The position numbers and the translations under genes were made by a program. Positions 1 to 64,000 of a stretch of 64,000 nt of DNA are shown here, piece after piece (positions within the stretch are counted from its first letter, which is position 1; each line of letters opens with the position of its first letter). The notes beneath the pieces were generated by a model. It searched no databases and was not told where the DNA came from. It worked only from the letters and a program-made list of their open reading frames with translations. The DNA lies in NCBI GenBank assembly GCA_017428055.1, contig JAFRRN010000035.1, forward strand, positions 1 through 64,000, given 5' to 3'. The stretch comes from Prevotella sp. GTDB taxonomy: Bacteria; Bacteroidota; Bacteroidia; Bacteroidales; Bacteroidaceae.

Positions 1-151
1 ATCGCCTAAATCAAGAAGTCCTCGTAGGGGGGTACGGCGTTCTATTTCGCGTGCAATTTTCCGAGTCACCCAAGCCAGAAAACGCATATCTGATTATCAG
101 GCAGTTACGGGATTTAACAAATTTTTTCCCGAAGTCAGGAGTATGTGGAAA

Positions 152-182
152 AAGGGTCGTGCCAATCATCGGTACGACCCTT
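152..182. terminator. Candidate intrinsic terminator or hairpin
   Basis: A 12-bp stem (152-163 against 171-182, one G-T pair) encloses a 7-nt loop, with AAGGGTCGT pairing with ACGACCCTT. It lies in the stretch before the first toxin-antitoxin promoter. It probably ends a transcript from the left of the window. A weak T-rich tail makes this only moderately certain. The flanking bases 1-150 show no convincing gene. Confidence 0.5.
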
Positions 183-243
183 GTTGCGTTGTAATAAGGA
201 CATGGTGGTGTCGTATTCACTTTGTTCATTTTATCTTATTTTA

Positions 244-274
244 TTTGTTTATTCGGTTTTTATGCTTAACTTTG
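244..274 (+). promoter_or_regulatory. Bacteroidetes-type promoter of the toxin-antitoxin pair
   Basis: TTTG at 244-247 and TAACTTTG at 267-274 are separated by 19 bp, matching the Bacteroidetes sigma factor pattern TTTG-N19/20-TAnnTTTG. The antitoxin ATG follows 22 bp after the -7 element. Confidence 0.7.
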
Positions 275-296
275 CATCAGATAAAGGAAAGAAGTT

Positions 297-545
297 ATGA
301 CTGCAATACAGCTGAATGCTGAGATTCTTCGCAACATGAGTATCATAGCCGAAGATGAAAATCTGCTGAGGCGAGCCGCCAAGTATCTGCGTAAACTCGT
401 TGCAGAAAAGGAAGGCCCTACGCTCTTAACAAAAGAAGAGTTCTTTGCCCGCGTAGATGAGGCAAGGGAACAGATTAAGCGTGGTGAAGGTGTCGAGATG
501 CTTCCAGATGAGTCATTGGATGATTTTCTACAAAGAGTGGGCTGA
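297..545 (+). CDS. Antitoxin of a RelE/YoeB-type toxin-antitoxin pair
   Basis: An 82-residue, charged, mostly helical protein, which is the usual size for a type II antitoxin. The N-terminal half could form the DNA-binding/dimer part; the C-terminal part (LPDESLDDFLQRVG) is the acidic tail that would wrap the toxin. Its stop codon overlaps the start of the next gene (TGATG), the normal translational coupling of antitoxin and toxin. The role rests on size, charge and the clearly YoeB-like partner; I cannot name the antitoxin subfamily. Antitoxins of this kind usually repress their own promoter, here at 244-274. Because the toxin is frameshifted, this gene may now be an orphan antitoxin. Confidence 0.75.
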   Translation: MTAIQLNAEILRNMSIIAEDENLLRRAAKYLRKLVAEKEGPTLLTKEEFFARVDEAREQIKRGEGVEMLPDESLDDFLQRVG

Positions 546-816
546 TGTACAAAATCATCTATTCTCCTAAAGCGATTGAAGACCTTCAGAAACTGAAACG
601 CTCTGAGCCAGCAGCTTACAAGAAAGTTGACAAATTCATTCAGGAACTGAAAGAGCATCCAAAGACAGGAACTGGCACCCTGAGCAACTGAAGGGTGACC
701 GTAGTGGTCAGTGGAGCCGTACCATTACCAAGAAGCATCGTTTAATCTATGAAATCTTTGAGACCGAGGTTTACATTGATGTTCTCTCGGCCTATGGGCA
801 TTATGATGACAAATAA
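545..816 (+). pseudogene. YoeB/RelE-family toxin, frameshifted
   Basis: The ATG at 545 opens a YoeB-like protein (MYKIIYSPKAIEDLQKLK) that stops early at 689-691. Dropping into the next frame at about position 676 restores the family core, HPEQLKGDRSGQWSRTIT, followed by KHRLIYEI and the C-terminus SAYGHYDDK, ending at 816. The total length of 272 nt is one base short of a multiple of three, so a single base has been lost near 674-676. The repaired protein would be about 90 residues, the normal YoeB size. The Arg and the His-Tyr pair needed for ribosome-dependent mRNA cleavage are present after the shift. Either the toxin has been inactivated or this is an assembly error. Confidence 0.8.
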
Positions 817-841
817 TTTCAATATTGTTTCCTTTATCTCA

Positions 842-955
842 TCATTTCTTTTGCACTTCTTCTACGATTCTGATTTCATCCTCCGTCAACCCATATAGTT
901 CATAAACGAGGTGGTCGATTTCGGATTCTAAAGTTGAGGTGTCACATGATGGATT
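842..955 (-). pseudogene. C-terminal scrap of an Eco57I-like restriction-methylation enzyme
   Basis: Read leftwards, this stretch encodes LESEIDHLVYELYGLTEDEI followed by RIVEEVQKK and a stop at 842-844. The motif IDxLVYELYGLTxxEIxIVE is the hallmark C-terminus of Eco57I-type (type IIG / PglX-like) adenine methylase-nucleases. Reading upstream, the frame is closed at about 956-958, so only some 36 codons remain. It is a remnant of another R-M or BREX-type gene at the edge of the defence island. The family is recognised from this signature alone; which subtype it came from cannot be told. Confidence 0.75.
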
Positions 956-1150
956 TTAAACATCAAACAGCAGCCCGAAACTCACAAAGTCGCCTTCTTC
1001 AAACAATAGGAGACTCAGGTCTGCTATGGTATAAAGCGCAACAAGTACGCCCAACGGCAAAGTGCTCGGCGGTGGAAATGTTTCTCCTATTTGTCATTTG
1101 TCGTACGCCTTTTAGTCGATTGCCTCGTATGCTTTTTTATTTTTCCATAG
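956..1150. other. Gene-free spacer with decayed coding sequence
   Basis: No intact gene. On the minus strand a short open stretch ends at about 956 and reads ADLSLLLFEEGDFVSFGLLF, which looks protein-like but which I do not recognise. It is probably further debris of the lost methylase locus or of a mobile element. Confidence 0.35.
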
Positions 1151-2071
1151 TTACGCTACTATTTCTGTTTTTATATCTATGTGGAAATACATTCCCAAGA
1201 ATCTAATTATTTTGACTTTATCTTTTGTGTCCCCTATAACATTCAAGAACCATCCATCTTCAATAGGACAGTAAAATTTTTCTTTGCCAAATGGAACGTT
1301 TCTCGTAACAAGTGACATCCCTTTCATTTCTATTTTTAATTTAGAGATTTTTTCCTTTCCAATATAATTGCAAACCAAACTTAGTGCGACAGAAGATTGA
1401 ACAACCACATCAACTATAGAGTTCATAACAAGGTGTATTTTTGTTTTCTTTGCACCTGTTTTGCTGGATTCTTTTTTCTTGTCTTTATCAAATAACTTCT
1501 CAATAAGTTTCTGCCAATCATGGTCAGACATTAGAGGAAATGATTGGTTATAAAATGTATGAACAACATTTATGCAATCAGATGTTGCTAAAAGATTACT
1601 ATTTACACAATCTTTTAATAAGACTATCAAATTCGGATTTGAAATGATTGTCAATTTCCCCTCTTTTATATATGGCTTTTCATACTCTGTAATACCAAAA
1701 TTCTTATCCTTAATCTCTGTGACATTTGGAATTACATCTGCTATGAAAGTCCTAATCTGCCTTGTGTTTTCTGCTTTCAGGAAAAGACCATACTGTCTAA
1801 ATGTTTTAGGTAAAATGCGGTAGCTATCTTTTATATGATTTTGCCATTTATTGTTGAAAATGAAATCCAATTTTTCCATCATATCAGCAACAGATTCTAT
1901 CTGGCGAATTTCAATAATATCAGGAATTCCATTGAAACGATCAATGTAATTCTTGTATTTTGTCATGATGTCTTGAGCTTTTGAAGGTGTGTAACCTTGT
2001 GCTGTAAGATACTCATGCTTAAATATGTTACGCAATTTTATATCGCAGTACGCTTCCCAAATAGTCATCAT
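1151..2071 (-). CDS. Unknown protein, last gene of the type III R-M / DndD / HerA operon
   Basis: A 306-residue protein with no signal peptide or membrane segment and no motif I can assign. The N-terminal half is helical and charged; the C-terminal third (from about residue 210) is richer in beta-type sequence. Its start (MMTIWEAYCDIK) lies one base beyond the stop of the HerA-like gene, so the two are almost certainly co-translated. In comparable defence operons such a terminal gene is often an effector or a substrate-recognition subunit, but nothing in the sequence shows this. Base composition is AT-rich like the rest of the island. Confidence 0.6.
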   Translation of the reverse strand: MMTIWEAYCDIKLRNIFKHEYLTAQGYTPSKAQDIMTKYKNYIDRFNGIPDIIEIRQIESVADMMEKLDFIFNNKWQNHIKDSYRILPKTFRQYGLFLKAENTRQIRTFIADVIPNVTEIKDKNFGITEYEKPYIKEGKLTIISNPNLIVLLKDCVNSNLLATSDCINVVHTFYNQSFPLMSDHDWQKLIEKLFDKDKKKESSKTGAKKTKIHLVMNSIVDVVVQSSVALSLVCNYIGKEKISKLKIEMKGMSLVTRNVPFGKEKFYCPIEDGWFLNVIGDTKDKVKIIRFLGMYFHIDIKTEIVA

Positions 2072-2072
2072 T

Positions 2073-3674
2073 TTATATTAAATGTGTAACCTTGATTTTC
2101 TGCCAATGTTTGCCGATACCAAGGGCCATATTATTGGCATCCTTTGTAATCAGTTCGCCTTTTTGCAAACCTGCAATGGCATGTTTTATTTCAAGCAATG
2201 CGTTCCCTGATACACCAAAAAGGTCTCTCAACACATTGTCGTTCTGCTGTTGTTGTTTCATAATCAGCGGATATTGCGCATTAGCATAGAAATCGAAATG
2301 TCGGCTCTTGAAACTTTCCATGTTCTGTGTGGCAAGAATAATGCTCATACCCTTATTGCGTCCTACGGCAATGAGGTTTTGGAGTGGTTTGTTTTCAAAA
2401 CTCAACATATAGTGTGCTTCATCGATGACCGTGAAGTGGCGCAGTTCCACCCTCTCATCGTTGACAGCCTGCTTAGGCAGCTTTTCATAGATGTTGTTGA
2501 GTTTAGAAATAACGAAGTACACGATGGCTTTAGCCATGATACCGTCTTTTTCAAATCCACCAAGATTGATGATGTAGCAGTTATGAATCAAGTCAATCTG
2601 GTCTTTTTCAGCAAATATATTGTTTCTCACCAATTGGCTCAATACAGAAATCACGCTGTCCGTATCGTCTTGTTTCCGTTCTGGTAATAAGGCAATATAG
2701 TTTTCCAACATCTCTGAGAAAGTGATAGGTTTCAGCTGCTTTTCTTTATATGCGTTAATAATGGCCTCGCTTAGTCGATTATCCATATTTGCGCTGATTC
2801 GAGCAGGTGAAATGGAACTAAGAGCGGTTGCCAACGTAGTTGCATAAAGATTCACTTCATTGATGGGACGACCACTAAAATCCTTGAAAGGAGTAAATGG
2901 TAACGGTTTCTCAATCGGATTGAGAATAGCCGTTCTATCAGTATCAAACTTTTGCAACCAATCTTCATTGGCTGGGTCAGAGAACTCTCCTTTGTAGTCA
3001 AACAAAAGGAAGTTGACAGGATAATGAGTATCAGAAGAAGCACTTCTTATCTGGTTGATAAGCACAGCCAAAAGATTTGACTTGCCAGAACCAGTCGTTC
3101 CTGCAACAAGAATCTGCGTATTGGCAATGTTTCGGCTATTGATATCAAGATATGCTTCCATGCCATTGTCATATTCACCGATAAGCAAATTAAGTTCTGG
3201 AATGGCCGAAATAGATCTCCCACCGCGCAACGGCGTGTAGGTTAGCCATTCATCTATGGCTCCTTCCTTCAACAAAATATCCCTGCCCCTTAAAATTTCT
3301 CGTCCCATAACTCTGCTTACAAGATTTGCTGAAGTCCAGTCGGCATCCACATCATGGTAGCGAAGTTTCAATAAGGTTTCAAACATTGAGCCGATATCAG
3401 ACTTTGTGAAGAATGTTGTAGCGTATGGTGTGTTTGCAAGTTTTATGTTATAATCAGCAAGATCATCTATCCGTCTTGGTGACTTGTCGCTAAGACCAGC
3501 AAGTAAACAAAGTCGCAAGACCACACTAAAATTCAAAACGATTGGGCGCACATTCTCCGTATACTCAATAAGATTCAGACGTTGTTCGAGCAATGTCTTC
3601 ACGTCCATAATACGGTCGTGCATTCCTTGCACAGCCGTAACACCTTTTATTGTAAGTTGATTGATATTGTTCAT
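2073..3674 (-). CDS. HerA/FtsK-like DNA-translocating ATPase with possible DndE-like N-terminus
   Basis: A 533-residue protein. Residues about 192-199 form a clear Walker A (GTTGSGKS) and about 416-421 a Walker B (VIDEAH), the arrangement of HerA/DUF87 hexameric pumps that thread DNA for a partner nuclease. Residues about 1-135 precede the ATPase core and contain a pattern (RLCLLAGLS, then LLKLRY, then GREILRGRDILL) that resembles the small DNA-nick-binding protein DndE of phosphorothioation systems; this comparison is from memory and needs a profile search. The gene starts 5 bases after the DndD-like gene and ends one base before the next, inside one tight leftward operon. The likely role is ATP-driven DNA handling for a defence complex. 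Confidence 0.8.
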   Translation of the reverse strand: MNNINQLTIKGVTAVQGMHDRIMDVKTLLEQRLNLIEYTENVRPIVLNFSVVLRLCLLAGLSDKSPRRIDDLADYNIKLANTPYATTFFTKSDIGSMFETLLKLRYHDVDADWTSANLVSRVMGREILRGRDILLKEGAIDEWLTYTPLRGGRSISAIPELNLLIGEYDNGMEAYLDINSRNIANTQILVAGTTGSGKSNLLAVLINQIRSASSDTHYPVNFLLFDYKGEFSDPANEDWLQKFDTDRTAILNPIEKPLPFTPFKDFSGRPINEVNLYATTLATALSSISPARISANMDNRLSEAIINAYKEKQLKPITFSEMLENYIALLPERKQDDTDSVISVLSQLVRNNIFAEKDQIDLIHNCYIINLGGFEKDGIMAKAIVYFVISKLNNIYEKLPKQAVNDERVELRHFTVIDEAHYMLSFENKPLQNLIAVGRNKGMSIILATQNMESFKSRHFDFYANAQYPLIMKQQQQNDNVLRDLFGVSGNALLEIKHAIAGLQKGELITKDANNMALGIGKHWQKIKVTHLI

Positions 3675-3679
3675 AACGT

Positions 3680-5695
3680 CTAAAAATCTTGTGTGTTAAG
3701 TCCGAAATAATCTTCTGTGATGAATGTACATTGTTTCTCTTTGTCACGATGGAGCGTATATGTCTTTGCCACATGAGCCTGGATCTTGGCAAAATCATGT
3801 TCAGTCGTAATTTCCGTATCAGTACTGAGCAAGATTGTTTGATGTGCAAGGTCGGGGAAGTAACTTTCAAGAATCACTTCACGGCTTTCTTTATCGAGCA
3901 CACCCATCACGGTATCAATCATTACAGGAGGCTCATAGTCTCCAAGATTATAAAGCACTTTCAGAAGTACTTGCATCACGGTTTGTTTAGCACCAGCATT
4001 CAGTTGGCTAAGATATATCTCATTACCGTCTTTGTGGTATATCTTGAAAGAAATATCGTCAACCCCACCAGATGACAGTTCCACCCTGCCGATCACACCT
4101 TTATATACCACCAGTATTTCATTCAGTTGGTCGCGCATCATACGTTCTATGCTTGCTTTTTTCGCACGAAGTAGTTTAATGGAAAGGTCCTTAAAGAAGT
4201 CAGGCAATTTACAGAGCAAGTCATATTGCGGGTCGGGTATTTGAGGAATGTCGTAATCGTAAGTGGCAATTTTCTTACCCAAATCCCGTATTTCATCTTT
4301 CTTCTTCTCTATATCTTCTTTCAGTTCATTTATCTTTTTTGTATTATTCTCATAGAGTTCTATGATAGAATAATCACTTCCATTTAGGGCTCGCTGATAG
4401 TCTTTCTGCAATTCACGTAGTTTTGGCAAATCATGGATTTCCTGGTTCAAGCGCACTCGTTGGTCATCGAGTAACGTAAACGGATTGGCCACAGCGGCAT
4501 ATACCAAATTTTTCAATCTTTGTATGTCTTTCGGATTGAGGAATGCAAATCTATCTTCCACCTTATTCTCTCGTTCCTGATGTTGTTTCATTTCCTCTAT
4601 TAGTGAAGGAACGTCAATGACTTGTCCTGCATAATATCGCTCCTGAATAAGTTTCACGAGGCTATTTGTAAACACTTCTATCTGTTTGTCTGAAAGAAGA
4701 TTGACACGAGCGGTCGCCACGTCTTCCTTCGTATGGAGGATAACTTCAATTTCTGTGCTAAGCAGACTTGCCAACTTCGGGAATATCACCTTTGTCTCGA
4801 TGTCCTTTGATAGATTATCGAGGTTTTGCCTATATTCTTTTTCCGATTTAAGTGTGTTCTGGATAGATTGCTCTATCTTTTGCATCTTCTCCCTCGTCAC
4901 ATCGTCTGCATTGCGACCTTCTTTGAGTTGGTTGTATTGTTCTTGATGCTCATTGGCATAGTCCAAAGCCTCTGCATATTCATCGCTCAACTGCTCCACT
5001 TTCTTAGTCAGGTCTTCTTTGGTGGCGGTCAGCTTGCCATATTCCAAGCGTTGGTTCTCATTCTCCAACCGCTCCGCTTTTTTCTCTGCCAAAAGCGTTT
5101 CGGCACCTTTGCGCATACGACTATACTTATTGAAACCCATCACCGAATTGATGTTCTTCTCAATCAACTTGTTGATTTGTTCCTCTTTCAATAGTTCGCT
5201 TGTCTTCATGGCATCGAAGAGGAAATAATAACTCAATTCCTTAGGAAGATTGGCTGCAATTATCTTATTAACTATTTCTTCGTTGGTTGCCCTTTGCTGT
5301 GCCGTAGAGCCTGACCCATAAACAAATGTATTTCCGCCCATTGACAATGTGACAGACTCAAGCACGCGGTCATCAGCCAACATATAAGCACGTTTCAGCC
5401 TATACTGTTGCTCTGTATTCAAAACCATTCCAGAAAAATCCACTTGGAGAACAATATATTTATTCTTCAGACCTGATGCCAATCTTTCCCCAGCGTTGAA
5501 TAGTTCCTCAAATTGGTGTGGTGTTTTCACGTTAAGGCCATAGAGCGCATGGTAAATGGCATCAAAAAGTGTGGTCTTACCACATCCATTGCCACCGCCT
5601 ATCAATATGATGGGGCGGTCATTGGTTACCTCCAAATTTAGGTCAAGGTTCTTGTAGGTCTTGTAGTTTTCGGCATAAATTCTCTTTATCTTCAT
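3680..5695 (-). CDS. DndD-like SMC/RecN-type ATPase
   Basis: A 671-residue ABC-type ATPase. The N-terminus MKIKRIYAENYKTYKNL and the Walker A GGGNGCGKTT (residues about 33-42) are typical of DndD, the ATPase of DNA phosphorothioation gene clusters. Residues about 190-500 are a long charged coiled coil. The C-terminal head carries the ABC signature LSQLNAGAKQ and a Walker B of the DndD kind, VMIDTVMGVLD, where a Thr follows the Asp, then LLSTDTEI as the switch region. It would bind DNA and change shape on ATP hydrolysis. No DndA or DndC sulfur-transfer gene lies nearby, so phosphorothioation is unlikely here. It is packed between a 72-residue protein (4-nt gap) and the HerA-like gene (5-nt gap). 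Confidence 0.85.
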   Translation of the reverse strand: MKIKRIYAENYKTYKNLDLNLEVTNDRPIILIGGGNGCGKTTLFDAIYHALYGLNVKTPHQFEELFNAGERLASGLKNKYIVLQVDFSGMVLNTEQQYRLKRAYMLADDRVLESVTLSMGGNTFVYGSGSTAQQRATNEEIVNKIIAANLPKELSYYFLFDAMKTSELLKEEQINKLIEKNINSVMGFNKYSRMRKGAETLLAEKKAERLENENQRLEYGKLTATKEDLTKKVEQLSDEYAEALDYANEHQEQYNQLKEGRNADDVTREKMQKIEQSIQNTLKSEKEYRQNLDNLSKDIETKVIFPKLASLLSTEIEVILHTKEDVATARVNLLSDKQIEVFTNSLVKLIQERYYAGQVIDVPSLIEEMKQHQERENKVEDRFAFLNPKDIQRLKNLVYAAVANPFTLLDDQRVRLNQEIHDLPKLRELQKDYQRALNGSDYSIIELYENNTKKINELKEDIEKKKDEIRDLGKKIATYDYDIPQIPDPQYDLLCKLPDFFKDLSIKLLRAKKASIERMMRDQLNEILVVYKGVIGRVELSSGGVDDISFKIYHKDGNEIYLSQLNAGAKQTVMQVLLKVLYNLGDYEPPVMIDTVMGVLDKESREVILESYFPDLAHQTILLSTDTEITTEHDFAKIQAHVAKTYTLHRDKEKQCTFITEDYFGLNTQDF

Positions 5696-5699
5696 GGCT

Positions 5700-5918
5700 C
5701 TAAATGTTTTTAAGTGCCTTCTTTAAGATTTTGGCAAGTTTTTTATCATCTACAGTCAGAACGCCTTGGTTGTTACGCTCCTCATTGTAAGGTTTCAGAA
5801 TATACTCTTTGAGCCAATTCGCGTCGATGTCGTTTTCTTGGCATGACTGCTCAATCAAAGCCATGTCTTCTTTCCTGACACCATAATGGAGAAACACTCC
5901 GTCAATTCCCTTTGCCAT
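5700..5918 (-). CDS. Small protein associated with the DNA-modification operon
   Basis: A 72-residue acidic-basic helical protein (MAKGIDGVFLHYGVRKEDMA ...) ending LKKALKNI. It lies 16 bases after res and 4 bases before the DndD-like gene, so it is a fixed member of the operon rather than a chance ORF. I recall database families of small proteins attached to DndD-like modification systems that look like this, but cannot verify membership. A role as an adaptor or DNA-end-binding partner of the ATPase is a guess. It has no recognised catalytic motif. Confidence 0.7.
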   Translation of the reverse strand: MAKGIDGVFLHYGVRKEDMALIEQSCQENDIDANWLKEYILKPYNEERNNQGVLTVDDKKLAKILKKALKNI

Positions 5919-5934
5919 ATATCTGTTTGTTTAT

Positions 5935-8286
5935 TTATCTGTACTCGTCTGGATACCAAGCTTCCCATCCCGTCACGTCGCTGGTTGTTGTGATGGGGAA
6001 CTTAGAATAATACCAATTATCGTTTTTCTCTATGATGACTCCACCTTGCAAATGCTGTTCTTCACGCTCTGGTTCTTTCATATATACCAACAAGGCATTA
6101 TGCTTGTTGGGAGCTTCTGAATCACTCATTTCTGATTTCGTGTCAAAGAGGAACACCTGCCCGTTCTTTGTCTTTACGATGAAGTCAACGTAGAACAATG
6201 ACTTTTCACCATTCGACATCGTATAAGGTATGGAGTAATGTTGCTTGCCCTCATCGCCGTTCTTATACCACCAGTCGATATACTCCTTGTTGGCTTCCAA
6301 AAATTCAGAGAAACGACGCTCTGGTGTCGAAACGGTATTCAATTCGATGAATGGCAATAGCGCATGTTCTTCCACCTTGGGCATCACATGATGAGTACTC
6401 TCTTTGTAGAGTCGTTCAGCTGGTACCTCCCATGAGTATTGCTCGAAGGCACGTTCCTTAGCCTTACGCTGACGTTCCTGCAACTTTCGCTCATAATTAG
6501 CAAGTGCCTTGGTGATAATATCTGTAAATTTGGGCTTGTTGGCATGATAAAGAATCACCTTCTTTGCATCTGTCTCAAACAATTCAAAGAGTATTTCCAT
6601 CGCCTGCAACAAATATCCAGCTAACACATCTGTGCTATGCGCCTTCTCAAAGCTTCCGAGTAGCGAACGACAGAAGTCGATATAGATACGATGCACCTCG
6701 CCCGCACTCTTGGCAAACTCTTTACGTTCACGCTTATCAATATCGATAATGCCAACTTCGTTTTGGAACACGATATTCTCTGGCACTTCAACACCTAAAC
6801 GGAGCACGTCAAACTTAATATGCTCGCTCTGCTCCACTTGTTTCCTGTTTTGTGCAGCAATACTCTCGTCAGGCTCTGAGTCAGGAATCTCTTCATCATC
6901 AAAACTGAAACTGAATTGTTCCCATTTCACTAACCAGTTGCGACTGAAGCAGTCTATCAATTCCTTCTTGAAGTCTGGGCCCAGTCGATTACGGTCTGAA
7001 CTCTTATAAACGCTGTAATACGACTGTAAAGCGACGTTCTGCAGATCCTCTCTACGGATAGCCAGTAGCGCATCTTTGTTCAGATAATCCATATCCTCAG
7101 CCACAATCTGTATCTGGTCTTTGCTGATGTCAGTATAGACATAGCCCACATTCAGCAAGTCGTTCTTATAGAACTTCTGTTCAGGCATTCTGAGAATGCG
7201 ACCTACCGTCTGAATGGTAAACTGGTTACTCTGCAGTTTACGGAAGATGAGCAATACCGCTGCTCGTGGACAGTCCCAACCAAGCGCGATGGCCTGTTTG
7301 AACAACAACACCTCCGTCATATTGTCTGGCTCTTCCAAACCTTCCAAGTTCTCCTTTTCGCCAGAGAGCCAAATAGCCAATTTCTTATTGTCCGTCGTAA
7401 TATCCTTTATTTCTTTCAGGTATGTCTTCACCTGGGTTGCAATAGCAGAATCCTCTGCTGTCATGCTCTCTGTAGTATCATTAGGTAGCTGAATTAACAA
7501 CAGCGGATTAATGTTCGTTCCTTCCTTTCTATAAGCCTCAGCCAACAGTCTGCGCTTCTCTAAAGCACATTGAATCAGGTGGATATTCAGTTCGTTCTCA
7601 TCGTTGTATCCCTTAGTGATGTCAGGGTTCAACACCACTTGCTTCTTTATCATCTCTTCCCTGACCACCTCTTCGCGAAAAATCGTCACCTTATGGTCAG
7701 AGTTGGTCTTGGGCGTTGCCGAAATGCGTATTTCTACCTTGGGATTTATCTTTTGCAGAACTTTCGAACTCTTATCTGCCGACTTCGACCAGAACAAATG
7801 CTCCTCGTCAATCACCACGATGATAGGCAGACCTTGTTCTTCCTGAGTTCTGCGAGTAATCTCATAGAGCGAAGCATTCTGCTCTGAGTCGCGCACCATC
7901 ACGTTCTTTTCCTTATTGATGCTCTCCCAGTTCACAAACAGTATTTCGCCAGGACGTATCACGCCCTCGCTTTGGTCTATCTCGTCATACATCACAGGCT
8001 TCAGTAGGCGTGTCTCCGTAAAGTAGTTCTTCATCTTGAAATAGCTCTGCTGATGTAACTTGTTTGGGGCAATCCAGATGAAAGCCACCTGCTGGTAAAG
8101 GCTATCACCACGGCTCTGTAGTTCCTCAGTCAGATTAGCCAACATCTGCGAGGCCATCACAGTCTTACCTGAACCTGTCGGAGCCTTGAATATCAAAGTC
8201 TTTCTATGTCCCGTCAAACAAAGTAGGTCAATGGTTTTGTCTACTAACTCGCGAACATATTTTTGTTGGTACTTTATCTCTTTCAT
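5935..8286 (-). CDS. res: Type III restriction endonuclease subunit (Res)
   Basis: A 783-residue superfamily 2 helicase-nuclease. Motif I is APTGSGKT (about 35-42), motif II DEEH (about 156-159), motif III RISATPK, and motif VI QTVGRILRMP. Near residue 700 the PD-(D/E)XK-type endonuclease core reads FYVDFIV...VFLFDTKS. In type III systems two Mod and one or two Res subunits form a complex that uses ATP to slide along DNA and cuts beside unmethylated sites. It is shorter than classical EcoP15I Res (about 970 residues), a common size in Bacteroidetes. Unusually, it is separated from mod by two genes on the opposite strand, and three or four accessory genes follow it in the same direction. Confidence 0.9.
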   Translation of the reverse strand: MKEIKYQQKYVRELVDKTIDLLCLTGHRKTLIFKAPTGSGKTVMASQMLANLTEELQSRGDSLYQQVAFIWIAPNKLHQQSYFKMKNYFTETRLLKPVMYDEIDQSEGVIRPGEILFVNWESINKEKNVMVRDSEQNASLYEITRRTQEEQGLPIIVVIDEEHLFWSKSADKSSKVLQKINPKVEIRISATPKTNSDHKVTIFREEVVREEMIKKQVVLNPDITKGYNDENELNIHLIQCALEKRRLLAEAYRKEGTNINPLLLIQLPNDTTESMTAEDSAIATQVKTYLKEIKDITTDNKKLAIWLSGEKENLEGLEEPDNMTEVLLFKQAIALGWDCPRAAVLLIFRKLQSNQFTIQTVGRILRMPEQKFYKNDLLNVGYVYTDISKDQIQIVAEDMDYLNKDALLAIRREDLQNVALQSYYSVYKSSDRNRLGPDFKKELIDCFSRNWLVKWEQFSFSFDDEEIPDSEPDESIAAQNRKQVEQSEHIKFDVLRLGVEVPENIVFQNEVGIIDIDKRERKEFAKSAGEVHRIYIDFCRSLLGSFEKAHSTDVLAGYLLQAMEILFELFETDAKKVILYHANKPKFTDIITKALANYERKLQERQRKAKERAFEQYSWEVPAERLYKESTHHVMPKVEEHALLPFIELNTVSTPERRFSEFLEANKEYIDWWYKNGDEGKQHYSIPYTMSNGEKSLFYVDFIVKTKNGQVFLFDTKSEMSDSEAPNKHNALLVYMKEPEREEQHLQGGVIIEKNDNWYYSKFPITTTSDVTGWEAWYPDEYR

Positions 8287-8329
8287 ATCAATTTATCGGC
8301 GTTTTCTTTATTTATTTAGAATTAATTCT

Positions 8330-8337
8330 TAATTTTG
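8330..8337 (+). promoter_or_regulatory. -7 element of the nested two-gene unit
   Basis: TAATTTTG fits TAnnTTTG and lies 28 bp before the ATG at 8366. The -33 region is only partly matched (TTTA at 8307-8310). It gives the small plus-strand unit its own promoter, pointing away from res. Confidence 0.55.
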
Positions 8338-8365
8338 CAATCAGAAATATTAAAGAGTTATCATC

Positions 8366-8545
8366 ATGGAAGCTAAGAACACTACTTTTGAACACAGAAC
8401 TCCTGAGGAGATTAGAGCTTGGTTTAAGCGTCGCAAGGCTTGGTATCAAAAAGTAGAAGAACAGGCTCATGCTATGTACGAAGAAGAACAGCGCATGAAG
8501 CGAGAGGCCAAAGAACAGCACAAATTCGATTTCGAATTCGCATAA
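8366..8545 (+). CDS. Small charged protein nested between res and mod
   Basis: A 59-residue, strongly charged helical protein beginning MEAKNTTFEHRTPEEIRAWF and ending KFDFEFA. It has its own promoter (8330-8337) and is followed after 3 bases by a second gene, so the two form a unit transcribed against the surrounding R-M genes. The phrase TPEEIRAWFKRRKAWYQK suggests one long helix, as in small antitoxin-like or transcript-coupled regulators, but no family is recognised. The pairing with a 165-residue protein resembles a toxin-antitoxin layout. Confidence 0.65.
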   Translation: MEAKNTTFEHRTPEEIRAWFKRRKAWYQKVEEQAHAMYEEEQRMKREAKEQHKFDFEFA

Positions 8546-8548
8546 CTG

Positions 8549-9046
8549 ATGAATCGTCTTGATGTCAACTACATAAACATTTTCTCTGACTACACCGTGT
8601 GGGCAGAAGGTGATAACCTTTACTTTGTAACTGACTACGACATAAAGTATCTGGTCTGCTTCGACAAGGAAGAAACACCACGTTTTAATGCTTATTGGTT
8701 CAGTCTTGCGAATATGAATCAGAAGGACTCTCCTCGTGATGCAAAGGTTGCACAAACTGTTCTTTGCATTATTGAAGAGTTCTTCCGTACAAACCCGGAC
8801 ATAATGCTCTATATGTGTAGCACGGTAGGTGATCAACAAGCTCAAAGGGCACGCCTTTTCTCTTTTTGGTTTAACAAAGCCGGTCAACAAGAGCGCTATT
8901 ACTTCAAAACAGCAGAAGTCAAGGGAGAGATTCCAGGAACCAAAGAATATGTAGCTATTATCATTCCTCGAAATCATCCGCAGGCTGAAGAAGCTCTCGC
9001 TTATTTTGATGCGGAAACCTCTATGTTCAGTACAATGAAACCCTAA
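8549..9046 (+). CDS. DUF6169-like protein nested between res and mod
   Basis: A 165-residue soluble protein (MNRLDVNYINIFSDYTVWAE ...). The reading YFVTDYDIKYLV, then RLFSFWFNKAGQQERYYFK, with an aromatic-rich beta layout, matches what I recall of the Bacteroidetes DUF6169 family, of unknown function; the assignment is tentative. It starts 3 bases after the 59-residue gene and ends 20 bases from the end of mod, so the two converge. Its place inside the R-M operon on the other strand suggests a later insertion or a regulatory/antitoxin-type cargo pair. Confidence 0.7.
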   Translation: MNRLDVNYINIFSDYTVWAEGDNLYFVTDYDIKYLVCFDKEETPRFNAYWFSLANMNQKDSPRDAKVAQTVLCIIEEFFRTNPDIMLYMCSTVGDQQAQRARLFSFWFNKAGQQERYYFKTAEVKGEIPGTKEYVAIIIPRNHPQAEEALAYFDAETSMFSTMKP

Positions 9047-9066
9047 TCCGTCCATACAAGATACCA

Positions 9067-10890
9067 TTATACTCCCTGCCCATCAAATAGATCAGTAGGG
9101 ATTTTTGTTCCCTCTTCCTTCTCCAAAACTTCCAATAGTTTCTCCCTTCGCTTTGGCAACACTTTCTGATAGGCATCGTAGATAGCTGCTGGCAGAGCCA
9201 CCAGTTCTACTTTATCCTCCACCTCACGGAAGTTATCTGTAAAAGCATAACGGCCAGGAGAGAATACATAAATCTTCAGACGCTTGCCTGCAAAGTCGAG
9301 GTTCTTGATTTCCTCAGCAATCTCGTCTATCAACTCCTCACGACAGACTATCAGCATGTGTCGCTTGCCGTTATTGAAGTAGCGAGCCAACTGAGGCTTT
9401 AGCTTAAAGCGTCCAAAGGTTTTCTTTTCTTCATACAAATCTTCTTTGACGCACAGCAAGTCTGTGGCAGCAGCCACCAAGTCCCTCATGTTCTTCTGAG
9501 TTCTGTCACGAGAGATGTAGTCCGTCTTATAGTAGCGTAGCGTGTTTGCTTTTAGACCTTCAACTTTTACACCTTTTGGCGTGGTGTAGCCGTTAATTAC
9601 TCGTTTGTTGCGCTCGTAGGTCACTTCCTCACAGATGTTGTTCTCGTTGTTAGTCACCAAAATACATTGGCGATGTCCGCCGTCCTCTGCATTGAGTTGC
9701 ATAGTTGCATGAAGGGTCGTGCCTGAACCTGCGAAGAAGTCGAGAATAGTGGAATCTTTGCCATAAGGGAAATTCAACACATACTTTAGTAAAGACACTG
9801 GCTTCGGGTAATCAAATACGACTCTTCCATCAAATAATTCAATTAATTGACGCCCTGCATTTTCAGTTGTGTCAACACCTAACGATGTATCAATAAGATT
9901 AGGAGGAACTTCTGGAGCATAATCACTACGCTTATATGATAACACTAACTTTTTTGATAATTCAATATACAAGCCTTTTTTGATATTCTCATCAAGTGTT
10001 GTTTGTATCCAAATAAATCGGTTCTTAAACCTAACTGGAAATTTGTTTTTTCCTCCTTCAACAACCAAATCATCCAACAACTCATTAGGAAACTTGTCTG
10101 TACCATATATTCCTATTGGATAAATACCATCGTCCATTTTACAAGTAATGGAATTTGCAGCAAAAAGCAATTCTTTAAAGGTGTTTTGGGGCTTTGTAAA
10201 AGGATCGTTACTACTGCTTGTTTTCTGTAACCCTTTAAATTTCTCTGTGTTTTCTCCTTTTTGCCAGCAAAGAATATATTCTATATTTCGCTTTATCTTC
10301 TTTGACAATGCTGGAGGTGTTGCAGATTTATACCAATTCCATTGACCGACAAAATTCTTCTGGAGGAAGACTTCATCACCAATAATTCTCAGTTGAGCCA
10401 ATTCATTTTCATCAATCGAAATAAAAATAACCCCCTTATCAGAAAGAAGCCGTTTTGCAATCTTCAGTCGTTTGCTCATAAACGAGAGCCACTTGGAGTG
10501 ACGATAGCTGTCCTCTGTATCCACAAACGAATCGTTATAGACGAAGTCCTTGTTGCCTGTATTATACGGCGGATCGATATAGATAACATCAATCTTTCCT
10601 TCATGGGTATAAGAAAGGGCGGTGAGTGCTTCAAGGTTGTCACCCTCAATCAAAATATGATTAGGTGCATCGGGGGCATCGCTTGAAATAAAGCGTTCTT
10701 TCACCTCTTTAAGCACGGGCAGTTCATCGCGAAGACGCTCCTCCACATCTTCAGGTTTGTCTTCCCACACCAATCCATATTTCTTGTGCTGACGCAGGAG
10801 GTCTATAAGATTGCTACGCTCTTCATTAGTCAGACCCTCCAAGGTCTGTAACTTGCTGATAAGTTCAGCCTTATCTATATGCCTTCTCAT
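9067..10890 (-). CDS. mod: Type III DNA adenine methyltransferase (Mod)
   Basis: A 607-residue beta-class N6-adenine methyltransferase. Motif IV, DPPYNTGNKDFVYNDSF, is at about residue 105 and motif I, FFAGSGTT, follows at about 382; the IV-before-I order defines the beta class. The variable middle (about 200-330) would be the target-recognition region and has lower GC than the ends. The N-terminal segment (GDNLEALTAL...YIDPPYNTG) is typical of type III Mod. It supplies both host protection and DNA recognition for Res. No simple-sequence tract is seen, so phase variation of the kind found in some mod genes is not indicated. Confidence 0.92.
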   Translation of the reverse strand: MRRHIDKAELISKLQTLEGLTNEERSNLIDLLRQHKKYGLVWEDKPEDVEERLRDELPVLKEVKERFISSDAPDAPNHILIEGDNLEALTALSYTHEGKIDVIYIDPPYNTGNKDFVYNDSFVDTEDSYRHSKWLSFMSKRLKIAKRLLSDKGVIFISIDENELAQLRIIGDEVFLQKNFVGQWNWYKSATPPALSKKIKRNIEYILCWQKGENTEKFKGLQKTSSSNDPFTKPQNTFKELLFAANSITCKMDDGIYPIGIYGTDKFPNELLDDLVVEGGKNKFPVRFKNRFIWIQTTLDENIKKGLYIELSKKLVLSYKRSDYAPEVPPNLIDTSLGVDTTENAGRQLIELFDGRVVFDYPKPVSLLKYVLNFPYGKDSTILDFFAGSGTTLHATMQLNAEDGGHRQCILVTNNENNICEEVTYERNKRVINGYTTPKGVKVEGLKANTLRYYKTDYISRDRTQKNMRDLVAAATDLLCVKEDLYEEKKTFGRFKLKPQLARYFNNGKRHMLIVCREELIDEIAEEIKNLDFAGKRLKIYVFSPGRYAFTDNFREVEDKVELVALPAAIYDAYQKVLPKRREKLLEVLEKEEGTKIPTDLFDGQGV

Positions 10891-10952
10891 AGCCGTACAC
10901 GATTAAGGATACGACTCAGAGAGACAGATGTTTGTTTTAGATTCATCATAAA

Positions 10953-11141
10953 GCGCCAACTTTAAATCTAATTGTTATCTGATCTAAGTTATAAAACAAC
11001 AGGACACAAAAAGGGTACCCAATCCCTAATAGTCCTAAGTGTTGGGTAGTTGGCGCAAACCCTGAAAAACGAACTTTCGGAAAAGGGTACGCCGTAACGG
11101 CGCATCCCTGTCCGAGGTTGTTTTTCGTTTCATGCGCCAAC
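10953..11141. repeat. GCGCCAAC repeats with internal hairpins
   Basis: GCGCCAAC occurs at 10953-10960 and 11134-11141, and its complement GTTGGCGC at 11049-11056. Between them TACCCAA (11016-11022) pairs with TTGGGTA (11042-11048). Near-inverted copies of a GAAAAACGAA-type stretch also flank 11065-11130. The whole looks like a folded leader or a small repeat element upstream of a short broken ORF. No known family is recognised. Confidence 0.45.
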
Positions 11142-11166
11142 ATTAAACACTTAAACCTCAGTCATT

Positions 11167-11335
11167 ATGATACGACTTGATGATTCCATCAAAAATCTTT
11201 GCACCGCAGCCCGCACTCCCATCGGAGTCCTGTTTCCTGCCTACACGCGACCGTAGCCCCGTTATCGACATTTACTGCCATGCACTTGCTCAGACAGCAT
11301 CAGCCATCCTCGCAATTCTGCTTGTAAAATTATAA
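11167..11335 (+). pseudogene. Possible small frameshifted ORF
   Basis: ATG at 11167 reads MIRLDDSIKNLCTAARTPIG VLFPAYTRP, then stops at 11254-11256. One base out of frame the text continues as a plausible protein end, DRSPVIDIYCHALAQTASAI followed by LAILLVKL, stopping at 11333-11335. The 169-nt total fits one extra base near 11240. The C-terminal part could be a membrane helix. It lies just after the GCGCCAAC repeats. No family is recognised, and it could be chance. Confidence 0.3.
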
Positions 11336-11558
11336 AAACTTTCGGAAATAACTATCCTTTGGAACAAAAAACTGCAAATAATAGCCCAAAAGTATGAAAA
11401 AACGGAAAGTATGCAACGAACTATGCCTGGCTATGTCGAAGCCTGCAAAAGGCGCAGAATTCTGCAAATTACTCCTCTCAAAGGCCTCAAAAAACATGCA
11501 GAAATCGCTTTTTCTGATGCTTTTTCCCCTGTTCTTGGTGTCCTTGGCGCACACATTT

Positions 11559-11790
11559 GATGCACTACGTGCAGAAATTGTACAAAATGAGATTCAAAAT
11601 GATTCAAAATGTTTCAAAATGATTTTATGAAATTTTGAAATGGATTTTGTTTGATTTCTCGCCGTAGGCGATTGACTAATATGATGCACTACGTGCAGAA
11701 ATTGTACAAAATGGGATTCAAAATGATCCAAAATGATTTTGTGAGATTTTGAAAAGGATTTTGTTTGATTTCACGCCAAAGGCGTTTATT
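11559..11790. repeat. Two-copy direct repeat of about 110-124 bp
   Basis: Copies begin at 11559 and 11683 (124 bp apart) with GATGCACTACGTGCAGAAAT. They continue through GATTCAAAATGAT-type text and end in a small palindrome, CGCCGTAGGCG (11660-11670) and CGCCAAAGGCG (from 11773). The start contains the palindrome GCACTACGTGC. The first copy has about 10 extra bases of TTCAAAATG text. No gene is convincing here. Confidence 0.7.
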
Positions 11791-11814
11791 TTCGCTGCTG
11801 TTGGCATACAAAAA

Positions 11815-11878
11815 CGTTTTCCAATACTGAAAACGGTGCTTTCTGTTGGTGAAGACAGTGTTTTCCGATACGGAAAAC
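11815..11878. repeat. Pair of short hairpins
   Basis: CGTTTTC (11815-11821) pairs with GAAAACG (11829-11835), and GTTTTCCG (11860-11867) pairs with CGGAAAAC (11871-11878) around a 3-nt loop. The two hairpins are related in sequence and spaced about 44 bp apart. They add to the repeat-rich character of 10.9-12.2 kb. Confidence 0.6.
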
Positions 11879-12013
11879 GATTCTGGATTTGACCTTTACT
11901 GATAGACAATGTGTTAAAGGGTCAAACTGCTTGTGCAAGATATCTGCAAAGTTAGGTATGGCTATTGGGTGAGGGAAAATGAACTCTAAACTATGAACTA
12001 TGAACTATGAACT

Positions 12014-12050
12014 AAAAAGGCGTGTCACAGAGATTGTGTCGCGCCTTTTT
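12014..12050. terminator. Bidirectional intrinsic terminator
   Basis: AAAAAGGCG (12014-12022) pairs with CGCCTTTTT (12042-12050), with partly pairing interior. A/T runs on both sides allow it to work in both directions. Immediately upstream lie tandem heptamers of the AACTATG type (about 11985-12013). It would end the leftward transcript of the rluA-like gene at 12193. Confidence 0.7.
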
Positions 12051-12056
12051 TGTTGG

Positions 12057-12166
12057 TATAAACCATTGGTTTCGATGCTACAAACCATTGCTCTGTATCT
12101 TACAAACCATTGCTCTGTATGATGTAAACCATTGCTCCGTATGCTACAAACGAATGAGCAATAGAA
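12057..12166. repeat. Tandem array, five units of exactly 22 bp
   Basis: Units start at 12057, 12079, 12101, 12123 and 12145, with a core TACAAACCATTGCTCTGTAT. The middle units are nearly identical and the outer ones degenerate. It lies between the terminator at 12014-12050 and the stop of the rluA-like gene. The unit length is not a multiple of three, so it is not coding. Confidence 0.85.
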
Positions 12167-12192
12167 CATAAGTTCTTGGAACAAACATGAAA

Positions 12193-13779
12193 TCAGAAAG
12201 CCGCTGGTATGTGGAATGTCATGGGCTTTTTTGTGATGGGATGGCAAAACTCGATGCGCTCGGCGTGTAAATAGAGGCGGTCGGAACGCTTTCCATAAAG
12301 TCCGTCGCCAACAATGGGGTTGTCTAAGCCCATGTGGTGGGCGCAATGTACCCGCAGTTGGTGGGTGCGTCCTGTATGGGGGAAGAGCATGATGCGCCGC
12401 TCGTCGAGCATTCGATATTCCGTGACGGCGACTTTTCCATCCGTCAAGTTTACTTCCTGGTATGGCTCGTTGAAAGGGCTGGGGCGCAAGGGGAGCGAGA
12501 TGGTACCCTCCCAACGGTCTTTTGGCATTGGCTTGGAGAGGATTGCCACGTATTGTTTCTTCACCAATCGTTGCTCAAACTGCTCTTGCAAGGCCTTGTG
12601 CGCCTCCTTGTTTTTGGCGGCAATGAGAAGTCCACTGGTGAGTTGGTCCAGTCGATGCACCATCATGATGCGCTCTGCATGGGGTCGTTGTTCGCACAAA
12701 AGGCTATAGACAGAGGGTTCGCCCTTGATTCTCCCGGGTACGCTCAGTAGCCCTGGCTGTTTGTTTACCACGATGATGTCGTCATCCTCGTAGATGATGT
12801 CAAGCTTCGGGAGCGGCTTGCTCTCGTCCACTTTGCCCTCCAAGTCCATCTGCAACACCCACGCGAGGATGGGCAGGCACTTGCCACGACAGGCGGGATA
12901 GTATTGTAGATGGTGGCGTACCAGTGTCTTGGGCGATGGCCCATGCCAAAACATGGCGATGTTCAATGGTTTGTAACCATGAGTCAGGGCATAGTGAAGG
13001 AGCTTGGGCTCGCAGCATTCGCCCGCCCCGGATGGTGGTACTTTCTTCGATGTATGTGCGAAGATTTCCAATAGGTCACGGCTTTCCCCGTTGACATTGA
13101 CGAACACGAATTGGGAAAAGAGCCATTGCTGGAGGTCTTCAGACAATTGCTTGCGCAATTCTCTCAACGTGTCGATTTCCCCTTGCAGAGCCTCATATTG
13201 TTGGGTAAGGAGGTTGAGAGGCTCATTAAACGACAGTTTGAGGCGGTGCAGTTCGGCCTTTTGGAATTGGCTCTCGCGTATCATCGCCTGTTTTTCCTCC
13301 TCGCTGACATTCCCTTGTCTCCGTCTCTCCTTTCGCTTTTCCTTGCACTCGTGCATCATGATGGTATGGTCATAAATGGCGCGACCGCGTTTTATCAACA
13401 ACTCATCCAATTGCCTTTTCACCACCGAAAGCCGCTCGTCATGTCGCATGATGCCTATCTGTTGGTTGAGTTTGGATATTTCAGCCTCCCGTGTCTTGAA
13501 ATATCCATCGGGCTGGAGGTAGTCAACGATGGGCGGCACGAAGCCTTCCATGTCCGACTGTCCATTGATTTGCCCGGAGAAAGCCGCTATATACCCCAAT
13601 TGCCCCTTGTCGTCTTCCACGACGAGGACGCCATACATCTTCCCCTCGTCTATGGGGGGGAGGTGTGGCAAGAGGTCGTCTACCGCCAACTGGCATAGCG
13701 GATGTGGTTCGTAATTGAGCGGGTTGTTCATCGTGAGCGGCCGCTCCATGTCTGTGTGTAGTGGGTGAAAGATGGTCAT
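12193..13779 (-). CDS. RluA-family RNA pseudouridine synthase, long form
   Basis: A 528-residue protein. The catalytic motif HRLDQLTSG lies near residue 375, its Asp being the nucleophile that isomerises uridine in rRNA or tRNA, with GRTHQLRVH towards the end. The family core is about 220 residues (from about 295). The preceding segment, residues about 90-215, is a charged coiled coil, and about 240-290 is a Cys-containing region. Long forms like this are known in Bacteroidetes; the RNA target cannot be told. The start overlaps the stop of the TonB receptor gene (ATGA), so the two are translationally coupled. A later Met (residue 11) is an alternative start. Confidence 0.85.
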   Translation of the reverse strand: MTIFHPLHTDMERPLTMNNPLNYEPHPLCQLAVDDLLPHLPPIDEGKMYGVLVVEDDKGQLGYIAAFSGQINGQSDMEGFVPPIVDYLQPDGYFKTREAEISKLNQQIGIMRHDERLSVVKRQLDELLIKRGRAIYDHTIMMHECKEKRKERRRQGNVSEEEKQAMIRESQFQKAELHRLKLSFNEPLNLLTQQYEALQGEIDTLRELRKQLSEDLQQWLFSQFVFVNVNGESRDLLEIFAHTSKKVPPSGAGECCEPKLLHYALTHGYKPLNIAMFWHGPSPKTLVRHHLQYYPACRGKCLPILAWVLQMDLEGKVDESKPLPKLDIIYEDDDIIVVNKQPGLLSVPGRIKGEPSVYSLLCEQRPHAERIMMVHRLDQLTSGLLIAAKNKEAHKALQEQFEQRLVKKQYVAILSKPMPKDRWEGTISLPLRPSPFNEPYQEVNLTDGKVAVTEYRMLDERRIMLFPHTGRTHQLRVHCAHHMGLDNPIVGDGLYGKRSDRLYLHAERIEFCHPITKKPMTFHIPAAF

Positions 13780-15887
13780 AGGGCGATGGGTATTGTGAGT
13801 TTGACGCAGATGTTCCGTCCCATGTCGTATATCCCCTGCCGTCCCGTCTTGGCGTTGATGTCGGCATATTTGAGCCTGCTCAAGTGGCTTTGGTAGGCGC
13901 GGTTGAGGATATTGTTGGCGATGATGTTAATGGTGGCAATCCTTTTCCCCTTGCGGAGGATGTCTGTGCCTGCCGATGCCTTGAGCAACGTGTAGGAGGG
14001 AGTTGCCGTCTCGGTGTCATCGAGGGAGTAGATGTGGTCTTGCTTGAGGTAGCATTCCCATCCGATGGAGACGGAAGGGTGTTGCAATAGGCGGTGGAAG
14101 ACGGGGATGTCCCATCTCACGTCGCCATTCCACCTTGGTGCTGGCGTGAAAGGGAGGTATCTGCTTTCGATGGGTTGGTGCAGCAGCCGTGAGTACACAT
14201 ACGAGAAGGAGTTCATCACATGGAGGCGGTCAACGGGGTGGAACTCCACGCTCACCTCGCCGCCCCATAGCCGTGCGTCGCCCGATGTGTATTGGTAAGT
14301 GGGGAAGCCCTCGGTGGTGACACCCGCCAACCGCCGTGAGAAGATGTAGTGGTCGATGTGGTTGGCGAAGAGCGATAGTTGCACCGTTGCTAATTGGGTG
14401 GTCAAGTCTAACCCTATATCGCCCTGCCAACTGTGCTCGGGCGACAGGTCGGCCTGCCCCAGTTCATAGCGTATGCTCCCCTCGTGCACGCCGTTAGAAG
14501 CCATCTCGCTCATGTTGGGGCAACGGAAGCCACGTGCCACGTTCATCCTGATATGTAATTGTTCGGTCAGACAGTAGGTCGCCCCAACGCTCCCTGTCAT
14601 GCCTTGGAAGTTGCGGGTGAAATCATTGAAACGCCCTTCCAACGCCTTGCCGTGGGTATGGCGCGTGTCAAATCGCAAGCCGCCGCTGACCGTCCAGTGC
14701 CTGGATGTCCAACTTGCCGTGGAGAAGATGCCCCAGTCGAAGAGGTTATAGTCGGGAATGAGAAATTCCTCGCCCCCATTGACTGATTGTTGGTACATGC
14801 CATTCATGCCCGCAGCGACCTTCCAGCCGCTCATTTCGGGCGATGTGTAGCGCAAGTCGTAATTGATGGTGTGAAGCCGTAAGTCCAGTTCTGCCTCATT
14901 GGCGTCCTCCTCAAACTCCTGCCGACGGTTCTGCTGGTAGCCTACGATGAGTTTCACGCTTCCCTCGCCGGCATAGATGGTGTTATCGGAGACGGCCTTG
15001 TAATGGTGGATTTGTTGGAAGGGGAGGGCTTTCTTGTATGTCTTTACCTTATATCCCTCGTAAGGCAGGGTCAGCTCTCCCGTCACTTCGTCCCTTTCCC
15101 CCTCGACGATGCCGGGCGTCAGGTGGTAATAGCTGAGCGTGAGATGGCTCCTTCCCCATTCCCTGTGCCAGCCCAGCAAGCCCGACAGGGCGCGTTCATG
15201 GAATTGTGAGTTGACCACATAGCCGTCGTATTTGTTGTGGTAAGCATGTGCCATCCGCTCGGAATAGCGCACGTTCCATGACAAGGGCTGCTTGTTTCCC
15301 GCGAAGTTGACGGAATAGTCAAACAGTCCGTTATTCGTCTGGTAGCCCAGGGAGGCATTCGCCGCCATCGTTCCCTTGGGCAAGATGGGGTCGTTGTGGA
15401 AGATGAGGACTCCCGCCATGGCATCCGAACCGTACATCAGGCTGGCGGGACCTTTGAGGATCTCCACCGAACTGACCGCCTGTCCGTCCATCTCTATGCC
15501 GTGTTCGTCGCCCCATTGCTGCCCCTCCTGGCGGATTCCGTCATTGACCACCGCCACGCGGTTGTAGCCCAGCCCTCGGATGATGGGTTTGGAGATGCTG
15601 CTCCCCGTGGTCACTTGCGCCATGCCTGGTTGGTGTGCGATGGCGTCAATGACGTTTGTGGAAGAGGTGGTTTGCAATTCTTCTTTCGATACATACGTGA
15701 AGGGCAGGGGTGTCTCTTTCATCAATGACAATCCCGTCACGCCCGTCACCACCACCTCGCTGATGGTTTTCGTGCGCCAAAAGTCCGTCCGCACGGTGTC
15801 TTTGCCGATGGAGTCTCCCGGTATTGGCGCGGCGACAACCCATGCCGATACGAGCATAAGTTGCCATGATATGATGATTTTCTTCAT
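13776..15887 (-). CDS. TonB-dependent outer-membrane receptor, ZnuD-like metal type
   Basis: About 703 residues from the Met at 15887, which starts a normal signal peptide (MKKIIISWQLMLVSAWVVAA). The plug domain contains ISEVVVTG and the pattern IRGLGYNRVAVVNDGIRQEG followed by QQWGDEHG, then VEILKGPASLMYGSDAMAGV. This plug wording is that of receptors for zinc, copper or similar metals related to ZnuD. The rest is a 22-strand barrel ending in an aromatic-poor LTIPIAL terminus. No carboxypeptidase-like extension is present, so it is not a SusC protein. The gene upstream encodes a His/Cys-rich protein, which supports metal import. The longer upstream start adds 14 residues before the signal peptide and is unlikely. 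Confidence 0.88.
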   Translation of the reverse strand: MKKIIISWQLMLVSAWVVAAPIPGDSIGKDTVRTDFWRTKTISEVVVTGVTGLSLMKETPLPFTYVSKEELQTTSSTNVIDAIAHQPGMAQVTTGSSISKPIIRGLGYNRVAVVNDGIRQEGQQWGDEHGIEMDGQAVSSVEILKGPASLMYGSDAMAGVLIFHNDPILPKGTMAANASLGYQTNNGLFDYSVNFAGNKQPLSWNVRYSERMAHAYHNKYDGYVVNSQFHERALSGLLGWHREWGRSHLTLSYYHLTPGIVEGERDEVTGELTLPYEGYKVKTYKKALPFQQIHHYKAVSDNTIYAGEGSVKLIVGYQQNRRQEFEEDANEAELDLRLHTINYDLRYTSPEMSGWKVAAGMNGMYQQSVNGGEEFLIPDYNLFDWGIFSTASWTSRHWTVSGGLRFDTRHTHGKALEGRFNDFTRNFQGMTGSVGATYCLTEQLHIRMNVARGFRCPNMSEMASNGVHEGSIRYELGQADLSPEHSWQGDIGLDLTTQLATVQLSLFANHIDHYIFSRRLAGVTTEGFPTYQYTSGDARLWGGEVSVEFHPVDRLHVMNSFSYVYSRLLHQPIESRYLPFTPAPRWNGDVRWDIPVFHRLLQHPSVSIGWECYLKQDHIYSLDDTETATPSYTLLKASAGTDILRKGKRIATINIIANNILNRAYQSHLSRLKYADINAKTGRQGIYDMGRNICVKLTIPIAL

Positions 15888-15937
15888 GTCTTTACTTGTT
15901 TTGTTGGTAGAAAATATATGAAACGTCAATGATGGGT

Positions 15938-16297
15938 TTATGCCATCAACAAAACAAGTGGCGGTGCGCGGAGGGAAAGGTTTTGGTGGTGAGCCAAGGG
16001 AATATGCTCTTGGCCGTAAAAGGATGGTTGACGGGCGATGCTTGTATGCGTCGCCGTTTCAGGGGAGTCATTCGTCAGATAGGGTGTATGGCTGAGTTGG
16101 CACACAAAACAGTCGTGGGTGTCCGCCGATTGCCAGGAGATATGTCCGCTGTGGGGGAGATGATGGGCGCATTGCACACATTCCTCATCATCCACCATCA
16201 CATAATGATGTTGGTGGAATGTGGTAAGTGCCATCATGGCGGCAAATACTGCCAGCAATCCCCAAGCGATATTTCTCCTGCCTTGTCCCTTATACAT
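15938..16297 (-). CDS. His/Cys-rich membrane-anchored protein, probable metal partner of the receptor
   Basis: A 119-residue protein with an N-terminal hydrophobic segment (about residues 10-26) followed by a periplasmic part rich in His and Cys: TTFHQHHYV, CVQCAHHLPHSGH, HDCFVCQLSHTPY and LAHHQNL. Such paired Cys and clustered His suggest binding of Zn or Cu. It sits 50 bases upstream of the ZnuD-like receptor in the same direction and 31 bases after engB. Similar small proteins are often found before metal TonB receptors in Bacteroidetes, but I cannot name the family. Confidence 0.7.
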   Translation of the reverse strand: MYKGQGRRNIAWGLLAVFAAMMALTTFHQHHYVMVDDEECVQCAHHLPHSGHISWQSADTHDCFVCQLSHTPYLTNDSPETATHTSIARQPSFYGQEHIPLAHHQNLSLRAPPLVLLMA

Positions 16298-16328
16298 GAC
16301 TTATGGCGAATAAGGTAAGGATGATGGT

Positions 16329-16937
16329 TTAGCCTTCGGCATGGCTTGCGGAGTTGATTTTCCCGATGTAATCGAGCAACTCTGCGCGTCCCTCCTTGCT
16401 CTGCGCGCTGGTGATGAAGTAGGGAGGCAGCTCCTCCCAGGTGTCCTTGAGGCTTTCCATCCACTGCTGGGCATTGGTTTGCACCCGCGTCTTGCTGATC
16501 TTGTCGGCTTTGGTGAAGACGATGGAGAAGGGGATACCGCTCACTCCGAGCCAGTCGATGAACTCGCGGTCAATCTTTTGCGGCTCCAAGCGGATGTCTA
16601 TCAGCACGAAGAGGTTGGCCATTTGCTCCCGTTGGAGGATATAGCTGCGTATCATCTTCTCAATCTGGTCTTGCACCGTCTTGGAGCGTTTGGCGAAGCC
16701 ATAGCCGGGTAAGTCGACGAGATACCAACTCTTGTTGATGATGAAGTAATTGATGAGCAGCGTCTTGCCGGGCGTGGAGGATGTCTTGGCAAGTCCCTTG
16801 TGGTTGCAAAGCATGTTGATGAGGCTTGACTTCCCCACGTTCGACCGTCCGATAAACGCATATTCGGGCTTGGTGTCCTTAGGGCAGAGCTGCACGTTGG
16901 GTGATGATACTGAGAATTGTGATTGGGTTATTTCCAT
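16329..16937 (-). CDS. engB: Ribosome-biogenesis GTPase EngB/YsxC
   Basis: 202 residues from the Met at 16937, the start that fits the family ([20 protein letters not shown]). G1 is [10 protein letters not shown]3 DLPGYG, G4 TKAD and G5 SAQ, the complete TrmE-Era-EngA-like set. EngB is an essential assembly factor of the large ribosomal subunit. A further upstream Met would add 23 residues unlike the family and lies upstream of the likely promoter. A 75-bp copy of the first codons is found at 26714-26788. Confidence 0.95.
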
Positions 16938-16963
16938 GTCAGATATATTTATGATTTTGAGGG

Positions 16964-16971
16964 CAAAGGTA
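16964..16971 (-). promoter_or_regulatory. -7 element of engB
   Basis: On the minus strand TACCTTTG fits TAnnTTTG and lies 26 bp before the engB ATG at 16937. No good -33 TTTG is seen. Confidence 0.5.
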
Positions 16972-17026
16972 AGAAAAAATATGTGTTTTTCACCATTTGC
17001 CCTCATGAATCATACAGAACAAACTG

Positions 17027-17068
17027 AAAAAAGATTGAAGATTGTGCGTTCTCAGCCAATCTTCAATC
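17027..17068 (-). terminator. Heptamer-built intrinsic terminator of the large surface protein gene
   Basis: Read leftwards, GATTGAAGATTG pairs with CAATCTTCAATC (17033-17044 with 17057-17068) and is followed by TTTTTT. The arms are made of 7-bp repeats (CAATCTT), and a further degenerate copy runs to 17085. It ends the leftward transcript of the gene stopping at 17100. Confidence 0.8.
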
Positions 17069-17099
17069 TTCAATTTCAATCTTTTATCATAACGATGCC

Positions 17100-20000
17100 T
17101 TATTCAATCTTCATCACCTTGCGGCTGTATGTGCCGTCTTCCGTGACGATGTGGATGATGTAGACACCTTTGGGAATCATGCTGACATCGAGAGCCACTT
17201 CCTTGGAGATCTTGGAGGAAGATGCAACGACCATTCCATTCATGGAGGAGATGGTGACGCTCTTGATGGTCTTGCCACTCGCCTTCACGTTCACCTTGTG
17301 GCGCAAGGGAAGCGGATAGACTTGGATCTTGTCGTTCCAAGTTACCTCTTCAATGCCATCGACTGTGTACACAAATTCTGCCACATCACTCTCGGACATG
17401 CCTGGAATAACAGCCATCGCCTTAATAGTGACATTTCCATTGATGACGATGGGTGTGCCGTCATAAATGAATCGGTTGGCAGACTCGTCGCAAGGGCATG
17501 AACCGTCAAGGGTGTAATAGATGATGGCTCCTTCCGTTGCACAAGAAAGCGTGATTAGCGTTCCCATGTCAACCAATGTTCCCGAGGCGATGCTTGTGGT
17601 AGGCATGGCGACGGTCTTATAGATGACATGCTCCACATTGGCAATGGTCATGGCTGTTTTGTCCGTTCCATTGACAGAGAATGTCAGGGCGGCGGTGCCT
17701 GGCAACTCGCCCGTCACGGTAATCTGTGCCGTGCCGTCGCTGCCGATAGTCACTTGGTTGGTCTCCGTGCCGATAATCATCGATGAGGATAGGGTCACGT
17801 AGAGTGTCTTCCCTTGCGAGGCTGAAGCGGGCAGCACGGTGACGGTCATGGTCTTAGACTTACCGTAGCCAATACTCAGCAATGAGTCGCAAACGATTTG
17901 CTTGATTTCCTGTTCGATGGCGAATGTCTGTTGGTAGTCGTCTTGCATACGAATGCCAGCGTAGCTCTTCACACGGTTGGTCACAATCAGCGTTACTTCT
18001 TTCTCTGTGAATGGCTGGGCTGCATTGAAGCGCACTTTCGAGGCAAACGTTTCCTCTTCGCCTTCGTAAGACACTTCCTCATTCAACAGCTCAATCGTTC
18101 CCTCAACAGCCGTGCCGTTCTGCAATACCATGATGTTATCCGTTGTCAGCAGTTCGGGCATCATGTACTTGTCGAAATCCACTTCCACGGCATCCTCAAA
18201 GGCACGTGCCATTTTCACTTCTGGCTGGCGGTTCTGTTTCATGGCGACATTGATGTCAAGCTGGGGAGGAGGCACGGGCAACCAATCTGAATAAGTTGTC
18301 TCATAGCCTTCCTTTTCAAACTTCACTTGCCATAGACCCTGCGGCACATCCCAACGATACATACCATCCTCATCAGTAAACAAAGGATTCTCCTGTGCAT
18401 ATTCCTCGGCATCCCACTTCATGACGTTTTCATGGAGGTCGCCGTACATGTCCTCAACAGTTTCCTTATAGAATGCAGTTGCCGTTACGCCTTCTAACCG
18501 ATTTGATGTTACACCCTCATAGACAAATCCAGAGGGGTCGTGGATGGGTTCTACGGGTGGGGTAGGAGGAGTTGGGGGCGTAGGAGGATCGGGCGGTGGA
18601 GGACAGTCCCCCGGTACGGAAGTATATTCCGTAGTCCAAGTGGTATATCGTTTAGATGAATGGCGTATTCTCCTAAGTTTTGCAATAACCTGTTTACTCG
18701 GTATTTTAGTACCTGGTGGAAGTTTTCTATAATCAATAAATACAGCATGAGCTACAAGAGTAGATGTAATTATTGTTACATATTTATCAAGATGTTCTGT
18801 ATATCTCTTATACACAGTAACGTACACACAATTTGCCTCATCGAAGTATGATTTGTAAAAACTTTTCCATCGTCTGGTTATAGTGGATGATACTAATGAA
18901 GTTGAAGATTGCTTATCTTCTTCACGAATAATGCGTATTATTACGACATAAGTGGAATCCTTCTCAGAACCAAAGAGAGCTAATGACCCTGTTTTAGAAT
19001 CTGTCAATACCTTGATGTCGTTATCAAGGATGTCATCTTCATTTTCGGGAATATAATCAGATTCATCGTCAATAAGCTCATCTTCTTCAAATCCTTCTTG
19101 TTTATATTTCTCGACAAGTTGGGCTACTGGAAGATTTGATGCAAATGATGTAATAGAAGCAATATTATCACCGTTACCGTCAGTATAGATAGAAGTGGAA
19201 CTTCCGTTTGGTTCCTCAATGGTCTCTTTGAGGTTGATATCACCTACATACTCATCCATTAACAACTCATACGACACTTCGGCTGATGGGTCAAACACCA
19301 TGTTTTCTATTGTTACGGACACATTGGTTGGAAGAGAGGACGAAGAAAACCTGTCAATGGCAATCCAACGGTCTTTGGTCTCATCATATTCAGCTCTTAA
19401 CGAACGCACCTTTCCATCTGAGGTATGGACATGTAGCCAAACAAAGGGAATGAGCTTCGTATCATGATAAGCAATATCAATAAGAAATGTCATGTCTGTT
19501 TCTGTGTAGAAATCGTATTTCTTACAGTTTGTCGTTCTATTGACGAAGTCCCAAATCACGGAATATTGCTTTTTGTTCCATCCATTCAAGAAAGTCATTT
19601 CAACATTGTTTACGTGGACATCGAGAGGGTTGAACACGATTTCTTTGGTTTCGGAAATCAATGTTGGACGAGACGCTTTTTCAAACACTGCATATACATA
19701 GTGTGCCGAAAAGTTTTGAGGTTCAATCAATTGGCATTCCGTACTCCAATCACCTGCGGCATTCGCAACGACATTAGAGACTAAAATGTCATCTAAATAG
19801 ATGCTTACAGAAGAACGAGATTCAGCTTTTCCTGAAACTCGGAATTGTTCATTTGCTGTTGATGAAGGTACAATTATTTCAATGTTTTTAATCTCGGAGA
19901 GTGCAGATCCGATGGGTTGCATAATGGTTTCATCATCCAATTCGAATTGTGCAAATGCGCTTGGAGCATAATTTCCCCCGATTGTTGGAATGACGCAAAA

Positions 20001-22991
20001 ACGGACACGGTCGGTGTAGTAAGTTAGTGGGATGCTCAATCGAGTGCCATTGAGTGAGTAATTACTTGTGTTATTGCCAACCATTACAGAGTTCTCGACA
20101 AAAGAATATTCTTCTGGCAAATCGACAATCATCTGCACATTGCTAACCGTAGTGGCGTATGCCGGCTTAAAGTCGATGCGCCCTGTCAGTGTGAGGTAGT
20201 TGCCCACCACGATGCTCGACTTGTTCACTGTAAACGAAGTATTGTCGCCCGTGTAGTAAAGCTTGCTCTCATTGAGCGTTGGCACCTCGTCGATGCTGAT
20301 GATTGAGACAGCGCCACTCTTCACCTCAACGGTATGCTGCACGTAGTCCGTTCCCACGGCGAGTCCTGTCTGTGGCAGTTGGGCGAGGTCGTAGATGGTG
20401 TTGAAGAAATCGCTCGTTCCCATCGACACCAACGTATATTGCCCATCGGCGAGGCCGCTGATGGTCAGTGATGCGTTGTAATAGTCGTAGGTCCTCACCA
20501 ACTTGCCTGCCGCATCATAAAGTGTACCTACCACCGCCGCATTGTCAGTTCTCGTAAACGATGCCTGAATCTTGCCAAGTTCGGTGATGCCGAATGATGC
20601 CGTGGCTCTCTGGTCGCTGACCGTGACGGTGCTTGTCACGGGCATAAAGGCATTGGTGCGGCTCGTTGCCGTCAATCGGATGACATCGCCGTCCGCCACC
20701 TCTTCCATCAATACAATTTGCGGATATTGCACGTTGTACTGTGTGATGTCACGGTTCTTCGTCACGTTGAACAAGGCATAGTCTACATTCTGATAGTCGG
20801 TGTACCAGTTGACCGTCTCGCCATCGACGCTTGTATAAGTGAACTCGATAGAGACTGTTGCGCCCGTGATGGGATGGAGCGACACATCGGGCAATGCCAA
20901 TGCCGTCTTGCCATCCATGAGCGAGTCGCACACCATCGTCTGGCTGACATAATCCGTCGCGGCAAAGCCCATCGTGGTGGGTACGTTGGCGATGTCGAGC
21001 GTGAATGTGCCGTTCCTGTCGGTCTTGGCATTCAGCGTCTTACCGTATTTCCCACCGAAGGTCTGCGACGCGCTGACGATGGCATCTGCCAAGGGCAGTC
21101 CTGTCACACCATCCTTCACCTTTCCCGACATCTGCACTTGCGCAATGGGTTGCAATAAGCAAACGACATCGTTGCTACCGTCTTTCAAGATATACTCCGT
21201 CGGATGTGGTGCAAGATAGGTCATGGCCAGTTCTTGTGAAAGCCCGACTTGGTAATTGAGTTGGAAACCAATGGGCAGTCCCGTCAATGATGTTCCTTGT
21301 GCCATGTAGTTGCCAGAGGCATCCGTCCACGTGACTTCTGTCTGTTCCGTCACATCGTTGCCGTTGGGTGTCATGACGACAAGGGAAACCCCTTGCGGCT
21401 TGGAGAGGGAGGGGAATGTGATGGTCAGATCTTCCTCTTTCACCTCCACCTCGTCAATTTGTCCGAACACGTCACCGCGCTCGTTGCGCAGCACCACGTT
21501 CCAAGAGGTGTTCTTGATGATGTTGTGGAAGGTATAGGTGGTATGGTCGGTGGTGACATAGTGCATCCGCTGCCCGCTCTTTGTGTTTGTCAACTCCAAC
21601 CACATCTTGGCAAAGTCAGATGCTTGGACATTCTCCGGTAGGTTGACGGTCAGTTCCCGAATGTCCTCCTGTATAGGTAGCAACGTGAAGTTTTTCCATC
21701 CTTCCGCCTCTTGGTATTGTGCCAAGGCAGCGGCAGGAACATACACGACAAGTCCCTCTGGCACATTCGTAAACACATTGCTCTCAAGCGTGGGTGGTGT
21801 CATGGCATAGATGGTCAATGATGATAGGCGGCTACAACCATAGAAAGCCCTTGCGCCAATCCTCTCGATGGTTGCAGGGAGATAGACTGATTCGAGATTG
21901 GTGTTGTCAAATGCGTATGACGGCACTTCCGTAATGCCCGTGACACGGCTGAGGTCGAGCAACGTGCAGTTGGTGTAATTGTTGGCAATGCCAAAGTCGT
22001 TACTGTTCATCCTACCAGCAACAATGATCATGGTGACATCACTACGGTTGCTGCCGCTGATCACTTCCGATACCGCACTGCCAAGAGAACCCGCCGTGAA
22101 GTCATCGACAATCACCTCCCCGAGTTCCTTGTTCCAGTAGTTCTTATGCGGATTGGCGGGATTGGCAGGGTTAAACTCAAAGATACCATATACTTTGGAG
22201 TTTCCATGGGGAATGACATAGTAGAATTCCTGCGCCATTGACAAGGTGTCTCCATTCTCGTTCTCCCATCTCAAGAATTGGTAGCCCGTATTGGTGTAGG
22301 CATATAGGCGAACATTGCCGCCCTCTTCTTGGCTTGCGCTTGTCGTGTTGAACGTACCGCCGCCTTCGGGCTTACATGCCACCGTTACCGTATAAGAAGG
22401 AGCATGGGGGGCGGGGTTGGCAGGAACGGATGGGTCGAATGTGTATAATGCAGTCAGTTGTGAGTCATGGCGCGGCATGATGTAGGTGAACGATGCGGAG
22501 GGCGAGACAGTCACTCCCATTTCGTTTTGCCATCCTATAAAGAGATAGCCCGTGTTGTTGTAGGCTCTCATACTGACTTGTGCTCCCGCCGCATATCTGC
22601 CGTTGGTCGTATTGACTGACCCTGCACCTATAGGAGATACAATTGCCGTGAGTGAATAATAGGTCGTGGTGTCAGGCATGGATGGATTGTCTGGTGCTTT
22701 TGGGTCAAACTCATATCTTGCCTGTACCGTTGCATCCCTTGCGGGCATGGTATAATTGAAGCTTGTTGATGATGTCAGGAATGTTTCCCCATCGTACCAC
22801 CCCTTGAACACATAGCCAGTATTTGTAGATGTTCGTAGGTTGATGGATTTTCCTTCCTCGTATGTCCCGCCGCTGGTATTTAAAGAGCCAGCACCATTGG
22901 GAGTCACCTCCACCTTCAGGTTGAAGGTGGAAGCGACCGCCAATGACCATTGCAGCAGACATACAAGCGTGATGCTTAATAATCTGTTCAT
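17100..22991 (-). CDS. Giant secreted multidomain surface protein with T9SS sorting domain
   Basis: 1963 residues. A signal peptide (MNRLLSITLVCLLQWSLAVA) is followed by three Listeria-Bacteroides (InlB-B-type) repeats at about 22-100, 110-190 and 200-275, each with GYxFxGW-type text. A BspA-like leucine-rich block follows at about 320-440, then a carboxypeptidase-regulatory-like fold near 625-700. After a long unassigned region there is a Pro-rich linker near 1465 (PPPPDPPTPPTPPTPP), another such fold at 1485-1590, and a chitobiase-like beta domain near 1800-1885. The last 75 residues (VYPLPLRHKVNVKASG ... GVYIIHIVTEDG) are a type A T9SS sorting domain. It is probably an adhesin anchored on the cell surface. 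It starts 12 bases after another secreted protein gene. Confidence 0.88.
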   Translation of the reverse strand: MNRLLSITLVCLLQWSLAVASTFNLKVEVTPNGAGSLNTSGGTYEEGKSINLRTSTNTGYVFKGWYDGETFLTSSTSFNYTMPARDATVQARYEFDPKAPDNPSMPDTTTYYSLTAIVSPIGAGSVNTTNGRYAAGAQVSMRAYNNTGYLFIGWQNEMGVTVSPSASFTYIMPRHDSQLTALYTFDPSVPANPAPHAPSYTVTVACKPEGGGTFNTTSASQEEGGNVRLYAYTNTGYQFLRWENENGDTLSMAQEFYYVIPHGNSKVYGIFEFNPANPANPHKNYWNKELGEVIVDDFTAGSLGSAVSEVISGSNRSDVTMIIVAGRMNSNDFGIANNYTNCTLLDLSRVTGITEVPSYAFDNTNLESVYLPATIERIGARAFYGCSRLSSLTIYAMTPPTLESNVFTNVPEGLVVYVPAAALAQYQEAEGWKNFTLLPIQEDIRELTVNLPENVQASDFAKMWLELTNTKSGQRMHYVTTDHTTYTFHNIIKNTSWNVVLRNERGDVFGQIDEVEVKEEDLTITFPSLSKPQGVSLVVMTPNGNDVTEQTEVTWTDASGNYMAQGTSLTGLPIGFQLNYQVGLSQELAMTYLAPHPTEYILKDGSNDVVCLLQPIAQVQMSGKVKDGVTGLPLADAIVSASQTFGGKYGKTLNAKTDRNGTFTLDIANVPTTMGFAATDYVSQTMVCDSLMDGKTALALPDVSLHPITGATVSIEFTYTSVDGETVNWYTDYQNVDYALFNVTKNRDITQYNVQYPQIVLMEEVADGDVIRLTATSRTNAFMPVTSTVTVSDQRATASFGITELGKIQASFTRTDNAAVVGTLYDAAGKLVRTYDYYNASLTISGLADGQYTLVSMGTSDFFNTIYDLAQLPQTGLAVGTDYVQHTVEVKSGAVSIISIDEVPTLNESKLYYTGDNTSFTVNKSSIVVGNYLTLTGRIDFKPAYATTVSNVQMIVDLPEEYSFVENSVMVGNNTSNYSLNGTRLSIPLTYYTDRVRFCVIPTIGGNYAPSAFAQFELDDETIMQPIGSALSEIKNIEIIVPSSTANEQFRVSGKAESRSSVSIYLDDILVSNVVANAAGDWSTECQLIEPQNFSAHYVYAVFEKASRPTLISETKEIVFNPLDVHVNNVEMTFLNGWNKKQYSVIWDFVNRTTNCKKYDFYTETDMTFLIDIAYHDTKLIPFVWLHVHTSDGKVRSLRAEYDETKDRWIAIDRFSSSSLPTNVSVTIENMVFDPSAEVSYELLMDEYVGDINLKETIEEPNGSSTSIYTDGNGDNIASITSFASNLPVAQLVEKYKQEGFEEDELIDDESDYIPENEDDILDNDIKVLTDSKTGSLALFGSEKDSTYVVIIRIIREEDKQSSTSLVSSTITRRWKSFYKSYFDEANCVYVTVYKRYTEHLDKYVTIITSTLVAHAVFIDYRKLPPGTKIPSKQVIAKLRRIRHSSKRYTTWTTEYTSVPGDCPPPPDPPTPPTPPTPPVEPIHDPSGFVYEGVTSNRLEGVTATAFYKETVEDMYGDLHENVMKWDAEEYAQENPLFTDEDGMYRWDVPQGLWQVKFEKEGYETTYSDWLPVPPPQLDINVAMKQNRQPEVKMARAFEDAVEVDFDKYMMPELLTTDNIMVLQNGTAVEGTIELLNEEVSYEGEEETFASKVRFNAAQPFTEKEVTLIVTNRVKSYAGIRMQDDYQQTFAIEQEIKQIVCDSLLSIGYGKSKTMTVTVLPASASQGKTLYVTLSSSMIIGTETNQVTIGSDGTAQITVTGELPGTAALTFSVNGTDKTAMTIANVEHVIYKTVAMPTTSIASGTLVDMGTLITLSCATEGAIIYYTLDGSCPCDESANRFIYDGTPIVINGNVTIKAMAVIPGMSESDVAEFVYTVDGIEEVTWNDKIQVYPLPLRHKVNVKASGKTIKSVTISSMNGMVVASSSKISKEVALDVSMIPKGVYIIHIVTEDGTYSRKVMKIE

Positions 22992-23003
22992 ATCATTACG
23001 GGA

Positions 23004-25979
23004 TTACTTGTTCAACATGATCTTCTTGCCATTTTGGATATAGATGCCTTTCTTGGTGGGGGTACTCACCTTGACACCCTCGATGGAATAGGTATCGGTA
23101 TTGTCTTGTGTATTCGTTGCGACCTCTTCAATTCCTGTCGTCTTGTTGCTGAAATAGAGGACAAAGCGGTCTGTGTATGTTCCTGCTTTGGCGGAGAACA
23201 CATACTCGTTGCCGTCTGTCAAAAGGGTATACTTGTGTTCTGCCTTGTCTTCAAGTGTCACTTGATACCCCTCGACATCATTTGCCAAAGCAATGGTGTA
23301 AGTTCCCTCTGTCCCAATAGATGCACAAACGTTTACCGTGCCATCAGCGAAGGGTCGCTCATTGATGGCATAGTCAACGCCATTGGCGGACGTGTAGATT
23401 TGGGGAACATCTGGCTCGGTACTCATGAATTTGCTGGCATCCTTATCCATCTCGTATTGCAACGATGCTTTGTCGTTGAGGACAATACGGGTGCGGTCGG
23501 AATGGTTGCCATCGGAGAGGTTGAGGTTGACGATGGTACGATTGGCATTCACGCTGTTTGCTCGTTTTGCTTTTACGTTTGCTGGTAGAGTCCTTGCAGT
23601 ATGGTTTGTCTGCCGTCCATCCTTGTTAAAAATGATGGTGTTCTTGTCAACGGGACATTGTACAAAGAAAGCCTCTCCAGGGCAGAGAATGTATGAATCG
23701 TCAACAGGACTATAAGCGGCGTAAGTGCTGTTGTTCATGTTCCACACGGTGATGGGTGCCTCAAAGTCCATGAAACGGGTGTCATAATAGCAGGGATAGG
23801 GATTGCCGATGAAGTTCCAACTGCGGTTATGGGCAAACTCGCTCTCGTATTCCTTTAATGTCACGGTAGCGTCCGTGTTGATGAAGATGTTGTTCTTGTT
23901 TTCGTTGTTAATGGCATTGAGAGTAAATCCGCTGTAATATTGACTGGAAGTTCCTATATAGCGACTACTTTGGATGATATATCCCTCGCCGGCATTCAAG
24001 ATGTCATCGTCGGTCATCTTAACCCAAGTGTCTGAATATTCATGATTGGCGCGTTTCTGTCCATCATACTTGCGGATAACCCAATTGGTCGTTCCTTCAT
24101 AAAAATCGGTCCTTATATTAGACACTTTAACATCGAAGGGGAAAGATACAAAAGCCCACACACCATTCCGTGTACTAAACTGTATTTGTACATGATCTGC
24201 ACGCATTTGAGAATTATTAATTAAGGAATTATAATTTACCCGATTAGCGTTGTTGTAGCGATTGTTAGGAGACCACCACATCCTGAAGCCATACATGGAA
24301 AGTGTTCCAGAGCCATTTACTGTCAATTTACCGTAAGTGACATCAGAAGATAAATATTGCATTAGCACAACTGGTTTGTATTCATTTGGTAATGTATCGG
24401 GAAGAGTAAGGTGTAAATCGCTTCTTACGTTGATTGTTTCAGGCAGATAGTCGATGGGCTTGATGGTGGGGAACTTATCCCATCCCGATGTTTGTTTATA
24501 CGTATTGATGGAAAGGGCGGGAACATAGAGCTCGCGACCAGCCATGCTCACCCCTAATGGAATCTGGTCTGTCATGTAGGGTGGATCAATGGAAAGGCAA
24601 GTCACTTTTACAAGATTGTCGCAATAGTCGAATGGCGACTCATTGGCAAGCACCAAGGAGCTGGGAAGGGTTATTTCTGTCAATGCGTCGCAATCATAGA
24701 AGGCATTGTCGGCAATTTGATAAAGCCCTTCATTGAATTCGATATTTGATAAAGATTTGTTATATGAGAATGCGTTGCCTCCTATATAATATAATGTGTT
24801 GGGGAATTTAAGGTTTTCCAATTTGCATTTATAAAAAGCATAATTATTTATATGTGTCAGTCCCTCTGCAAAATCTACTTTCTTCAGTTTGACATTTTCG
24901 TAGAAAGTATCAGCACTGATGGTTTTCAAGGTGGAGGGCAATTTCACATATAGGTTGTTGTCACATGAATAAAAGGCATATTCCCCTAAAGTTGTCAGAC
25001 CTTCTGGTAAAATGACTTCTTGGAGATTGTTACAATCATAGAAAGCACGTCGGTTAATGGCTATCAATGAGGTTGGGAAGTTGATGTGCTTGATGCCAGT
25101 ACATTGATAGAAAGCGTCTTCGCCTATGGTTGTCAACTCTTTGGGTAGCTTGACAATCTCCAAGAGAGAACGTTGGTAGAAGAAACTATTTATTAAAGTA
25201 CTCATGTTCACATCTGTCATGTCTATCTCCCTCAATTGTGTTAAACGGAGTTTGATAGTAGTGAGGTCAGCGTCGTTCAGCTTTCCCGTGAGTTTGATGC
25301 TCTTGACATCGGCAAAGTTCTCCACTTTGCTTAGGATGGAGTCTCCCATAGCCCCTGGCACGGTAATGTTAATGTCAAGGTAAACATAGCTTAAACGCTC
25401 TGCATAGTGAATCAATTGCTTTTTCACTTCTTCATAGTCAGATGTGCTGTATGCCTTTGCTGCCAAATTGCTCCGCACTTCTGCAATGTATTCGTTTGCT
25501 TCAGCTTGCGTTGCTGGGTTTAGGTAGCTGTTGCTGTCTGCCGCCATCTGCAAATCGCTAATGTAAGATTCCAATATATCAGAAATGGAACCTATTGCAA
25601 TATTCCTAATGATAGCTTCGTCAGAGCCATTTGAGCCGCTGCCATCTTTTTTATACGAGGCAACGAGTGTGTGTGAACCAGCATCCAATGATTTGGTTAT
25701 TGTTCCAGCTTGTTCGCCACTTTGTTTGACAATTTCTATGTTGTCAAGTGTGACAGTTAATAAATCATATCCTGATTCACTGCTGACAGAATAATCAAAC
25801 GAGAGAATGCCCGTTTCTGATAATTCAATAGTCCAAGTGTTTGATGAAGTGGAATTGTCTTGATGATTGTTGGATGCCCAACTTTCGTAAACAACATTTT
25901 CGGTTTGGTGCAAGGTTGCTTGGGTGGTTGTAGTTCCTATCCATAGGAGAGCTACAATTGGGAATAGTAATTTTTTCAT
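23004..25979 (-). CDS. BspA-type leucine-rich-repeat surface protein
   Basis: 991 residues. A signal peptide (MKKLLFPIVALLWIGTTTTQ) is followed by a beta-sandwich-like region (about 40-130) and a helical linker. A run of TpLRR/BspA repeats fills about 215-480 (LPEGLTTLGEYAFYSC, LPSTLKTISADTFY and so on). Later parts are beta-rich and end with EGVKVSTPTKKGIYIQNGKK, a short C-terminal motif common on exported Prevotella proteins and probably a secretion signal. BspA-family proteins bind host proteins and mediate coaggregation; here that is inferred from the family. It is the first gene of a two-gene leftward unit with the 1963-residue protein. Confidence 0.88.
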   Translation of the reverse strand: MKKLLFPIVALLWIGTTTTQATLHQTENVVYESWASNNHQDNSTSSNTWTIELSETGILSFDYSVSSESGYDLLTVTLDNIEIVKQSGEQAGTITKSLDAGSHTLVASYKKDGSGSNGSDEAIIRNIAIGSISDILESYISDLQMAADSNSYLNPATQAEANEYIAEVRSNLAAKAYSTSDYEEVKKQLIHYAERLSYVYLDINITVPGAMGDSILSKVENFADVKSIKLTGKLNDADLTTIKLRLTQLREIDMTDVNMSTLINSFFYQRSLLEIVKLPKELTTIGEDAFYQCTGIKHINFPTSLIAINRRAFYDCNNLQEVILPEGLTTLGEYAFYSCDNNLYVKLPSTLKTISADTFYENVKLKKVDFAEGLTHINNYAFYKCKLENLKFPNTLYYIGGNAFSYNKSLSNIEFNEGLYQIADNAFYDCDALTEITLPSSLVLANESPFDYCDNLVKVTCLSIDPPYMTDQIPLGVSMAGRELYVPALSINTYKQTSGWDKFPTIKPIDYLPETINVRSDLHLTLPDTLPNEYKPVVLMQYLSSDVTYGKLTVNGSGTLSMYGFRMWWSPNNRYNNANRVNYNSLINNSQMRADHVQIQFSTRNGVWAFVSFPFDVKVSNIRTDFYEGTTNWVIRKYDGQKRANHEYSDTWVKMTDDDILNAGEGYIIQSSRYIGTSSQYYSGFTLNAINNENKNNIFINTDATVTLKEYESEFAHNRSWNFIGNPYPCYYDTRFMDFEAPITVWNMNNSTYAAYSPVDDSYILCPGEAFFVQCPVDKNTIIFNKDGRQTNHTARTLPANVKAKRANSVNANRTIVNLNLSDGNHSDRTRIVLNDKASLQYEMDKDASKFMSTEPDVPQIYTSANGVDYAINERPFADGTVNVCASIGTEGTYTIALANDVEGYQVTLEDKAEHKYTLLTDGNEYVFSAKAGTYTDRFVLYFSNKTTGIEEVATNTQDNTDTYSIEGVKVSTPTKKGIYIQNGKKIMLNK

Positions 25980-26046
25980 GTTTTTATTATTTTAAGTTAT
26001 AAAAAAGCGTTTATTAAAATTAATTGATTTCACCTTGTTTTCTCGG

Positions 26047-26054
26047 CAAAAATA
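26047..26054 (-). promoter_or_regulatory. -7 element of the surface protein operon
   Basis: Minus-strand TATTTTTG fits TAnnTTTG, about 68 bp before the ATG at 25979. It probably drives both large surface protein genes. Confidence 0.55.
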
Positions 26055-26205
26055 GTTAAAACATATCATTTCCACAACCCCTGTTTCCTGTGGAATGGAG
26101 TAAACGCAACAGATGATGGATTATGCCATAAAATAATGTGAATAAATGACCAAAAATTTTGACGCATACTACTTTTGTCTTAATCAGTTATTATATTTGA
26201 TACCA

Positions 26206-26400
26206 TTGTATATCAACGAAAATGCGCAGAACGAATCTACGCATCAGCAAGGCCTTGCACTGCCCAATCACACCGTAGAAACGTCTGCGCATTAAGCGCA
26301 CACGCTCATAAGTGTGATTTTTGTTATTTGGCTCGTATTATCTTCGAGGTGCAAGTTCGCTGATGTTTGAGCCAATCATGTGTCCTTTATGTTGAACACG
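26206..26400 (+). ncRNA. Candidate structured RNA
   Basis: TATATTTG at 26192-26199 is a -7 element without a clear -33. Downstream, CATCAGC (26242-26248) pairs with GCTGATG (26359-26365) and CTTGCAC (26254-26260) with GTGCAAG (26349-26355). Nested inside, AATCACAC (26266-26273) pairs with GTGTGATT (26312-26319), and TGCGC (26286-26290) with GCGCA (26296-26300). The nested, bulged stem recalls 6S-type RNAs, but no family consensus is recognised. It could also be the 5' leader of the small gene at 26431. Ends are approximate. Confidence 0.5.
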
Positions 26401-26430
26401 TTGGCAAATATAGTCAATTATTTTCAATAA

Positions 26431-26688
26431 ATGCCGAAAATGTTGAAAAAATGTGTTTATGCGAAAAAGAAAGAATTGGAAAAAATACAATCGGCAATCT
26501 ATTATGTATATGAGGAAGATGGTTTAGACGATGGTTCTGTTTGCCATGTACCTGTTTCCCTTGGCTCCGATTCCGTTTTTCGTTATATGGAAAAGCCGTT
26601 GGAATCGGAGGATGCGATAGCTATCGTGCGCGAGGCTATGCGCGATGATGCCACACTTTTATATATAATTCCACCCTGCAAGCAATAG
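26431..26688 (+). CDS. Small protein of unknown function
   Basis: An 85-residue acidic protein (MPKMLKKCVYAKKKELEKIQ ...), no signal peptide or membrane helix. The text YYVYEEDGLDDGSVCHVPVS then MEKPLESEDAIAIVREAM looks like a compact alpha-beta domain. No family is recognised. It follows the candidate structured RNA by about 30 bases and is followed by a fragment of engB. It has normal codon use, which favours a real gene. Confidence 0.55.
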   Translation: MPKMLKKCVYAKKKELEKIQSAIYYVYEEDGLDDGSVCHVPVSLGSDSVFRYMEKPLESEDAIAIVREAMRDDATLLYIIPPCKQ

Positions 26689-26713
26689 GCAATGCCGCAA
26701 CATACAGAACATA

Positions 26714-26788
26714 TCGGGCTTGGTGTCCTTGGGGCAGAGCTGCACGTTGGGTGATGATACTGAGAATTGTGATTGGCTTATTTCCATG
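26714..26788 (-). pseudogene. Duplicated 5' fragment of engB
   Basis: These 75 bases match 16864-16938 with only two differences (26731 and 26777). They cover the engB start codon and its first 24 codons ([20 protein letters not shown]...). After the Lys-Pro at codon 24 the similarity stops, before the G1 motif, so no GTPase can be made. The copy is 9.85 kb from the parent and in the same orientation. Confidence 0.9.
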
Positions 26789-26939
26789 ATAATAAAGTAT
26801 TTCTTTTTGAAAGAATGAATGGTGAGTATTTTCTATCACAGTGCAAAAATACAAAAAAGAACTCGGATGAGAAAGATTATGAGGGTACTTTTAAGTCATT
26901 ACCATAATGTTTGTCGGGAGCGGATGGGGCATTTATCAC

Positions 26940-27005
26940 TTTTCGGCTAAAGCCAAAAAGGTTTTCGGCTATAGGCAAAAGGGTTTGCGGCTATAGCCAA
27001 AATGA
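26940..27005. repeat. Tandem array, three units of exactly 22 bp
   Basis: Units start at 26940, 26962 and 26984. Each holds a dyad of the form TTTTCGGCTATAGCCAAAA. It lies 104 bp beyond the stop of the GH43 gene (27109). The rest of 26789-27108 holds no gene. Confidence 0.85.
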
Positions 27006-27108
27006 ATGGAAATAAAAAGTGGAAAATGGAATATCCGTTTTCACTTTAGAGGAATACAATGAGCTTACTCAGCAATAGTCTTGCTATTGGGTTGGTCTTT
27101 TTGAACAT

Positions 27109-30100
27109 TCATTTCTTGATGTAAAGATTGAAGTCATCAAATGATACCATTCCCTCATTGTCGGTATAGGTTACTTGGAACATTCCCACCTTGACATTTT
27201 TAGGAAGGTTGGGCATCTCCACGGGCGAGCCGTCGGTCTCCGTCCAGTTCTTGCCGTCCTTGCTGGTGCGGATATGGAAGGTCTGCCCCTGCCGCTCTAT
27301 CTGTAGCCACGGGTCATAGTGCCACCCGTTTCCCCTTGGGAATTGCGGTCGTTGTCCGTGATGGCTTACTGTGGTGAGCATGTTGCCGCAATTATAGTTG
27401 GGGAAGATGCCCATCTGCACGATTTGCTGGTTTGATGGTTTGGTGTCGTCAAGTACCATCAGCCCGCCTTCGTTGTAGGCAGGTGTGCGCTGGCTATCGC
27501 TTCCGGTCATTCCTGTCACCTTGCATTCCATGGTGAAGTCGCCCGCGATGTCTTGGTAGAGCAAGATGCCGTTGTCCCTGGTGTATGAATTGAAGTTGCC
27601 CGATGCGGAGGAGAGGGAGAGTATGCCGTTGGAGACGCTGGCACGGGCATTACCCTGCGCCTTGTCGCCTACCAGCCTTTTCCATCGGTTATCCAAGGTG
27701 TTGGTGGTGAAATCGTCGGCGAACATCACGAAGTCTTTTGCCCTTGCCTTTACCTTTTGGGTTGCCACTTCTGCCGTTTCCCCGTCAGGCGACTTGGCTT
27801 TTGCCGTGATGGTGTAACGTCCAGGGCGGGGTAGGGAATATAATAATGTGGATGAGGAAGACCATTCGGTGGCTCCTATGCCCTTGATGACATACGAAAT
27901 GTCGTTGAAACCCTCTTCTAAGGGGTTCCCTTTTGCATCCTTGAGCCATATCTTCATAAGGGTGGGGGTAAGTGCGGTGTATCCGATGGAGACACCTTCT
28001 AATTCCTTCCGTGCCGCCTCGCGCTGTTGTTGTTCGGCTTGGTCGATGTCGAAAGCGAGGGGCTTGGAGTGTTCGCGTATCACCTCTTCAGGTGACAATA
28101 CACGGTCGTAGATGTCTAATGAGTGTAGGTAGCCATTGAAGGGGTTGCTCCCCCCGAATGATGCGCCTATCTGCATGTATTCGCCCGGTCGGAGAAGGAG
28201 CATCATGTTCTTCTCTGATACCATCTCGCCGTTGAGGTAATGGCGTTCCATGTAACCGTCATAGGTGATAGTCCAATGTTGCCATTGCCCCTCTTGTGCC
28301 GTGATTTGTGGTGCGCCGCTGTTCTCGAAGGAGGCATTGTGCATGACGAGGCCATTCTGTGGGTCGCTGCCGTTGCATAGCTCGATGGTGGAGAGGTCGT
28401 GGCGGTCGGGCATCAGTTGGGCGATGCACTCGTTTCGTTCCACCTGTGGGTTGAGAATCCATGCAGAGATGGTGTATGGTGCGCTATATTCCATGCTCGA
28501 TGGCATGGGGAAATTGCTGCGGAATAGTTGCTTGCCAGTGAAGTGGAAGGCGGGTCTTCCGTCCTTTAGCTCGATGCGTATGGGGTGGTCGCTGGTGAAC
28601 AGTTGCCCCTCGCCGTCGGTTTCCGCTTGGTTGGTGATGGTCTGTGTGGTGCTTCCTATCTGTTCTTCAAGGGCAATGATGGAGACGATGGGGCGTGTGT
28701 GTTGTGGCAATGCCACATCAGAAGGAACGGCGGGAGTGGGGGAGGTGGAGGCGTGGCGTTGCTTCCAGGCGTTGGTGGTGGGCGTGTCGCCGTACATCCA
28801 TGCCATCTCGCCCTCCTTGAGGTTCAGCACCTTGACATTCCAGATGCCGCCGAAGTGTCCGTTTTTCTCCCTGTCGGTGACGGTGATGCGGATGTATCGG
28901 GCTTGCCTCTCTCCTTGGTCAATCATGGGGCTTCCCGCCATTTCGTTCTCCGTCTTGTCGGCATAGAGTTGCCACGACTGCTGATCGTCGGATGTTTCTA
29001 TCTTGTATTGGTAATAATAAGTGGCGTATTCAAATTGCGTCCATATCTGGTTGAACGTTTTTTTCTCGCCGAGGTCTATCGTGATGTAGTCTTCTCCCGT
29101 ACACGTGGCGGGCTTCCAGAGGGTGGCATTGTTGTCGTCGGTGGCATATTCGGGACGAAACCACTCGTCGTAGTAACTCGATGCCGTGACCTTGGCACCG
29201 TATGCAAGGTTGACCAACTGGGGCATTTTCCGCACTGACTTGGGCAACAACCCATTGTGTGTGGGCGTGATTTTCTCAATTTCCCCATTTTCCTTGAATG
29301 TCATTCGGTCGATGCACAGTTGCCGATGGAATCCATGGGTGGCATGGGGGTTGTTGTGCCGGTGGTAGATGATATAATAATCCTCGCCGTCTTTCAGGAT
29401 GCTATGGTGTCCAGGTCCGTGGATGGTGCCGTCGCTGTTGGTCTCCAGGACGCATCCCTTGTATTCGTAAGGCCCCATCGGACTGACGTTGCTCGTGGCA
29501 TATTGCACCCGATAGGTGTGGTCGTGGCATGAGCCGGAGGAATACATGAAGTAATAGGTGTCGTTTCGCTTGAACACAAAGGGGGCCTCGAAGAAATCTT
29601 TGACCTCCGTATTGGGGATAAGCTTCTTGTCGGAAAACGACTTCATGTCGGGGTTGAACTTGGCAACACCGCAACCGAATCCATCATATATACCCCACGT
29701 GCCGAAGTAAATATACACCGAACCATCGTCATCCACGAAGGTCTGGCCGTCGAGCGTTATGGCATTGTGCACAAAACGGTCTTCTACCAGCACGGCATCT
29801 GTGTCGCCAAGGATATTGCGCCAAGGACCTACGGGCGTTTCCCCGATGCCCTCATGCAACACGCACGGCTCGCAATAGAAGTAATGGTACATTCCGTCTG
29901 CACCTTTCATCACGTCGGGAGCCCACACCACCTCCGTCGTGGGCCAGTCCATTAAGACGTTGCGCCAGTTGCGAAAGTCCTTTGATACCCACACTTGCGC
30001 CGGTCCATAACCGTTGCCGTTGCCGTCGGTGGTGGCATAGAGGTAATAGGTGTCGCCAAACTTCTTGATGGTGGGGTCGGCGAAATAGCCGGGGATAAAG

Positions 30101-30201
30101 GGATTCCCTGCCCCAGGGGTGTTCCATTGGGTGGTTTCTTGTGCAAAGGAAAGGGTGGGGAGGAGAATGCCAAATAATAGGAAGATGATGTTTTTTCTCA
30201 T
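27109..30201 (-). CDS. Secreted multidomain glycoside hydrolase family 43 protein
   Basis: 1030 residues with a signal peptide (MRKNIIFLLFGILLPTLSFA). The GH43 five-bladed propeller occupies about 25-320, with ADPTIKKFGDTYYLYAT (first acid), WAPDVM (middle acid) and EAPFVFKRNDTYY (general acid). A galactose-binding-like F5/8C module follows at about 330-465 (LAYGAKVTASSYYDEW ...), then a LamG/concanavalin-type module at about 505-715, a short Ig-like piece, and a C-terminal beta sandwich (about 845-1028). GH43 enzymes act on arabinose- or xylose-containing side chains of plant polysaccharides; the exact substrate cannot be told. It stands alone, without a SusC/D pair beside it. Confidence 0.9.
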   Translation of the reverse strand: MRKNIIFLLFGILLPTLSFAQETTQWNTPGAGNPFIPGYFADPTIKKFGDTYYLYATTDGNGNGYGPAQVWVSKDFRNWRNVLMDWPTTEVVWAPDVMKGADGMYHYFYCEPCVLHEGIGETPVGPWRNILGDTDAVLVEDRFVHNAITLDGQTFVDDDGSVYIYFGTWGIYDGFGCGVAKFNPDMKSFSDKKLIPNTEVKDFFEAPFVFKRNDTYYFMYSSGSCHDHTYRVQYATSNVSPMGPYEYKGCVLETNSDGTIHGPGHHSILKDGEDYYIIYHRHNNPHATHGFHRQLCIDRMTFKENGEIEKITPTHNGLLPKSVRKMPQLVNLAYGAKVTASSYYDEWFRPEYATDDNNATLWKPATCTGEDYITIDLGEKKTFNQIWTQFEYATYYYQYKIETSDDQQSWQLYADKTENEMAGSPMIDQGERQARYIRITVTDREKNGHFGGIWNVKVLNLKEGEMAWMYGDTPTTNAWKQRHASTSPTPAVPSDVALPQHTRPIVSIIALEEQIGSTTQTITNQAETDGEGQLFTSDHPIRIELKDGRPAFHFTGKQLFRSNFPMPSSMEYSAPYTISAWILNPQVERNECIAQLMPDRHDLSTIELCNGSDPQNGLVMHNASFENSGAPQITAQEGQWQHWTITYDGYMERHYLNGEMVSEKNMMLLLRPGEYMQIGASFGGSNPFNGYLHSLDIYDRVLSPEEVIREHSKPLAFDIDQAEQQQREAARKELEGVSIGYTALTPTLMKIWLKDAKGNPLEEGFNDISYVIKGIGATEWSSSSTLLYSLPRPGRYTITAKAKSPDGETAEVATQKVKARAKDFVMFADDFTTNTLDNRWKRLVGDKAQGNARASVSNGILSLSSASGNFNSYTRDNGILLYQDIAGDFTMECKVTGMTGSDSQRTPAYNEGGLMVLDDTKPSNQQIVQMGIFPNYNCGNMLTTVSHHGQRPQFPRGNGWHYDPWLQIERQGQTFHIRTSKDGKNWTETDGSPVEMPNLPKNVKVGMFQVTYTDNEGMVSFDDFNLYIKK

Positions 30202-30220
30202 TTTTTCGTTAGACTTTCTG

Positions 30221-30228
30221 CAAAGTTA
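30221..30228 (-). promoter_or_regulatory. -7 element of the GH43 gene
   Basis: Minus-strand TAACTTTG fits TAnnTTTG, 19 bp before the ATG at 30201. Confidence 0.55.
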
Positions 30229-30558
30229 CTAAAAAAAAACGAAACCAAGAAACCTTTTTGAAAGATTATCCCTATACGACCTACAATGCTAAAGGGTATT
30301 TGCCAATAAATCCGCAACTAATAGTCATGCGGACTAATTTTGCAGACAGATTGCACTTGCTGGTTGACTCTATACTCGTTTTTCGAGGCTCGTCTATATA
30401 TAAGACACTTCAGCGCCATCGTTTTTTTACGAAAGTCCTGACTTTTTTCGTCTATTTACCCGTCAAGTCACAAAACAACGCACAAGAAACCCTCGTGAAG
30501 GGCTGGGAAAAAGGCGGCAAAGGATAATTACTTGAAATGTATTGGCCTCAAGTAAAAC

Positions 30559-30624
30559 GATTATACCTATGGGATAATCTCTTTATATGTATGGGATAAT
30601 AGGATTATACCATGCAGGGAATCT
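30559..30624. repeat. Tandem array, three units of 22 bp
   Basis: Units start at 30559, 30581 and 30603. ATGGGATAAT recurs at 30569 and 30591, and GATTATACC at 30559 and 30603. The first unit is a dyad, GATTAT...ATAATC. It lies in the 530-bp gap between the GH43 and PspC genes. The rest of that gap (30229-30730) shows no gene I can support. Confidence 0.75.
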
Positions 30625-30730
30625 CGCCCGATGCCCTATCTGCGATGGTCCCTTACCACCCTCGCGGGCAATAAGGGACATCGAGAGATGCATCATAAAT
30701 ATAACCTAAAAGTCTAAACAAAAACCTTTC

Positions 30731-32449
30731 TTACATCGGAGTCAGTTCCACATCACAGGCAGAGAACCATTTGGCGTGCATGGGAAGATGCGTTTTGCGA
30801 GGGTCGGTGCTGATTCCGTATTTGATGGTGGTGGCTTCGTCTATCTGGATGTTGTCGATAGAAATCCTGCACCAGCCGAATCCCTTCCCGTCATTGGCAT
30901 TGCGGATGTTCTGCAATTCGTCCCAATGTGCTTGTGCCTCTGTCTCTGTCATGGTTGCCTTGAGGCCTTCGAGTGTTGCCGAACAGGCGTCTTTCCACAC
31001 GTCCCCGCCCTCATTACCGGTAATGGGAAACTCTTTTTGGTATTTCTGATGGTTATTTGGGCTGTTGACGCTCGCCCATAAGACCGGGCCGAGACCTTGC
31101 GAACGCACGATGGCTGATAGTTGGTAAGTGCCAGGTTGCACTTCCATTTCCTTCTCCACGGTATATCTCTGCTTGCGTTCCTCGTTATATTCATCGAGGT
31201 ATCGTTCCTGTTCGTTGCCCGAATAGTGTTGTCCGTTAGTGGTGAAGCGGTTACAGTTGGTGCTTTTCTTGACCGTCCACCCATACAAGTCGAGGTATTC
31301 CATGTCCTCGTCGCTCATGATAATCTCATCTCTCGTATGGTTGCTGAGATACTCTTGGTGCTTGATGTCGTAATTGATGTTGTCGAGCATGACTCCCGTC
31401 ACGATTGCCGTCGCCAATGACGCTACCCATACCAGGATCCAGATGATGCGCTGGGCGATACCCATGCGGTGGTTCAGGCTATAGAAGATGGCGTATGCTG
31501 GGATGAAGATGGCTCCGAGGAGTGTGCCGAGGAACAAGCCGAATAGTTCCGCATGGTCCTTTAGGATGGCTGGCATCCGCCAATCGAAGAAATAAGGTGA
31601 CGAGGCTGGCGAGATGATGGAGATCAAGGCCCACACCAGGAGGGCTATCCCTGCGAAGAAGAGGGCTATGCCGAGGATGACGAGGATGGCTTTCAGGCAT
31701 CCCGTGAGGAATTTCATGATGCCGTTGATGATGCCCCTTGCGCTGCCGTTTTCTTTCATGGCTTGTGCTTTGTCATTCACGTTTTGCACCACTTCGTTGG
31801 CAAGGTTGTTGATGTTGACGGGCTTCCCCTGCATCTTGAGTTGTTCTTCCGGTGTCTCGGCGACAGGCATGATGACCGCCAGGATGAGGTAGGTGACGAG
31901 GAAGAGCATCAATGGGCGGAAGTGCCAATAGCCGATGAAGGGGAAGGGAATGGCACCGAGGACGACGGCGGCTATCACCACGATGAGGCGGAGGAGCGTC
32001 ACGTCGATTTCAAAGCTGCTGGCGAGTCCGGAGATTACGCCGGCGAGCATCTTGTCCTTGGGGTTGCGGTAGAATCGCTTGCCCTGGAAGAAGTCCTTGA
32101 TGTTGTCTGTCCAGTTGGAAGAAGCCGCGCCTGCCGTGTCCTCTGAATGGAAGTGGCTTTCCGTGCCGTTGGTGTTTTCCGCCTCGTCAGTTGCCATTTC
32201 CTCGGGTTGCCCCATGCGGCTGATGACATCTTTCACGTGGTCGATGTTGATGGCGGCTATGCCTTGCGTTGTCAGTTCGTCAAGGAGTTCGGCGATGCGT
32301 TGCTCGATGTCGTTGACGATCTCGTCGCCACTCTTTTGCTTATTGAAGAAGTTGCGCAGCGTGTCTAAGTATTTCTTGAGCAATTCGTAAGCGTCTTCGT
32401 CGATGTTGAAGAGCCGTCCGCATAGATTGATGGTAATATTCTTTTTCAT
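30731..32449 (-). CDS. PspC-domain membrane protein
   Basis: 572 residues. The N-terminal 85 are soluble (INLCGRLFNIDEDAYELLKK ...). A PspC domain lies at about 132-200 (NPKDKMLAGVISGLASSFEI ...), and several further membrane helices run to about 370. The C-terminal 200 residues form an extracytoplasmic or cytoplasmic domain with YLDLYGWTVKK. PspC proteins take part in envelope stress sensing. It begins 26 bases after a PadR-type regulator, the usual Bacteroidetes pairing, so the two should be co-transcribed and self-regulated. Confidence 0.87.
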   Translation of the reverse strand: MKKNITINLCGRLFNIDEDAYELLKKYLDTLRNFFNKQKSGDEIVNDIEQRIAELLDELTTQGIAAINIDHVKDVISRMGQPEEMATDEAENTNGTESHFHSEDTAGAASSNWTDNIKDFFQGKRFYRNPKDKMLAGVISGLASSFEIDVTLLRLIVVIAAVVLGAIPFPFIGYWHFRPLMLFLVTYLILAVIMPVAETPEEQLKMQGKPVNINNLANEVVQNVNDKAQAMKENGSARGIINGIMKFLTGCLKAILVILGIALFFAGIALLVWALISIISPASSPYFFDWRMPAILKDHAELFGLFLGTLLGAIFIPAYAIFYSLNHRMGIAQRIIWILVWVASLATAIVTGVMLDNINYDIKHQEYLSNHTRDEIIMSDEDMEYLDLYGWTVKKSTNCNRFTTNGQHYSGNEQERYLDEYNEERKQRYTVEKEMEVQPGTYQLSAIVRSQGLGPVLWASVNSPNNHQKYQKEFPITGNEGGDVWKDACSATLEGLKATMTETEAQAHWDELQNIRNANDGKGFGWCRISIDNIQIDEATTIKYGISTDPRKTHLPMHAKWFSACDVELTPM

Positions 32450-32475
32450 GATTGTTGTCCTCCGTTTTGTCTTTT

Positions 32476-32832
32476 TCAGATGATGGTTGTTGATGTTGTG
32501 ATGTTTGTCTTGAGGTGATTCACCGTGTTAGAGAGTTCGGCCCATGCCGTGTCGAGCCCGGAGAGGAATGTCTCGCCCAGGTCGGTGAGGGCATAATACT
32601 TGCGCGGGGGGCCTTGTGTGCTCTCTTGCCAGGCGTATGAGAGCAGCCCGTCGTTCTTCAGGCGCGTCAGGAGAGGGTAGAGCGTACCCTCCACCACCAG
32701 CAGTTGTGCCTCCTTGAGCTGTTGGATGATGTCGCTCGCGTAGGCGGGGCGGTCGCGCAAGAGCAGCAATACGCAGTACTCCAGCATTCCCTTGCGCATT
32801 TGCGATTTAGCGTTGTCGATGTTCATATTCAT
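32476..32832 (-). CDS. PadR-family transcriptional regulator
   Basis: 118 residues from the Met at 32832 (MNMNIDNAKSQMRKGMLEYC), or 116 from 32826. The winged-helix body reads LLLRDRPAYASDIIQQLKEA, VVEGTLYPLLTRLKNDGLL, GPPRKYYALTDLGE, all classic PadR text. A longer upstream start would overlap its own promoter and is rejected. PadR proteins repress their own operon, here with the PspC gene. Two direct copies of ATAGTACC at the promoter are a likely operator. Confidence 0.92.
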   Translation of the reverse strand: MNMNIDNAKSQMRKGMLEYCVLLLLRDRPAYASDIIQQLKEAQLLVVEGTLYPLLTRLKNDGLLSYAWQESTQGPPRKYYALTDLGETFLSGLDTAWAELSNTVNHLKTNITTSTTII

Positions 32833-32854
32833 TCGTTGTTGATGATTACGGGGG

Positions 32855-32896
32855 CAAAGATAGGCATTTTTATAGTACCTTGCAAAACATAGTACC
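32855..32896 (-). promoter_or_regulatory. Promoter and candidate PadR operator
   Basis: Minus-strand TTTG (32883-32886) and TATCTTTG (32855-32862) are 20 bp apart, a good Bacteroidetes promoter. Two plus-strand copies of ATAGTACC (32872-32879 and 32889-32896) are spaced 17 bp and overlap the -33 region, as expected for an autorepressor site. Confidence 0.65.
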
Positions 32897-32948
32897 ATAA
32901 TTATGCAAGATTATAACATTAATTAACCATTCCGACGCATCCATACGC

Positions 32949-32978
32949 TTGTGTTATGGATGAAAAAGCGTAATTTTG
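32949..32978 (+). promoter_or_regulatory. Promoter of the TlpA-like gene
   Basis: TTG at 32949-32951 and TAATTTTG at 32971-32978 are 19 bp apart. The gene starts at 33009. Confidence 0.6.
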
Positions 32979-33008
32979 TGCGCTATTTGATTAGAAACAG
33001 ATCCAGCA

Positions 33009-34106
33009 ATGAAGAAAATGACAGTTATCGCATGTGCCATGGTAGCCATGGGCATGCAAGCCCAGAATGCCACACAGGGCTATACGGTGAGTGGCATCAG
33101 TTCTTCCGAAAAGGTCTTTATCGTGGATGTAGCCAACCGTTATGCTCCCATTGATAGCGTGGATGTGAAGGACGGGAAGTTCCAGGCACAGGGTACGGCG
33201 GCGAGGGATGCCTTCCTCGGATTGCAGGCGAAAGGCGTCAGCACGTACACATTATTTATAAATGACGGTACGCCCGTGGTCGCCGACCTTGCCAATTGTA
33301 CCGTGAAAGGGTCGCCCCTCAATGAGCGGTTGAACGTGTACGACCGCCACATCGACTCGCTCAACAATGCAGCGAGGGCCATTGTCGAGCCGCTCGTGCA
33401 GGCACAGCGCGAGGGTAAGTCGCAAGAGGAGTTGCAAGCGATGTTCGCCAGCATCCAGGAAAAGTTAGACCCATTTGAGAAAGAGTTGGTGAGCTATTCC
33501 AAGCAAATCATTGCCGACAATCCCGACAACGTGATTCCCGCCATGTTTATCGGTAACGTGATGTACGATTATGAGCTGCCCGAGCTGAAGGCGTTGCTCG
33601 ATGAGAGCCATCCATATTCCAACCATCCGATGGCTGAAAGCATCAAGAAGTACGTGGCACAAGAGGAAGCGAAGAGTGCCATTGTAGGGCAACAGTTCAT
33701 CGACATCGAGGAGAACGACCCCGATGGCAACCCCCACAAGTTGAGCGAGTATTTAGGGAAGGGTAATTATGTGTTGATTGACTTCTGGGCATCATGGTGT
33801 GGCCCTTGCATGGCAGAGATGCCCAACGTGAAAGCCAACTATGACAAATACAAGGAGAAGGGCTTTAATGTCGTGGGATTGTCGTTCGACCGCAACAAGG
33901 ACAATTGGTTGAAGGCGATTAAGGACAAGGAACTCAACTGGATTCATCTCTCTGACTTGCAGTATTGGAACACCATCGCCGCCAAGACATACCACATCAA
34001 CTCCATCCCGTCGAGCCTCCTTGTAGACCCAACGGGCAAGGTGATTGCCCGCGACTTGCGTGGGGATAAACTTGGAGCAAAACTCGCCGAGATTTACGGT
34101 ATGTAA
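33009..34106 (+). CDS. TlpA-like thiol-disulfide oxidoreductase with DUF4369-type N-terminus
   Basis: 365 residues with a signal peptide (MKKMTVIACAMVAMGMQAQN). Residues about 20-125 look like a DUF4369 beta domain, then a helical linker, then a thioredoxin fold from about 230. The redox centre is WCGPC at about 263-267, and the cis-Pro loop is SIPS. It lies in the periplasm or is membrane-associated and would reduce or form disulfides in exported proteins. It is monocistronic, ending at the terminator at 34135-34181. Confidence 0.9.
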   Translation: MKKMTVIACAMVAMGMQAQNATQGYTVSGISSSEKVFIVDVANRYAPIDSVDVKDGKFQAQGTAARDAFLGLQAKGVSTYTLFINDGTPVVADLANCTVKGSPLNERLNVYDRHIDSLNNAARAIVEPLVQAQREGKSQEELQAMFASIQEKLDPFEKELVSYSKQIIADNPDNVIPAMFIGNVMYDYELPELKALLDESHPYSNHPMAESIKKYVAQEEAKSAIVGQQFIDIEENDPDGNPHKLSEYLGKGNYVLIDFWASWCGPCMAEMPNVKANYDKYKEKGFNVVGLSFDRNKDNWLKAIKDKELNWIHLSDLQYWNTIAAKTYHINSIPSSLLVDPTGKVIARDLRGDKLGAKLAEIYGM

Positions 34107-34134
34107 GCGACGGCAGTCTCCATATTCATGACAA

Positions 34135-34181
34135 CAGGGCGTTTCGTCATTCCAATAGGGATTGGATGGTGAAACGCCCTG
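34135..34181. terminator. Bidirectional terminator between convergent genes
   Basis: CAGGGCGTTTC (34135-34145) pairs with GAAACGCCCTG (34171-34181), and inside it CATTCCAAT pairs with ATTGGATG. It separates the TlpA-like gene from the exchanger gene that ends at 34217. Confidence 0.8.
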
Positions 34182-34216
34182 CTTCCTTTGACAATGATGT
34201 GGGGTAAAGAGAGGCC

Positions 34217-35173
34217 TTATTGAATGGCGGCGAGTTGTCCGGTGGCTTTCAAGACCAGCCAAGTCATGTATGCAATGAATATACATGCCAGGACGGCACC
34301 CTCCCAACGGGCGACAGTGTACTTGGTATAAGAGAACAGCCAGAGCAGGAACATCGAACCAACCAATACGGAGAGGTCGATATAGGTGATGTCGTGCACC
34401 TGCATGGGGCAAATGATGCCAGTCAATCCCAATATCATGAGGATGTTGAACACGTTGGAACCCAGCACGTTGCCAATGGCTATGCCGCTCTGGCCCTTAC
34501 GGGCGGAGACCACGCTCGTCGCCAATTCGGGAAGGGACGTGCCGCCGGCGACGATGGTTAGGCCTATCACGGCTTCACTCACACCAAGAGTCGCCGCCAC
34601 TTCCGTTGCCCCGTAGACGAACACATTGGAGCCAACGATGAGGCACACCAACCCTAAGAGGATGTAAAGGGATGCCTTGAGCGGGGTGTAGTTTTTGGGT
34701 TCGGACTGCTCCTCGGCGTGGCTTCCTCTCGCTCCCTTAACTGTCACGTACATGAAAAGGAGGAAGGCGGCGAAAAGTATGGCAGCGTCTAAGCGCGAGA
34801 TGTCGCCATCCATGAGGATCATGGTGGCAAGTGAGACGGACGCTACCAATGAGAAGGGGATGTCCTTGCGTACTGTTGAGGGGAGAATGGTCATCGGTGC
34901 CACCATCGCTGCCACGCCCACGATGAGCATGGAGTTGAAGATGTTGGACCCCACCACGTTACCTACCGCGAGGTCTGCCGTGCCTTTGAGGGCGGAGACG
35001 AGGCTCACGCACAACTCCGGGGCCGATGTTCCTACGGCGACGATGGTCAGTCCGATGACGATTTGGGGGATTTCCATGCGCTCGGCAATGGCGACCGCCC
35101 CGTCAGTCAGACGGTCTGCGCCCCAAAGCACCAGCACGATGCCAATGATGATAAAAGCGATATACAACCACAT
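34217..35173 (-). CDS. CaCA-family sodium/calcium exchanger
   Basis: 318 residues from the Met at 35173 (MWLYIAFIIIGIVLVLWGAD). About ten membrane helices in two halves, each with the alpha-repeat signature: GTSAPELCVSLVSALKG with VGNVVGSNIFN in the first, and GGTSLPELATSVVSARKG with IGNVLGSNVFN in the second. The paired Glu residues bind the cation. It would export calcium in exchange for sodium or protons at the inner membrane. An 11-residue upstream extension in the ORF lacks membrane character. Confidence 0.92.
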   Translation of the reverse strand: MWLYIAFIIIGIVLVLWGADRLTDGAVAIAERMEIPQIVIGLTIVAVGTSAPELCVSLVSALKGTADLAVGNVVGSNIFNSMLIVGVAAMVAPMTILPSTVRKDIPFSLVASVSLATMILMDGDISRLDAAILFAAFLLFMYVTVKGARGSHAEEQSEPKNYTPLKASLYILLGLVCLIVGSNVFVYGATEVAATLGVSEAVIGLTIVAGGTSLPELATSVVSARKGQSGIAIGNVLGSNVFNILMILGLTGIICPMQVHDITYIDLSVLVGSMFLLWLFSYTKYTVARWEGAVLACIFIAYMTWLVLKATGQLAAIQ

Positions 35174-35203
35174 GTTATTCTTTTGTTGTCGATGATTTGT
35201 TTG

Positions 35204-35211
35204 CAAAAATA
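35204..35211 (-). promoter_or_regulatory. -7 element of the exchanger gene
   Basis: Minus-strand TATTTTTG fits TAnnTTTG, 30 bp before the ATG at 35173. Confidence 0.5.
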
Positions 35212-35366
35212 TGAAAAAAAATGAAAAGACTGGTATAGATATGCTATTTTTTCTGTTTTGCTATTATTTCTATGGGTCTACTTGTTTAAGATAGACAAAC
35301 CTTATGATTCTTCTAAAGAATACTTAAAAAATTCATCAAATGAACCTTTAAATAGAACTTTTTATA

Positions 35367-35374
35367 TATTTTTG
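35367..35374 (+). promoter_or_regulatory. -7 element of the second toxin-antitoxin pair
   Basis: TATTTTTG fits TAnnTTTG, 22 bp before the antitoxin ATG at 35397. Confidence 0.55.
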
Positions 35375-35396
35375 CATCGAAAAACCGGAAATAATT

Positions 35397-35603
35397 ATGT
35401 GTAATGTGACTTTATCCTATAATGAGAACAATGCTTTGGCTCGTCGAAAACTGGCTGCATTGTTGGCTACAGGGTTGTTCACGAAGTTGGAAGAACCCAA
35501 GGAAGAAGATCCAATTGCGAAAGAAGCACATCGCAAGGAGATAGAGGCTTTCCTCTATGGTTCTAAAATATTAGCTGCAAAAGCATTTGCCCGACACCTA
35601 TGA
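35397..35603 (+). CDS. Probable antitoxin of a MazF/PemK-type pair
   Basis: A 68-residue charged protein (MCNVTLSYNENNALARRKLA ...) with a helical C-terminal half. Its stop overlaps the start of a MazF/PemK-like toxin (ATGA at 35600-35603), the usual coupling. The N-terminal part could form a short DNA-binding fold such as ribbon-helix-helix. The role is assigned from context; the sequence alone does not match a named antitoxin family for me. Confidence 0.7.
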   Translation: MCNVTLSYNENNALARRKLAALLATGLFTKLEEPKEEDPIAKEAHRKEIEAFLYGSKILAAKAFARHL

Positions 35604-35937
35604 AATATCACCAGAGGGACATTGTTGAAATAGACTTCCCCATACCAGGCGAAGGCTCAAGGTGCATCCTGCTATTATCGTATCTAATGATGACCTGCAA
35701 ATCAATGAGGGTTTTGTCTATTTGGTTATGATTTCGTCACAGGATTTTGCCTATAGTCGCCAATACGCTTACCCGCTTACTGATGAGATGTTGACTTTCA
35801 AAATGGAGAAACCCAGTTTTGTAAAATGTCAGTTAGTAGCTGCGGATGTTGAAAATGGTGTCATTCGCCGTCTTGGATCTATTAAGGAAAAGTATTTCAA
35901 TGAGATAGTAGACAAGGTCATTGAGTCAATATTCTGA
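35600..35937 (+). pseudogene. MazF/PemK-family endoribonuclease toxin, frameshifted
   Basis: ATG at 35600 reads MKYHQRDIVEIDFPIPGEGS R, then shifts frame and stops at 35729-35731. From about 35662 the next frame reads HPAIIVSNDDLQINEGFVYL and on to the family end at 35937. DIVEIDFPIP...HPAIIVSN is the standard N-terminal beta-strand pair of PemK/MazF. The 338-nt length is one base short of a multiple of three, so one base was lost between about 35657 and 35664. The repaired protein would be about 112 residues, the normal size. Confidence 0.8.
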
Positions 35938-35968
35938 GTATTTTTCTCCTCTTCTCATTTTTTTGTTG

Positions 35969-35976
35969 TATCTTTG
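35969..35976 (+). promoter_or_regulatory. -7 element of the DUF4450 / lyase unit
   Basis: TATCTTTG fits TAnnTTTG, 36 bp before the ATG at 36013. Confidence 0.55.
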
Positions 35977-36012
35977 CCCACACTATTTATTAACTAATGT
36001 GGGAATGGGTGG

Positions 36013-39000
36013 ATGAATCGATTTGTTTTTAACCTCTTTTTGTTTATGATGCCCTTTGCGATGGCAGGGGCAAGCGAGAAGCCCGCCCGGCGGATGCAGT
36101 ATTGGCCGGAGGGTAGGAGCATCGTCTGCGTGAATGGCGAGAACAGGTATTCACGGGCATTGTATGGCTCGCATACCCTCTTCCGCTTGGAGACGAGCGA
36201 CCGCCCTATCTTTGCCACATACGATAAGGGCAACAGCAAGAACATTCGCTTATATCTCACCACGGGCGGAAAGACCATCCGCCTCGACTCCACATCCTAT
36301 TGTAAGGCAGAATATGAGGGCGGCGAGCGTAGGTATATTGTGCGTCACGACCCTTGGGGCAAGGATGCGGTGTTGCGTATCACCGCCTTGGCATCTCAAA
36401 GGGAAGAGACCGCCTTGTGGGATTTTGAGTGTTCGGGGTTCACGGATGATGTGCAGTTACATGCCCGTGTGTGCCAAGTGGCGAAAACAAAGATGAGCCG
36501 CGAGGGCGACTTGGGCTTGGAACCGAGGAGCAGCTATGAGCCTTCCGTCGACGAGAAGGGATTGCAGACCATCAGTTGGGACGGCAATGGGTATAGTTGC
36601 CTTGCCTTGGTTGACAACAAGGAGTTGTATGTGCCTTATCCCGACGATGGCAATAAGCGGATGGTGAGGGAGCGAAAGCTGTTGCGCGACATGACTTCCG
36701 CCGTAGAGTTTACCACCCCCAACCCTTTCATCAACACCCTCGGAGCCAACCTTGTGGCGGCAGCCGACGGCCTTTGGGATGGTGAGACATGGCTCCATGG
36801 CTGCATCGGATGGCGGATGCCGTTGGCGGGCTGGCGGGCAGCATACTTGGCGGATGCCCTTGGATGGAACGACCGTGCCGTCTCTCACTTCAATGCGTAT
36901 GCGAAGAGCCAGGTGACAAATGTCCCTCCCATCTATCCCCATCCGTCACAAGACGAGGCGAACAACCTTGCCCGTGCCGAGGAGAAGTGGGGTACGCAGA
37001 TGTATTCCAACGGATATATCTGCCGTTATCCCAACCGTAACGACAAGATGCACCATTACAACATGAACCTCAATTACGTGGATGAGTTGCTGTGGCATTT
37101 CTGTTATGATGCCGATACGGCTTACATGCGTAAGATGTTCCCTTTGTTGAAGTTGCACTTGGAATGGGAGAAACGCAACTTCGACCCCGATGGCGACCAC
37201 CTCTATGATGCCTATTGTTGTATCTGGGCAAGCGATGCCTTGTATTATAATAGTGGTGCTGTGACCCATTCCTCTGCCTATAATTACCGTGGCAACCTGC
37301 TCACGGCGAGGATTGTCGAGATTATCGGCGAGGATCCTACGCCCTATCGCGAGGAGGCGAATGCCATCCTTGCGGCAATGAACAAGCGGTTGTGGATCGA
37401 AGACGAAGGGCATTGGGCTGAGTTTCAGGACTTTATGGGCGAGAAGCGGTTGCATAAAAGTGCCGCCATCTGGAGCATCTATACCCCGATAGATTGTGGG
37501 GCTTGTAATGACGAGCAAGCTTACCGTGCCGCAAAGTGGGTGGATGAGTATATCCCGCATATCCCAGTTAGGATAGAAGGAGTTCAGGAGTATAGGAGTT
37601 CAAGGAGTTCAGGCAATAGTTCTCGAGAAAAGAAGAATAGTAATGTCTGTACTCCTGAACTCCTTAAACTCCTGAACTCCTTAAAAACGATTAGCACGAC
37701 AGACTGGATGCCATACGACTGGAGTACCAACAACGTGGCACATGAAGAGGTGATGAACATGGTATTGGCATTCTTCAAGGCGGGTTTGCGTGAAGAGGGC
37801 TTCAACTTGTTGATGGCGGACTTGCTTGATGGGCAGTATTTAGGACAATGCCCCGGCAACTTCGGGCAAATCAGTTATTACGACAAGGCACGGAGCGAGG
37901 CATACCGCGACTTCGGCGACAATGTGGGCATTTCCGCCCGTGCCATCATCAATGGCTTGTTTGGCGTACAGCCCGATGCGCTCAATGGCAAGTGTGTCAT
38001 CCAACCGGCGTTCCCCCAAGACTGGGATAGCGTGACATTCAAGACCCCCTATTTGACATACCAGTTCGTCCGACAAGGCAATAAGGACATCTACCACATC
38101 ACCCAAAACTTCACACGTCCTCTGCAAATCGTCGTCAAGACATTCTTAGGCGATGGAAAAGTGTACGTGAAAGAAGGTACTAAGGATAAGATGCAGACCA
38201 TTGAAGTCATTCGTAATCGTAGGGATGAATCATCATATTCACCCACAACCTACGATGGAAATAAAGCGGGCAGATACGCTGACCTGCCCCTACAAATTCC
38301 GTCGTCATTAGGTTTAGATAGTATAGGATTGGCAAAAAAAAGGATTTGCATCGACATGTCTCCATATTTCAACGCCAACGTGGACGACATCTTCAGGAAC
38401 GAATACCTATCTCCTCGCTCCCCCTATACCACTCTTGAGATTCCCAAGCAAGGCATCGGGCAGTGGTGTCTGCCTAAACGCACGGCGACCATTGAGGACG
38501 ATGGGTTGCGAGCAAGGGTGAAAGATGGACTATTTGACACGGGATTGAATGGGCTGGTGTTTGCAACCCCCGCAGAGGGAAATAACATTGTCTACACCTC
38601 ATTATGGGACAACTACCCCAATAGCATCACCATCCCGCTCAAGGGAAAGGCAAGATTCGCCAATCTTCTGTTGGCAGGAAGCACCAACAACATGCAGAGC
38701 CGCATCGACAATGGCATTGTCGTGGCCACCTACCAAGATGCTACGGCTGACACGTTGCATTTGGAGAACCCCACCAACTGGTGTCCCATCGAACAGGAAT
38801 ACTACATCGACGAATATGCCTTCCGCACCCTGCCACAACGACCCTATCGCGTACATCTCGGCAGCGGGGCGGTGTCAAGGACTTTGGGTGACATTCTTTC
38901 CGTAGGGGAGCTCTCCTCGTCCGTGAAAGGAAACCCCGATAGTGCCGAGCCACGGTACATCGAGGACGGGGCGGCGCAAATTCTACGGATGCCATTAAAC

Positions 39001-39087
39001 GGCAAGAAACGGCTCAAAGCCCTCGAAGTCCGCACCTTGTCGAATGACGTTGTCATTGGATTGATGGCAATCACTTTGGAACGATAA
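36013..39087 (+). CDS. DUF4450-like secreted protein, probable six-hairpin glycosidase
   Basis: 1024 residues with a signal peptide (MNRFVFNLFLFMMPFAMAGA). The N-terminal 230 residues are a beta domain. Residues about 240-660 have the repeated helical pattern and aromatic-acid clusters of an (alpha/alpha)6 barrel (GWRMPLAGWRAAYLADALGW, YNYRGNLLTARIVEIIGEDP, STTDWMPYDWSTNNV). The layout and wording match what I recall of DUF4450 proteins of gut Bacteroidetes, linked to plant polysaccharide use. It is followed after 22 bases by a pectate-lyase-like gene, which suggests pectin-type substrates. An insert near residue 522-557 is coded by an inverted-repeat element (37577-37685) and is foreign to the fold. 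A second smaller inverted repeat, GGGCAG...CTGCCC, occurs near 38269. Confidence 0.8.
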   Translation: MNRFVFNLFLFMMPFAMAGASEKPARRMQYWPEGRSIVCVNGENRYSRALYGSHTLFRLETSDRPIFATYDKGNSKNIRLYLTTGGKTIRLDSTSYCKAEYEGGERRYIVRHDPWGKDAVLRITALASQREETALWDFECSGFTDDVQLHARVCQVAKTKMSREGDLGLEPRSSYEPSVDEKGLQTISWDGNGYSCLALVDNKELYVPYPDDGNKRMVRERKLLRDMTSAVEFTTPNPFINTLGANLVAAADGLWDGETWLHGCIGWRMPLAGWRAAYLADALGWNDRAVSHFNAYAKSQVTNVPPIYPHPSQDEANNLARAEEKWGTQMYSNGYICRYPNRNDKMHHYNMNLNYVDELLWHFCYDADTAYMRKMFPLLKLHLEWEKRNFDPDGDHLYDAYCCIWASDALYYNSGAVTHSSAYNYRGNLLTARIVEIIGEDPTPYREEANAILAAMNKRLWIEDEGHWAEFQDFMGEKRLHKSAAIWSIYTPIDCGACNDEQAYRAAKWVDEYIPHIPVRIEGVQEYRSSRSSGNSSREKKNSNVCTPELLKLLNSLKTISTTDWMPYDWSTNNVAHEEVMNMVLAFFKAGLREEGFNLLMADLLDGQYLGQCPGNFGQISYYDKARSEAYRDFGDNVGISARAIINGLFGVQPDALNGKCVIQPAFPQDWDSVTFKTPYLTYQFVRQGNKDIYHITQNFTRPLQIVVKTFLGDGKVYVKEGTKDKMQTIEVIRNRRDESSYSPTTYDGNKAGRYADLPLQIPSSLGLDSIGLAKKRICIDMSPYFNANVDDIFRNEYLSPRSPYTTLEIPKQGIGQWCLPKRTATIEDDGLRARVKDGLFDTGLNGLVFATPAEGNNIVYTSLWDNYPNSITIPLKGKARFANLLLAGSTNNMQSRIDNGIVVATYQDATADTLHLENPTNWCPIEQEYYIDEYAFRTLPQRPYRVHLGSGAVSRTLGDILSVGELSSSVKGNPDSAEPRYIEDGAAQILRMPLNGKKRLKALEVRTLSNDVVIGLMAITLER
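37577..37685. repeat. In-frame hairpin element inside the DUF4450-like gene
   Basis: The left arm is made of GGAGTTCA-type octamers (37577-37613); the right arm (37650-37685) is its near-exact complement, with a 15-base perfect match starting AAGGAGTTCAGGAGT. About 108 bp adds some 36 codons, giving a low-complexity peptide (RSSRSSGNSSREKKNSN) between two conserved stretches, without breaking the frame. Confidence 0.85.
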
Positions 39088-39109
39088 ACCAATATAATAT
39101 AATAAAGAC

Positions 39110-42100
39110 ATGAGACTACTTAAACAACATTTATTCGGGTTGTTGTTGATGACGACAACGGTTATCCCCGCAGGGGCACAACAACTCGCTTTCCCTGGCG
39201 CACAGGGTTGGGGACGGTATGCACAAGGAGGACGCACCGGCACGGTTTACCATGTGACCAACCTCAACGACTCCGGCACAGGGTCGCTCCGCGACGCGGT
39301 GAGCCAACCCAACCGAATCGTCGTGTTCGATGTGGCGGGAGTGATACGCATCAATTCCCGTATCGTTTTCGCCAAGAACCTGTATGTGGCAGGGCAGACG
39401 GCACCGGGCGAAGGTGTCACCGTCTATGGCGACGGCGTGTCGTTCTCGGGCGCGGATAACATCATCGTGCGCTATATGCGATTCCGCATGGGAGCGGTAG
39501 GCACGAAGGACAAGGACTGCGCGGGCATCGCCAATGGGCAGAACATGATCTTCGACCATTGCTCGTTTGCGTGGGGACAAGACGAGAACTTCTCCATCAA
39601 TTGGGACAACAAGGGTACTGCCCCACAGAACATTACGCTCATGAACAGCATCGTGGGACAAGGCCTGATGACTCACTCGGCTGGAGGACTGATGCAAGCC
39701 GATAACATCACGCTCTATCGCATCTTGCTTGTTGACAACTCCACACGTAACTTCAAGGTGAAAGGCATCAACCAATACGTGAACAATTTGGTCTACAACT
39801 GGAAGAATGCCGCCTATAACATGGGTGGAGACTCCGAGGGTACATCGTATTGCAATATCGAGAACAACCTTTTCGTCAACGGTCCCGCCGTGGGAGGCAA
39901 TGGGTTGACGGGTGGAAACGCCAACTTCCATTTCTATGGCAACGACAACTGGCAGGACAGCAATCGTGATGGCGCATTCAATCCCACCTTGTTCACGGGC
40001 GATGGTGGCGGCGATAGGCAGACCTCTCCATACGCATATCCTGAATTGGAGAAGTGGGCTGGCAACTCCTTGATAGAGAATCTGTTGCCCGATGTGGGTG
40101 CATCCCTGCCTTACAGGGACTTGGCTGACTGCTATATGGTGGATGAAGTGCTGTCGTTTGGCACGAAAGGAAAGCTCATCACCAATGAGAATGAGTTGCC
40201 CATCGGCGTTCCTACGACATGGAATATGTACAAAGGTGAGAAGCCGACGGACACCGACGGCGACGGTATGCCCGATGAATGGGAGACCGCCAACGGCACC
40301 AATCCCAATGCCAACGATGCCATGACGATTGCCGAGAATGGCTACGCCAACATCGAAAACTACATCAACGGTATCACCATTGATAGTCGCCAGTATTACC
40401 TTCGTGCCCCCTTGCTCCCCGCATTGGAGTCTGCGACGACGAATAGCCTGACCATCTCATGGTACGACTTCTCTGATAATGAGGAGGGATTCATCATCGA
40501 ACTCAAGAAAGACGGTGTTTTTGTGGAGGTGGGACGCACCTCGGCGAATGCCAAGCAATACACCATCGAGGATGAGTCATTCAAGCCCGCCACGGCTTAT
40601 CAAGTGAGACTCTGTGCCTTCGCGGGCGAGAACAAGTCGGACTATACGGCGGAAATCTCCGTCAAGACGCGCCCCGAACAGACGGACATCATCGACGCGG
40701 AGACCTTTGACGGCACGGGCGATGGCGAATGGCTCATAGCCCCCACCGAGGATGAGGTGATCACGCTCACCGAGGCAACGCCCAAGACGGCGGTAGTGGT
40801 ACGTTCCGATGCCCATGTCACCATCAATGGCTCGGGCTATATCAGTGGTTCTGCATCCTTGAATAAGACCGGGGAGGGCACACTTACCATATCGAGCGAC
40901 CAGCAATATGAAGGCGCGACCGTCCTCCACAAGGGTGTCTATGAGTTTGCGACGCTCAAAAACGGCGGTATTGCCAGCGGATTGGGCAAGAGTCAAGAGT
41001 TTGCGCAAAACTGGGTGATGGATGGCGGTGTCTATCGGTATGTGGGAGCATCCACCTCTACCGACCGTTCCGCCACGCTCTATAACGATACCGAACTGAA
41101 TATCGCCAAGAGTGGCTCCGTCGTTACCATGAACGGCAGCATCGAAGGGGCTGGAAACCTCATCATTGGCGGCGAGGGACAAGTGACGGTCAACAAACCT
41201 AACTTCTTCAACTTCGACGGAAACCTGGTGATGAATGGTGGTGTGGTGAGACTCAACAGCAAGGACGTGTCTGACGCTGGCATCGGCAAGGCCAATAAAC
41301 TGGTGATGGCGGGCGGCTCGTTTGTTACGGTTGGAAAGAATGAGAGTAGTGTAACATATAACTTCCCCATCGAAGTGGTGGAAGGGACTTCATCCACGGT
41401 GGACTTTGACCTATGGAACACCAACAAGTGCAATGTCACGGGAAAAGGAACATTGACTTGGAACGTGCATTACCTACGTGAATACATCGAGGGCAACTGG
41501 GATGGTTTCACGGGGCAGCTCATCGTCAACGGAACAGGAAATGCGGGCAGTAGCCAGTTTGCCGTGCGCAATGGCACGGGCGTGAAGAATGCCACGCTCT
41601 ACCTGAAGGGCACCGCCTCTGTCAATGGCGGCAAGAACGAGTCAACCTATTATTTAGGGGGATTGTCGGGCGATGCCTCCACTTACTTGCATGGATTCAA
41701 TGTCAAGCAAAACGGTAAGGGCACGTGGATTGTGGGAACAGCCAACACCGATGAGACGTTCCGTGGTGTCATCGACGACTATGCGCAAGACAACAAACAC
41801 TCCGGCCCTACAACCATCGAGAAACAAGGGTCGGGCGACTGGCGACTGACGGGCAAGAACGTCTATTCGGGAACAACCACCGTGACGAAAGGTCGCCTCA
41901 TCGTCAACGGCCAGCATACGGGTACGGGTGCCATTACCGTGAAGTCGGGGGCGACGCTCGCAGGGTCGGGAACCCTCGCCGGTGCCACCACCATCAACCA
42001 GAATGCCACCTTGCAAGTAGGCGACACGCTCATCAACGGCAGGGGATTGACCTTCAACGGCACGTTGAAAGTCAACAATGGCGGCATCGTCAATGTCTTG

Positions 42101-43063
42101 GCAGACAGGGAGAAGTGTAACACCATCACCTTGAAGGGGGCATTGACACTCGTCAGCGGTGCCGTCCTGCAAATCAACGAGGGCGACTTTGCCGAGTCTC
42201 CCTACGATAAAACCGAATACCAGGTATTCAAGATCTCCGGCGGAAGCATCACGGGAACATTCGCCGAGATACAACCAGCCACGCCGGGCGAGGGGCAGGA
42301 ATGGGATTTGTCGGAACTCTACACCAATGGTGTCATCAAGGTGGTGGGGGGAAAGACAAACCCTAACGGCGAAGAGCCAACGCCCGAGCCTGTAGGTGAC
42401 ACCAAGACAGCCCTGCTCGCTTGGGGAAACATGATTGCCCAGTCGTATGACAACAGCAGCTACAATAACATGATGGTGGGGGCGGAGAACGATGAGGCAT
42501 ACGGGTTCTCTATCGTCATCACGGGCAATCTTGCCAAGTCTTATTCGAGTGCGGGCACTCCCAAACTTGATATTGAATATAATGGTGAGACGATTCAGCG
42601 TACTGCCATCAAGCTTTCCAACGGTGCGCAAAACACTATCTTCATGCCCGAGGGGGCGAAAGCCACCAAGTTGAGCATCTATAGCATCACGGGAACGAAT
42701 GCCTCCAACCGCACAAGCTACTGGAAAGAGGTGGCTGGCGTGAGTTACAATGAGACAACGACGACCGTCCTCGACCTCGACGCTCCCCGTTCCAACCCCA
42801 ACAAGGTGGACTTCACGTTGGATAACGTGCCAGACAAGGTGACATTCACCAACACGGGAGAGCAACAATGCGTCATCCTTTATCTCGAATACCATTACGG
42901 CGGAGACGATGGCGTGAAGGCTGTTTACATGGGAGAACCTATCCGAACGGAATATTTCACTCTCTCTGGAGAACGGGTCACCACGCCCACCAAGGGCATC
43001 TACCTCATGCGCGTTTATACCAACCAAGGGAAAGTGGAGGCTCATAAGGTCGTCTTCCAATAA
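39110..43063 (+). CDS. Secreted pectate-lyase-like protein with autotransporter-type repeats
   Basis: 1317 residues, signal peptide to about residue 24 (ending PAGAQQ). Residues about 25-430 are a right-handed beta helix of polysaccharide lyase family 1 type, with AFPGAQGWGRYAQGGRTG, GVTVYGDGVSFSG, DHCSFAWGQDENFSI. A calcium-binding-like DTDGDGMPDEWE follows, then a fibronectin III domain (about 430-520). Residues about 590-1050 carry passenger-type repeats (TTTVTKGRLIVNGQHTGTGA ...). The C-terminus (EYFTLSGERVTTPTKGIYLM) is a T9SS-type sorting motif. It would cut pectic polysaccharide at the cell surface. It is co-directional with the DUF4450-like gene. Confidence 0.88.
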   Translation: MRLLKQHLFGLLLMTTTVIPAGAQQLAFPGAQGWGRYAQGGRTGTVYHVTNLNDSGTGSLRDAVSQPNRIVVFDVAGVIRINSRIVFAKNLYVAGQTAPGEGVTVYGDGVSFSGADNIIVRYMRFRMGAVGTKDKDCAGIANGQNMIFDHCSFAWGQDENFSINWDNKGTAPQNITLMNSIVGQGLMTHSAGGLMQADNITLYRILLVDNSTRNFKVKGINQYVNNLVYNWKNAAYNMGGDSEGTSYCNIENNLFVNGPAVGGNGLTGGNANFHFYGNDNWQDSNRDGAFNPTLFTGDGGGDRQTSPYAYPELEKWAGNSLIENLLPDVGASLPYRDLADCYMVDEVLSFGTKGKLITNENELPIGVPTTWNMYKGEKPTDTDGDGMPDEWETANGTNPNANDAMTIAENGYANIENYINGITIDSRQYYLRAPLLPALESATTNSLTISWYDFSDNEEGFIIELKKDGVFVEVGRTSANAKQYTIEDESFKPATAYQVRLCAFAGENKSDYTAEISVKTRPEQTDIIDAETFDGTGDGEWLIAPTEDEVITLTEATPKTAVVVRSDAHVTINGSGYISGSASLNKTGEGTLTISSDQQYEGATVLHKGVYEFATLKNGGIASGLGKSQEFAQNWVMDGGVYRYVGASTSTDRSATLYNDTELNIAKSGSVVTMNGSIEGAGNLIIGGEGQVTVNKPNFFNFDGNLVMNGGVVRLNSKDVSDAGIGKANKLVMAGGSFVTVGKNESSVTYNFPIEVVEGTSSTVDFDLWNTNKCNVTGKGTLTWNVHYLREYIEGNWDGFTGQLIVNGTGNAGSSQFAVRNGTGVKNATLYLKGTASVNGGKNESTYYLGGLSGDASTYLHGFNVKQNGKGTWIVGTANTDETFRGVIDDYAQDNKHSGPTTIEKQGSGDWRLTGKNVYSGTTTVTKGRLIVNGQHTGTGAITVKSGATLAGSGTLAGATTINQNATLQVGDTLINGRGLTFNGTLKVNNGGIVNVLADREKCNTITLKGALTLVSGAVLQINEGDFAESPYDKTEYQVFKISGGSITGTFAEIQPATPGEGQEWDLSELYTNGVIKVVGGKTNPNGEEPTPEPVGDTKTALLAWGNMIAQSYDNSSYNNMMVGAENDEAYGFSIVITGNLAKSYSSAGTPKLDIEYNGETIQRTAIKLSNGAQNTIFMPEGAKATKLSIYSITGTNASNRTSYWKEVAGVSYNETTTTVLDLDAPRSNPNKVDFTLDNVPDKVTFTNTGEQQCVILYLEYHYGGDDGVKAVYMGEPIRTEYFTLSGERVTTPTKGIYLMRVYTNQGKVEAHKVVFQ

Positions 43064-43167
43064 CTATGTAACTTACGAACGATAGCTATCAACCATACAA
43101 ATTGATGTTTTCTTTTCGTCTTTGGCATACGTACACATAATACAAAAAGTTGAATCTTTTCATCGTA

Positions 43168-43202
43168 AAATAGCGTGTAACTCATTGAGCTACACGCTAT
43201 TT
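43168..43202 (+). terminator. Intrinsic terminator after the lyase gene
   Basis: AAATAGCGTGTA (43168-43179) pairs perfectly with TACACGCTATTT (43191-43202) across an 11-nt loop, 105 bp after the lyase stop. Confidence 0.7.
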
Positions 43203-43305
43203 GTTGCATATTTCCTAATTCGTGAAAAGTTTTTCTTCAAATCTCTTTCCTCTCTCTATGGTTAAGTAACTGTTCAAAATTAATCGACTATATGTATTCA
43301 GAGAA

Positions 43306-43487
43306 AGCCTGAAAGGCTGGCAAGACTATAGGCGGGGGTGCAACCCCCGTGAAAGGGCGCGAAGGCATTTAAAATATAGCCCTGAAAGGGCGACAGGGTA
43401 TTCTTTCACCCTTTCAGGGTTTTATTTCCCATACTCCGCTTATCGGGGGTTACACCCCCGCCTGTGGTCTTTTCGCCCCGACGGGGC
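43306..43487. repeat. Large palindromic intergenic repeat
   Basis: Two related units face each other. GGCGGGGGTGCAACCCCCG (43331-43349) and CGGGGGTTACACCCCCGCC (43444-43462) are inverted copies with one change, and CCCTGAAAGGG / CCCTTTCAGGG form an inner pair. Terminal hairpins AGCCTGAAAGGCT (43306-43318) and GCCCCGACGGGGC (43475-43487) flank the unit. This is the kind of repeat scattered between genes in Bacteroidetes genomes. Confidence 0.85.
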
Positions 43488-43562
43488 TTTATATGTTAAA
43501 TGATATAAACTATTTTTGCACATTTACTTACATGTTTATATTTTATAACCGCAAATGCTGCC

Positions 43563-44045
43563 TTATTTCACAAGTTTCAATCCCTTCTCAGATAGATAGT
43601 AACGCTGGTTCGGGTGTCTTGGCTTGTCGGGATAAGCACGAAGTACGTATCCATCTTCAATCGCGGGATTGAGGTAGTTTTCTAAAAAATTTCTTCTTCC
43701 CTTTAGATGTAATAATCTAAGGAGATCGGAAACCGTGTATGCATCTTCCCTGATTACATTTATGAGACATTGAACTTGTTCCTTAGCTTGTTCCCCTGCT
43801 TGTACCCTTACTTGTTCCCCAAACCAATATGTTATAGTAGAGCAGACCAAATCACTGGCAAACTCCACTCTTCCCTTGGTCAGCTTTTCCCATACCAACA
43901 TCTTGTCTATATCATAACCGGCATTCTCACCCAGTTTGGCATATCGGAAGAACTTGATAAGGTTGGGGTTTCTTTGCCCCCACGCCATCAGGACGAGCCT
44001 CGTATGGAGCATCAACGAAATTACGCATGCGTTGGAGGAAGCCAA
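43563..44045 (-). pseudogene. C-terminal remnant of an AlbA/RecG-like ATP-binding protein
   Basis: From about 43985 leftwards the text GQRNPNLIKFFRYAKLGENA and GYDIDKMLVWEKLT, then a GEQVRVQAGEQAKEQV run and a winged-helix end (YLNPAIEDGYVLRAYPDKPR), matches the last third of AlbA_2-domain/RecG-like regulators. The catalytic N-terminal two thirds are missing. The first codons of the open frame look out of place. An adjacent frame upstream (about 43986-44100) reads RMRNFVDAPYEARPDG, which joins the fragment only after a frameshift. It is a decayed gene. Confidence 0.7.
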
Positions 44046-44147
44046 GCGTACTATAAACGATTAGCGTTAATTCTCCAAAATCCGTTGTATTTGCAAATGA
44101 TAAACCAATACGATGAACAAATAACGAATAATAATGACAAAAAAGTA

Positions 44148-45155
44148 TTAGTCCCCGATGTGTCCTTTAAACACCGTACATCTATGATACTCCAGATACT
44201 TTGCTCTTGCGTCGTTCATCGGAAGAAACTGGAACATCTGATTCTCCTTAATTCCAATACGTTCCTTCACCTGTCGTGAAAGCCAATTGGAAATAGACAC
44301 TCGTTTGTCATCGCTGAACGTGATATAGCCTCTGTCAAATAATTTGTCGTAAAGTGGTGAGAATATAAAACCATTATTAGGGTCTATGCGCTCTTTCGAG
44401 TCAGATACCGCCCAAGGTTTAATATGACTGGCAATTAACAAAGATTCTTCGTTTATCATTGTGATGGGACAGAACGGACACTCATCCAATAGTTTCCTGC
44501 GATATTCATCCTGCCCTTCACGGCCGTATCTTATTTGCGTCTTCGGTTCAACAGGTCCTTCTCGTACACCAAAGACATTTTCTTCATTCTGCTTGATTGC
44601 CCCATAGTTTTCGATAAATGCCTTGCGTTTCTCTATTTCCTCGAAGTCGGCAAACAATTTCAGATAGAACATCGGTTGCCCGTTGTAATCAAGACGCATG
44701 GCTGAGATATAAGAGACAAGCGGCAGGGAAATCTCACGTATCAACCTATAGACTTTGTCTGTTGAGTTGACATAGCCCCGTGGACCTGCTATCTGGGATT
44801 GTTCTTTGACTGTAAAGACAACTATGCCTGATGGCAGTTCATTTATTTTCTCCATCCGTTCCGACCACAACATCCGCATTTCATCCTTTCCACGGTATTC
44901 TTGTGAGGGTGATAAGTATTCTGATTTGATGGCCAGCATATAGGCCTGCAAGTCCTGACGAAGTACAAAGCATGTCGCGGTAAAGCCTATCTCGCCAAAG
45001 AAACTTTCCATCTTTTCACGAGACCCTACATATAGTTTTGCTTCGCCATTGCCGCCACCCAACTTGTTCTTAGGCATCACCCAACTGTCGGCAACAGTAA
45101 TGGGTGTCTCGAAAGTGTCCTCAAATTTAAAACTCTCCCCCGCAATAATCATCAT
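44148..45155 (-). CDS. HNH restriction endonuclease of the 5-methylcytosine system
   Basis: 335 residues. The C-terminal third has the zinc-less or Cys-paired HNH layout CPFCPITMINEESLLIASHI, KPWAVSDSKERIDPNNGFIF and SPLYDKLFDRGYITFSDD. This is the nuclease module of many type II restriction enzymes. The N-terminal 200 residues probably recognise the site. Its start overlaps the methyltransferase stop by 4 bases (ATGA), so the pair is translationally coupled and forms a type II R-M system. Confidence 0.87.
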   Translation of the reverse strand: MMIIAGESFKFEDTFETPITVADSWVMPKNKLGGGNGEAKLYVGSREKMESFFGEIGFTATCFVLRQDLQAYMLAIKSEYLSPSQEYRGKDEMRMLWSERMEKINELPSGIVVFTVKEQSQIAGPRGYVNSTDKVYRLIREISLPLVSYISAMRLDYNGQPMFYLKLFADFEEIEKRKAFIENYGAIKQNEENVFGVREGPVEPKTQIRYGREGQDEYRRKLLDECPFCPITMINEESLLIASHIKPWAVSDSKERIDPNNGFIFSPLYDKLFDRGYITFSDDKRVSISNWLSRQVKERIGIKENQMFQFLPMNDARAKYLEYHRCTVFKGHIGD

Positions 45156-46456
45156 GAAACTCCGTATTTGGTAATGTCCATTTGCTTCAGTATAGCTATC
45201 AGCACATCGACAACAATGCTGTTGCCAGCCTGCTGATACATCGAGGTATCTGACACAACTATTTTGAACGAATCTTTAAAGCCCATCAGACACAAGCATT
45301 CTCTTGGTGTCAGCTTACGTATGCGTCCTTTGTGGGTTACGTAATTGTCAACGCCAGCCCTGTGCATCTTGTGCATGGATTGTAGCAACGGACGAGCCAC
45401 ATCAAGGTCTGTTTCCGTTGAAGTCTTAAAGTTTTTGGTACCGCCAGCTAATACGTAACGAGCAACCTTTTCCGACAAATAGTATTTCTCCTCCACATCA
45501 CGTACATCGAAGACGAATTCATCAAAAGCCTCGTCAGAAGGTGTCAGCTCAGAATCGGGATGATACACAAAATCGCCATGCCAATTGAATTGTTGATTTC
45601 GTTTCTGGCAGAGTTGAATATCTCCATTGATTTGAGTGTAGAACTTATCGTGGTTCTTATGGCTGGTTACAAACTTAATGCCCTTTTCTTTCAAGAAATA
45701 TTTCGTGTCTATGTAGTCTTCCAAGAAGTCATACATTTTGTATTCCAACTCAATTGGTGCAGGGAACTCAAATTTTGTCTTTTTCTTGAAACCTATACAA
45801 TAGACACGCTCACGATGCTGGGGTATTCCGTAATCACAACTGTTTAGCACACGGAATTTTACATCGTACCCCAGTTCGTTGAATATGTCGTACATCACAT
45901 GCCAAGTACGTCCTTTATCATGATTAAGCAGACCACGAACATTCTCGAACAGGAAAACCTTCGGTTGTGTCTCTTTGACAACACGGGCAAATTCATAGAA
46001 TAGCGTTCCACGAGCATCCTCAAATCCTAAACGATGACCCACCATCGAAAATGCCTGACATGGTGCTCCGCCAATAACAAAATCTACTTTTCCTTTATAC
46101 CGTCGGGCATCGAAGTCCCGAATATCCGTAAACCAATCTTCCTCCCTTATTTCATAGTTTGCGAAATAACTAATCTTGCATTTGGGCTCAATATCGCCAG
46201 CAAACATAATCTGATGCTTCAACCCAAGTCGTTGAAAAGCATGCTCAATTGCACCTATACCGCTAAATACCGTTCCTATCCTGACAGTGTTTTGGGGGTG
46301 CGAGAATTGTAAGTCATTCCACAATGTACCATCTGATAATGGCGTTTGTGGCATTTGCTTCTTATATTCAAGTGCCAACGCACGGTCTTTCACGATGCGT
46401 TTTACTTCGTTTATCTTCTCTGAACTTTCGTTGATGTCCTTCTCTACTGTAGCCAT
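45152..46456 (-). CDS. DNA cytosine-5 methyltransferase
   Basis: 434 residues. Motif I is GTVFSGIGAIEHAF, motif IV GGAPCQAFSMVG (catalytic Cys near residue 130), motif VI FENVRGLL, motif VIII GIPQHRERVYCIGF, motif X YQQAGNSIVVDVL: a full m5C set. The target-recognition domain lies at about 250-370. It protects host sites from the HNH nuclease encoded by the next, overlapping gene. Confidence 0.95.
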   Translation of the reverse strand: MATVEKDINESSEKINEVKRIVKDRALALEYKKQMPQTPLSDGTLWNDLQFSHPQNTVRIGTVFSGIGAIEHAFQRLGLKHQIMFAGDIEPKCKISYFANYEIREEDWFTDIRDFDARRYKGKVDFVIGGAPCQAFSMVGHRLGFEDARGTLFYEFARVVKETQPKVFLFENVRGLLNHDKGRTWHVMYDIFNELGYDVKFRVLNSCDYGIPQHRERVYCIGFKKKTKFEFPAPIELEYKMYDFLEDYIDTKYFLKEKGIKFVTSHKNHDKFYTQINGDIQLCQKRNQQFNWHGDFVYHPDSELTPSDEAFDEFVFDVRDVEEKYYLSEKVARYVLAGGTKNFKTSTETDLDVARPLLQSMHKMHRAGVDNYVTHKGRIRKLTPRECLCLMGFKDSFKIVVSDTSMYQQAGNSIVVDVLIAILKQMDITKYGVS

Positions 46457-46514
46457 AAAAAAGCCCTCTCTTATGCCAATGACGCTATGTTTCCTTTACT
46501 TCACTTCGTTTTCT

Positions 46515-46781
46515 TTACTCTGTTTGTAACCTTTTGAACAAAAGCTCACTGCCAATCTCATATACCTCATCACCACAAACATCGAAAGCCTCGTCCATCA
46601 GCCGATTGTAGAGTTCGGCTTGTTCATCGTCCATTGTCCTTTCGTGAGCCTTGTAACTGGTGTATTTTTTGAAGTCATCGTCAGGATGAAAGTTGATGTT
46701 GAGTTCATTTACGATGTGGTCGAAGAAGCTTTTCACCTCTTCTACGGTAGTGATGTGAGAGTCTTGAGTGTACTTAGCCAT
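46515..46781 (-). CDS. Small protein at the head of the m5C R-M operon
   Basis: 88 residues from the Met at 46781 (MAKYTQDSHITTVEEVKSFF). Acidic and helical, no helix-turn-helix evident, so it does not look like a classical controller protein. It lies 58 bases before the methyltransferase gene and in the same direction. It may be a regulatory or accessory subunit; no family is recognised. No close promoter is seen, so it may be read from the one at 47179-47209. Confidence 0.65.
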   Translation of the reverse strand: MAKYTQDSHITTVEEVKSFFDHIVNELNINFHPDDDFKKYTSYKAHERTMDDEQAELYNRLMDEAFDVCGDEVYEIGSELLFKRLQTE

Positions 46782-46849
46782 TACATTCAAGAGTTGTCCG
46801 CAAACACCCTGTGCGAACCGGTTAGTAATATTGGCTAACTACAAATAAA

Positions 46850-47172
46850 AAGCGCGAGTGCTTACATCTGCCTGTTCGATTTCGAGGTCTACCACAACCT
46901 TGCCAATAAACAGACAGAGAAACACCCACGTTGGAGGATATAGACACCCGTTAAGTGTGCGTTGAGGCTACGCGAGCCTCGCAGCACACTACGGAGAGTA
47001 TATACTACACCCCGTGGAGTTACCCCTGCATTTGTTTTTGATGGCAATTCGAGTGTGGTAGTTTCGAAATCCAAAAACAAAGCGTCAGTAACGCCTTCTA
47101 ATATGTAGTGTTCTACCCATCGGCTCAGTCATCCTCAGATGACATCGCAGCCAACAAGGGCAGATGCGGTTT
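46850..47172 (-). ncRNA. Candidate structured RNA or long leader of the m5C R-M operon
   Basis: A well-formed promoter (47179-47209) fires leftwards into a stretch dense in stems. TTTGTTTTTG (47031-47040) pairs with CAAAAACAAA (47072-47081). GTGTGC (46955-46960) with an inner GAGGC pairs with GCCTC and GCACAC (46984-46989). A short stem with a T-rich tail (about 46855-46870) could end it. A possible short peptide end, PPTWVFLCLFIGKVVVDLEI, is read in one frame near 46870-46945, so a coding origin cannot be excluded. No RNA family is recognised; ends are approximate. Confidence 0.5.
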
Positions 47173-47178
47173 TGATTG

Positions 47179-47209
47179 CAAATATACAAAGAAAAAATCA
47201 ACCTTCAAA
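47179..47209 (-). promoter_or_regulatory. Strong Bacteroidetes promoter, leftward
   Basis: Minus-strand TTTG (47206-47209) and TATATTTG (47179-47186) are separated by exactly 19 bp, an ideal match. It drives the candidate structured RNA and perhaps the R-M operon beyond it. Confidence 0.75.
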
Positions 47210-47340
47210 GATTTGGGGCCAAAAATCATTTTTTCAATTCAAGCGTATGGTTTTTGATGGAAAAATGTGTTGGGGGTCATCGGGGGAGGAAGGCTATCGA
47301 GGCTTCGGAGGGTATAGGCTTCTAAAGATAACCGTAAATT

Positions 47341-47739
47341 TTTATTTTTTGTTGCAACATTGCCACCCTTCGCCTAACACGCTGGGAAACAAATAGTTAG
47401 TGTGTTGCAAATGTGTGGCATTGGTGGCAATGACTTCAGTTGGTGCGTTACCAGAATCGTTACCACTATGTGGTAACATCATTACCAGTATGTGGTAACG
47501 CCATTACCACTATGCGGTAACGTTATTACCAGTAAGCGGTAACATCATTACCACGTTGGGGTAGCAATGGAGAAGGGATATCTTATGGCATCCAAATGGC
47601 ACATTTTTCACTCAAAATCGATATAGAAATAGTCGTTTAATTGAGATTGTTGCCACCATGCCACCTTAATGCCACACTTTAAAATGTTGTCTTTCAGCAA
47701 GTTATGTGAGATGTGGCATTGTTGCAACAAAACAAAAAG
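47341..47739. mobile_element. MITE-like element with 26-bp terminal inverted repeats
   Basis: The left end (47341-47366) contains GTTGCAACATTGCCAC and the right end (47714-47739) its complement GTGGCATTGTTGCAAC; 23 of 26 bases match. Inside are further inverted pieces of TGTGGCATT / TGCCACAC text and a five-unit 22-bp palindrome array (47460-47569). There is no transposase gene, and I see no clear target-site duplication. It could be a non-autonomous transposon or a regulatory module. Confidence 0.6.
47460..47569. repeat. Tandem array, five palindromic units of exactly 22 bp
   Basis: Units start at 47460, 47482, 47504, 47526 and 47548. Each holds a dyad such as TTACCACTATGTGGTAA, where the arms are kept (TTACC/GGTAA) while the centre and the 5-bp linkers vary. 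A half-unit TTACCA precedes it at 47448. Conservation of arms over centre suggests a protein-binding dyad. Confidence 0.9.
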
Positions 47740-47930
47740 ATTGCGGGTAGTAATAAAATTAATATGCCATTTGGAATTAGAGTATAAGATGCTGTTGTAG
47801 GCGATATGATACCTATGTTTCCTTTTCTCATATTGGGCTTGGCACTTCTTTTTATGCCTATTTTCATAATAAAATCAAAGAAAAAGAGTTATATAAGTAT
47901 AGTAAATCTTAAATAATGGAAATTTTTCCG

Positions 47931-47938
47931 TATTTTTG
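47931..47938 (+). promoter_or_regulatory. -7 element of the exopolysaccharide locus
   Basis: TATTTTTG fits TAnnTTTG. The first ATG is only 13 bp downstream, so translation may begin at the ATGs at 47966 or 47969 rather than at 47951. Confidence 0.6.
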
Positions 47939-47950
47939 CATCCGTTTATC

Positions 47951-50482
47951 ATGAAAACGAAGAATATGATGAAGAAATTTTTGTTATATGCCGTCATCCT
48001 TTTTATATGTCCGTTGGGCATGATGGCCCAATCATCCATGACCGATGACCAGGTGATTAAGTTCGTTCTCAAGGAGCATGAGGCGGGTACGTCGCAGACC
48101 CAAATCGTGACCAAGCTCATGCAACAGGGCGTTGATGTCCAGCAAATCCGTCGTGTCAAGGCTAAATATGACCGGCAAATCAAGCAAGGCGGCTTGGGAA
48201 CGGTTGCCGATGAGGCGATGACGAAAGCGGAGAGCCGTATGCGCAAGAACAATGGCGACACGAAGGAAGGCAAGTCTTCGGAGAAGAGCAATATGCGTTT
48301 GGAGAACGGTTCTGCCGTGGTTCACACCTATGATGACGACGATGACGACTTCCTGCTCATGCAAGAAGAGTTGCAGGGGCTGGTACCTACCGACTCCATC
48401 GAATGGCTCAAGCAGATCTTGGAAGAGCGGGAAAAGGAGAAGAAGAAAGTCTTTGGCCGTGACATCTTCAACCAGAAGAACCTCACGTTTGAGCCGAACA
48501 TGAACATCGCCACGCCGCAAAACTACCGTGTAGGCCCTGGTGATGAGGTGATTATCGACATCTATGGGGCTTCACAAAAGAGCATCGAGACGACCGTCTC
48601 GCCCGATGGCGAGGTGGTGATAGAGGGCTTTGGTCCCGTGCAGGTGAGCGGTTTGACGGTCGCGCAAGCCAATGCCCGTTTGCGTTCGCAATTAGGTTCC
48701 CGATACAAGAGCAGTAAGATCAAGTTGTCGGTGGGGCAGACGCGCACCATCATGGTCAATGTGATGGGTGAGGTGAAGATGCCCGGCACTTATACGTTGT
48801 CGGCTTTTGCCAGCGTGTTCCATGCCTTGTACATGGCGGGCGGCACCAACGACTTGGGTACGCTTCGTAACATCAAGGTCTATAGGAACAGCAAGCTGAT
48901 TTCCGTGGTTGACATTTATGATTATATCTTGAATGGCAAGTTGACGGGCAATGTGCGTCTTGCCGACAACGATGTCATTGTCGTGGGTGCATACGATTGC
49001 ATGGTCAGCATCACGGGAAAGGTGAAACGCCCGATGTATTATGAGATGAAGAAGAACGAGAGCGTCGGTACGTTGCTGAAGTATGCTGGCGGATTCACGG
49101 GCGATGCCTACACCAAGAGTGTGCGAGTGCAGAGGAAGACGGGCAAGGAATACAGTGTGTTCAACATCGAGGAGTTTGACATGAGTTCCTTCCATGTGAC
49201 AGATGGCGACTCGGTGAGTGTGGACAGCGTGTTGGAGCGGTTTGAGAATACCGTCGAAGTGAAAGGTGCGGTGTTCCGTCAGGGGCTTTACCAGTTGGGC
49301 GGAGGCATCAATAGTGTGCGCTCGTTGATAGAACATGCCGAGGGGTTGACGGAGGAGGCATTCGTCAACCGTGCCGTGATGCACCGCATGAAGGAAGACC
49401 GTACGCTGGAAGTGGTGAGTGTCGACGTGAAAGGCATCATGGAAGGGACGACCCCCGATATTCCCTTGCAGGAGAATGACGTGCTGTTTATCCCCACGAA
49501 GCAGGAGGCGATGGTGGAGCGTACCATCACCATCCATGGCGAGGTGCAATATCCCGGCGTGTATAAATATGCCGACAACGAGACGTTGGAGGACTTCGTG
49601 TTGCAAGCTGGCGGACTGAAAGAGACGGCATCGACCGTGAAGGTGGACGTGGCGCGGCGCGTGAGCAACCCCAAGGCGTTGACAACGGACAGCGTGATTG
49701 CACGTACATACAGTTTTGCCTTGAAAGATGGGTTTGTCATTGACGGCGAGCAAGGGTTTGTCTTGCAGCCTTTCGATGAGGTGTATGTCCGCAAGAGTCC
49801 AGGTTATAGCATCCAGCAGAATGTCTATGTGCAAGGACAGGTGATGTTTAGCGGCACCTATACTTTGTCTACCAAGAACGAGAGATTGAGCGACTTGGTG
49901 AAAAAGGCGGGTGGTGTGACGGATTTGGCCTATATCCCCGGCGCTCGTTTGGAAAGAATCATCACCAATGAAGAGCGGCTCCGTATGCAGACGGTGTTGC
50001 GCATGGCGAACACGCAGAGCGGCAATGACTCGGTGGACGTGAAGAAACTGGACTTGGGCGACACGTATTATGTGGGTATCGAGCTGGACAAGGCTCTGGC
50101 GAACCCCGGCGGAGACGAGGACTTGGTGTTGAGGCAGGGCGACCGCCTCATCGTACCCGAATACAACGGAACGGTGAAAATTTCGGGCGACGTGATGTTC
50201 CCCAATACCGTGGCTTACCAAAAGGGCAAACGTGCCTCTTACTATATCGACCAGGCTGGCGGCTGGGGCAACAGAGCCAAGAAGAGAAGTACACATATTA
50301 TATATATGAACGGTACGGTTGCCAAGGTGGGACATAATGCCAAGATCAAGCCGGGATGCGAGATCGTGGTGCCGAGCAAGCCCAAGAACAATGGCATGTC
50401 ATTGGCAGAATGGATGACTATCGGCACATCTGTAGCTTCCATAGCCACGATGATTGCCACCATTGCTAACCTCATCAAATAA
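47951..50482 (+). CDS. Polysaccharide export outer-membrane protein (Wza-like, SLBB repeats)
   Basis: About 843 residues (MKTKNMMKKFLLYAVILFIC ...) with a signal peptide ending near MMAQSS. A Poly_export domain (NYRVGPGDEVIIDIYGASQK) is at about 190-280. A series of about five SLBB domains follows (VMGEVKMPGTYTLSAFAS, VKGAVFRQGLYQLGGGIN, IHGEVQYPGVYKYADNETLE, VQGQVMFSGTYTLS, ISGDVMFPNTVAYQKG). A C-terminal hydrophobic helix (EWMTIGTSVASIATMIATIA) may cross the outer membrane. It forms the export channel for the polysaccharide made by the following genes and is the first gene of a rightward operon. Confidence 0.92.
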   Translation: MKTKNMMKKFLLYAVILFICPLGMMAQSSMTDDQVIKFVLKEHEAGTSQTQIVTKLMQQGVDVQQIRRVKAKYDRQIKQGGLGTVADEAMTKAESRMRKNNGDTKEGKSSEKSNMRLENGSAVVHTYDDDDDDFLLMQEELQGLVPTDSIEWLKQILEEREKEKKKVFGRDIFNQKNLTFEPNMNIATPQNYRVGPGDEVIIDIYGASQKSIETTVSPDGEVVIEGFGPVQVSGLTVAQANARLRSQLGSRYKSSKIKLSVGQTRTIMVNVMGEVKMPGTYTLSAFASVFHALYMAGGTNDLGTLRNIKVYRNSKLISVVDIYDYILNGKLTGNVRLADNDVIVVGAYDCMVSITGKVKRPMYYEMKKNESVGTLLKYAGGFTGDAYTKSVRVQRKTGKEYSVFNIEEFDMSSFHVTDGDSVSVDSVLERFENTVEVKGAVFRQGLYQLGGGINSVRSLIEHAEGLTEEAFVNRAVMHRMKEDRTLEVVSVDVKGIMEGTTPDIPLQENDVLFIPTKQEAMVERTITIHGEVQYPGVYKYADNETLEDFVLQAGGLKETASTVKVDVARRVSNPKALTTDSVIARTYSFALKDGFVIDGEQGFVLQPFDEVYVRKSPGYSIQQNVYVQGQVMFSGTYTLSTKNERLSDLVKKAGGVTDLAYIPGARLERIITNEERLRMQTVLRMANTQSGNDSVDVKKLDLGDTYYVGIELDKALANPGGDEDLVLRQGDRLIVPEYNGTVKISGDVMFPNTVAYQKGKRASYYIDQAGGWGNRAKKRSTHIIYMNGTVAKVGHNAKIKPGCEIVVPSKPKNNGMSLAEWMTIGTSVASIATMIATIANLIK

Positions 50483-50491
50483 AAGAAGACC

Positions 50492-51550
50492 ATGGCAACA
50501 GAAATCCAAGCGACAAGCATCGACTACCGGGCGGTGCTCCGGGAGGTCAGGAAGCGTCGGAAGCTCCTCTATAAAGTGTTGGCGGTCACGTTTGTATTGT
50601 CCACATTGTACATCTTCTGCATCCCCCGATACTATACGACAGACACCAAGATGGCCCCCGAGACGGAGAGCTCGATAGGAGGAGGGACATTGGGGTCGAT
50701 CGCCTCGTCCTTTGGCTTCGACCTTTCCGATATGGAGACGTCGGATGCCATCACGCCCTTGCTCTATCCCGACTTGATGGAGGACAACGGCTTTGTGACG
50801 GGCCTGTTTCCCATCCAAGTGAAAACGCAGGACGGAAGTGTGAACGCCACATATTATGACTATTTGAAGAAACACCAGAAATTCCCGTGGTGGACAAGGA
50901 TGATGGGGGCAGTCATGAACCTCTTTCCGAAGAAAGCGGAAGGGGGCAAGCAGGGAAAAGCTGACCCTTATATCTTGTCGAAGGACGATGACGACATCGC
51001 CGGTGCCATACGCAATCAGGTCAAGCTTAGCACTGACAAGAAAACGGGTGTCATCACCATCACCGTGAAAGCCCAGGACCGTTTGGTTTGCAAGATTGTC
51101 GCCGACTCCGTAAGGGGGCATTTGCAACAGTTCATCAGTGAGTATCGTACAAACAAGGCGCGGACGGACTTGGAATATTATAAGAAGTTGGTGGCCGAGG
51201 CGAAGCATGAATACCAAAAGGCAAGGCAGCTATATGGCAGCTACTCAGACGAGAACTCAGACCTCGTCCTCGAAAGCTATCGTGCGAAGAGGGAGGACTT
51301 GGAGAATGAGATGCAGCTCAAGTTCAACACGTATAGTGCATTGAATACGCAGATGCAAGCAGCCAAGGCAAAGGTGCAGGAGCGCACTCCTGTCTTTACC
51401 CTCATCAAGGGAGCAGCGATGCCAATCAAGCCAGCAGGACCCAAGCGGATGTTTTTCGTCATAGAAATGCTCATGTTGGCGTTTATCGGAACGAGTATTT
51501 ATGTCATGAGAGATATTTTACGTACTGAAGATAATGCCCTTGATGAGTGA
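50492..51550 (+). CDS. Wzz-type chain-length determinant
   Basis: 352 residues with two membrane helices, near 30-48 (LLYKVLAVTFVLSTLYIFCI) and 315-335 (MFFVIEMLMLAFIGTSIYVM), enclosing a periplasmic domain with a coiled coil (about 220-290), and a PxxP-type segment before the second helix (PIKPAGPKR). This is the polysaccharide co-polymerase fold that sets chain length with Wzy. No cytoplasmic tyrosine-kinase domain is fused. It begins 9 bases after the export protein gene. Confidence 0.9.
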   Translation: MATEIQATSIDYRAVLREVRKRRKLLYKVLAVTFVLSTLYIFCIPRYYTTDTKMAPETESSIGGGTLGSIASSFGFDLSDMETSDAITPLLYPDLMEDNGFVTGLFPIQVKTQDGSVNATYYDYLKKHQKFPWWTRMMGAVMNLFPKKAEGGKQGKADPYILSKDDDDIAGAIRNQVKLSTDKKTGVITITVKAQDRLVCKIVADSVRGHLQQFISEYRTNKARTDLEYYKKLVAEAKHEYQKARQLYGSYSDENSDLVLESYRAKREDLENEMQLKFNTYSALNTQMQAAKAKVQERTPVFTLIKGAAMPIKPAGPKRMFFVIEMLMLAFIGTSIYVMRDILRTEDNALDE

Positions 51551-53096
51551 TTTTACTCAAACATACAACCATACAGAAGGAAAGAACAAACGGATTGCGT
51601 CAAATACAATACTGTTGTTCTTGCGGATGTTTATACTCACACTCATCAATCTTTATGCCGTTAGGATTGTATTGAGAAGGCTCGGCGAAGAGGACTATGG
51701 CGTGTTCAACACCGTTGCCGGCGTGGTCATGGCAACGAGCTTCCTCAGCGGCGTGTTGGCCTTCTCCGTTCAACGTTTCCTTTCCTTTTATTTGGGGAAG
51801 CACGATGCCCAAAGTCTGCGAAAGATATTCTCGCTAAGCTTGAACATTGTCGTTATTCTCTCTATCGTTGTCTTCATCATCCTTGAGACCGTTGGTCTGT
51901 GGTTTGTCAACACCCAATTGACTATCCCCACCGAAAGGATGCAAGCGATGCGATGGGCTTATCAGTTTGGAATCTTCGGCTTGTTGTGTTCATTCATCCA
52001 GATTCCTTTTACCGCTGCCATGTTTGCGCATGAGGACATGGGCAATTACACTATTGTCTCCACCCTTGAGTGCTTGTTGCGGTTGTTGGCAGCATACTTG
52101 ATTGGCATTGCCGCTATTGATAATCTCGTCTTTTATTCATCTGGCATCTTCGTGTCGGCGACCATCATCATGCTTTTATATATTGGCATTGGACATTTGA
52201 AATACAATGAATGCCACTACAAATATGTAAAAGACAAGAAGCTATGTAAAGAGATTTTGTTCTTTTCGGGGTGGGCTTTGTATGGGTCTGCTTCCAATAT
52301 GGGGATGATACAGGGAAGTACCATCTTGATTAATGTGTTTTTCGGGTCTATCGTGACAGCGGCATTTGCCATCGCATTACAGATTTATAATGCGTTCAAT
52401 TCTTTGTGCAATAGCATGGTGCTTGCATTCAGACCACCTATGATAAAGGCATATGCGGAAGGAAATGCCGCCTATTTGCGCCAGTTGTTCTCTGTCAGCA
52501 ACAAGTTCTTGTTGTATATACTTGCTGCCATAGCCATTCCCTTGATATGTGAAATGCCCACCATCTTGGAGATTTGGCTTCATGAAGTCTCTCCCAATAT
52601 CGTGTTGTTTGCTCGGTTGATGATAGTATATATTGTATGTATCTCCATGAACAATCCCATCAGCATCATTATGCATGCTTCCGGACATATCAAACAATAT
52701 AATCTGCCAGTAGAGACCATCACGTTGATGTGCTTGCCCATTACGTGGTTGTTGTTCCGTCTGGGTTTTCCAGCATATTATGTCTTTATTTCAATGATAG
52801 GGGTATGTTTGGTTGCACATGTCGTCAGACTGTGGTGTCTTAAACGTTATCATCGTAGTTTCTCCATTCGCTCTTATATGACTTCGCTCGTGATACCCTC
52901 TGCCGTTGTCCTCTCTGTAGGAGCATGTTGCGCATGGGGTTTACATGCTTATGTGCCGAATATGGTATGGCGGCTTGTTACCGTCGTCATCTTCACGCCG
53001 TTGGTCGTTTTGTCGCTTGCGTATTGTTTTGGCACGACAAGACAGGAGAAAGGTGTCTTTGTCAGTCTCATCCATTCCATTAGAAATCACACATAG
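51543..53096 (+). CDS. Wzx-type polysaccharide flippase
   Basis: About 517 residues (from ATG at 51543; 51534 is an alternative overlapping the wzz end more). Twelve to fourteen membrane helices with the MATE/polysaccharide-synthase layout: NTILLFLRMFILTLINLYAV, RLGEEDYGVFNTVAGVV, WALYGSASNMGMIQGSTILI. It would flip the lipid-linked repeat unit across the inner membrane. The start overlaps the wzz stop, indicating coupled translation. Confidence 0.9.
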   Translation: MSDFTQTYNHTEGKNKRIASNTILLFLRMFILTLINLYAVRIVLRRLGEEDYGVFNTVAGVVMATSFLSGVLAFSVQRFLSFYLGKHDAQSLRKIFSLSLNIVVILSIVVFIILETVGLWFVNTQLTIPTERMQAMRWAYQFGIFGLLCSFIQIPFTAAMFAHEDMGNYTIVSTLECLLRLLAAYLIGIAAIDNLVFYSSGIFVSATIIMLLYIGIGHLKYNECHYKYVKDKKLCKEILFFSGWALYGSASNMGMIQGSTILINVFFGSIVTAAFAIALQIYNAFNSLCNSMVLAFRPPMIKAYAEGNAAYLRQLFSVSNKFLLYILAAIAIPLICEMPTILEIWLHEVSPNIVLFARLMIVYIVCISMNNPISIIMHASGHIKQYNLPVETITLMCLPITWLLFRLGFPAYYVFISMIGVCLVAHVVRLWCLKRYHRSFSIRSYMTSLVIPSAVVLSVGACCAWGLHAYVPNMVWRLVTVVIFTPLVVLSLAYCFGTTRQEKGVFVSLIHSIRNHT

Positions 53097-53100
53097 ACTT

Positions 53101-54399
53101 ATGCGGCAAGAAGTATCAGATACACTCCTTTCAACTTTTTACCTCCTATTGTGGATAGCCACATTTGTCTGGTATCAATGGAAACGTCACACGTTCGATG
53201 CGGGGAGTGCAATCATAGGTACATACATTCTTTATGCCTTTTTCTCCATCCTCTCCATTAACAACCAGGTTCTTTTCGTTGAATATGATCACCTCACACT
53301 CTTTCCTTTTATCTATTTGTATCTCATGTTGATGATTGCCCTTTCACCAGCGATAAGTAATCATCTGAACCCACCGACAAATCTTGTCAGTTCAAACACA
53401 AAAATCTTGGAGATTCTGGCGTTTATCATTATCATTGCTTCCATTTCATTGATTCCTCATATTATTAGTAATTTCAGCGAGGGCTTTGTGAAGTTGTTTA
53501 CTGATACCGATGCCGGGAAAGATGCATATATGGAGAGTGTTGGGGATAGTGACGAACGAGGAAAAGCTGTTTCAAATATTGCCACCATCATTTTTAATGC
53601 CTCATCAACGCTTTCGTATTTCATATACTTCTTCTTCATCTCTGCTCCCAAAAAGAATTGGCTGTTGATCACGGGATTGACCGTAGCCATCATCATTGGA
53701 TTCTTAATGCCAATCATGCAAGGGATGCGAGGAGGGGTTATCATTACGATACTCACACTCATTCTTGCTTATATGTTGTATAAGCCATTTTTGTCAGAAA
53801 AGCTCAAGCGCGTCGTGCGAATTCTGGGGATTTTAGGGATAGTGGCAGTCATGATACCAATCGTTGCCATCACGATGAGTCGTTTTGGGAAGGAGAAGGC
53901 TGGAGTGGAAAGCATTATGTATTGGTATATCGGTCAGGAGAATTTATATTTCAACAACTACGGACTTGACAATGGCGGTATTAGGTATGGTGACAGGACT
54001 TTCAACCTATTTAAGAGGATTATCGATCCTAATACGTCCAAGAATTATATAGAACGACGGGAAAAGTTCCATCATCTCAAATCCAACGATGAGATCTTCA
54101 CGACTTTCGTGGGTGATTTCACATTGGACTTCGGCCCTGTTGGCGCATTAGTCATTTTCGTCATATTTAATATTGTCGTGGTTTATCAGACACGCCCCCG
54201 TGATGGAACCATCAAGATTCATCAATTGATGCTGTTATATTTTGCATTGAGCATCAGTATGCAGGGGGGCATGTCTTTATATAGTTTCGCTGATGGCCAC
54301 AACATACAGATCATCCTCATGGCTTTGATTTATTTTTATCTCCGTTATTATGAGGCCTTGCAGGAGAAGTTTCCTTTGCAAACAAACCATAGCCAATGA
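53101..54399 (+). CDS. Wzy-like polysaccharide polymerase
   Basis: 432 residues from ATG at 53101 (MRQEVSDTLLSTFYLLLWIA); a longer frame upstream lies inside the flippase gene and is a shadow. About ten membrane helices and a large hydrophilic loop near 290-360 with GDRTFNLFKRIIDP. Wzy proteins share topology rather than sequence, so the call rests on topology and its place between flippase and glycosyltransferases. It would join repeat units in the periplasm. Confidence 0.82.
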   Translation: MRQEVSDTLLSTFYLLLWIATFVWYQWKRHTFDAGSAIIGTYILYAFFSILSINNQVLFVEYDHLTLFPFIYLYLMLMIALSPAISNHLNPPTNLVSSNTKILEILAFIIIIASISLIPHIISNFSEGFVKLFTDTDAGKDAYMESVGDSDERGKAVSNIATIIFNASSTLSYFIYFFFISAPKKNWLLITGLTVAIIIGFLMPIMQGMRGGVIITILTLILAYMLYKPFLSEKLKRVVRILGILGIVAVMIPIVAITMSRFGKEKAGVESIMYWYIGQENLYFNNYGLDNGGIRYGDRTFNLFKRIIDPNTSKNYIERREKFHHLKSNDEIFTTFVGDFTLDFGPVGALVIFVIFNIVVVYQTRPRDGTIKIHQLMLLYFALSISMQGGMSLYSFADGHNIQIILMALIYFYLRYYEALQEKFPLQTNHSQ

Positions 54400-55238
54400 G
54401 AATCTTAGCCGTTGTCATCTTATATAATCCCGATTTGCAACTCCTTCAGGAAAACATCGGGGCATTCACATCTCATGTGGAAACGACCATGGTATGGGAT
54501 AATTCGCCCAAAGAAATAAGCATGAAGAATGAGCAGTTTGCAATGGATTGCTTTCCACAAGTGATTTACAAGGGGGACGGATATAATCGTGGAATATCAT
54601 TTGGCTTGAATAAGGCATGGGAATATGCAAGAAAAAACCAGTATGATGTTTTACTCACGATGGATCAAGATTCCATCTTCAGTGATTTCAAGGAATACAA
54701 ACAACGGGTGATTACCAAATGGCAATCTGAAGGATTGTGTGCCTGTGGCCCTACTCCCAATATAAGTAAAGATAGTGGTTTGTTGGAAGATTTCAGTCAG
54801 TCACCCCGTCTTATTACATCTGGAATGTTAATACCTGTTCCGTTGTTAAATGCCTGTGGAGGGTATTGTGCTGATTATCATATCGATGGAATAGATGTTG
54901 AGTTATGTTATCATTTGAATAATCTTGGATTTCAAACATTCATCGACAACAAAAGCAACCTTTCCCAGCGATTTGGTCAACAAGTAACGAGAAAAATACC
55001 TTTCTTTGGCGACAAGACTTTCTCCAATTATAATCCTTCAAGATTATACGAGATATTTCGTAACCATATCATCACATGGCGTAGATACCATTATCCAAGA
55101 AATCTGTCAAAACTTATTTTCTATGAGTATTTCATTTCCTATGTCATCAAGGATGTTATCATCCTCGGTAAAGGAAAAGGAAAAAAGTTGAGGGCAGTGT
55201 TTAAGGGGGTCGTTGATGGTTTTTGGTTTCCCGTGTGA
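54396..55238 (+). CDS. Glycosyltransferase family 2, rhamnosyltransferase-like
   Basis: 280 residues. N-terminal MRILAVVILYNPDLQLLQEN, a nucleotide-sugar motif VLLTMDQDSIF (DxD-type, near 90), and DYHIDGIDVELCYHLNNLGF in the acceptor half are the pattern of GT2 rhamnosyl-type enzymes. Its start overlaps the wzy stop (ATGA). The sugar transferred cannot be told from sequence. Confidence 0.87.
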   Translation: MRILAVVILYNPDLQLLQENIGAFTSHVETTMVWDNSPKEISMKNEQFAMDCFPQVIYKGDGYNRGISFGLNKAWEYARKNQYDVLLTMDQDSIFSDFKEYKQRVITKWQSEGLCACGPTPNISKDSGLLEDFSQSPRLITSGMLIPVPLLNACGGYCADYHIDGIDVELCYHLNNLGFQTFIDNKSNLSQRFGQQVTRKIPFFGDKTFSNYNPSRLYEIFRNHIITWRRYHYPRNLSKLIFYEYFISYVIKDVIILGKGKGKKLRAVFKGVVDGFWFPV

Positions 55239-55269
55239 ATTTTTCCTAAATCAATATACGAATGTAAAA

Positions 55270-56421
55270 ATGAAAGCAAGAGTAATAGCATATTACCTAC
55301 CGCAATTCCATCCCATTCCCGAAAACGATAAGTATTGGGGAAAGGGTTTTACAGAATGGACCAATGTTGCCAAGGCTCGTCCTTTGTTCCGTGGGCATTA
55401 CCAGCCACGCATCCCCGCTGACTTGGGTTTTTATGACTTGCGAATGCCAGAGGTGCGAGAGGCACAGGCACAATTGGCAAGTGAGGCGGGTATTGAGGGC
55501 TTTTGCTATTGGCATTATTGGTTTGGCAATGGGAAACGATTGTTGGAACGACCTTTCAATGAGGTTGTCGCATCGGGCAAGCCCGATTTCCCTTTCTGCT
55601 TGGCATGGGCAAACCACGATTGGAGTACATCGACTTGGAAGAAGGGGATGAAAAAGGATATGATTGCCGAGCAACAATACTTGGGAAGAGAAGACAACAT
55701 CCTTCATTTCAAGACGATGTTGGGTGCATTCAAAGACCGCCGCTATATAACCGTGGATGGAAGGTTGTTGTTCCTCATCTACGACCCTTATCGCTTTATC
55801 CATGTCGAGTCGTTTATGGAAGACTGGCGGCAATTGGCAAAGGAGTATGGTCTGCCGGGGTTTTACTTCGTTGCCATGTGCAATTCCACGAACACCCTTG
55901 TCAGGTTGCCTGAGGGTGGGATAGGGAATGGACGTGTAATTCCCAACTTGAAAAGTAGTGCGGAGGTATACAATGCTATGCTGTCATTAGGTTTTGATGG
56001 GGTCAATTCGTTAGGAAAATCCCGTGCGGAGATGATTGTTTCTGGGAAATACTCCCGTGCCATCAAATACAGATTGCATGAGAAATTCTCGTTTCTCCCA
56101 ACCATCAAATATGATTTCCCCAAGGTTGTCCGCCACTTCTTTGCCCCGGAGGATAGCTGGGAGAATGTCTTCCCGAGCATTATGTCGGGCTGGGACAGGA
56201 CACCGAGGACGGGCGACCAAGAAGGAGTATATGTCAACGTGACACCTAAACATTTCCAGGAACATGTGGAACAAGCGATAGAAGTCGTCAAGGACAAGCA
56301 ACCCGAGCACCGCATCTTGTTCTTACGTTCATGGAATGAGTGGGCTGAAGGCAACTATGTGGAGCCAGACCTGAAATATGGTCATGGATTTCTTGATGCG
56401 TTAAAAGAAACAAATAGTTAA
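55270..56421 (+). CDS. WbsX-like glycan-processing protein (GH99-like)
   Basis: 383 residues from ATG at 55270 (MKARVIAYYLPQFHPIPEND); a longer frame from 55213 overlaps the previous gene. KYWGKGFTEWTNVAKARPLF, GFCYWHYWFGNGKRLLERPF, WANHDWS and SWNEWAEGNYVEPDLKYGHG are the marks of WbsX / glycoside hydrolase 99-like proteins found in O-antigen and capsule loci. Role: trimming or transfer during repeat-unit assembly, inferred from family context; activity of these proteins is poorly known. Confidence 0.9.
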   Translation: MKARVIAYYLPQFHPIPENDKYWGKGFTEWTNVAKARPLFRGHYQPRIPADLGFYDLRMPEVREAQAQLASEAGIEGFCYWHYWFGNGKRLLERPFNEVVASGKPDFPFCLAWANHDWSTSTWKKGMKKDMIAEQQYLGREDNILHFKTMLGAFKDRRYITVDGRLLFLIYDPYRFIHVESFMEDWRQLAKEYGLPGFYFVAMCNSTNTLVRLPEGGIGNGRVIPNLKSSAEVYNAMLSLGFDGVNSLGKSRAEMIVSGKYSRAIKYRLHEKFSFLPTIKYDFPKVVRHFFAPEDSWENVFPSIMSGWDRTPRTGDQEGVYVNVTPKHFQEHVEQAIEVVKDKQPEHRILFLRSWNEWAEGNYVEPDLKYGHGFLDALKETNS

Positions 56422-56430
56422 TTTAGAGAT

Positions 56431-57456
56431 ATGAATTTATATATATTCCCAGAAGCGCCCGTGCTTGACAACGGTTTTGGAGTGGGCATTGCTTACGCAT
56501 ATAACAAATTACAGCCAAAGGAAGACGATGTGGTCGTATGGTATACGTCCAAAACCGATTTCCCACAACTGAGGAAGTCACACCATATCATCAAGAAACC
56601 CTCTGCGGCATCTTTCAGGAGGATCATGAATGTGTTGCGTGGAAAGCCATCTCATGAGTTGAGTATGAACCAACTCAGCTTCTTGAAGGGATTAGAATTT
56701 GATGCCGTACATTGTGATGACACGACTTTCTTCCCGACTCTTCGCCGCATGATGCCCGACAAGCATATCGTCGTGCGTTTCCACAATTGTTATGCCCGCA
56801 TAGAAGACAGGCAACGACTGTTGAATGTGCCATTATCCAGAAAGTTCCGTATGGTTCTCAAGGCATATTATCAAGTGGAGCGTGACATCATGAACGACCG
56901 CAACTCCACCAAGATTTTCGTGACGCAGGAAGACATGGACTATTATCGTTCCAATTTCGGCATCGCCTCCGACTCATGTGTCTGGGTGGGTGAGTATGAT
57001 GCCCTTCGTTCACCAAGGACATATCACCCTGTTGCGAATGTAGACAAGTTGGTTTGGTTTGGTGGCGTGGAATCCCATAAATACAACTCTGTTCGGTGGT
57101 TTATTGATAAGGTTTTTCCCCAAGTGAAGCAAAAGTATCCATTTCTCACCTTTCATTTGTACGGAGCAGGCACACAACAGTTTGATAATCCTGCTGAAGG
57201 GATTTTCGGACATGGCTTCTATGAGGGAAATGATGTGCCTGGCAAGGGCACAAGCTTATATGTGAATCCTGACATTATCGGAAGTGGTATCAAGTTGAAA
57301 TTGCTTACCTATTTAAAGGAAGGTGTGCCTTTCATCACCACGCCCTTCGGTTTCGAGGGCTATTCCATGCAGCTTGTCGATGACTATTGCATCGTGTCGG
57401 AACAGGATCATTGGGTTGAGGATATTTGTAGGTTCATCCAATCCCACAGTTCATAG
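56431..57456 (+). CDS. Glycosyltransferase family 4-like
   Basis: 341 residues. A Rossmann-like N-terminal half and a C-terminal half with LVWFGGVESHKYNSVRWFID, a donor-binding segment GHGFYEGNDVPGKGTSLYVN and IGSGIKLKLLTYLKEGVPFI, T-PFGFEGY, the pattern of GT4/GT1-type retaining glycosyltransferases. It is the last gene of this run of the locus; the next gene converges on it with a 4-base gap. Confidence 0.83.
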   Translation: MNLYIFPEAPVLDNGFGVGIAYAYNKLQPKEDDVVVWYTSKTDFPQLRKSHHIIKKPSAASFRRIMNVLRGKPSHELSMNQLSFLKGLEFDAVHCDDTTFFPTLRRMMPDKHIVVRFHNCYARIEDRQRLLNVPLSRKFRMVLKAYYQVERDIMNDRNSTKIFVTQEDMDYYRSNFGIASDSCVWVGEYDALRSPRTYHPVANVDKLVWFGGVESHKYNSVRWFIDKVFPQVKQKYPFLTFHLYGAGTQQFDNPAEGIFGHGFYEGNDVPGKGTSLYVNPDIIGSGIKLKLLTYLKEGVPFITTPFGFEGYSMQLVDDYCIVSEQDHWVEDICRFIQSHSS

Positions 57457-57460
57457 GTTT

Positions 57461-58852
57461 CTATTTTTGTAGGTACTTGCGTCCTTTTGTCACGACAATG
57501 CCCTTTGTGCCGCCAAAAATGGGCAAGCCAGTGAGTGAGTTTGGTTTTTGCATGAAGGGCATAGGGGCTACATAGACCTTTTTGATGTCGGAGGCAAAGT
57601 CTTTGTTGATGGCATTCTTCATCCATTCCTTACGCGTCTTAAACCATTGGATGCTTGACTCGATGTTTTCTTCCACGGTAGGGCCTGTGGTTATCCAACG
57701 ATTAAAGTCGAGTTCCCTCGACTTCTCCAAGGCTGCGGCTTCATCTGAAACGGCGAAGTCATATAGGAATTGTTCCATTTCATCGAACAATGTCGGGCTC
57801 AATTCTTCCCATCTTTTGCGGTAAGCTTCGGTAAAAGTGGAGTCTGGGCTGTTGAATAGGGGGTTGAAAAGAGGGCCACTCGTTGTTGTATGGGCCATGG
57901 AATAGTTGTCCGACACCATCTCTATCGTGTCGAAGTCCCACATGTTGGCCATCATCAACTTGGAGTCGAGCGTGTCGTTCTTGGTCATATACATGTTGGA
58001 GCCATACCAGTCATACGTGCCGAGGATGTCATGTCCCAATACCCATGATGCAAAGGATTCCATGTCTATGTATTCCTCGTAATTCCCGTTGTATGGGGAA
58101 TAGTCCACTTTCGTCATGAAATCAACCAAGTAGTCCAATTGTTCGGGTGTCACGTCCTCCGAGTCGGGGTACTTGAACGTATACCTCCTGTTAGACATAT
58201 TGCTCTTAAACCAGAGTTCCTCGTTCCACCAATAGGGGTCAAACTCGAAGATAAAACCTGTCTTGCTGACGTTCAGGCGGCAGTCGGTGTTACGTTTCAC
58301 GCTCTCGCAGAGCATGTAAACGCCACGGTAGTCGCCGTTCATCATGAGGTTGACGAAGCGGAATCTTGGTGTCCATTGAAGCCCTACCAGTTCGTTGACT
58401 TTCAATCCCACCATCAGGTTCAGCGAAGGGGTCTCGTCTTTCAGCAACACCCAGTCCTTGTCTTTGTACATCTCGTCCTCTCCCAACATGTCCGCTTTCT
58501 TCTGGAGTTTGATTTTGTATGGCTTTTTGGGGGTAAACGCGCTATTGTTTCCCCTCAACTTGATGGTCATTCCACTCATGCCTTCATGATAAAGCCCACT
58601 GTCATAGATGGTCTTTTCGCCAACTATCACCTGCACACTCCCCGGCACTTTCGTGGCGTTGCGGATGGAATAGCCTGGGAAGCCTTCATCTGGCGTGAGA
58701 TATTCACACGACGGTTCCTCACCATCAATGGTCTCCACGACCACCACGGGCAAGCCGATCTTTCGCAAGGAGTCCAATGTCACTTCTTGTGAATGGACAA
58801 GGAGAGACCAGGCAAGAGCCACCATTGTAAGGACAAATCTCATCTTTATCAC
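57461..58852 (-). CDS. CotH-kinase-family secreted protein
   Basis: 463 residues with a signal peptide (MRFVLTMVALAWSLLVHSQE). Residues about 80-330 carry the CotH pattern: MTIKLRGNNSA, KKPYKIKLQKKADMLG, WVLLKDETPSLNLMVGLKVN, GDYRGVYMLCESVKRN and WDFDTIEMVS. CotH kinases are atypical protein kinases first known from spore coats; Bacteroidetes have many exported ones with unknown targets. It lies on the strand opposite to the polysaccharide genes and interrupts them. Confidence 0.88.
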   Translation of the reverse strand: MIKMRFVLTMVALAWSLLVHSQEVTLDSLRKIGLPVVVVETIDGEEPSCEYLTPDEGFPGYSIRNATKVPGSVQVIVGEKTIYDSGLYHEGMSGMTIKLRGNNSAFTPKKPYKIKLQKKADMLGEDEMYKDKDWVLLKDETPSLNLMVGLKVNELVGLQWTPRFRFVNLMMNGDYRGVYMLCESVKRNTDCRLNVSKTGFIFEFDPYWWNEELWFKSNMSNRRYTFKYPDSEDVTPEQLDYLVDFMTKVDYSPYNGNYEEYIDMESFASWVLGHDILGTYDWYGSNMYMTKNDTLDSKLMMANMWDFDTIEMVSDNYSMAHTTTSGPLFNPLFNSPDSTFTEAYRKRWEELSPTLFDEMEQFLYDFAVSDEAAALEKSRELDFNRWITTGPTVEENIESSIQWFKTRKEWMKNAINKDFASDIKKVYVAPMPFMQKPNSLTGLPIFGGTKGIVVTKGRKYLQK

Positions 58853-58864
58853 GTCTTTTCGGCT

Positions 58865-58872
58865 GCAAAAGT
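58865..58872 (-). promoter_or_regulatory. -7 element of the cotH-like gene
   Basis: Minus-strand TACTTTTG fits TAnnTTTG, 12 bp before the ATG at 58852; translation from the Met at 58843 would give a more normal leader. Confidence 0.5.
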
Positions 58873-58912
58873 ACGAAAAAAATAATAAAAGCCCTGTCTT
58901 TTCGTTATTTAT

Positions 58913-60121
58913 ATGATGAAGAATGATGTGATACCGTTCCTTGACCTAAAGGCCGTCAACGGCCAATATGGCGATGAGATAAGCCAAGCCATCCAAGAGG
59001 TACTGGCCTCCGGGTGGTACATCCGCGGTGAGGCATGTTCGCGGTTTGAGAACGACTACCGGCACTTTATCGGCGCGGACTATTGCGTTGGCGTGGGAAA
59101 TGGCCTTGATGCGCTCGCCCTCATCTATCGTGCCTACATCGAGATGGGCATGATAGTCCTTGGTGATGAGGTGATTGTGCCAGCCAATACGTTCATCGCC
59201 TCCATCCTCGCCTTGACGGAGAATGGCTTGAAACCCATCCTCGTAGAGCCACGAATGGATACCCTCGAAATCGACGACTGCCTCATCGAGCAAGCCATCA
59301 CGCCCAAGACGAAGAGCCTCCTCCTCGTCCATCTCTATGGTCGCTGCGCCTATACGGAAAAGATAGGGAGCCTTTGTAAGAAGTACAACCTCATTTTGGT
59401 GGAAGACAACGCACAAGCCCATGGCTGCCAATTCAAAAATGAAGAATTAAGAATGAAGAATGAAGAATCGGCTTGCGCCATTGGCTCGCCGCAAAATCAT
59501 TCTTCATTCCTCATTCCTCATTCTTCATTCAGGACTGGCTCCTTGGGCGATGCCGCCGGCCATTCGTTCTATCCTGGCAAGAACCTCGGCGCGTTAGGCG
59601 ATGCGGGAGCGGTCACCACCAATGACAAAGAACTGGCACAGACCGTCCGCATGTTGGCAAACTATGGGTCGGAGACCAAATACCACTGCCAATACAAGGG
59701 CAGGAACAGTCGGTTAGACGAAATACAAGCTGCCATATTGGATGTGAAACTCAAACACTTAGACGAGGATAACCGCCGTCGGCAAGCCATTGCCCGCCTT
59801 TATTACGAGGGCATCAGCCATCCCCTTGTTGCCCTTCCCCAACGATTACCCGATGCCAACAATGTCTACCACCTGTTCCCCGTCTTCTGCAAGGAGCGCG
59901 ACCGATTGCAAGAACATCTTGCAAGCAAGGGCATACAGACCCTCATCCATTATCCCATCCCGCCCCATCGCCAGCCGTGCTTTGCCGAGTGGCACACCCT
60001 GTCATTGCCTGTTACCGAGCAAATCCATGCCACCGAGTTGAGCCTACCCATCAGTCCCGTGATGACAGATGGCGATGCGCAACGTGTCATTGCGGCGGTC
60101 AACGGTTTTTGTGTGGTATGA
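58913..60121 (+). CDS. DegT/DnrJ/EryC1-type nucleotide-sugar aminotransferase
   Basis: 402 residues. [43 protein letters not shown] and [20 protein letters not shown] (PLP lysine near residue 222) define the family; the wording is closest to VioA/FdtB-type enzymes that make 3- or 4-amino-deoxyhexoses on dTDP. A stretch of about 32 residues (near 175-207, [15 protein letters not shown]...) is coded by a heptamer hairpin element and is not part of the fold; the frame is kept. It probably supplies an amino sugar to the exopolysaccharide. Confidence 0.88.
59438..59530. repeat. In-frame heptamer hairpin element inside the aminotransferase gene
   Basis: The left arm (59438-59468) is a run of AATGAAG-type heptamers; the right arm (59498-59530) is the complement, CATTCTT/CATTCCT-type. 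The loop itself has a small stem (CGGC...GCCG). About 96 bp in total, a multiple of three, placed between the PLP-site motifs [10 protein letters not shown] and [10 protein letters not shown]. Confidence 0.88.
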
Positions 60122-60265
60122 AAAAAACGGACAAATATTGAAAAATCAGGACAAAATGATGGCCTGAAATAATTGTGAAATAGTGTTTTCCCCGTTGGCA
60201 GGATAACCCAAAACGTACCGATTTGCCCGTCATTCCCGGTGGAATTATCCATTTAACATTTTTTG

Positions 60266-60309
60266 TGTGGCAGTTATCGCCCGTAGATGTGGCAGTTATC
60301 GGTGATAGA
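60266..60309. repeat. Direct repeats at 22-bp spacing, candidate LytTR box
   Basis: TGTGGCAGTTATCG occurs at 60266-60279 and 60288-60301, exactly 22 bp apart, with a degenerate third copy from 60310. LytTR regulators are known to bind pairs of direct repeats about two helical turns apart, and a LytTR gene follows at 60606. The rest of the 480-bp gap (60122-60605) holds no gene. Confidence 0.65.
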
Positions 60310-60572
60310 TGCCGCCCAAAAAGTGTTAAATAGCCGCATTTGTCGGGCAAAATGGGCATCTTTCCATCCGCCTTTTATCGTGTTCGTGGCGTAAGATGTT
60401 GGTAGTCAGCCACTTCCGAAAAACGTCATTTTGAGGCTTCTTTTGCCCCAAAATATGCTTCGTGGCGATGGTTGCCCTTCTCGTGCGCCCATGTCATGAT
60501 GTTTTCTTGACAAAATGAGAAGTCGTGGAAAATATTTCGGACGTTGTTATCCATTATTCGCAAAAAAAACAT

Positions 60573-60580
60573 TAAATTTG
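60573..60580 (+). promoter_or_regulatory. -7 element of the LytTR gene
   Basis: TAAATTTG fits TAnnTTTG, 25 bp before the ATG at 60606. Confidence 0.55.
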
Positions 60581-60605
60581 CAAAATAAATACAACCAAGA
60601 TAAAA

Positions 60606-60974
60606 ATGAATAACCACGATGTCATTTTGTTCAACTCCCGCGACGAGTTGTTTCGGATAGAGGTGTCAAAAGTCGTGTATTTTGAGGCAGACGGGAACTA
60701 TACACATATCATCCTTGCCAACAAACTGGACTTTTCTGTCTTGATGAACTTGGCGAAAATGGAGAAGGTGCTTGCCGATAACCTCCACGAGCGGGCGGGT
60801 CGGTTTATGCGCATAGGCAAGCGATTCATCGTCAACACGAACTATATCGTCCATGTACACACGCTCAAGCAACGCTTGGTGTTGTCAGACGGCATCTCCT
60901 TCGCCTATACCCTCAACATCTCGAAGGAGGCTTTGAAGAATGTGAAAAAGGTAATCGTAGGTGTAAGGATATAG
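60606..60974 (+). CDS. Stand-alone LytTR DNA-binding protein
   Basis: 122 residues, almost wholly a LytTR domain: VVYFEADGNYTHIILANKLD, MEKVLADN, RFMRIGKRFIVNTNYIVHVH and LVLSDGISFAYTLNISKEAL. There is no receiver domain and no membrane part, so it is not a normal response regulator; it would need another signal input. It is followed after 2 bases by an FHA protein gene, linking it to a phosphothreonine signalling cluster. Confidence 0.9.
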   Translation: MNNHDVILFNSRDELFRIEVSKVVYFEADGNYTHIILANKLDFSVLMNLAKMEKVLADNLHERAGRFMRIGKRFIVNTNYIVHVHTLKQRLVLSDGISFAYTLNISKEALKNVKKVIVGVRI

Positions 60975-60976
60975 CA

Positions 60977-61663
60977 ATGATGGAGATAATATTCGGTAGG
61001 GAGGAGAAGACCTCGCAGCTACAAGCCAAGGTAAACAACCTGTCGTTCACCTTCGGCGACAACGGCAGCGTGCCCAAGACCGTGAGCAGGCAGCATTGCA
61101 AGGTAACTGTTCTTGGCGAAGGGGCGTTTATGTTGCAGAACCTCAAGATGGAAAACGACACTTTTGTCAATGGCATGGGCATCCAGACCAAGCAGGTGAC
61201 GCAACAGGATGTCATCGAACTGGGCAGTTCCCATTACAAGTTGCGCTGGGATTATGTACAGGCGGTGCTGTCGAAGACGGTGAATGTGTCGCACTTGGAG
61301 CAAATCTGGAACGACTACCAGGACAAGAAATTACAGCAGCAGATAGCCGAGCGAAAGTTCAACACGCTGAAAGGGGCGACGGGACTGATTACGATGATAG
61401 CCATTGCGATGAACTTGATTTTGGGAAACAACACCATGTACATCGTCCTTTATGCCGTTGCCATCCTCCTGTCGTTGGGGTTCACCATCAAAGCATATAT
61501 CGCCGCGTCGAAGTTGCCCAACGAGATGAAGGTGTTGACCGAGAAGTTCCAGAAGGACTATTCATGTCCCAAGTGCAACCATTACCTCGGTGCGCAGTCA
61601 TACGAGTTGCTCAAGCAAAACAAGGCTTGCCCCTATTGCAAGGTGAATTTCGACTTCGGCTGA
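60977..61663 (+). CDS. FHA-domain membrane protein with zinc ribbon
   Basis: 228 residues. An FHA domain (about 1-95) contains VPKTVSRQHCKVTVL and NDTFVNGMGIQTKQV, the phosphothreonine-binding loops. Two membrane helices follow (about 133-175), and the C-terminus has a CPKC...CPYC zinc ribbon. It would bind phosphorylated partners at the inner membrane. It is directly coupled to the LytTR gene. Confidence 0.88.
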   Translation: MMEIIFGREEKTSQLQAKVNNLSFTFGDNGSVPKTVSRQHCKVTVLGEGAFMLQNLKMENDTFVNGMGIQTKQVTQQDVIELGSSHYKLRWDYVQAVLSKTVNVSHLEQIWNDYQDKKLQQQIAERKFNTLKGATGLITMIAIAMNLILGNNTMYIVLYAVAILLSLGFTIKAYIAASKLPNEMKVLTEKFQKDYSCPKCNHYLGAQSYELLKQNKACPYCKVNFDFG

Positions 61664-61737
61664 TGAATTTCATACATTAATCCCTATATTTCGTGTATTA
61701 TGTCTTGCCAGAAGGTCATTATTGGATAGAAAAAGGC

Positions 61738-61745
61738 TATTTTTG
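61738..61745 (+). promoter_or_regulatory. -7 element before the acidic protein gene
   Basis: TATTTTTG fits TAnnTTTG, 39 bp before the ATG at 61785. It suggests a second transcript inside the cluster. Confidence 0.55.
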
Positions 61746-61784
61746 CGGCAGGATTTAGAATGTATCAATAATCTATTCATTGTC

Positions 61785-62561
61785 ATGGAAAAGAAAAAAG
61801 AAAGTACAATATGGAAGCCCATGTCTATCGGTGGCACCTCTGCCATCGTGTTTGTGATGGGGTCTTCCTTGATGGGTGTCGGGGGAAACACGGCGTCGAG
61901 CGGGGTGACAGTACAGCCAACGCCAGAAGATGAGGAGTCTTTCAGGCAGGCTTTTACGGAGGCTCGTTTGCAAAAAGGCCCCCGTGCCTCGTTTGAATGG
62001 CACGGCAACCAATACAGCACCGCCACCCATGAGGAGTGGGAGAGCCTTTCCGAAGCCCAGCGAGAGGAAATCGTGACGCACGTGGATGTGTCTGCCCCCA
62101 CAGACGTGGCAGTGGCAACTGATGCCGTGGAGGTCGTCGAGTCCCCCCAGGTGGTTGATGTCACAGGGGATTTGGACGTGTCGGTGATGGACGAGGATGT
62201 TGCCGGGGCAGAGGTGTCTGTGCTTGACGAATCTTCGGATGACGACTCGCAATTGCTTGTCGAAGCCGTGGAGGAGGATGACTTCGGCGATGACGACGTG
62301 CGGATGATAGGCTTTGACGTTCCTTTGGACGATGATTCGTATGTCGCCTTGGGCGATGGCAACCAAGATGTTTATGTTGTCAACCTCGATGACGAGGCGG
62401 GTTTGGGGGAGGATGAAGAGCCTTCAGCCGATGCCATCGAGGCAGATGTGGACATTTCCATCGACCAGCAGATAGACCTTTCCAAGGAGATTGACTTTGA
62501 GGAGCCACAACCGGAGGAGGATGGCTTGATGGGAGAGGGCGTTGACTCTTATTTTGCATGA
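61785..62561 (+). CDS. Very acidic membrane-anchored protein of unknown function
   Basis: 258 residues from ATG at 61785 (MEKKKESTIWKPMSIGGTSA); a longer frame upstream starts before the promoter. A single membrane helix (about 14-34) is followed by a short folded piece (FEWHGNQYSTATHEEWESLS) and then about 150 residues rich in Asp and Glu with no obvious fold. It resembles a flexible, highly charged linker or scaffold. No family is recognised. Its place among FHA, Sel1 and PP2C genes suggests a role in that signalling complex. Confidence 0.75.
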   Translation: MEKKKESTIWKPMSIGGTSAIVFVMGSSLMGVGGNTASSGVTVQPTPEDEESFRQAFTEARLQKGPRASFEWHGNQYSTATHEEWESLSEAQREEIVTHVDVSAPTDVAVATDAVEVVESPQVVDVTGDLDVSVMDEDVAGAEVSVLDESSDDDSQLLVEAVEEDDFGDDDVRMIGFDVPLDDDSYVALGDGNQDVYVVNLDDEAGLGEDEEPSADAIEADVDISIDQQIDLSKEIDFEEPQPEEDGLMGEGVDSYFA

Positions 62562-62576
62562 TAAAAAAAGAAGCGT

Positions 62577-63329
62577 ATGTTTATGACGAAGAATATATTG
62601 GTAGGCATTGCCTTTGTCCTTCTTCCCTTGGGAGCATCGGCACAGAAAATCCTTACCGGGCCTAAGATGAAAATCAACAAAGAGAACCCTGTGCAGAAAC
62701 CTACAACACCTACTCGCGGCACAACCACAAAGAAGACGGGTGGAGGAAGCAAAGGCACCACTCGTAGGGCCTCGACAGTAGACTATACACGGTTTAACGA
62801 CGGGCTGGTAAGGGCGGCAGAGAACGGTGATGTCAAGGCTTGCCATTGTTTAGGGCATCTCTACGACGAGGAATATGGCTATAATGGCGTGTTGCACGAC
62901 AATGACGCGGCGACGAAATGGTATGCCGTGGCGGCAGACGGGGGCGACTATTGTGCGCAGATAGACCTCGTTTTCCATTGCTTAGACTGGCCTCAGACCA
63001 CCAAGGCTCTCGACTATGTGAGCAAGTATGCGTCGATGGGCAACGTGTGTATGCAGAACACGCTGGGACGGTATTACTTGAAGAAGAACGACTTGAAACA
63101 AGCCTTCCATTGGTTCCAGACGGCTGCCAATAACAAGAATGCGTATGACGATGCCTACAATGACAACGGCATCGGCCCGTTGGTGGAGTCGTGGTACCAA
63201 CTTGGCAAGTGCTATAGTGAGGGAAAAGGCGTGGAACGTGATGATGCCGAGGGAAGGCGATGGTTGCAGAAGGCCGCCGACTCCGGCTCCATGTCCGCCA
63301 AGAAATACTTGAACCAATTGAGCAAATGA
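62577..63329 (+). CDS. Secreted Sel1-repeat protein
   Basis: 250 residues with a signal peptide (MFMTKNILVGIAFVLLPLGA). A low-complexity Thr/Lys region (about 30-65) is followed by Sel1-type helical repeats from about 75: AAENGDVKACHCLGHLYDEE, NDAATKWYAVAADGGDYC, AFHWFQTAANNKNAYDDA, YSEGKGVERDDAEGRRWLQK. Sel1 repeats bind partner proteins and often act in signalling or secretion. It is followed after 1 base by an FHA gene. Confidence 0.88.
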   Translation: MFMTKNILVGIAFVLLPLGASAQKILTGPKMKINKENPVQKPTTPTRGTTTKKTGGGSKGTTRRASTVDYTRFNDGLVRAAENGDVKACHCLGHLYDEEYGYNGVLHDNDAATKWYAVAADGGDYCAQIDLVFHCLDWPQTTKALDYVSKYASMGNVCMQNTLGRYYLKKNDLKQAFHWFQTAANNKNAYDDAYNDNGIGPLVESWYQLGKCYSEGKGVERDDAEGRRWLQKAADSGSMSAKKYLNQLSK

Positions 63330-63330
63330 C

Positions 63331-63861
63331 ATGAATAGCGCAGTCAGGATCAAATGTCCCAAGTGCTCCGCGACGCTGGAAGTGAGAAACGCGCAGGGCG
63401 AGGGGGTGAAAAACATCCGCTGCCCTAAGTGTGGCAGTACCCTTCAGGTGAGGTTTGGTGCGAGGAAGACGGAGCAACAGTCCATTCCCCTTGATGTGAA
63501 TGATGAGTTAGGGGTAGAGACGCAATTTGGCGGAGAGGTGTTTACCCGTGCTTTCCTGGTGTGCCAGGGCATCAGGTATGAGCTTCGCGAAGGCCAGAAC
63601 GTGGTGGGGAGAAGTAGCAGCAAGTCGGTTGCCGACATCCAACTGCCCACGGGCGATGTGTATATGAGCCGCTCCCATGCCAATATTCTCGTCGTCAAGA
63701 CGGGGAGTGGCAGGTTGAAGTGCATTCTCTCGAATGGAAATAACAAGAACCCCATCTATATTAATGACGTGAAACTGGAGCAGTCTGACGAGGTGGTGCT
63801 GTCAGAGGGTGACGAGCTGAAGATGGGAAACACCCTCGTGACATTCACCAACCAAGAGTAG
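63331..63861 (+). CDS. Zinc-ribbon FHA-domain protein
   Basis: 176 residues. An N-terminal zinc ribbon (CPKCSATLEVRNAQGEGVKN, then CPKCG) is followed by an FHA domain from about residue 75 (GQNVVGRSSSKSVADIQLP, MSRSHANILV, NNKNPIYINDVKLEQ). A soluble phosphothreonine reader. It begins one base after the Sel1 gene, and a PP2C gene follows. Confidence 0.9.
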   Translation: MNSAVRIKCPKCSATLEVRNAQGEGVKNIRCPKCGSTLQVRFGARKTEQQSIPLDVNDELGVETQFGGEVFTRAFLVCQGIRYELREGQNVVGRSSSKSVADIQLPTGDVYMSRSHANILVVKTGSGRLKCILSNGNNKNPIYINDVKLEQSDEVVLSEGDELKMGNTLVTFTNQE

Positions 63862-63913
63862 GTTGATTGCTTATCAGGTTATTAGATTTTGAGATAAAAC
63901 CCACGAACCCACG

Positions 63914-64000
63914 ATGCGATATTCCTTTTATCAGCCATACTCCATCTACGAACAGGGAAAGCGACCCAACCAAGAGGACTCCATCTTCCCACGACATCAT
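63914..64000 (+). CDS. PP2C-type protein phosphatase, start only
   Basis: Only the first 29 codons are in the window (MRYSFYQPYSIYEQGKRPNQ EDSIFP...). GKRPNQEDS is the standard N-terminal motif of PP2C serine/threonine phosphatases, whose Asp binds the catalytic metal. It lies 53 bp after the FHA gene and would counter a kinase expected further right. Confidence 0.75.
   Translation, partial: MRYSFYQPYSIYEQGKRPNQEDSIFPRHH

Follow-up and report, generated by a model that had tools for sequence, protein, structure and literature searches.

A probable composite restriction system in Prevotella sp.: a type III-like Mod-Res pair with a Dnd core and no sulfur chemistry

The window analyzed here is the whole 64-kb stretch from positions 1 to 64,000 of contig JAFRRN010000035.1 (Prevotella sp., GCA_017428055.1), and all coordinates refer to it. 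Six intact open reading frames lie on its minus strand: mod (9067-10890), res (5935-8286), a gene for a small protein, SP (5700-5918), a DndD-like ATPase gene (3680-5695), a gene for a DndE-HerA fusion (2073-3674), and a gene for a 306-aa protein (1151-2071). A first-pass annotation had placed the same six genes at these coordinates, and family searches agree with it, as do the measured gaps with its description of the last five genes as 1-16 bp apart (16, 4, 5, and 1 bp from res through SP, DndD, and HerA to the 306-aa gene). The genes mod and res share a strand, with mod first, and are neighbors apart from an opposite-strand insert. Their spacing of 780 bp is filled by a 59-aa ORF (8366-8545) and a DUF6169 gene (8549-9046; Pfam DUF6169, 61.5 bits), both on the plus strand. 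When the other 16 loci that keep the gene order described below were searched with phmmer, the DUF6169 gene gave no match, and it is probably an inserted passenger. A Bacteroides-type promoter pattern matches five times in the 64-kb window against 1.9 expected; one match lies at 8236 on the plus strand, ahead of the 59-aa ORF, and neither mod nor res is preceded by one on the minus strand. A scan for sigma-70-type promoters gave 32 matches against 25.7 by chance.

The mod product (607 aa) is a type III-like (beta-class) adenine DNA methyltransferase by its matches to PADLOC MTase_III (291 bits) and to the type III Mod structures in the PDB (6k0w, Mbo45V, and EcoP15I). Its DPPY motif at 106 precedes FxGxG at 384, and the recognition region between the two is variable, five aligned Mods sharing 5 invariant positions in 187-358. 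The res product (783 aa) combines an SF2 helicase, seen in a ResIII match (56 bits) and in the Walker A, DEEH, and QTVGRILR motifs, with a C-terminal PD-(D/E)xK-like motif of the form D...D-T-K, whose DTK is present in 18 of 22 aligned rows. The PADLOC REase_III match spans the helicase part of Res only, and searches with Res gave no sequence match in the PDB, including the solved EcoP15I Res, and no match to a PLD/HKD family. Close relatives of res are also found in plain two-gene mod-res systems that lack the rest of the cassette (L091, L092, and L093). Mod and Res look like a type III-like restriction-modification pair; the first-pass annotation had said as much, and the Mod motifs and PDB matches favor it. 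The two opposite-strand genes in the 780-bp gap had been overlooked.

The DndD-like protein (671 aa) is an ABC ATPase with a coiled coil. It matches TIGR03185 over its full length with 191 bits, below the cut-off of 245.85, and in PADLOC it matches DndD (212 bits) and PbeC (185 bits). It has no C.C (CxC) motif, which among 27 DndD/PbeC proteins occurs in only L039 and Halorubrum PbeC. The protein downstream (533 aa) carries a HerA/FtsK-class DNA pump, with matches to DUF87 (48.8 bits), to the HerA domain of DptH (PDB 7es4, E 7e-10), and to PADLOC DndH (104 bits, covering the C-terminal part of DndH only). Its first ~165 residues are DndE-like in hhalign (E 3.7e-6, probability 87%, score 40.7); the best of 100 shuffles scored 24.8, and none was as high as the real alignment. 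Pfam DndE gives no match to the protein of the window, and a sister DndE-HerA protein in L043 passes the Pfam cut-off. The earlier label of a HerA-like ATPase fits the pump domain, but the DndE-like start of the protein had been missed, and the fusion leaves HerA as a free-standing component unsupported. The presence of SP and of a DndE domain points to a whole Dnd core instead of two ATPases alone.

The 306-aa protein has no family match at family cut-offs. Its C-terminal part (residues 233-291) weakly resembles accessory proteins encoded downstream of HerA in other loci (hhalign E 2.1e-4; the score is 31.9, and none of 100 shuffles exceeded 23.1). The gene is not conserved at its position and occupies a variable slot downstream of HerA, so it was rejected as a core part of the system.

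In the host assembly (93.6% complete), neither the sulfurtransferase DndC (TIGR03183) nor DndB (TIGR03233), a regulator that many systems do without, has a match at E 0.001, in agreement with the first-pass observation for these two genes. DndC scores above the cut-off in one of 15 other host genomes, where it belongs to a separate dndCDE locus, and one further weak match (4.2e-4) among these genomes falls below it. The view that the cassette is the leftover of a lost phosphorothioation system was rejected because the genome has no dndC or dndB match and the gene order recurs in many genomes.

Loci of this kind occur in some gut and rumen bacteria. In 17 of the 18 loci with a readable upstream side, mod and res stand directly ahead of SP-DndD, and the order mod-res-SP-DndD-(DndE-HerA) is repeated in 16 loci besides the window. 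Two further loci (L041 and L042) are outside the 18, as contig ends hide their upstream sides; one locus (L010) apparently duplicates the record at genome place G589, and the pair was counted once, and two of the genome samples have some genomes in common. No more than 33 bp separate mod from res in 12 of the 16 loci measured, with a 4-bp overlap in nine of the 16, and gaps from res to HerA range from -4 to 116 bp in all 16. The recurrence of this order exceeds chance. The first-pass annotation had called for such a search of many genomes; the ATPase genes are indeed found beside mod and res elsewhere, and the order is kept as far as HerA, but not the 306-aa gene. In one locus, L048, SP-DndD-HerA stands without mod-res, and a search of the genome concerned (G1009) turned up no res-like protein.

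The evolutionary histories of mod/res and of SP/DndD/HerA are partly separate. Among 15 loci (L035, with a cut HerA and ambiguous residues, L051, with a cut DndD, and L048, with no mod or res, were excluded), identities correlate strongly within modules (mod-res, 0.80; SP-DndD, 0.93; SP-HerA, 0.87; DndD-HerA, 0.96). Between modules the correlations are 0.38-0.48, yet these exceed all 2000 permutations, and the modules are therefore not fully independent. AU tests, in which each module was tested with sets grouped as in the other one, reject a history shared in full (p = 3e-25 and 3e-41). This means that the modules came together on more than one occasion, each time in that order, and it rejects descent of one ancestral five-gene operon passed down intact. 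Given these partly separate histories and the plain relatives of res, the Dnd core looks to have been added repeatedly to a type III-like pair.

The connection between the two modules may lie in SP, a 72-aa Sp-DndD-like protein. It scores 23.6 bits against Pfam Sp-DndD (PF20306), below the cut-off of 27.2; relatives score above it in L037 (37.1), L050 (27.3), and L099 (56.5) and below it in L012 (16.6), and the profile has no match across the Prevotella genome. A profile of 18 Bacteroidia SPs, including that of L048, aligns locally with the C-terminal tail of DndC over 25 columns (hhalign score 29.8, E 5.7e-4, probability 29.5%; best of 100 shuffles, 19.5), and the SPs of L099, L104, and L103 match the tail with E 6.4e-8. 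On E. coli DndC the two matches fall at 435-459 and 437-484, respectively. A passage of PMC12193691 (2025) reports that DndC 433-482 contacts DndD, that changes at L458, E462, and R471 abolish binding, and that the tail connects the writer to the DndD-DndE core in sulfur systems. The match of the Mod-Res-type SP reaches L458 and stops short of E462 and R471, a modest and weak resemblance to part of the tail. This type has its own N-terminal motif, KGxDxxFxHYGxR, with 8 of 16 columns conserved at at least 80%, and SPs adjoining DndC (L099, L104, and L115) have the motif DLPLWAD. The sulfur-type loci of Burkholderia, Aureimonas, and Rhizobium plasmids encode a short DndC with SP as a separate gene, and the two short DndCs aligned end at residue 414, just ahead of the tail. 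SP could be the DndD-docking tail split off from DndC, a specific role that the small protein might play in these systems.

Several known systems share parts of this arrangement. In the PbeABCD/CxC system (Halorubrum, L087), a helicase-nuclease, a small protein, a coiled-coil ABC ATPase, and DndE parallel res, SP, DndD, and DndE(HerA), and a separate DNA-marking enzyme accompanies them. PbeA has an HKD/PLD domain in contrast with the PD-(D/E)xK-like Res, the Pbe ATPase has the CxC motif that is absent here, DndE is fused to HerA in the present locus, and the marking enzymes there are DndCDEA or cytosine methylases instead of a type III adenine Mod. Comparison with catalogued defence systems, as the first-pass annotation had advised, gave the PADLOC matches to MTase_III, DndD, PbeC, and DndH; a plain PbeABCD was rejected for want of CxC and HKD. 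The Dnd core with DndE-FtsK in the Burkholderia, Aureimonas, and Rhizobium plasmids has SP, DndD, and the DndE-pump in identical order, but DndC stands in the place of mod-res. The pump of L099 belongs to the FtsK clade, with FtsK_alpha, and the pump here to the HerA clade (DUF87/DptH-like); these may be parallel architectures and not one swapped cassette. EcoP15I-like type III systems share the beta-class Mod with a variable recognition region, the SF2 Res with a C-terminal nuclease motif, and the plain two-gene relatives; they differ in that Res here lacks sequence similarity to EcoP15I Res and is followed by three Dnd-core genes. DndFGH/DptFGH has a matching HerA domain in DptH, but here HerA is fused to DndE, and none of the six genes is DndF, DndG, or DndH.

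Cores of DndD/CxC and DndE can recruit other modifications, such as cytosine methylases, and DndE-HerA fusions exist in sulfur systems; DndE-HerA/FtsK fusions adjoining a DndD-related ATPase are also mentioned (PMC10853773). This is the sole close paper among the matches listed in a literature search on the combination. The coupling of a Dnd core to other marks is partly anticipated there. An earlier paper that it cites for these systems (its reference 24), reportedly a 2020 survey of ABC ATPases, may already describe the combination.

The favored reading, with a probability of roughly 0.6, is a composite restriction system in which a type III-like Mod-Res pair is combined with a Dnd core without sulfur chemistry, SP docking Mod-Res onto a DndD/DndE-HerA engine. 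As judged from sequence comparisons, the composition is very probably as described, and functional coupling of Mod-Res to the core is likely. The first-pass proposal, which ties the Dnd-type ATPases to adenine methylation in place of sulfur, survives in this form, on the order kept in 17 of 18 loci, the re-pairing in the same order, and the lack of a dndC match in the genome, but without a free HerA or the 306-aa protein as a core part. The division of labor among the parts is tentative, a little short of an even bet. Mod would methylate adenines of self DNA at sites set by its variable recognition domain. The DndC-tail-like part of SP would sit on the DndD head, its conserved N-terminal motif holding Mod or Res. 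DndD and the DndE domain would clamp and scan DNA while the HerA ring pumps it, and the Mod-Res unit would read methylation on the passing DNA, with Res cleaving unmethylated DNA. Compared with Mod-Res alone, the engine could raise the processivity of restriction or relax its dependence on site layout; it would be an add-on, since the subfamily also includes plain Mod-Res pairs.

Alternatively, the operon could hold two separate defences with no docking between them: Mod-Res would restrict alone, and SP-DndD-(DndE-HerA) would act as a second layer in the manner of Pbe or Wadjet, trapping or pumping foreign DNA, perhaps in situations where Mod-Res is blocked. Each module does occur alone, in the plain mod-res loci and in L048, their histories are partly separate, and a passage of PMC6459918 describes PbeABCD as protecting without visible cleavage of viral DNA. 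This explanation is nevertheless unlikely in view of the way the modules have re-paired repeatedly, with their order fixed and their gaps close to zero, the conserved N-terminal motif of the Mod-Res-type SP, and the position of res in the place of the helicase-nuclease PbeA. An improbable alternative is that the core guides methylation and not restriction, DndE selecting sites and Mod replacing DndC as the writer on the scanner; the writer-linking role of the DndC tail (PMC12193691) and the partial resemblance of SP to it fit this idea, but Mod retains its own variable recognition region and plain Mod-Res pairs exist without the cassette. Defence genes are known to cluster, and the slot downstream of HerA is variable, but with overlapping or near-touching genes in identical order and strand in 17 of 18 loci, chance neighborhood in a defence island or hitch-hiking without joint function is very improbable, and pure chance clustering was rejected.

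A broader and more doubtful proposal is somewhat less likely than not: SP-DndD-(DndE-pump) may be a chassis indifferent to the mark written, with SP, a detached DndC tail, as the plug whose tail-like part would bind DndD and whose N-terminal motif would choose DndC or a type III Mod-Res, so that a sulfur-evolved engine would drive methylation-directed restriction. The gene arrangement suggests that one DNA-scanning machine could serve quite different chemical marks. The locus is a direct test case for the suggestion in PMC10853773 of a DndD-DndE core with non-sulfur marks, here an adenine methylase and a nuclease of the type III kind. If true, Dnd and classical restriction would be modules that can replace each other, and work on Dnd motors could proceed free of sulfur chemistry. 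The lineage naturally includes both loci with the cassette and loci that lack it.

Relatives of the pump were also sought in mobile elements. Viral contigs scanned with the HerA alignment yielded 254 pattern matches and no relative, and the sister HerA of L043 had no plasmid match at E 1e-10. The HerA of the window matched 194 plasmid records, and the 30 of these 194 matches listed are mostly TraC.

Six genes on the minus strand make up the locus in the window, the initial 64 kb of contig C21 in a host assembly of 4.2 Mb and 106 contigs. These are mod (9067-10890), res (5935-8286), the gene for a 72-aa small protein or SP (5700-5918), a DndD-like gene (3680-5695), a HerA-like gene (2073-3674), and a gene for a 306-aa protein (1151-2071). 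The first-pass annotation had placed the last five genes 1-16 bp apart, which agrees with gaps of 16 bp (res/SP), 4 bp (SP/DndD), 5 bp (DndD/HerA), and 1 bp (HerA/306-aa gene). Its gene list omitted a plus-strand 59-aa ORF and DUF6169 gene located between mod and res (8366-9046), whose layout is like that of a toxin-antitoxin pair. The host genome contains four DUF6169 matches; two of the others are immediately preceded by an ORF of 50 or 52 aa (L110-L112 examined), and one match adjoins another methylase-family match at C21:94-96 kb. A second, distant mod adjoins a res-like gene on contig C60 (126 and 35 bits), and the host may harbor another type III-like system there.

The Mod protein scores 291 bits with the PADLOC type III methylase model, and its sequence matches among solved structures are the type III Mods 6k0w, Mbo45V, and EcoP15I. 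The DPPY motif (106) is ahead of the FxGxG motif (384). In an alignment of the window Mod and four relatives, merely 5 positions are invariant in residues 187-358 while the flanks are highly conserved, which fits the expectation for a changing recognition domain. Res carries a ResIII helicase domain and a C-terminal VDF...FDTK motif, and a sequence search against solved structures returned no match for it. Of 22 aligned rows, 18 keep the DTK residues; of the other four, L050 reads DPK, two copies on Firmicutes plasmids read ETK, and L035 is ambiguous at this point.

The DndD-like protein matches TIGR03185 over its full length at 191 bits, below the equivalog cut-off of 245.85; its named relatives are Prevotellaceae, Bacteroidaceae, and Bacteroidales records, which suggests a host in the Bacteroidales (Bacteroidota), and a motif scan found it to lack a CxC motif. 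The label of HerA-like ATPase given to the next gene is supported by matches to DUF87, the PADLOC DndH C-terminal models (104 bits), and DptH 7es4, but a stand-alone HerA it is not, as the first ~165 residues are DndE-like by profile. A profile of 18 Bacteroidia HerA-protein N-termini aligned to one built from 10 plasmid DndE proteins with a score of 40.7 (probability 87%, E 3.7e-6, single comparison), compared with a maximum of 24.8 in 100 column shuffles. The Pfam DndE model gave no match to the window protein at E 0.05; the sister fusion in locus L043 passes the cut-off of that model (34.2 vs 25). Judged by these profiles, this gene encodes DndE fused to HerA. In sulfur systems, a HerA/FtsK clade adjoining a DndD-related ATPase and fused to DndE is described in the main text of PMC10853773. 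In plasmid loci with short DndC, SP, and DndD, the protein annotated as FtsK (L099 6567-8108, L104 4917-6440, L115 5501-7027) combines a DndE-like N-terminus (profile evidence for L099 and L104) with an FtsK-type pump (Pfam evidence for L099); DndE may here have captured a pump in parallel. Since the L099 pump (FtsK_SpoIIIE with FtsK_alpha) differs from the window HerA, DndE-pump fusions may have more than one origin, and a simple swap of one cassette is not claimed. A TusA gene follows the 'FtsK' gene in L104 and L115.

The arrangement recurs across genomes. A contig scan with DndD, limited in its reach to close relatives, revealed mod-res-SP-DndD-HerA in four of four relatives. DndD relatives (E <=1e-20) are present in 12 of 399 sampled family genomes and 5 of 395 sampled class genomes, the host genome being counted in both; other phyla were covered through the close-relatives scan and plasmids. 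Among the other 15 DndD-bearing genomes, mod-res adjoins SP in 12, is absent in one (G1009, locus L048), and is cut off by contig ends in two (G618, G724). A search for res-like proteins found none in G1009, which is 96% complete, nor in G618 and G724, whose assemblies are less complete. The whole set also occurs on MT835906.1, a scaffold from human faeces catalogued as 'Bacteriophage sp.', which may represent either bacterial DNA or a mobile element. In total, 18 of 20 distinct loci are readable upstream of SP-DndD, and in all except L048 (17/18) this upstream side carries mod and then res, with order and orientation unchanged. Across 16 measured loci, the gaps range from 0 to 116 bp (res-SP), -4 to 21 (SP-DndD), and -4 to 28 (DndD-HerA); the mod-res gap is -4 in nine loci and <=33 in 12; four loci, the window (780) among them, have gaps of 414 to 1003.

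The SP, DndD, and DndE-HerA genes, on the sequence evidence, look like an add-on cassette to mod-res that has undergone re-pairing. A Res search of the 399 family genomes yielded 13 places at >=999 bits, of which 10 are cassette loci and three (L091, L092, L093) are plain mod-res pairs with no SP, DndD, or HerA. The four weaker Res places examined (L095-L098) are plain too, as are the Mammaliicoccus and Enterococcus plasmid pairs, judged by annotation. In 15 complete loci, identity matrices correlate at 0.80 between mod and res and at 0.87-0.96 among SP, DndD, and HerA. The between-module correlations of 0.38-0.48 exceed all 2000 permutations, and hence the module histories are partly shared. 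Identity of the window protein to its L037 and L012 counterparts is 66% and 46% for Res, and 43% and 66% for DndD. In the Res tree, monophyly of the DndD grouping was rejected by an AU test (p 2.6e-25), and so, in the DndD tree, was monophyly of the Res-near set (p 2.8e-41). The trees contain long branches, but the differences in log-likelihood, at 150 and 520, are large. That the two modules have met repeatedly in a single gene order provides the strongest argument for their joint function. In the plain locus L092 (9627-11463), mod is split into two reading frames of 467 and 90 aa, and res is intact.

The window SP scores 23.6 bits with the Pfam Sp-DndD model (cut-off 27.2), and a genome-wide search of the host did not pick it up; the SPs of relatives L037 and L050 pass the cut-off and that of L012 misses it. 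A profile of 18 Bacteroidia SPs matched the C-terminal region of long DndC over 25 columns (score 29.8, probability 29.5%, E 5.7e-4), whereas controls reached at most 19.5 (100 shuffles), 13.1 and 13.7 (reversed profiles), and 17.7 (Mod/Res/DndD/HerA profiles). The same place is matched by the SPs of L099, L104, and L103 (E 6.4e-8) and of L043 and L044 (8.7e-6). On E. coli DndC, the reference, which carries L458, E462, and R471, the Bacteroidia SPs span 435-459 and other SPs 437-484 and 439-484. As reported in passages of PMC12193691, DndC 433-482 touches the DndD head, changes at L458, E462, and R471 disrupt binding, and DndE binds the second coiled coil of DndD. Burkholderia, Aureimonas, and Rhizobium plasmids show the order short dndC, SP, dndD, DndE-FtsK, and, of the three short DndCs, the two that were aligned end at E. 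coli residue 414, just ahead of the tail. Because of this ending and the SP-tail match, SP and the DndC tail appear to be a single element, either detached from DndC or joined to it, and this probably extends to the Mod-Res type. In Mod-Res-type SPs, K3, D6, F9, Y12, G13, R15, and D18 are invariant (18/18) and G4 and H11 are found in 15/18; columns conserved at >=80% number 8/16 at the N-terminus, 8/29 in the middle, and 2/27 at the C-terminus. Among the five SPs of other types, those of L099, L104, and L115, each beside a short DndC, show DLPLWAD at this position, and those of L103 and L116 have neither motif. The N-terminal part of SP would therefore hold the partner enzyme.

From the observed parts, motifs, order, re-pairing, and homologies, we infer a scheme in which Mod would mark self DNA, DndD with DndE would scan and clamp DNA, HerA would pump it, SP would dock Mod-Res onto DndD, and Res would cut unmethylated DNA. 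The order res-SP-DndD-DndE(HerA) mirrors PbeA-PbeB-PbeC-PbeD of the Pbe (CxC ABC-ATPase) system, and so the chief alternative to cutting is that phage replication is blocked in a Pbe-like way. The sections of PMC10853773 covered by the analysis describe CxC-DndE systems with cytosine methylases as well as fusions of DndE to HerA in sulfur systems; they mention no type III Mod-Res pair together with DndD and a DndE-HerA protein. Literature searches gave no other close description among the matches listed.

Neither DndC nor DndB matched in the host genome, in line with the first-pass annotation. In the 15 other host genomes, a dndC-dndD-dndE locus is present in one (G724), on another contig, and a weak sub-cut-off DndC match in G602. 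The G724 locus (L109 8271-17871) continues after dndE with a set that looks Pbe-type by order and by eye, which a PbeC query did not match, and includes a 159-aa protein resembling, by eye, a sulfur-binding domain; G724 also has the DndD/HerA end of the cassette on a different contig. Other genomes of the phylum harbor a sister system (L043 7250-13298, L044 7688-13522) made up of a 666-734-aa protein, then SP, DndD, and DndE-HerA; in L043 the first protein has helicase-associated and sigma-70 region 4 domains.

Accessory proteins in Mod-Res loci (L012 13623-14114, L033 3745-4983, L034 6142-6795) match the N-terminal part of NF045808, a phosphorothioate-binding restriction enzyme, at E 2.5e-5 to 1.4e-7, far below cut-off; a DndC search in the genomes of L033 and L034 found none. 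Genes 3' of HerA have in common an N-terminal module of ~80 aa, joined to C-terminal domains that differ, and they often occur as two or three tandem copies (L009 13627-14886, L010 8820-10560, L011 13631-14878, L012 14119-14862, L033 3745-6410, L034 6142-7451). No family-model match of the window 306-aa protein came up to cut-off, and its C-terminus bears a weak likeness to one of these downstream domains.
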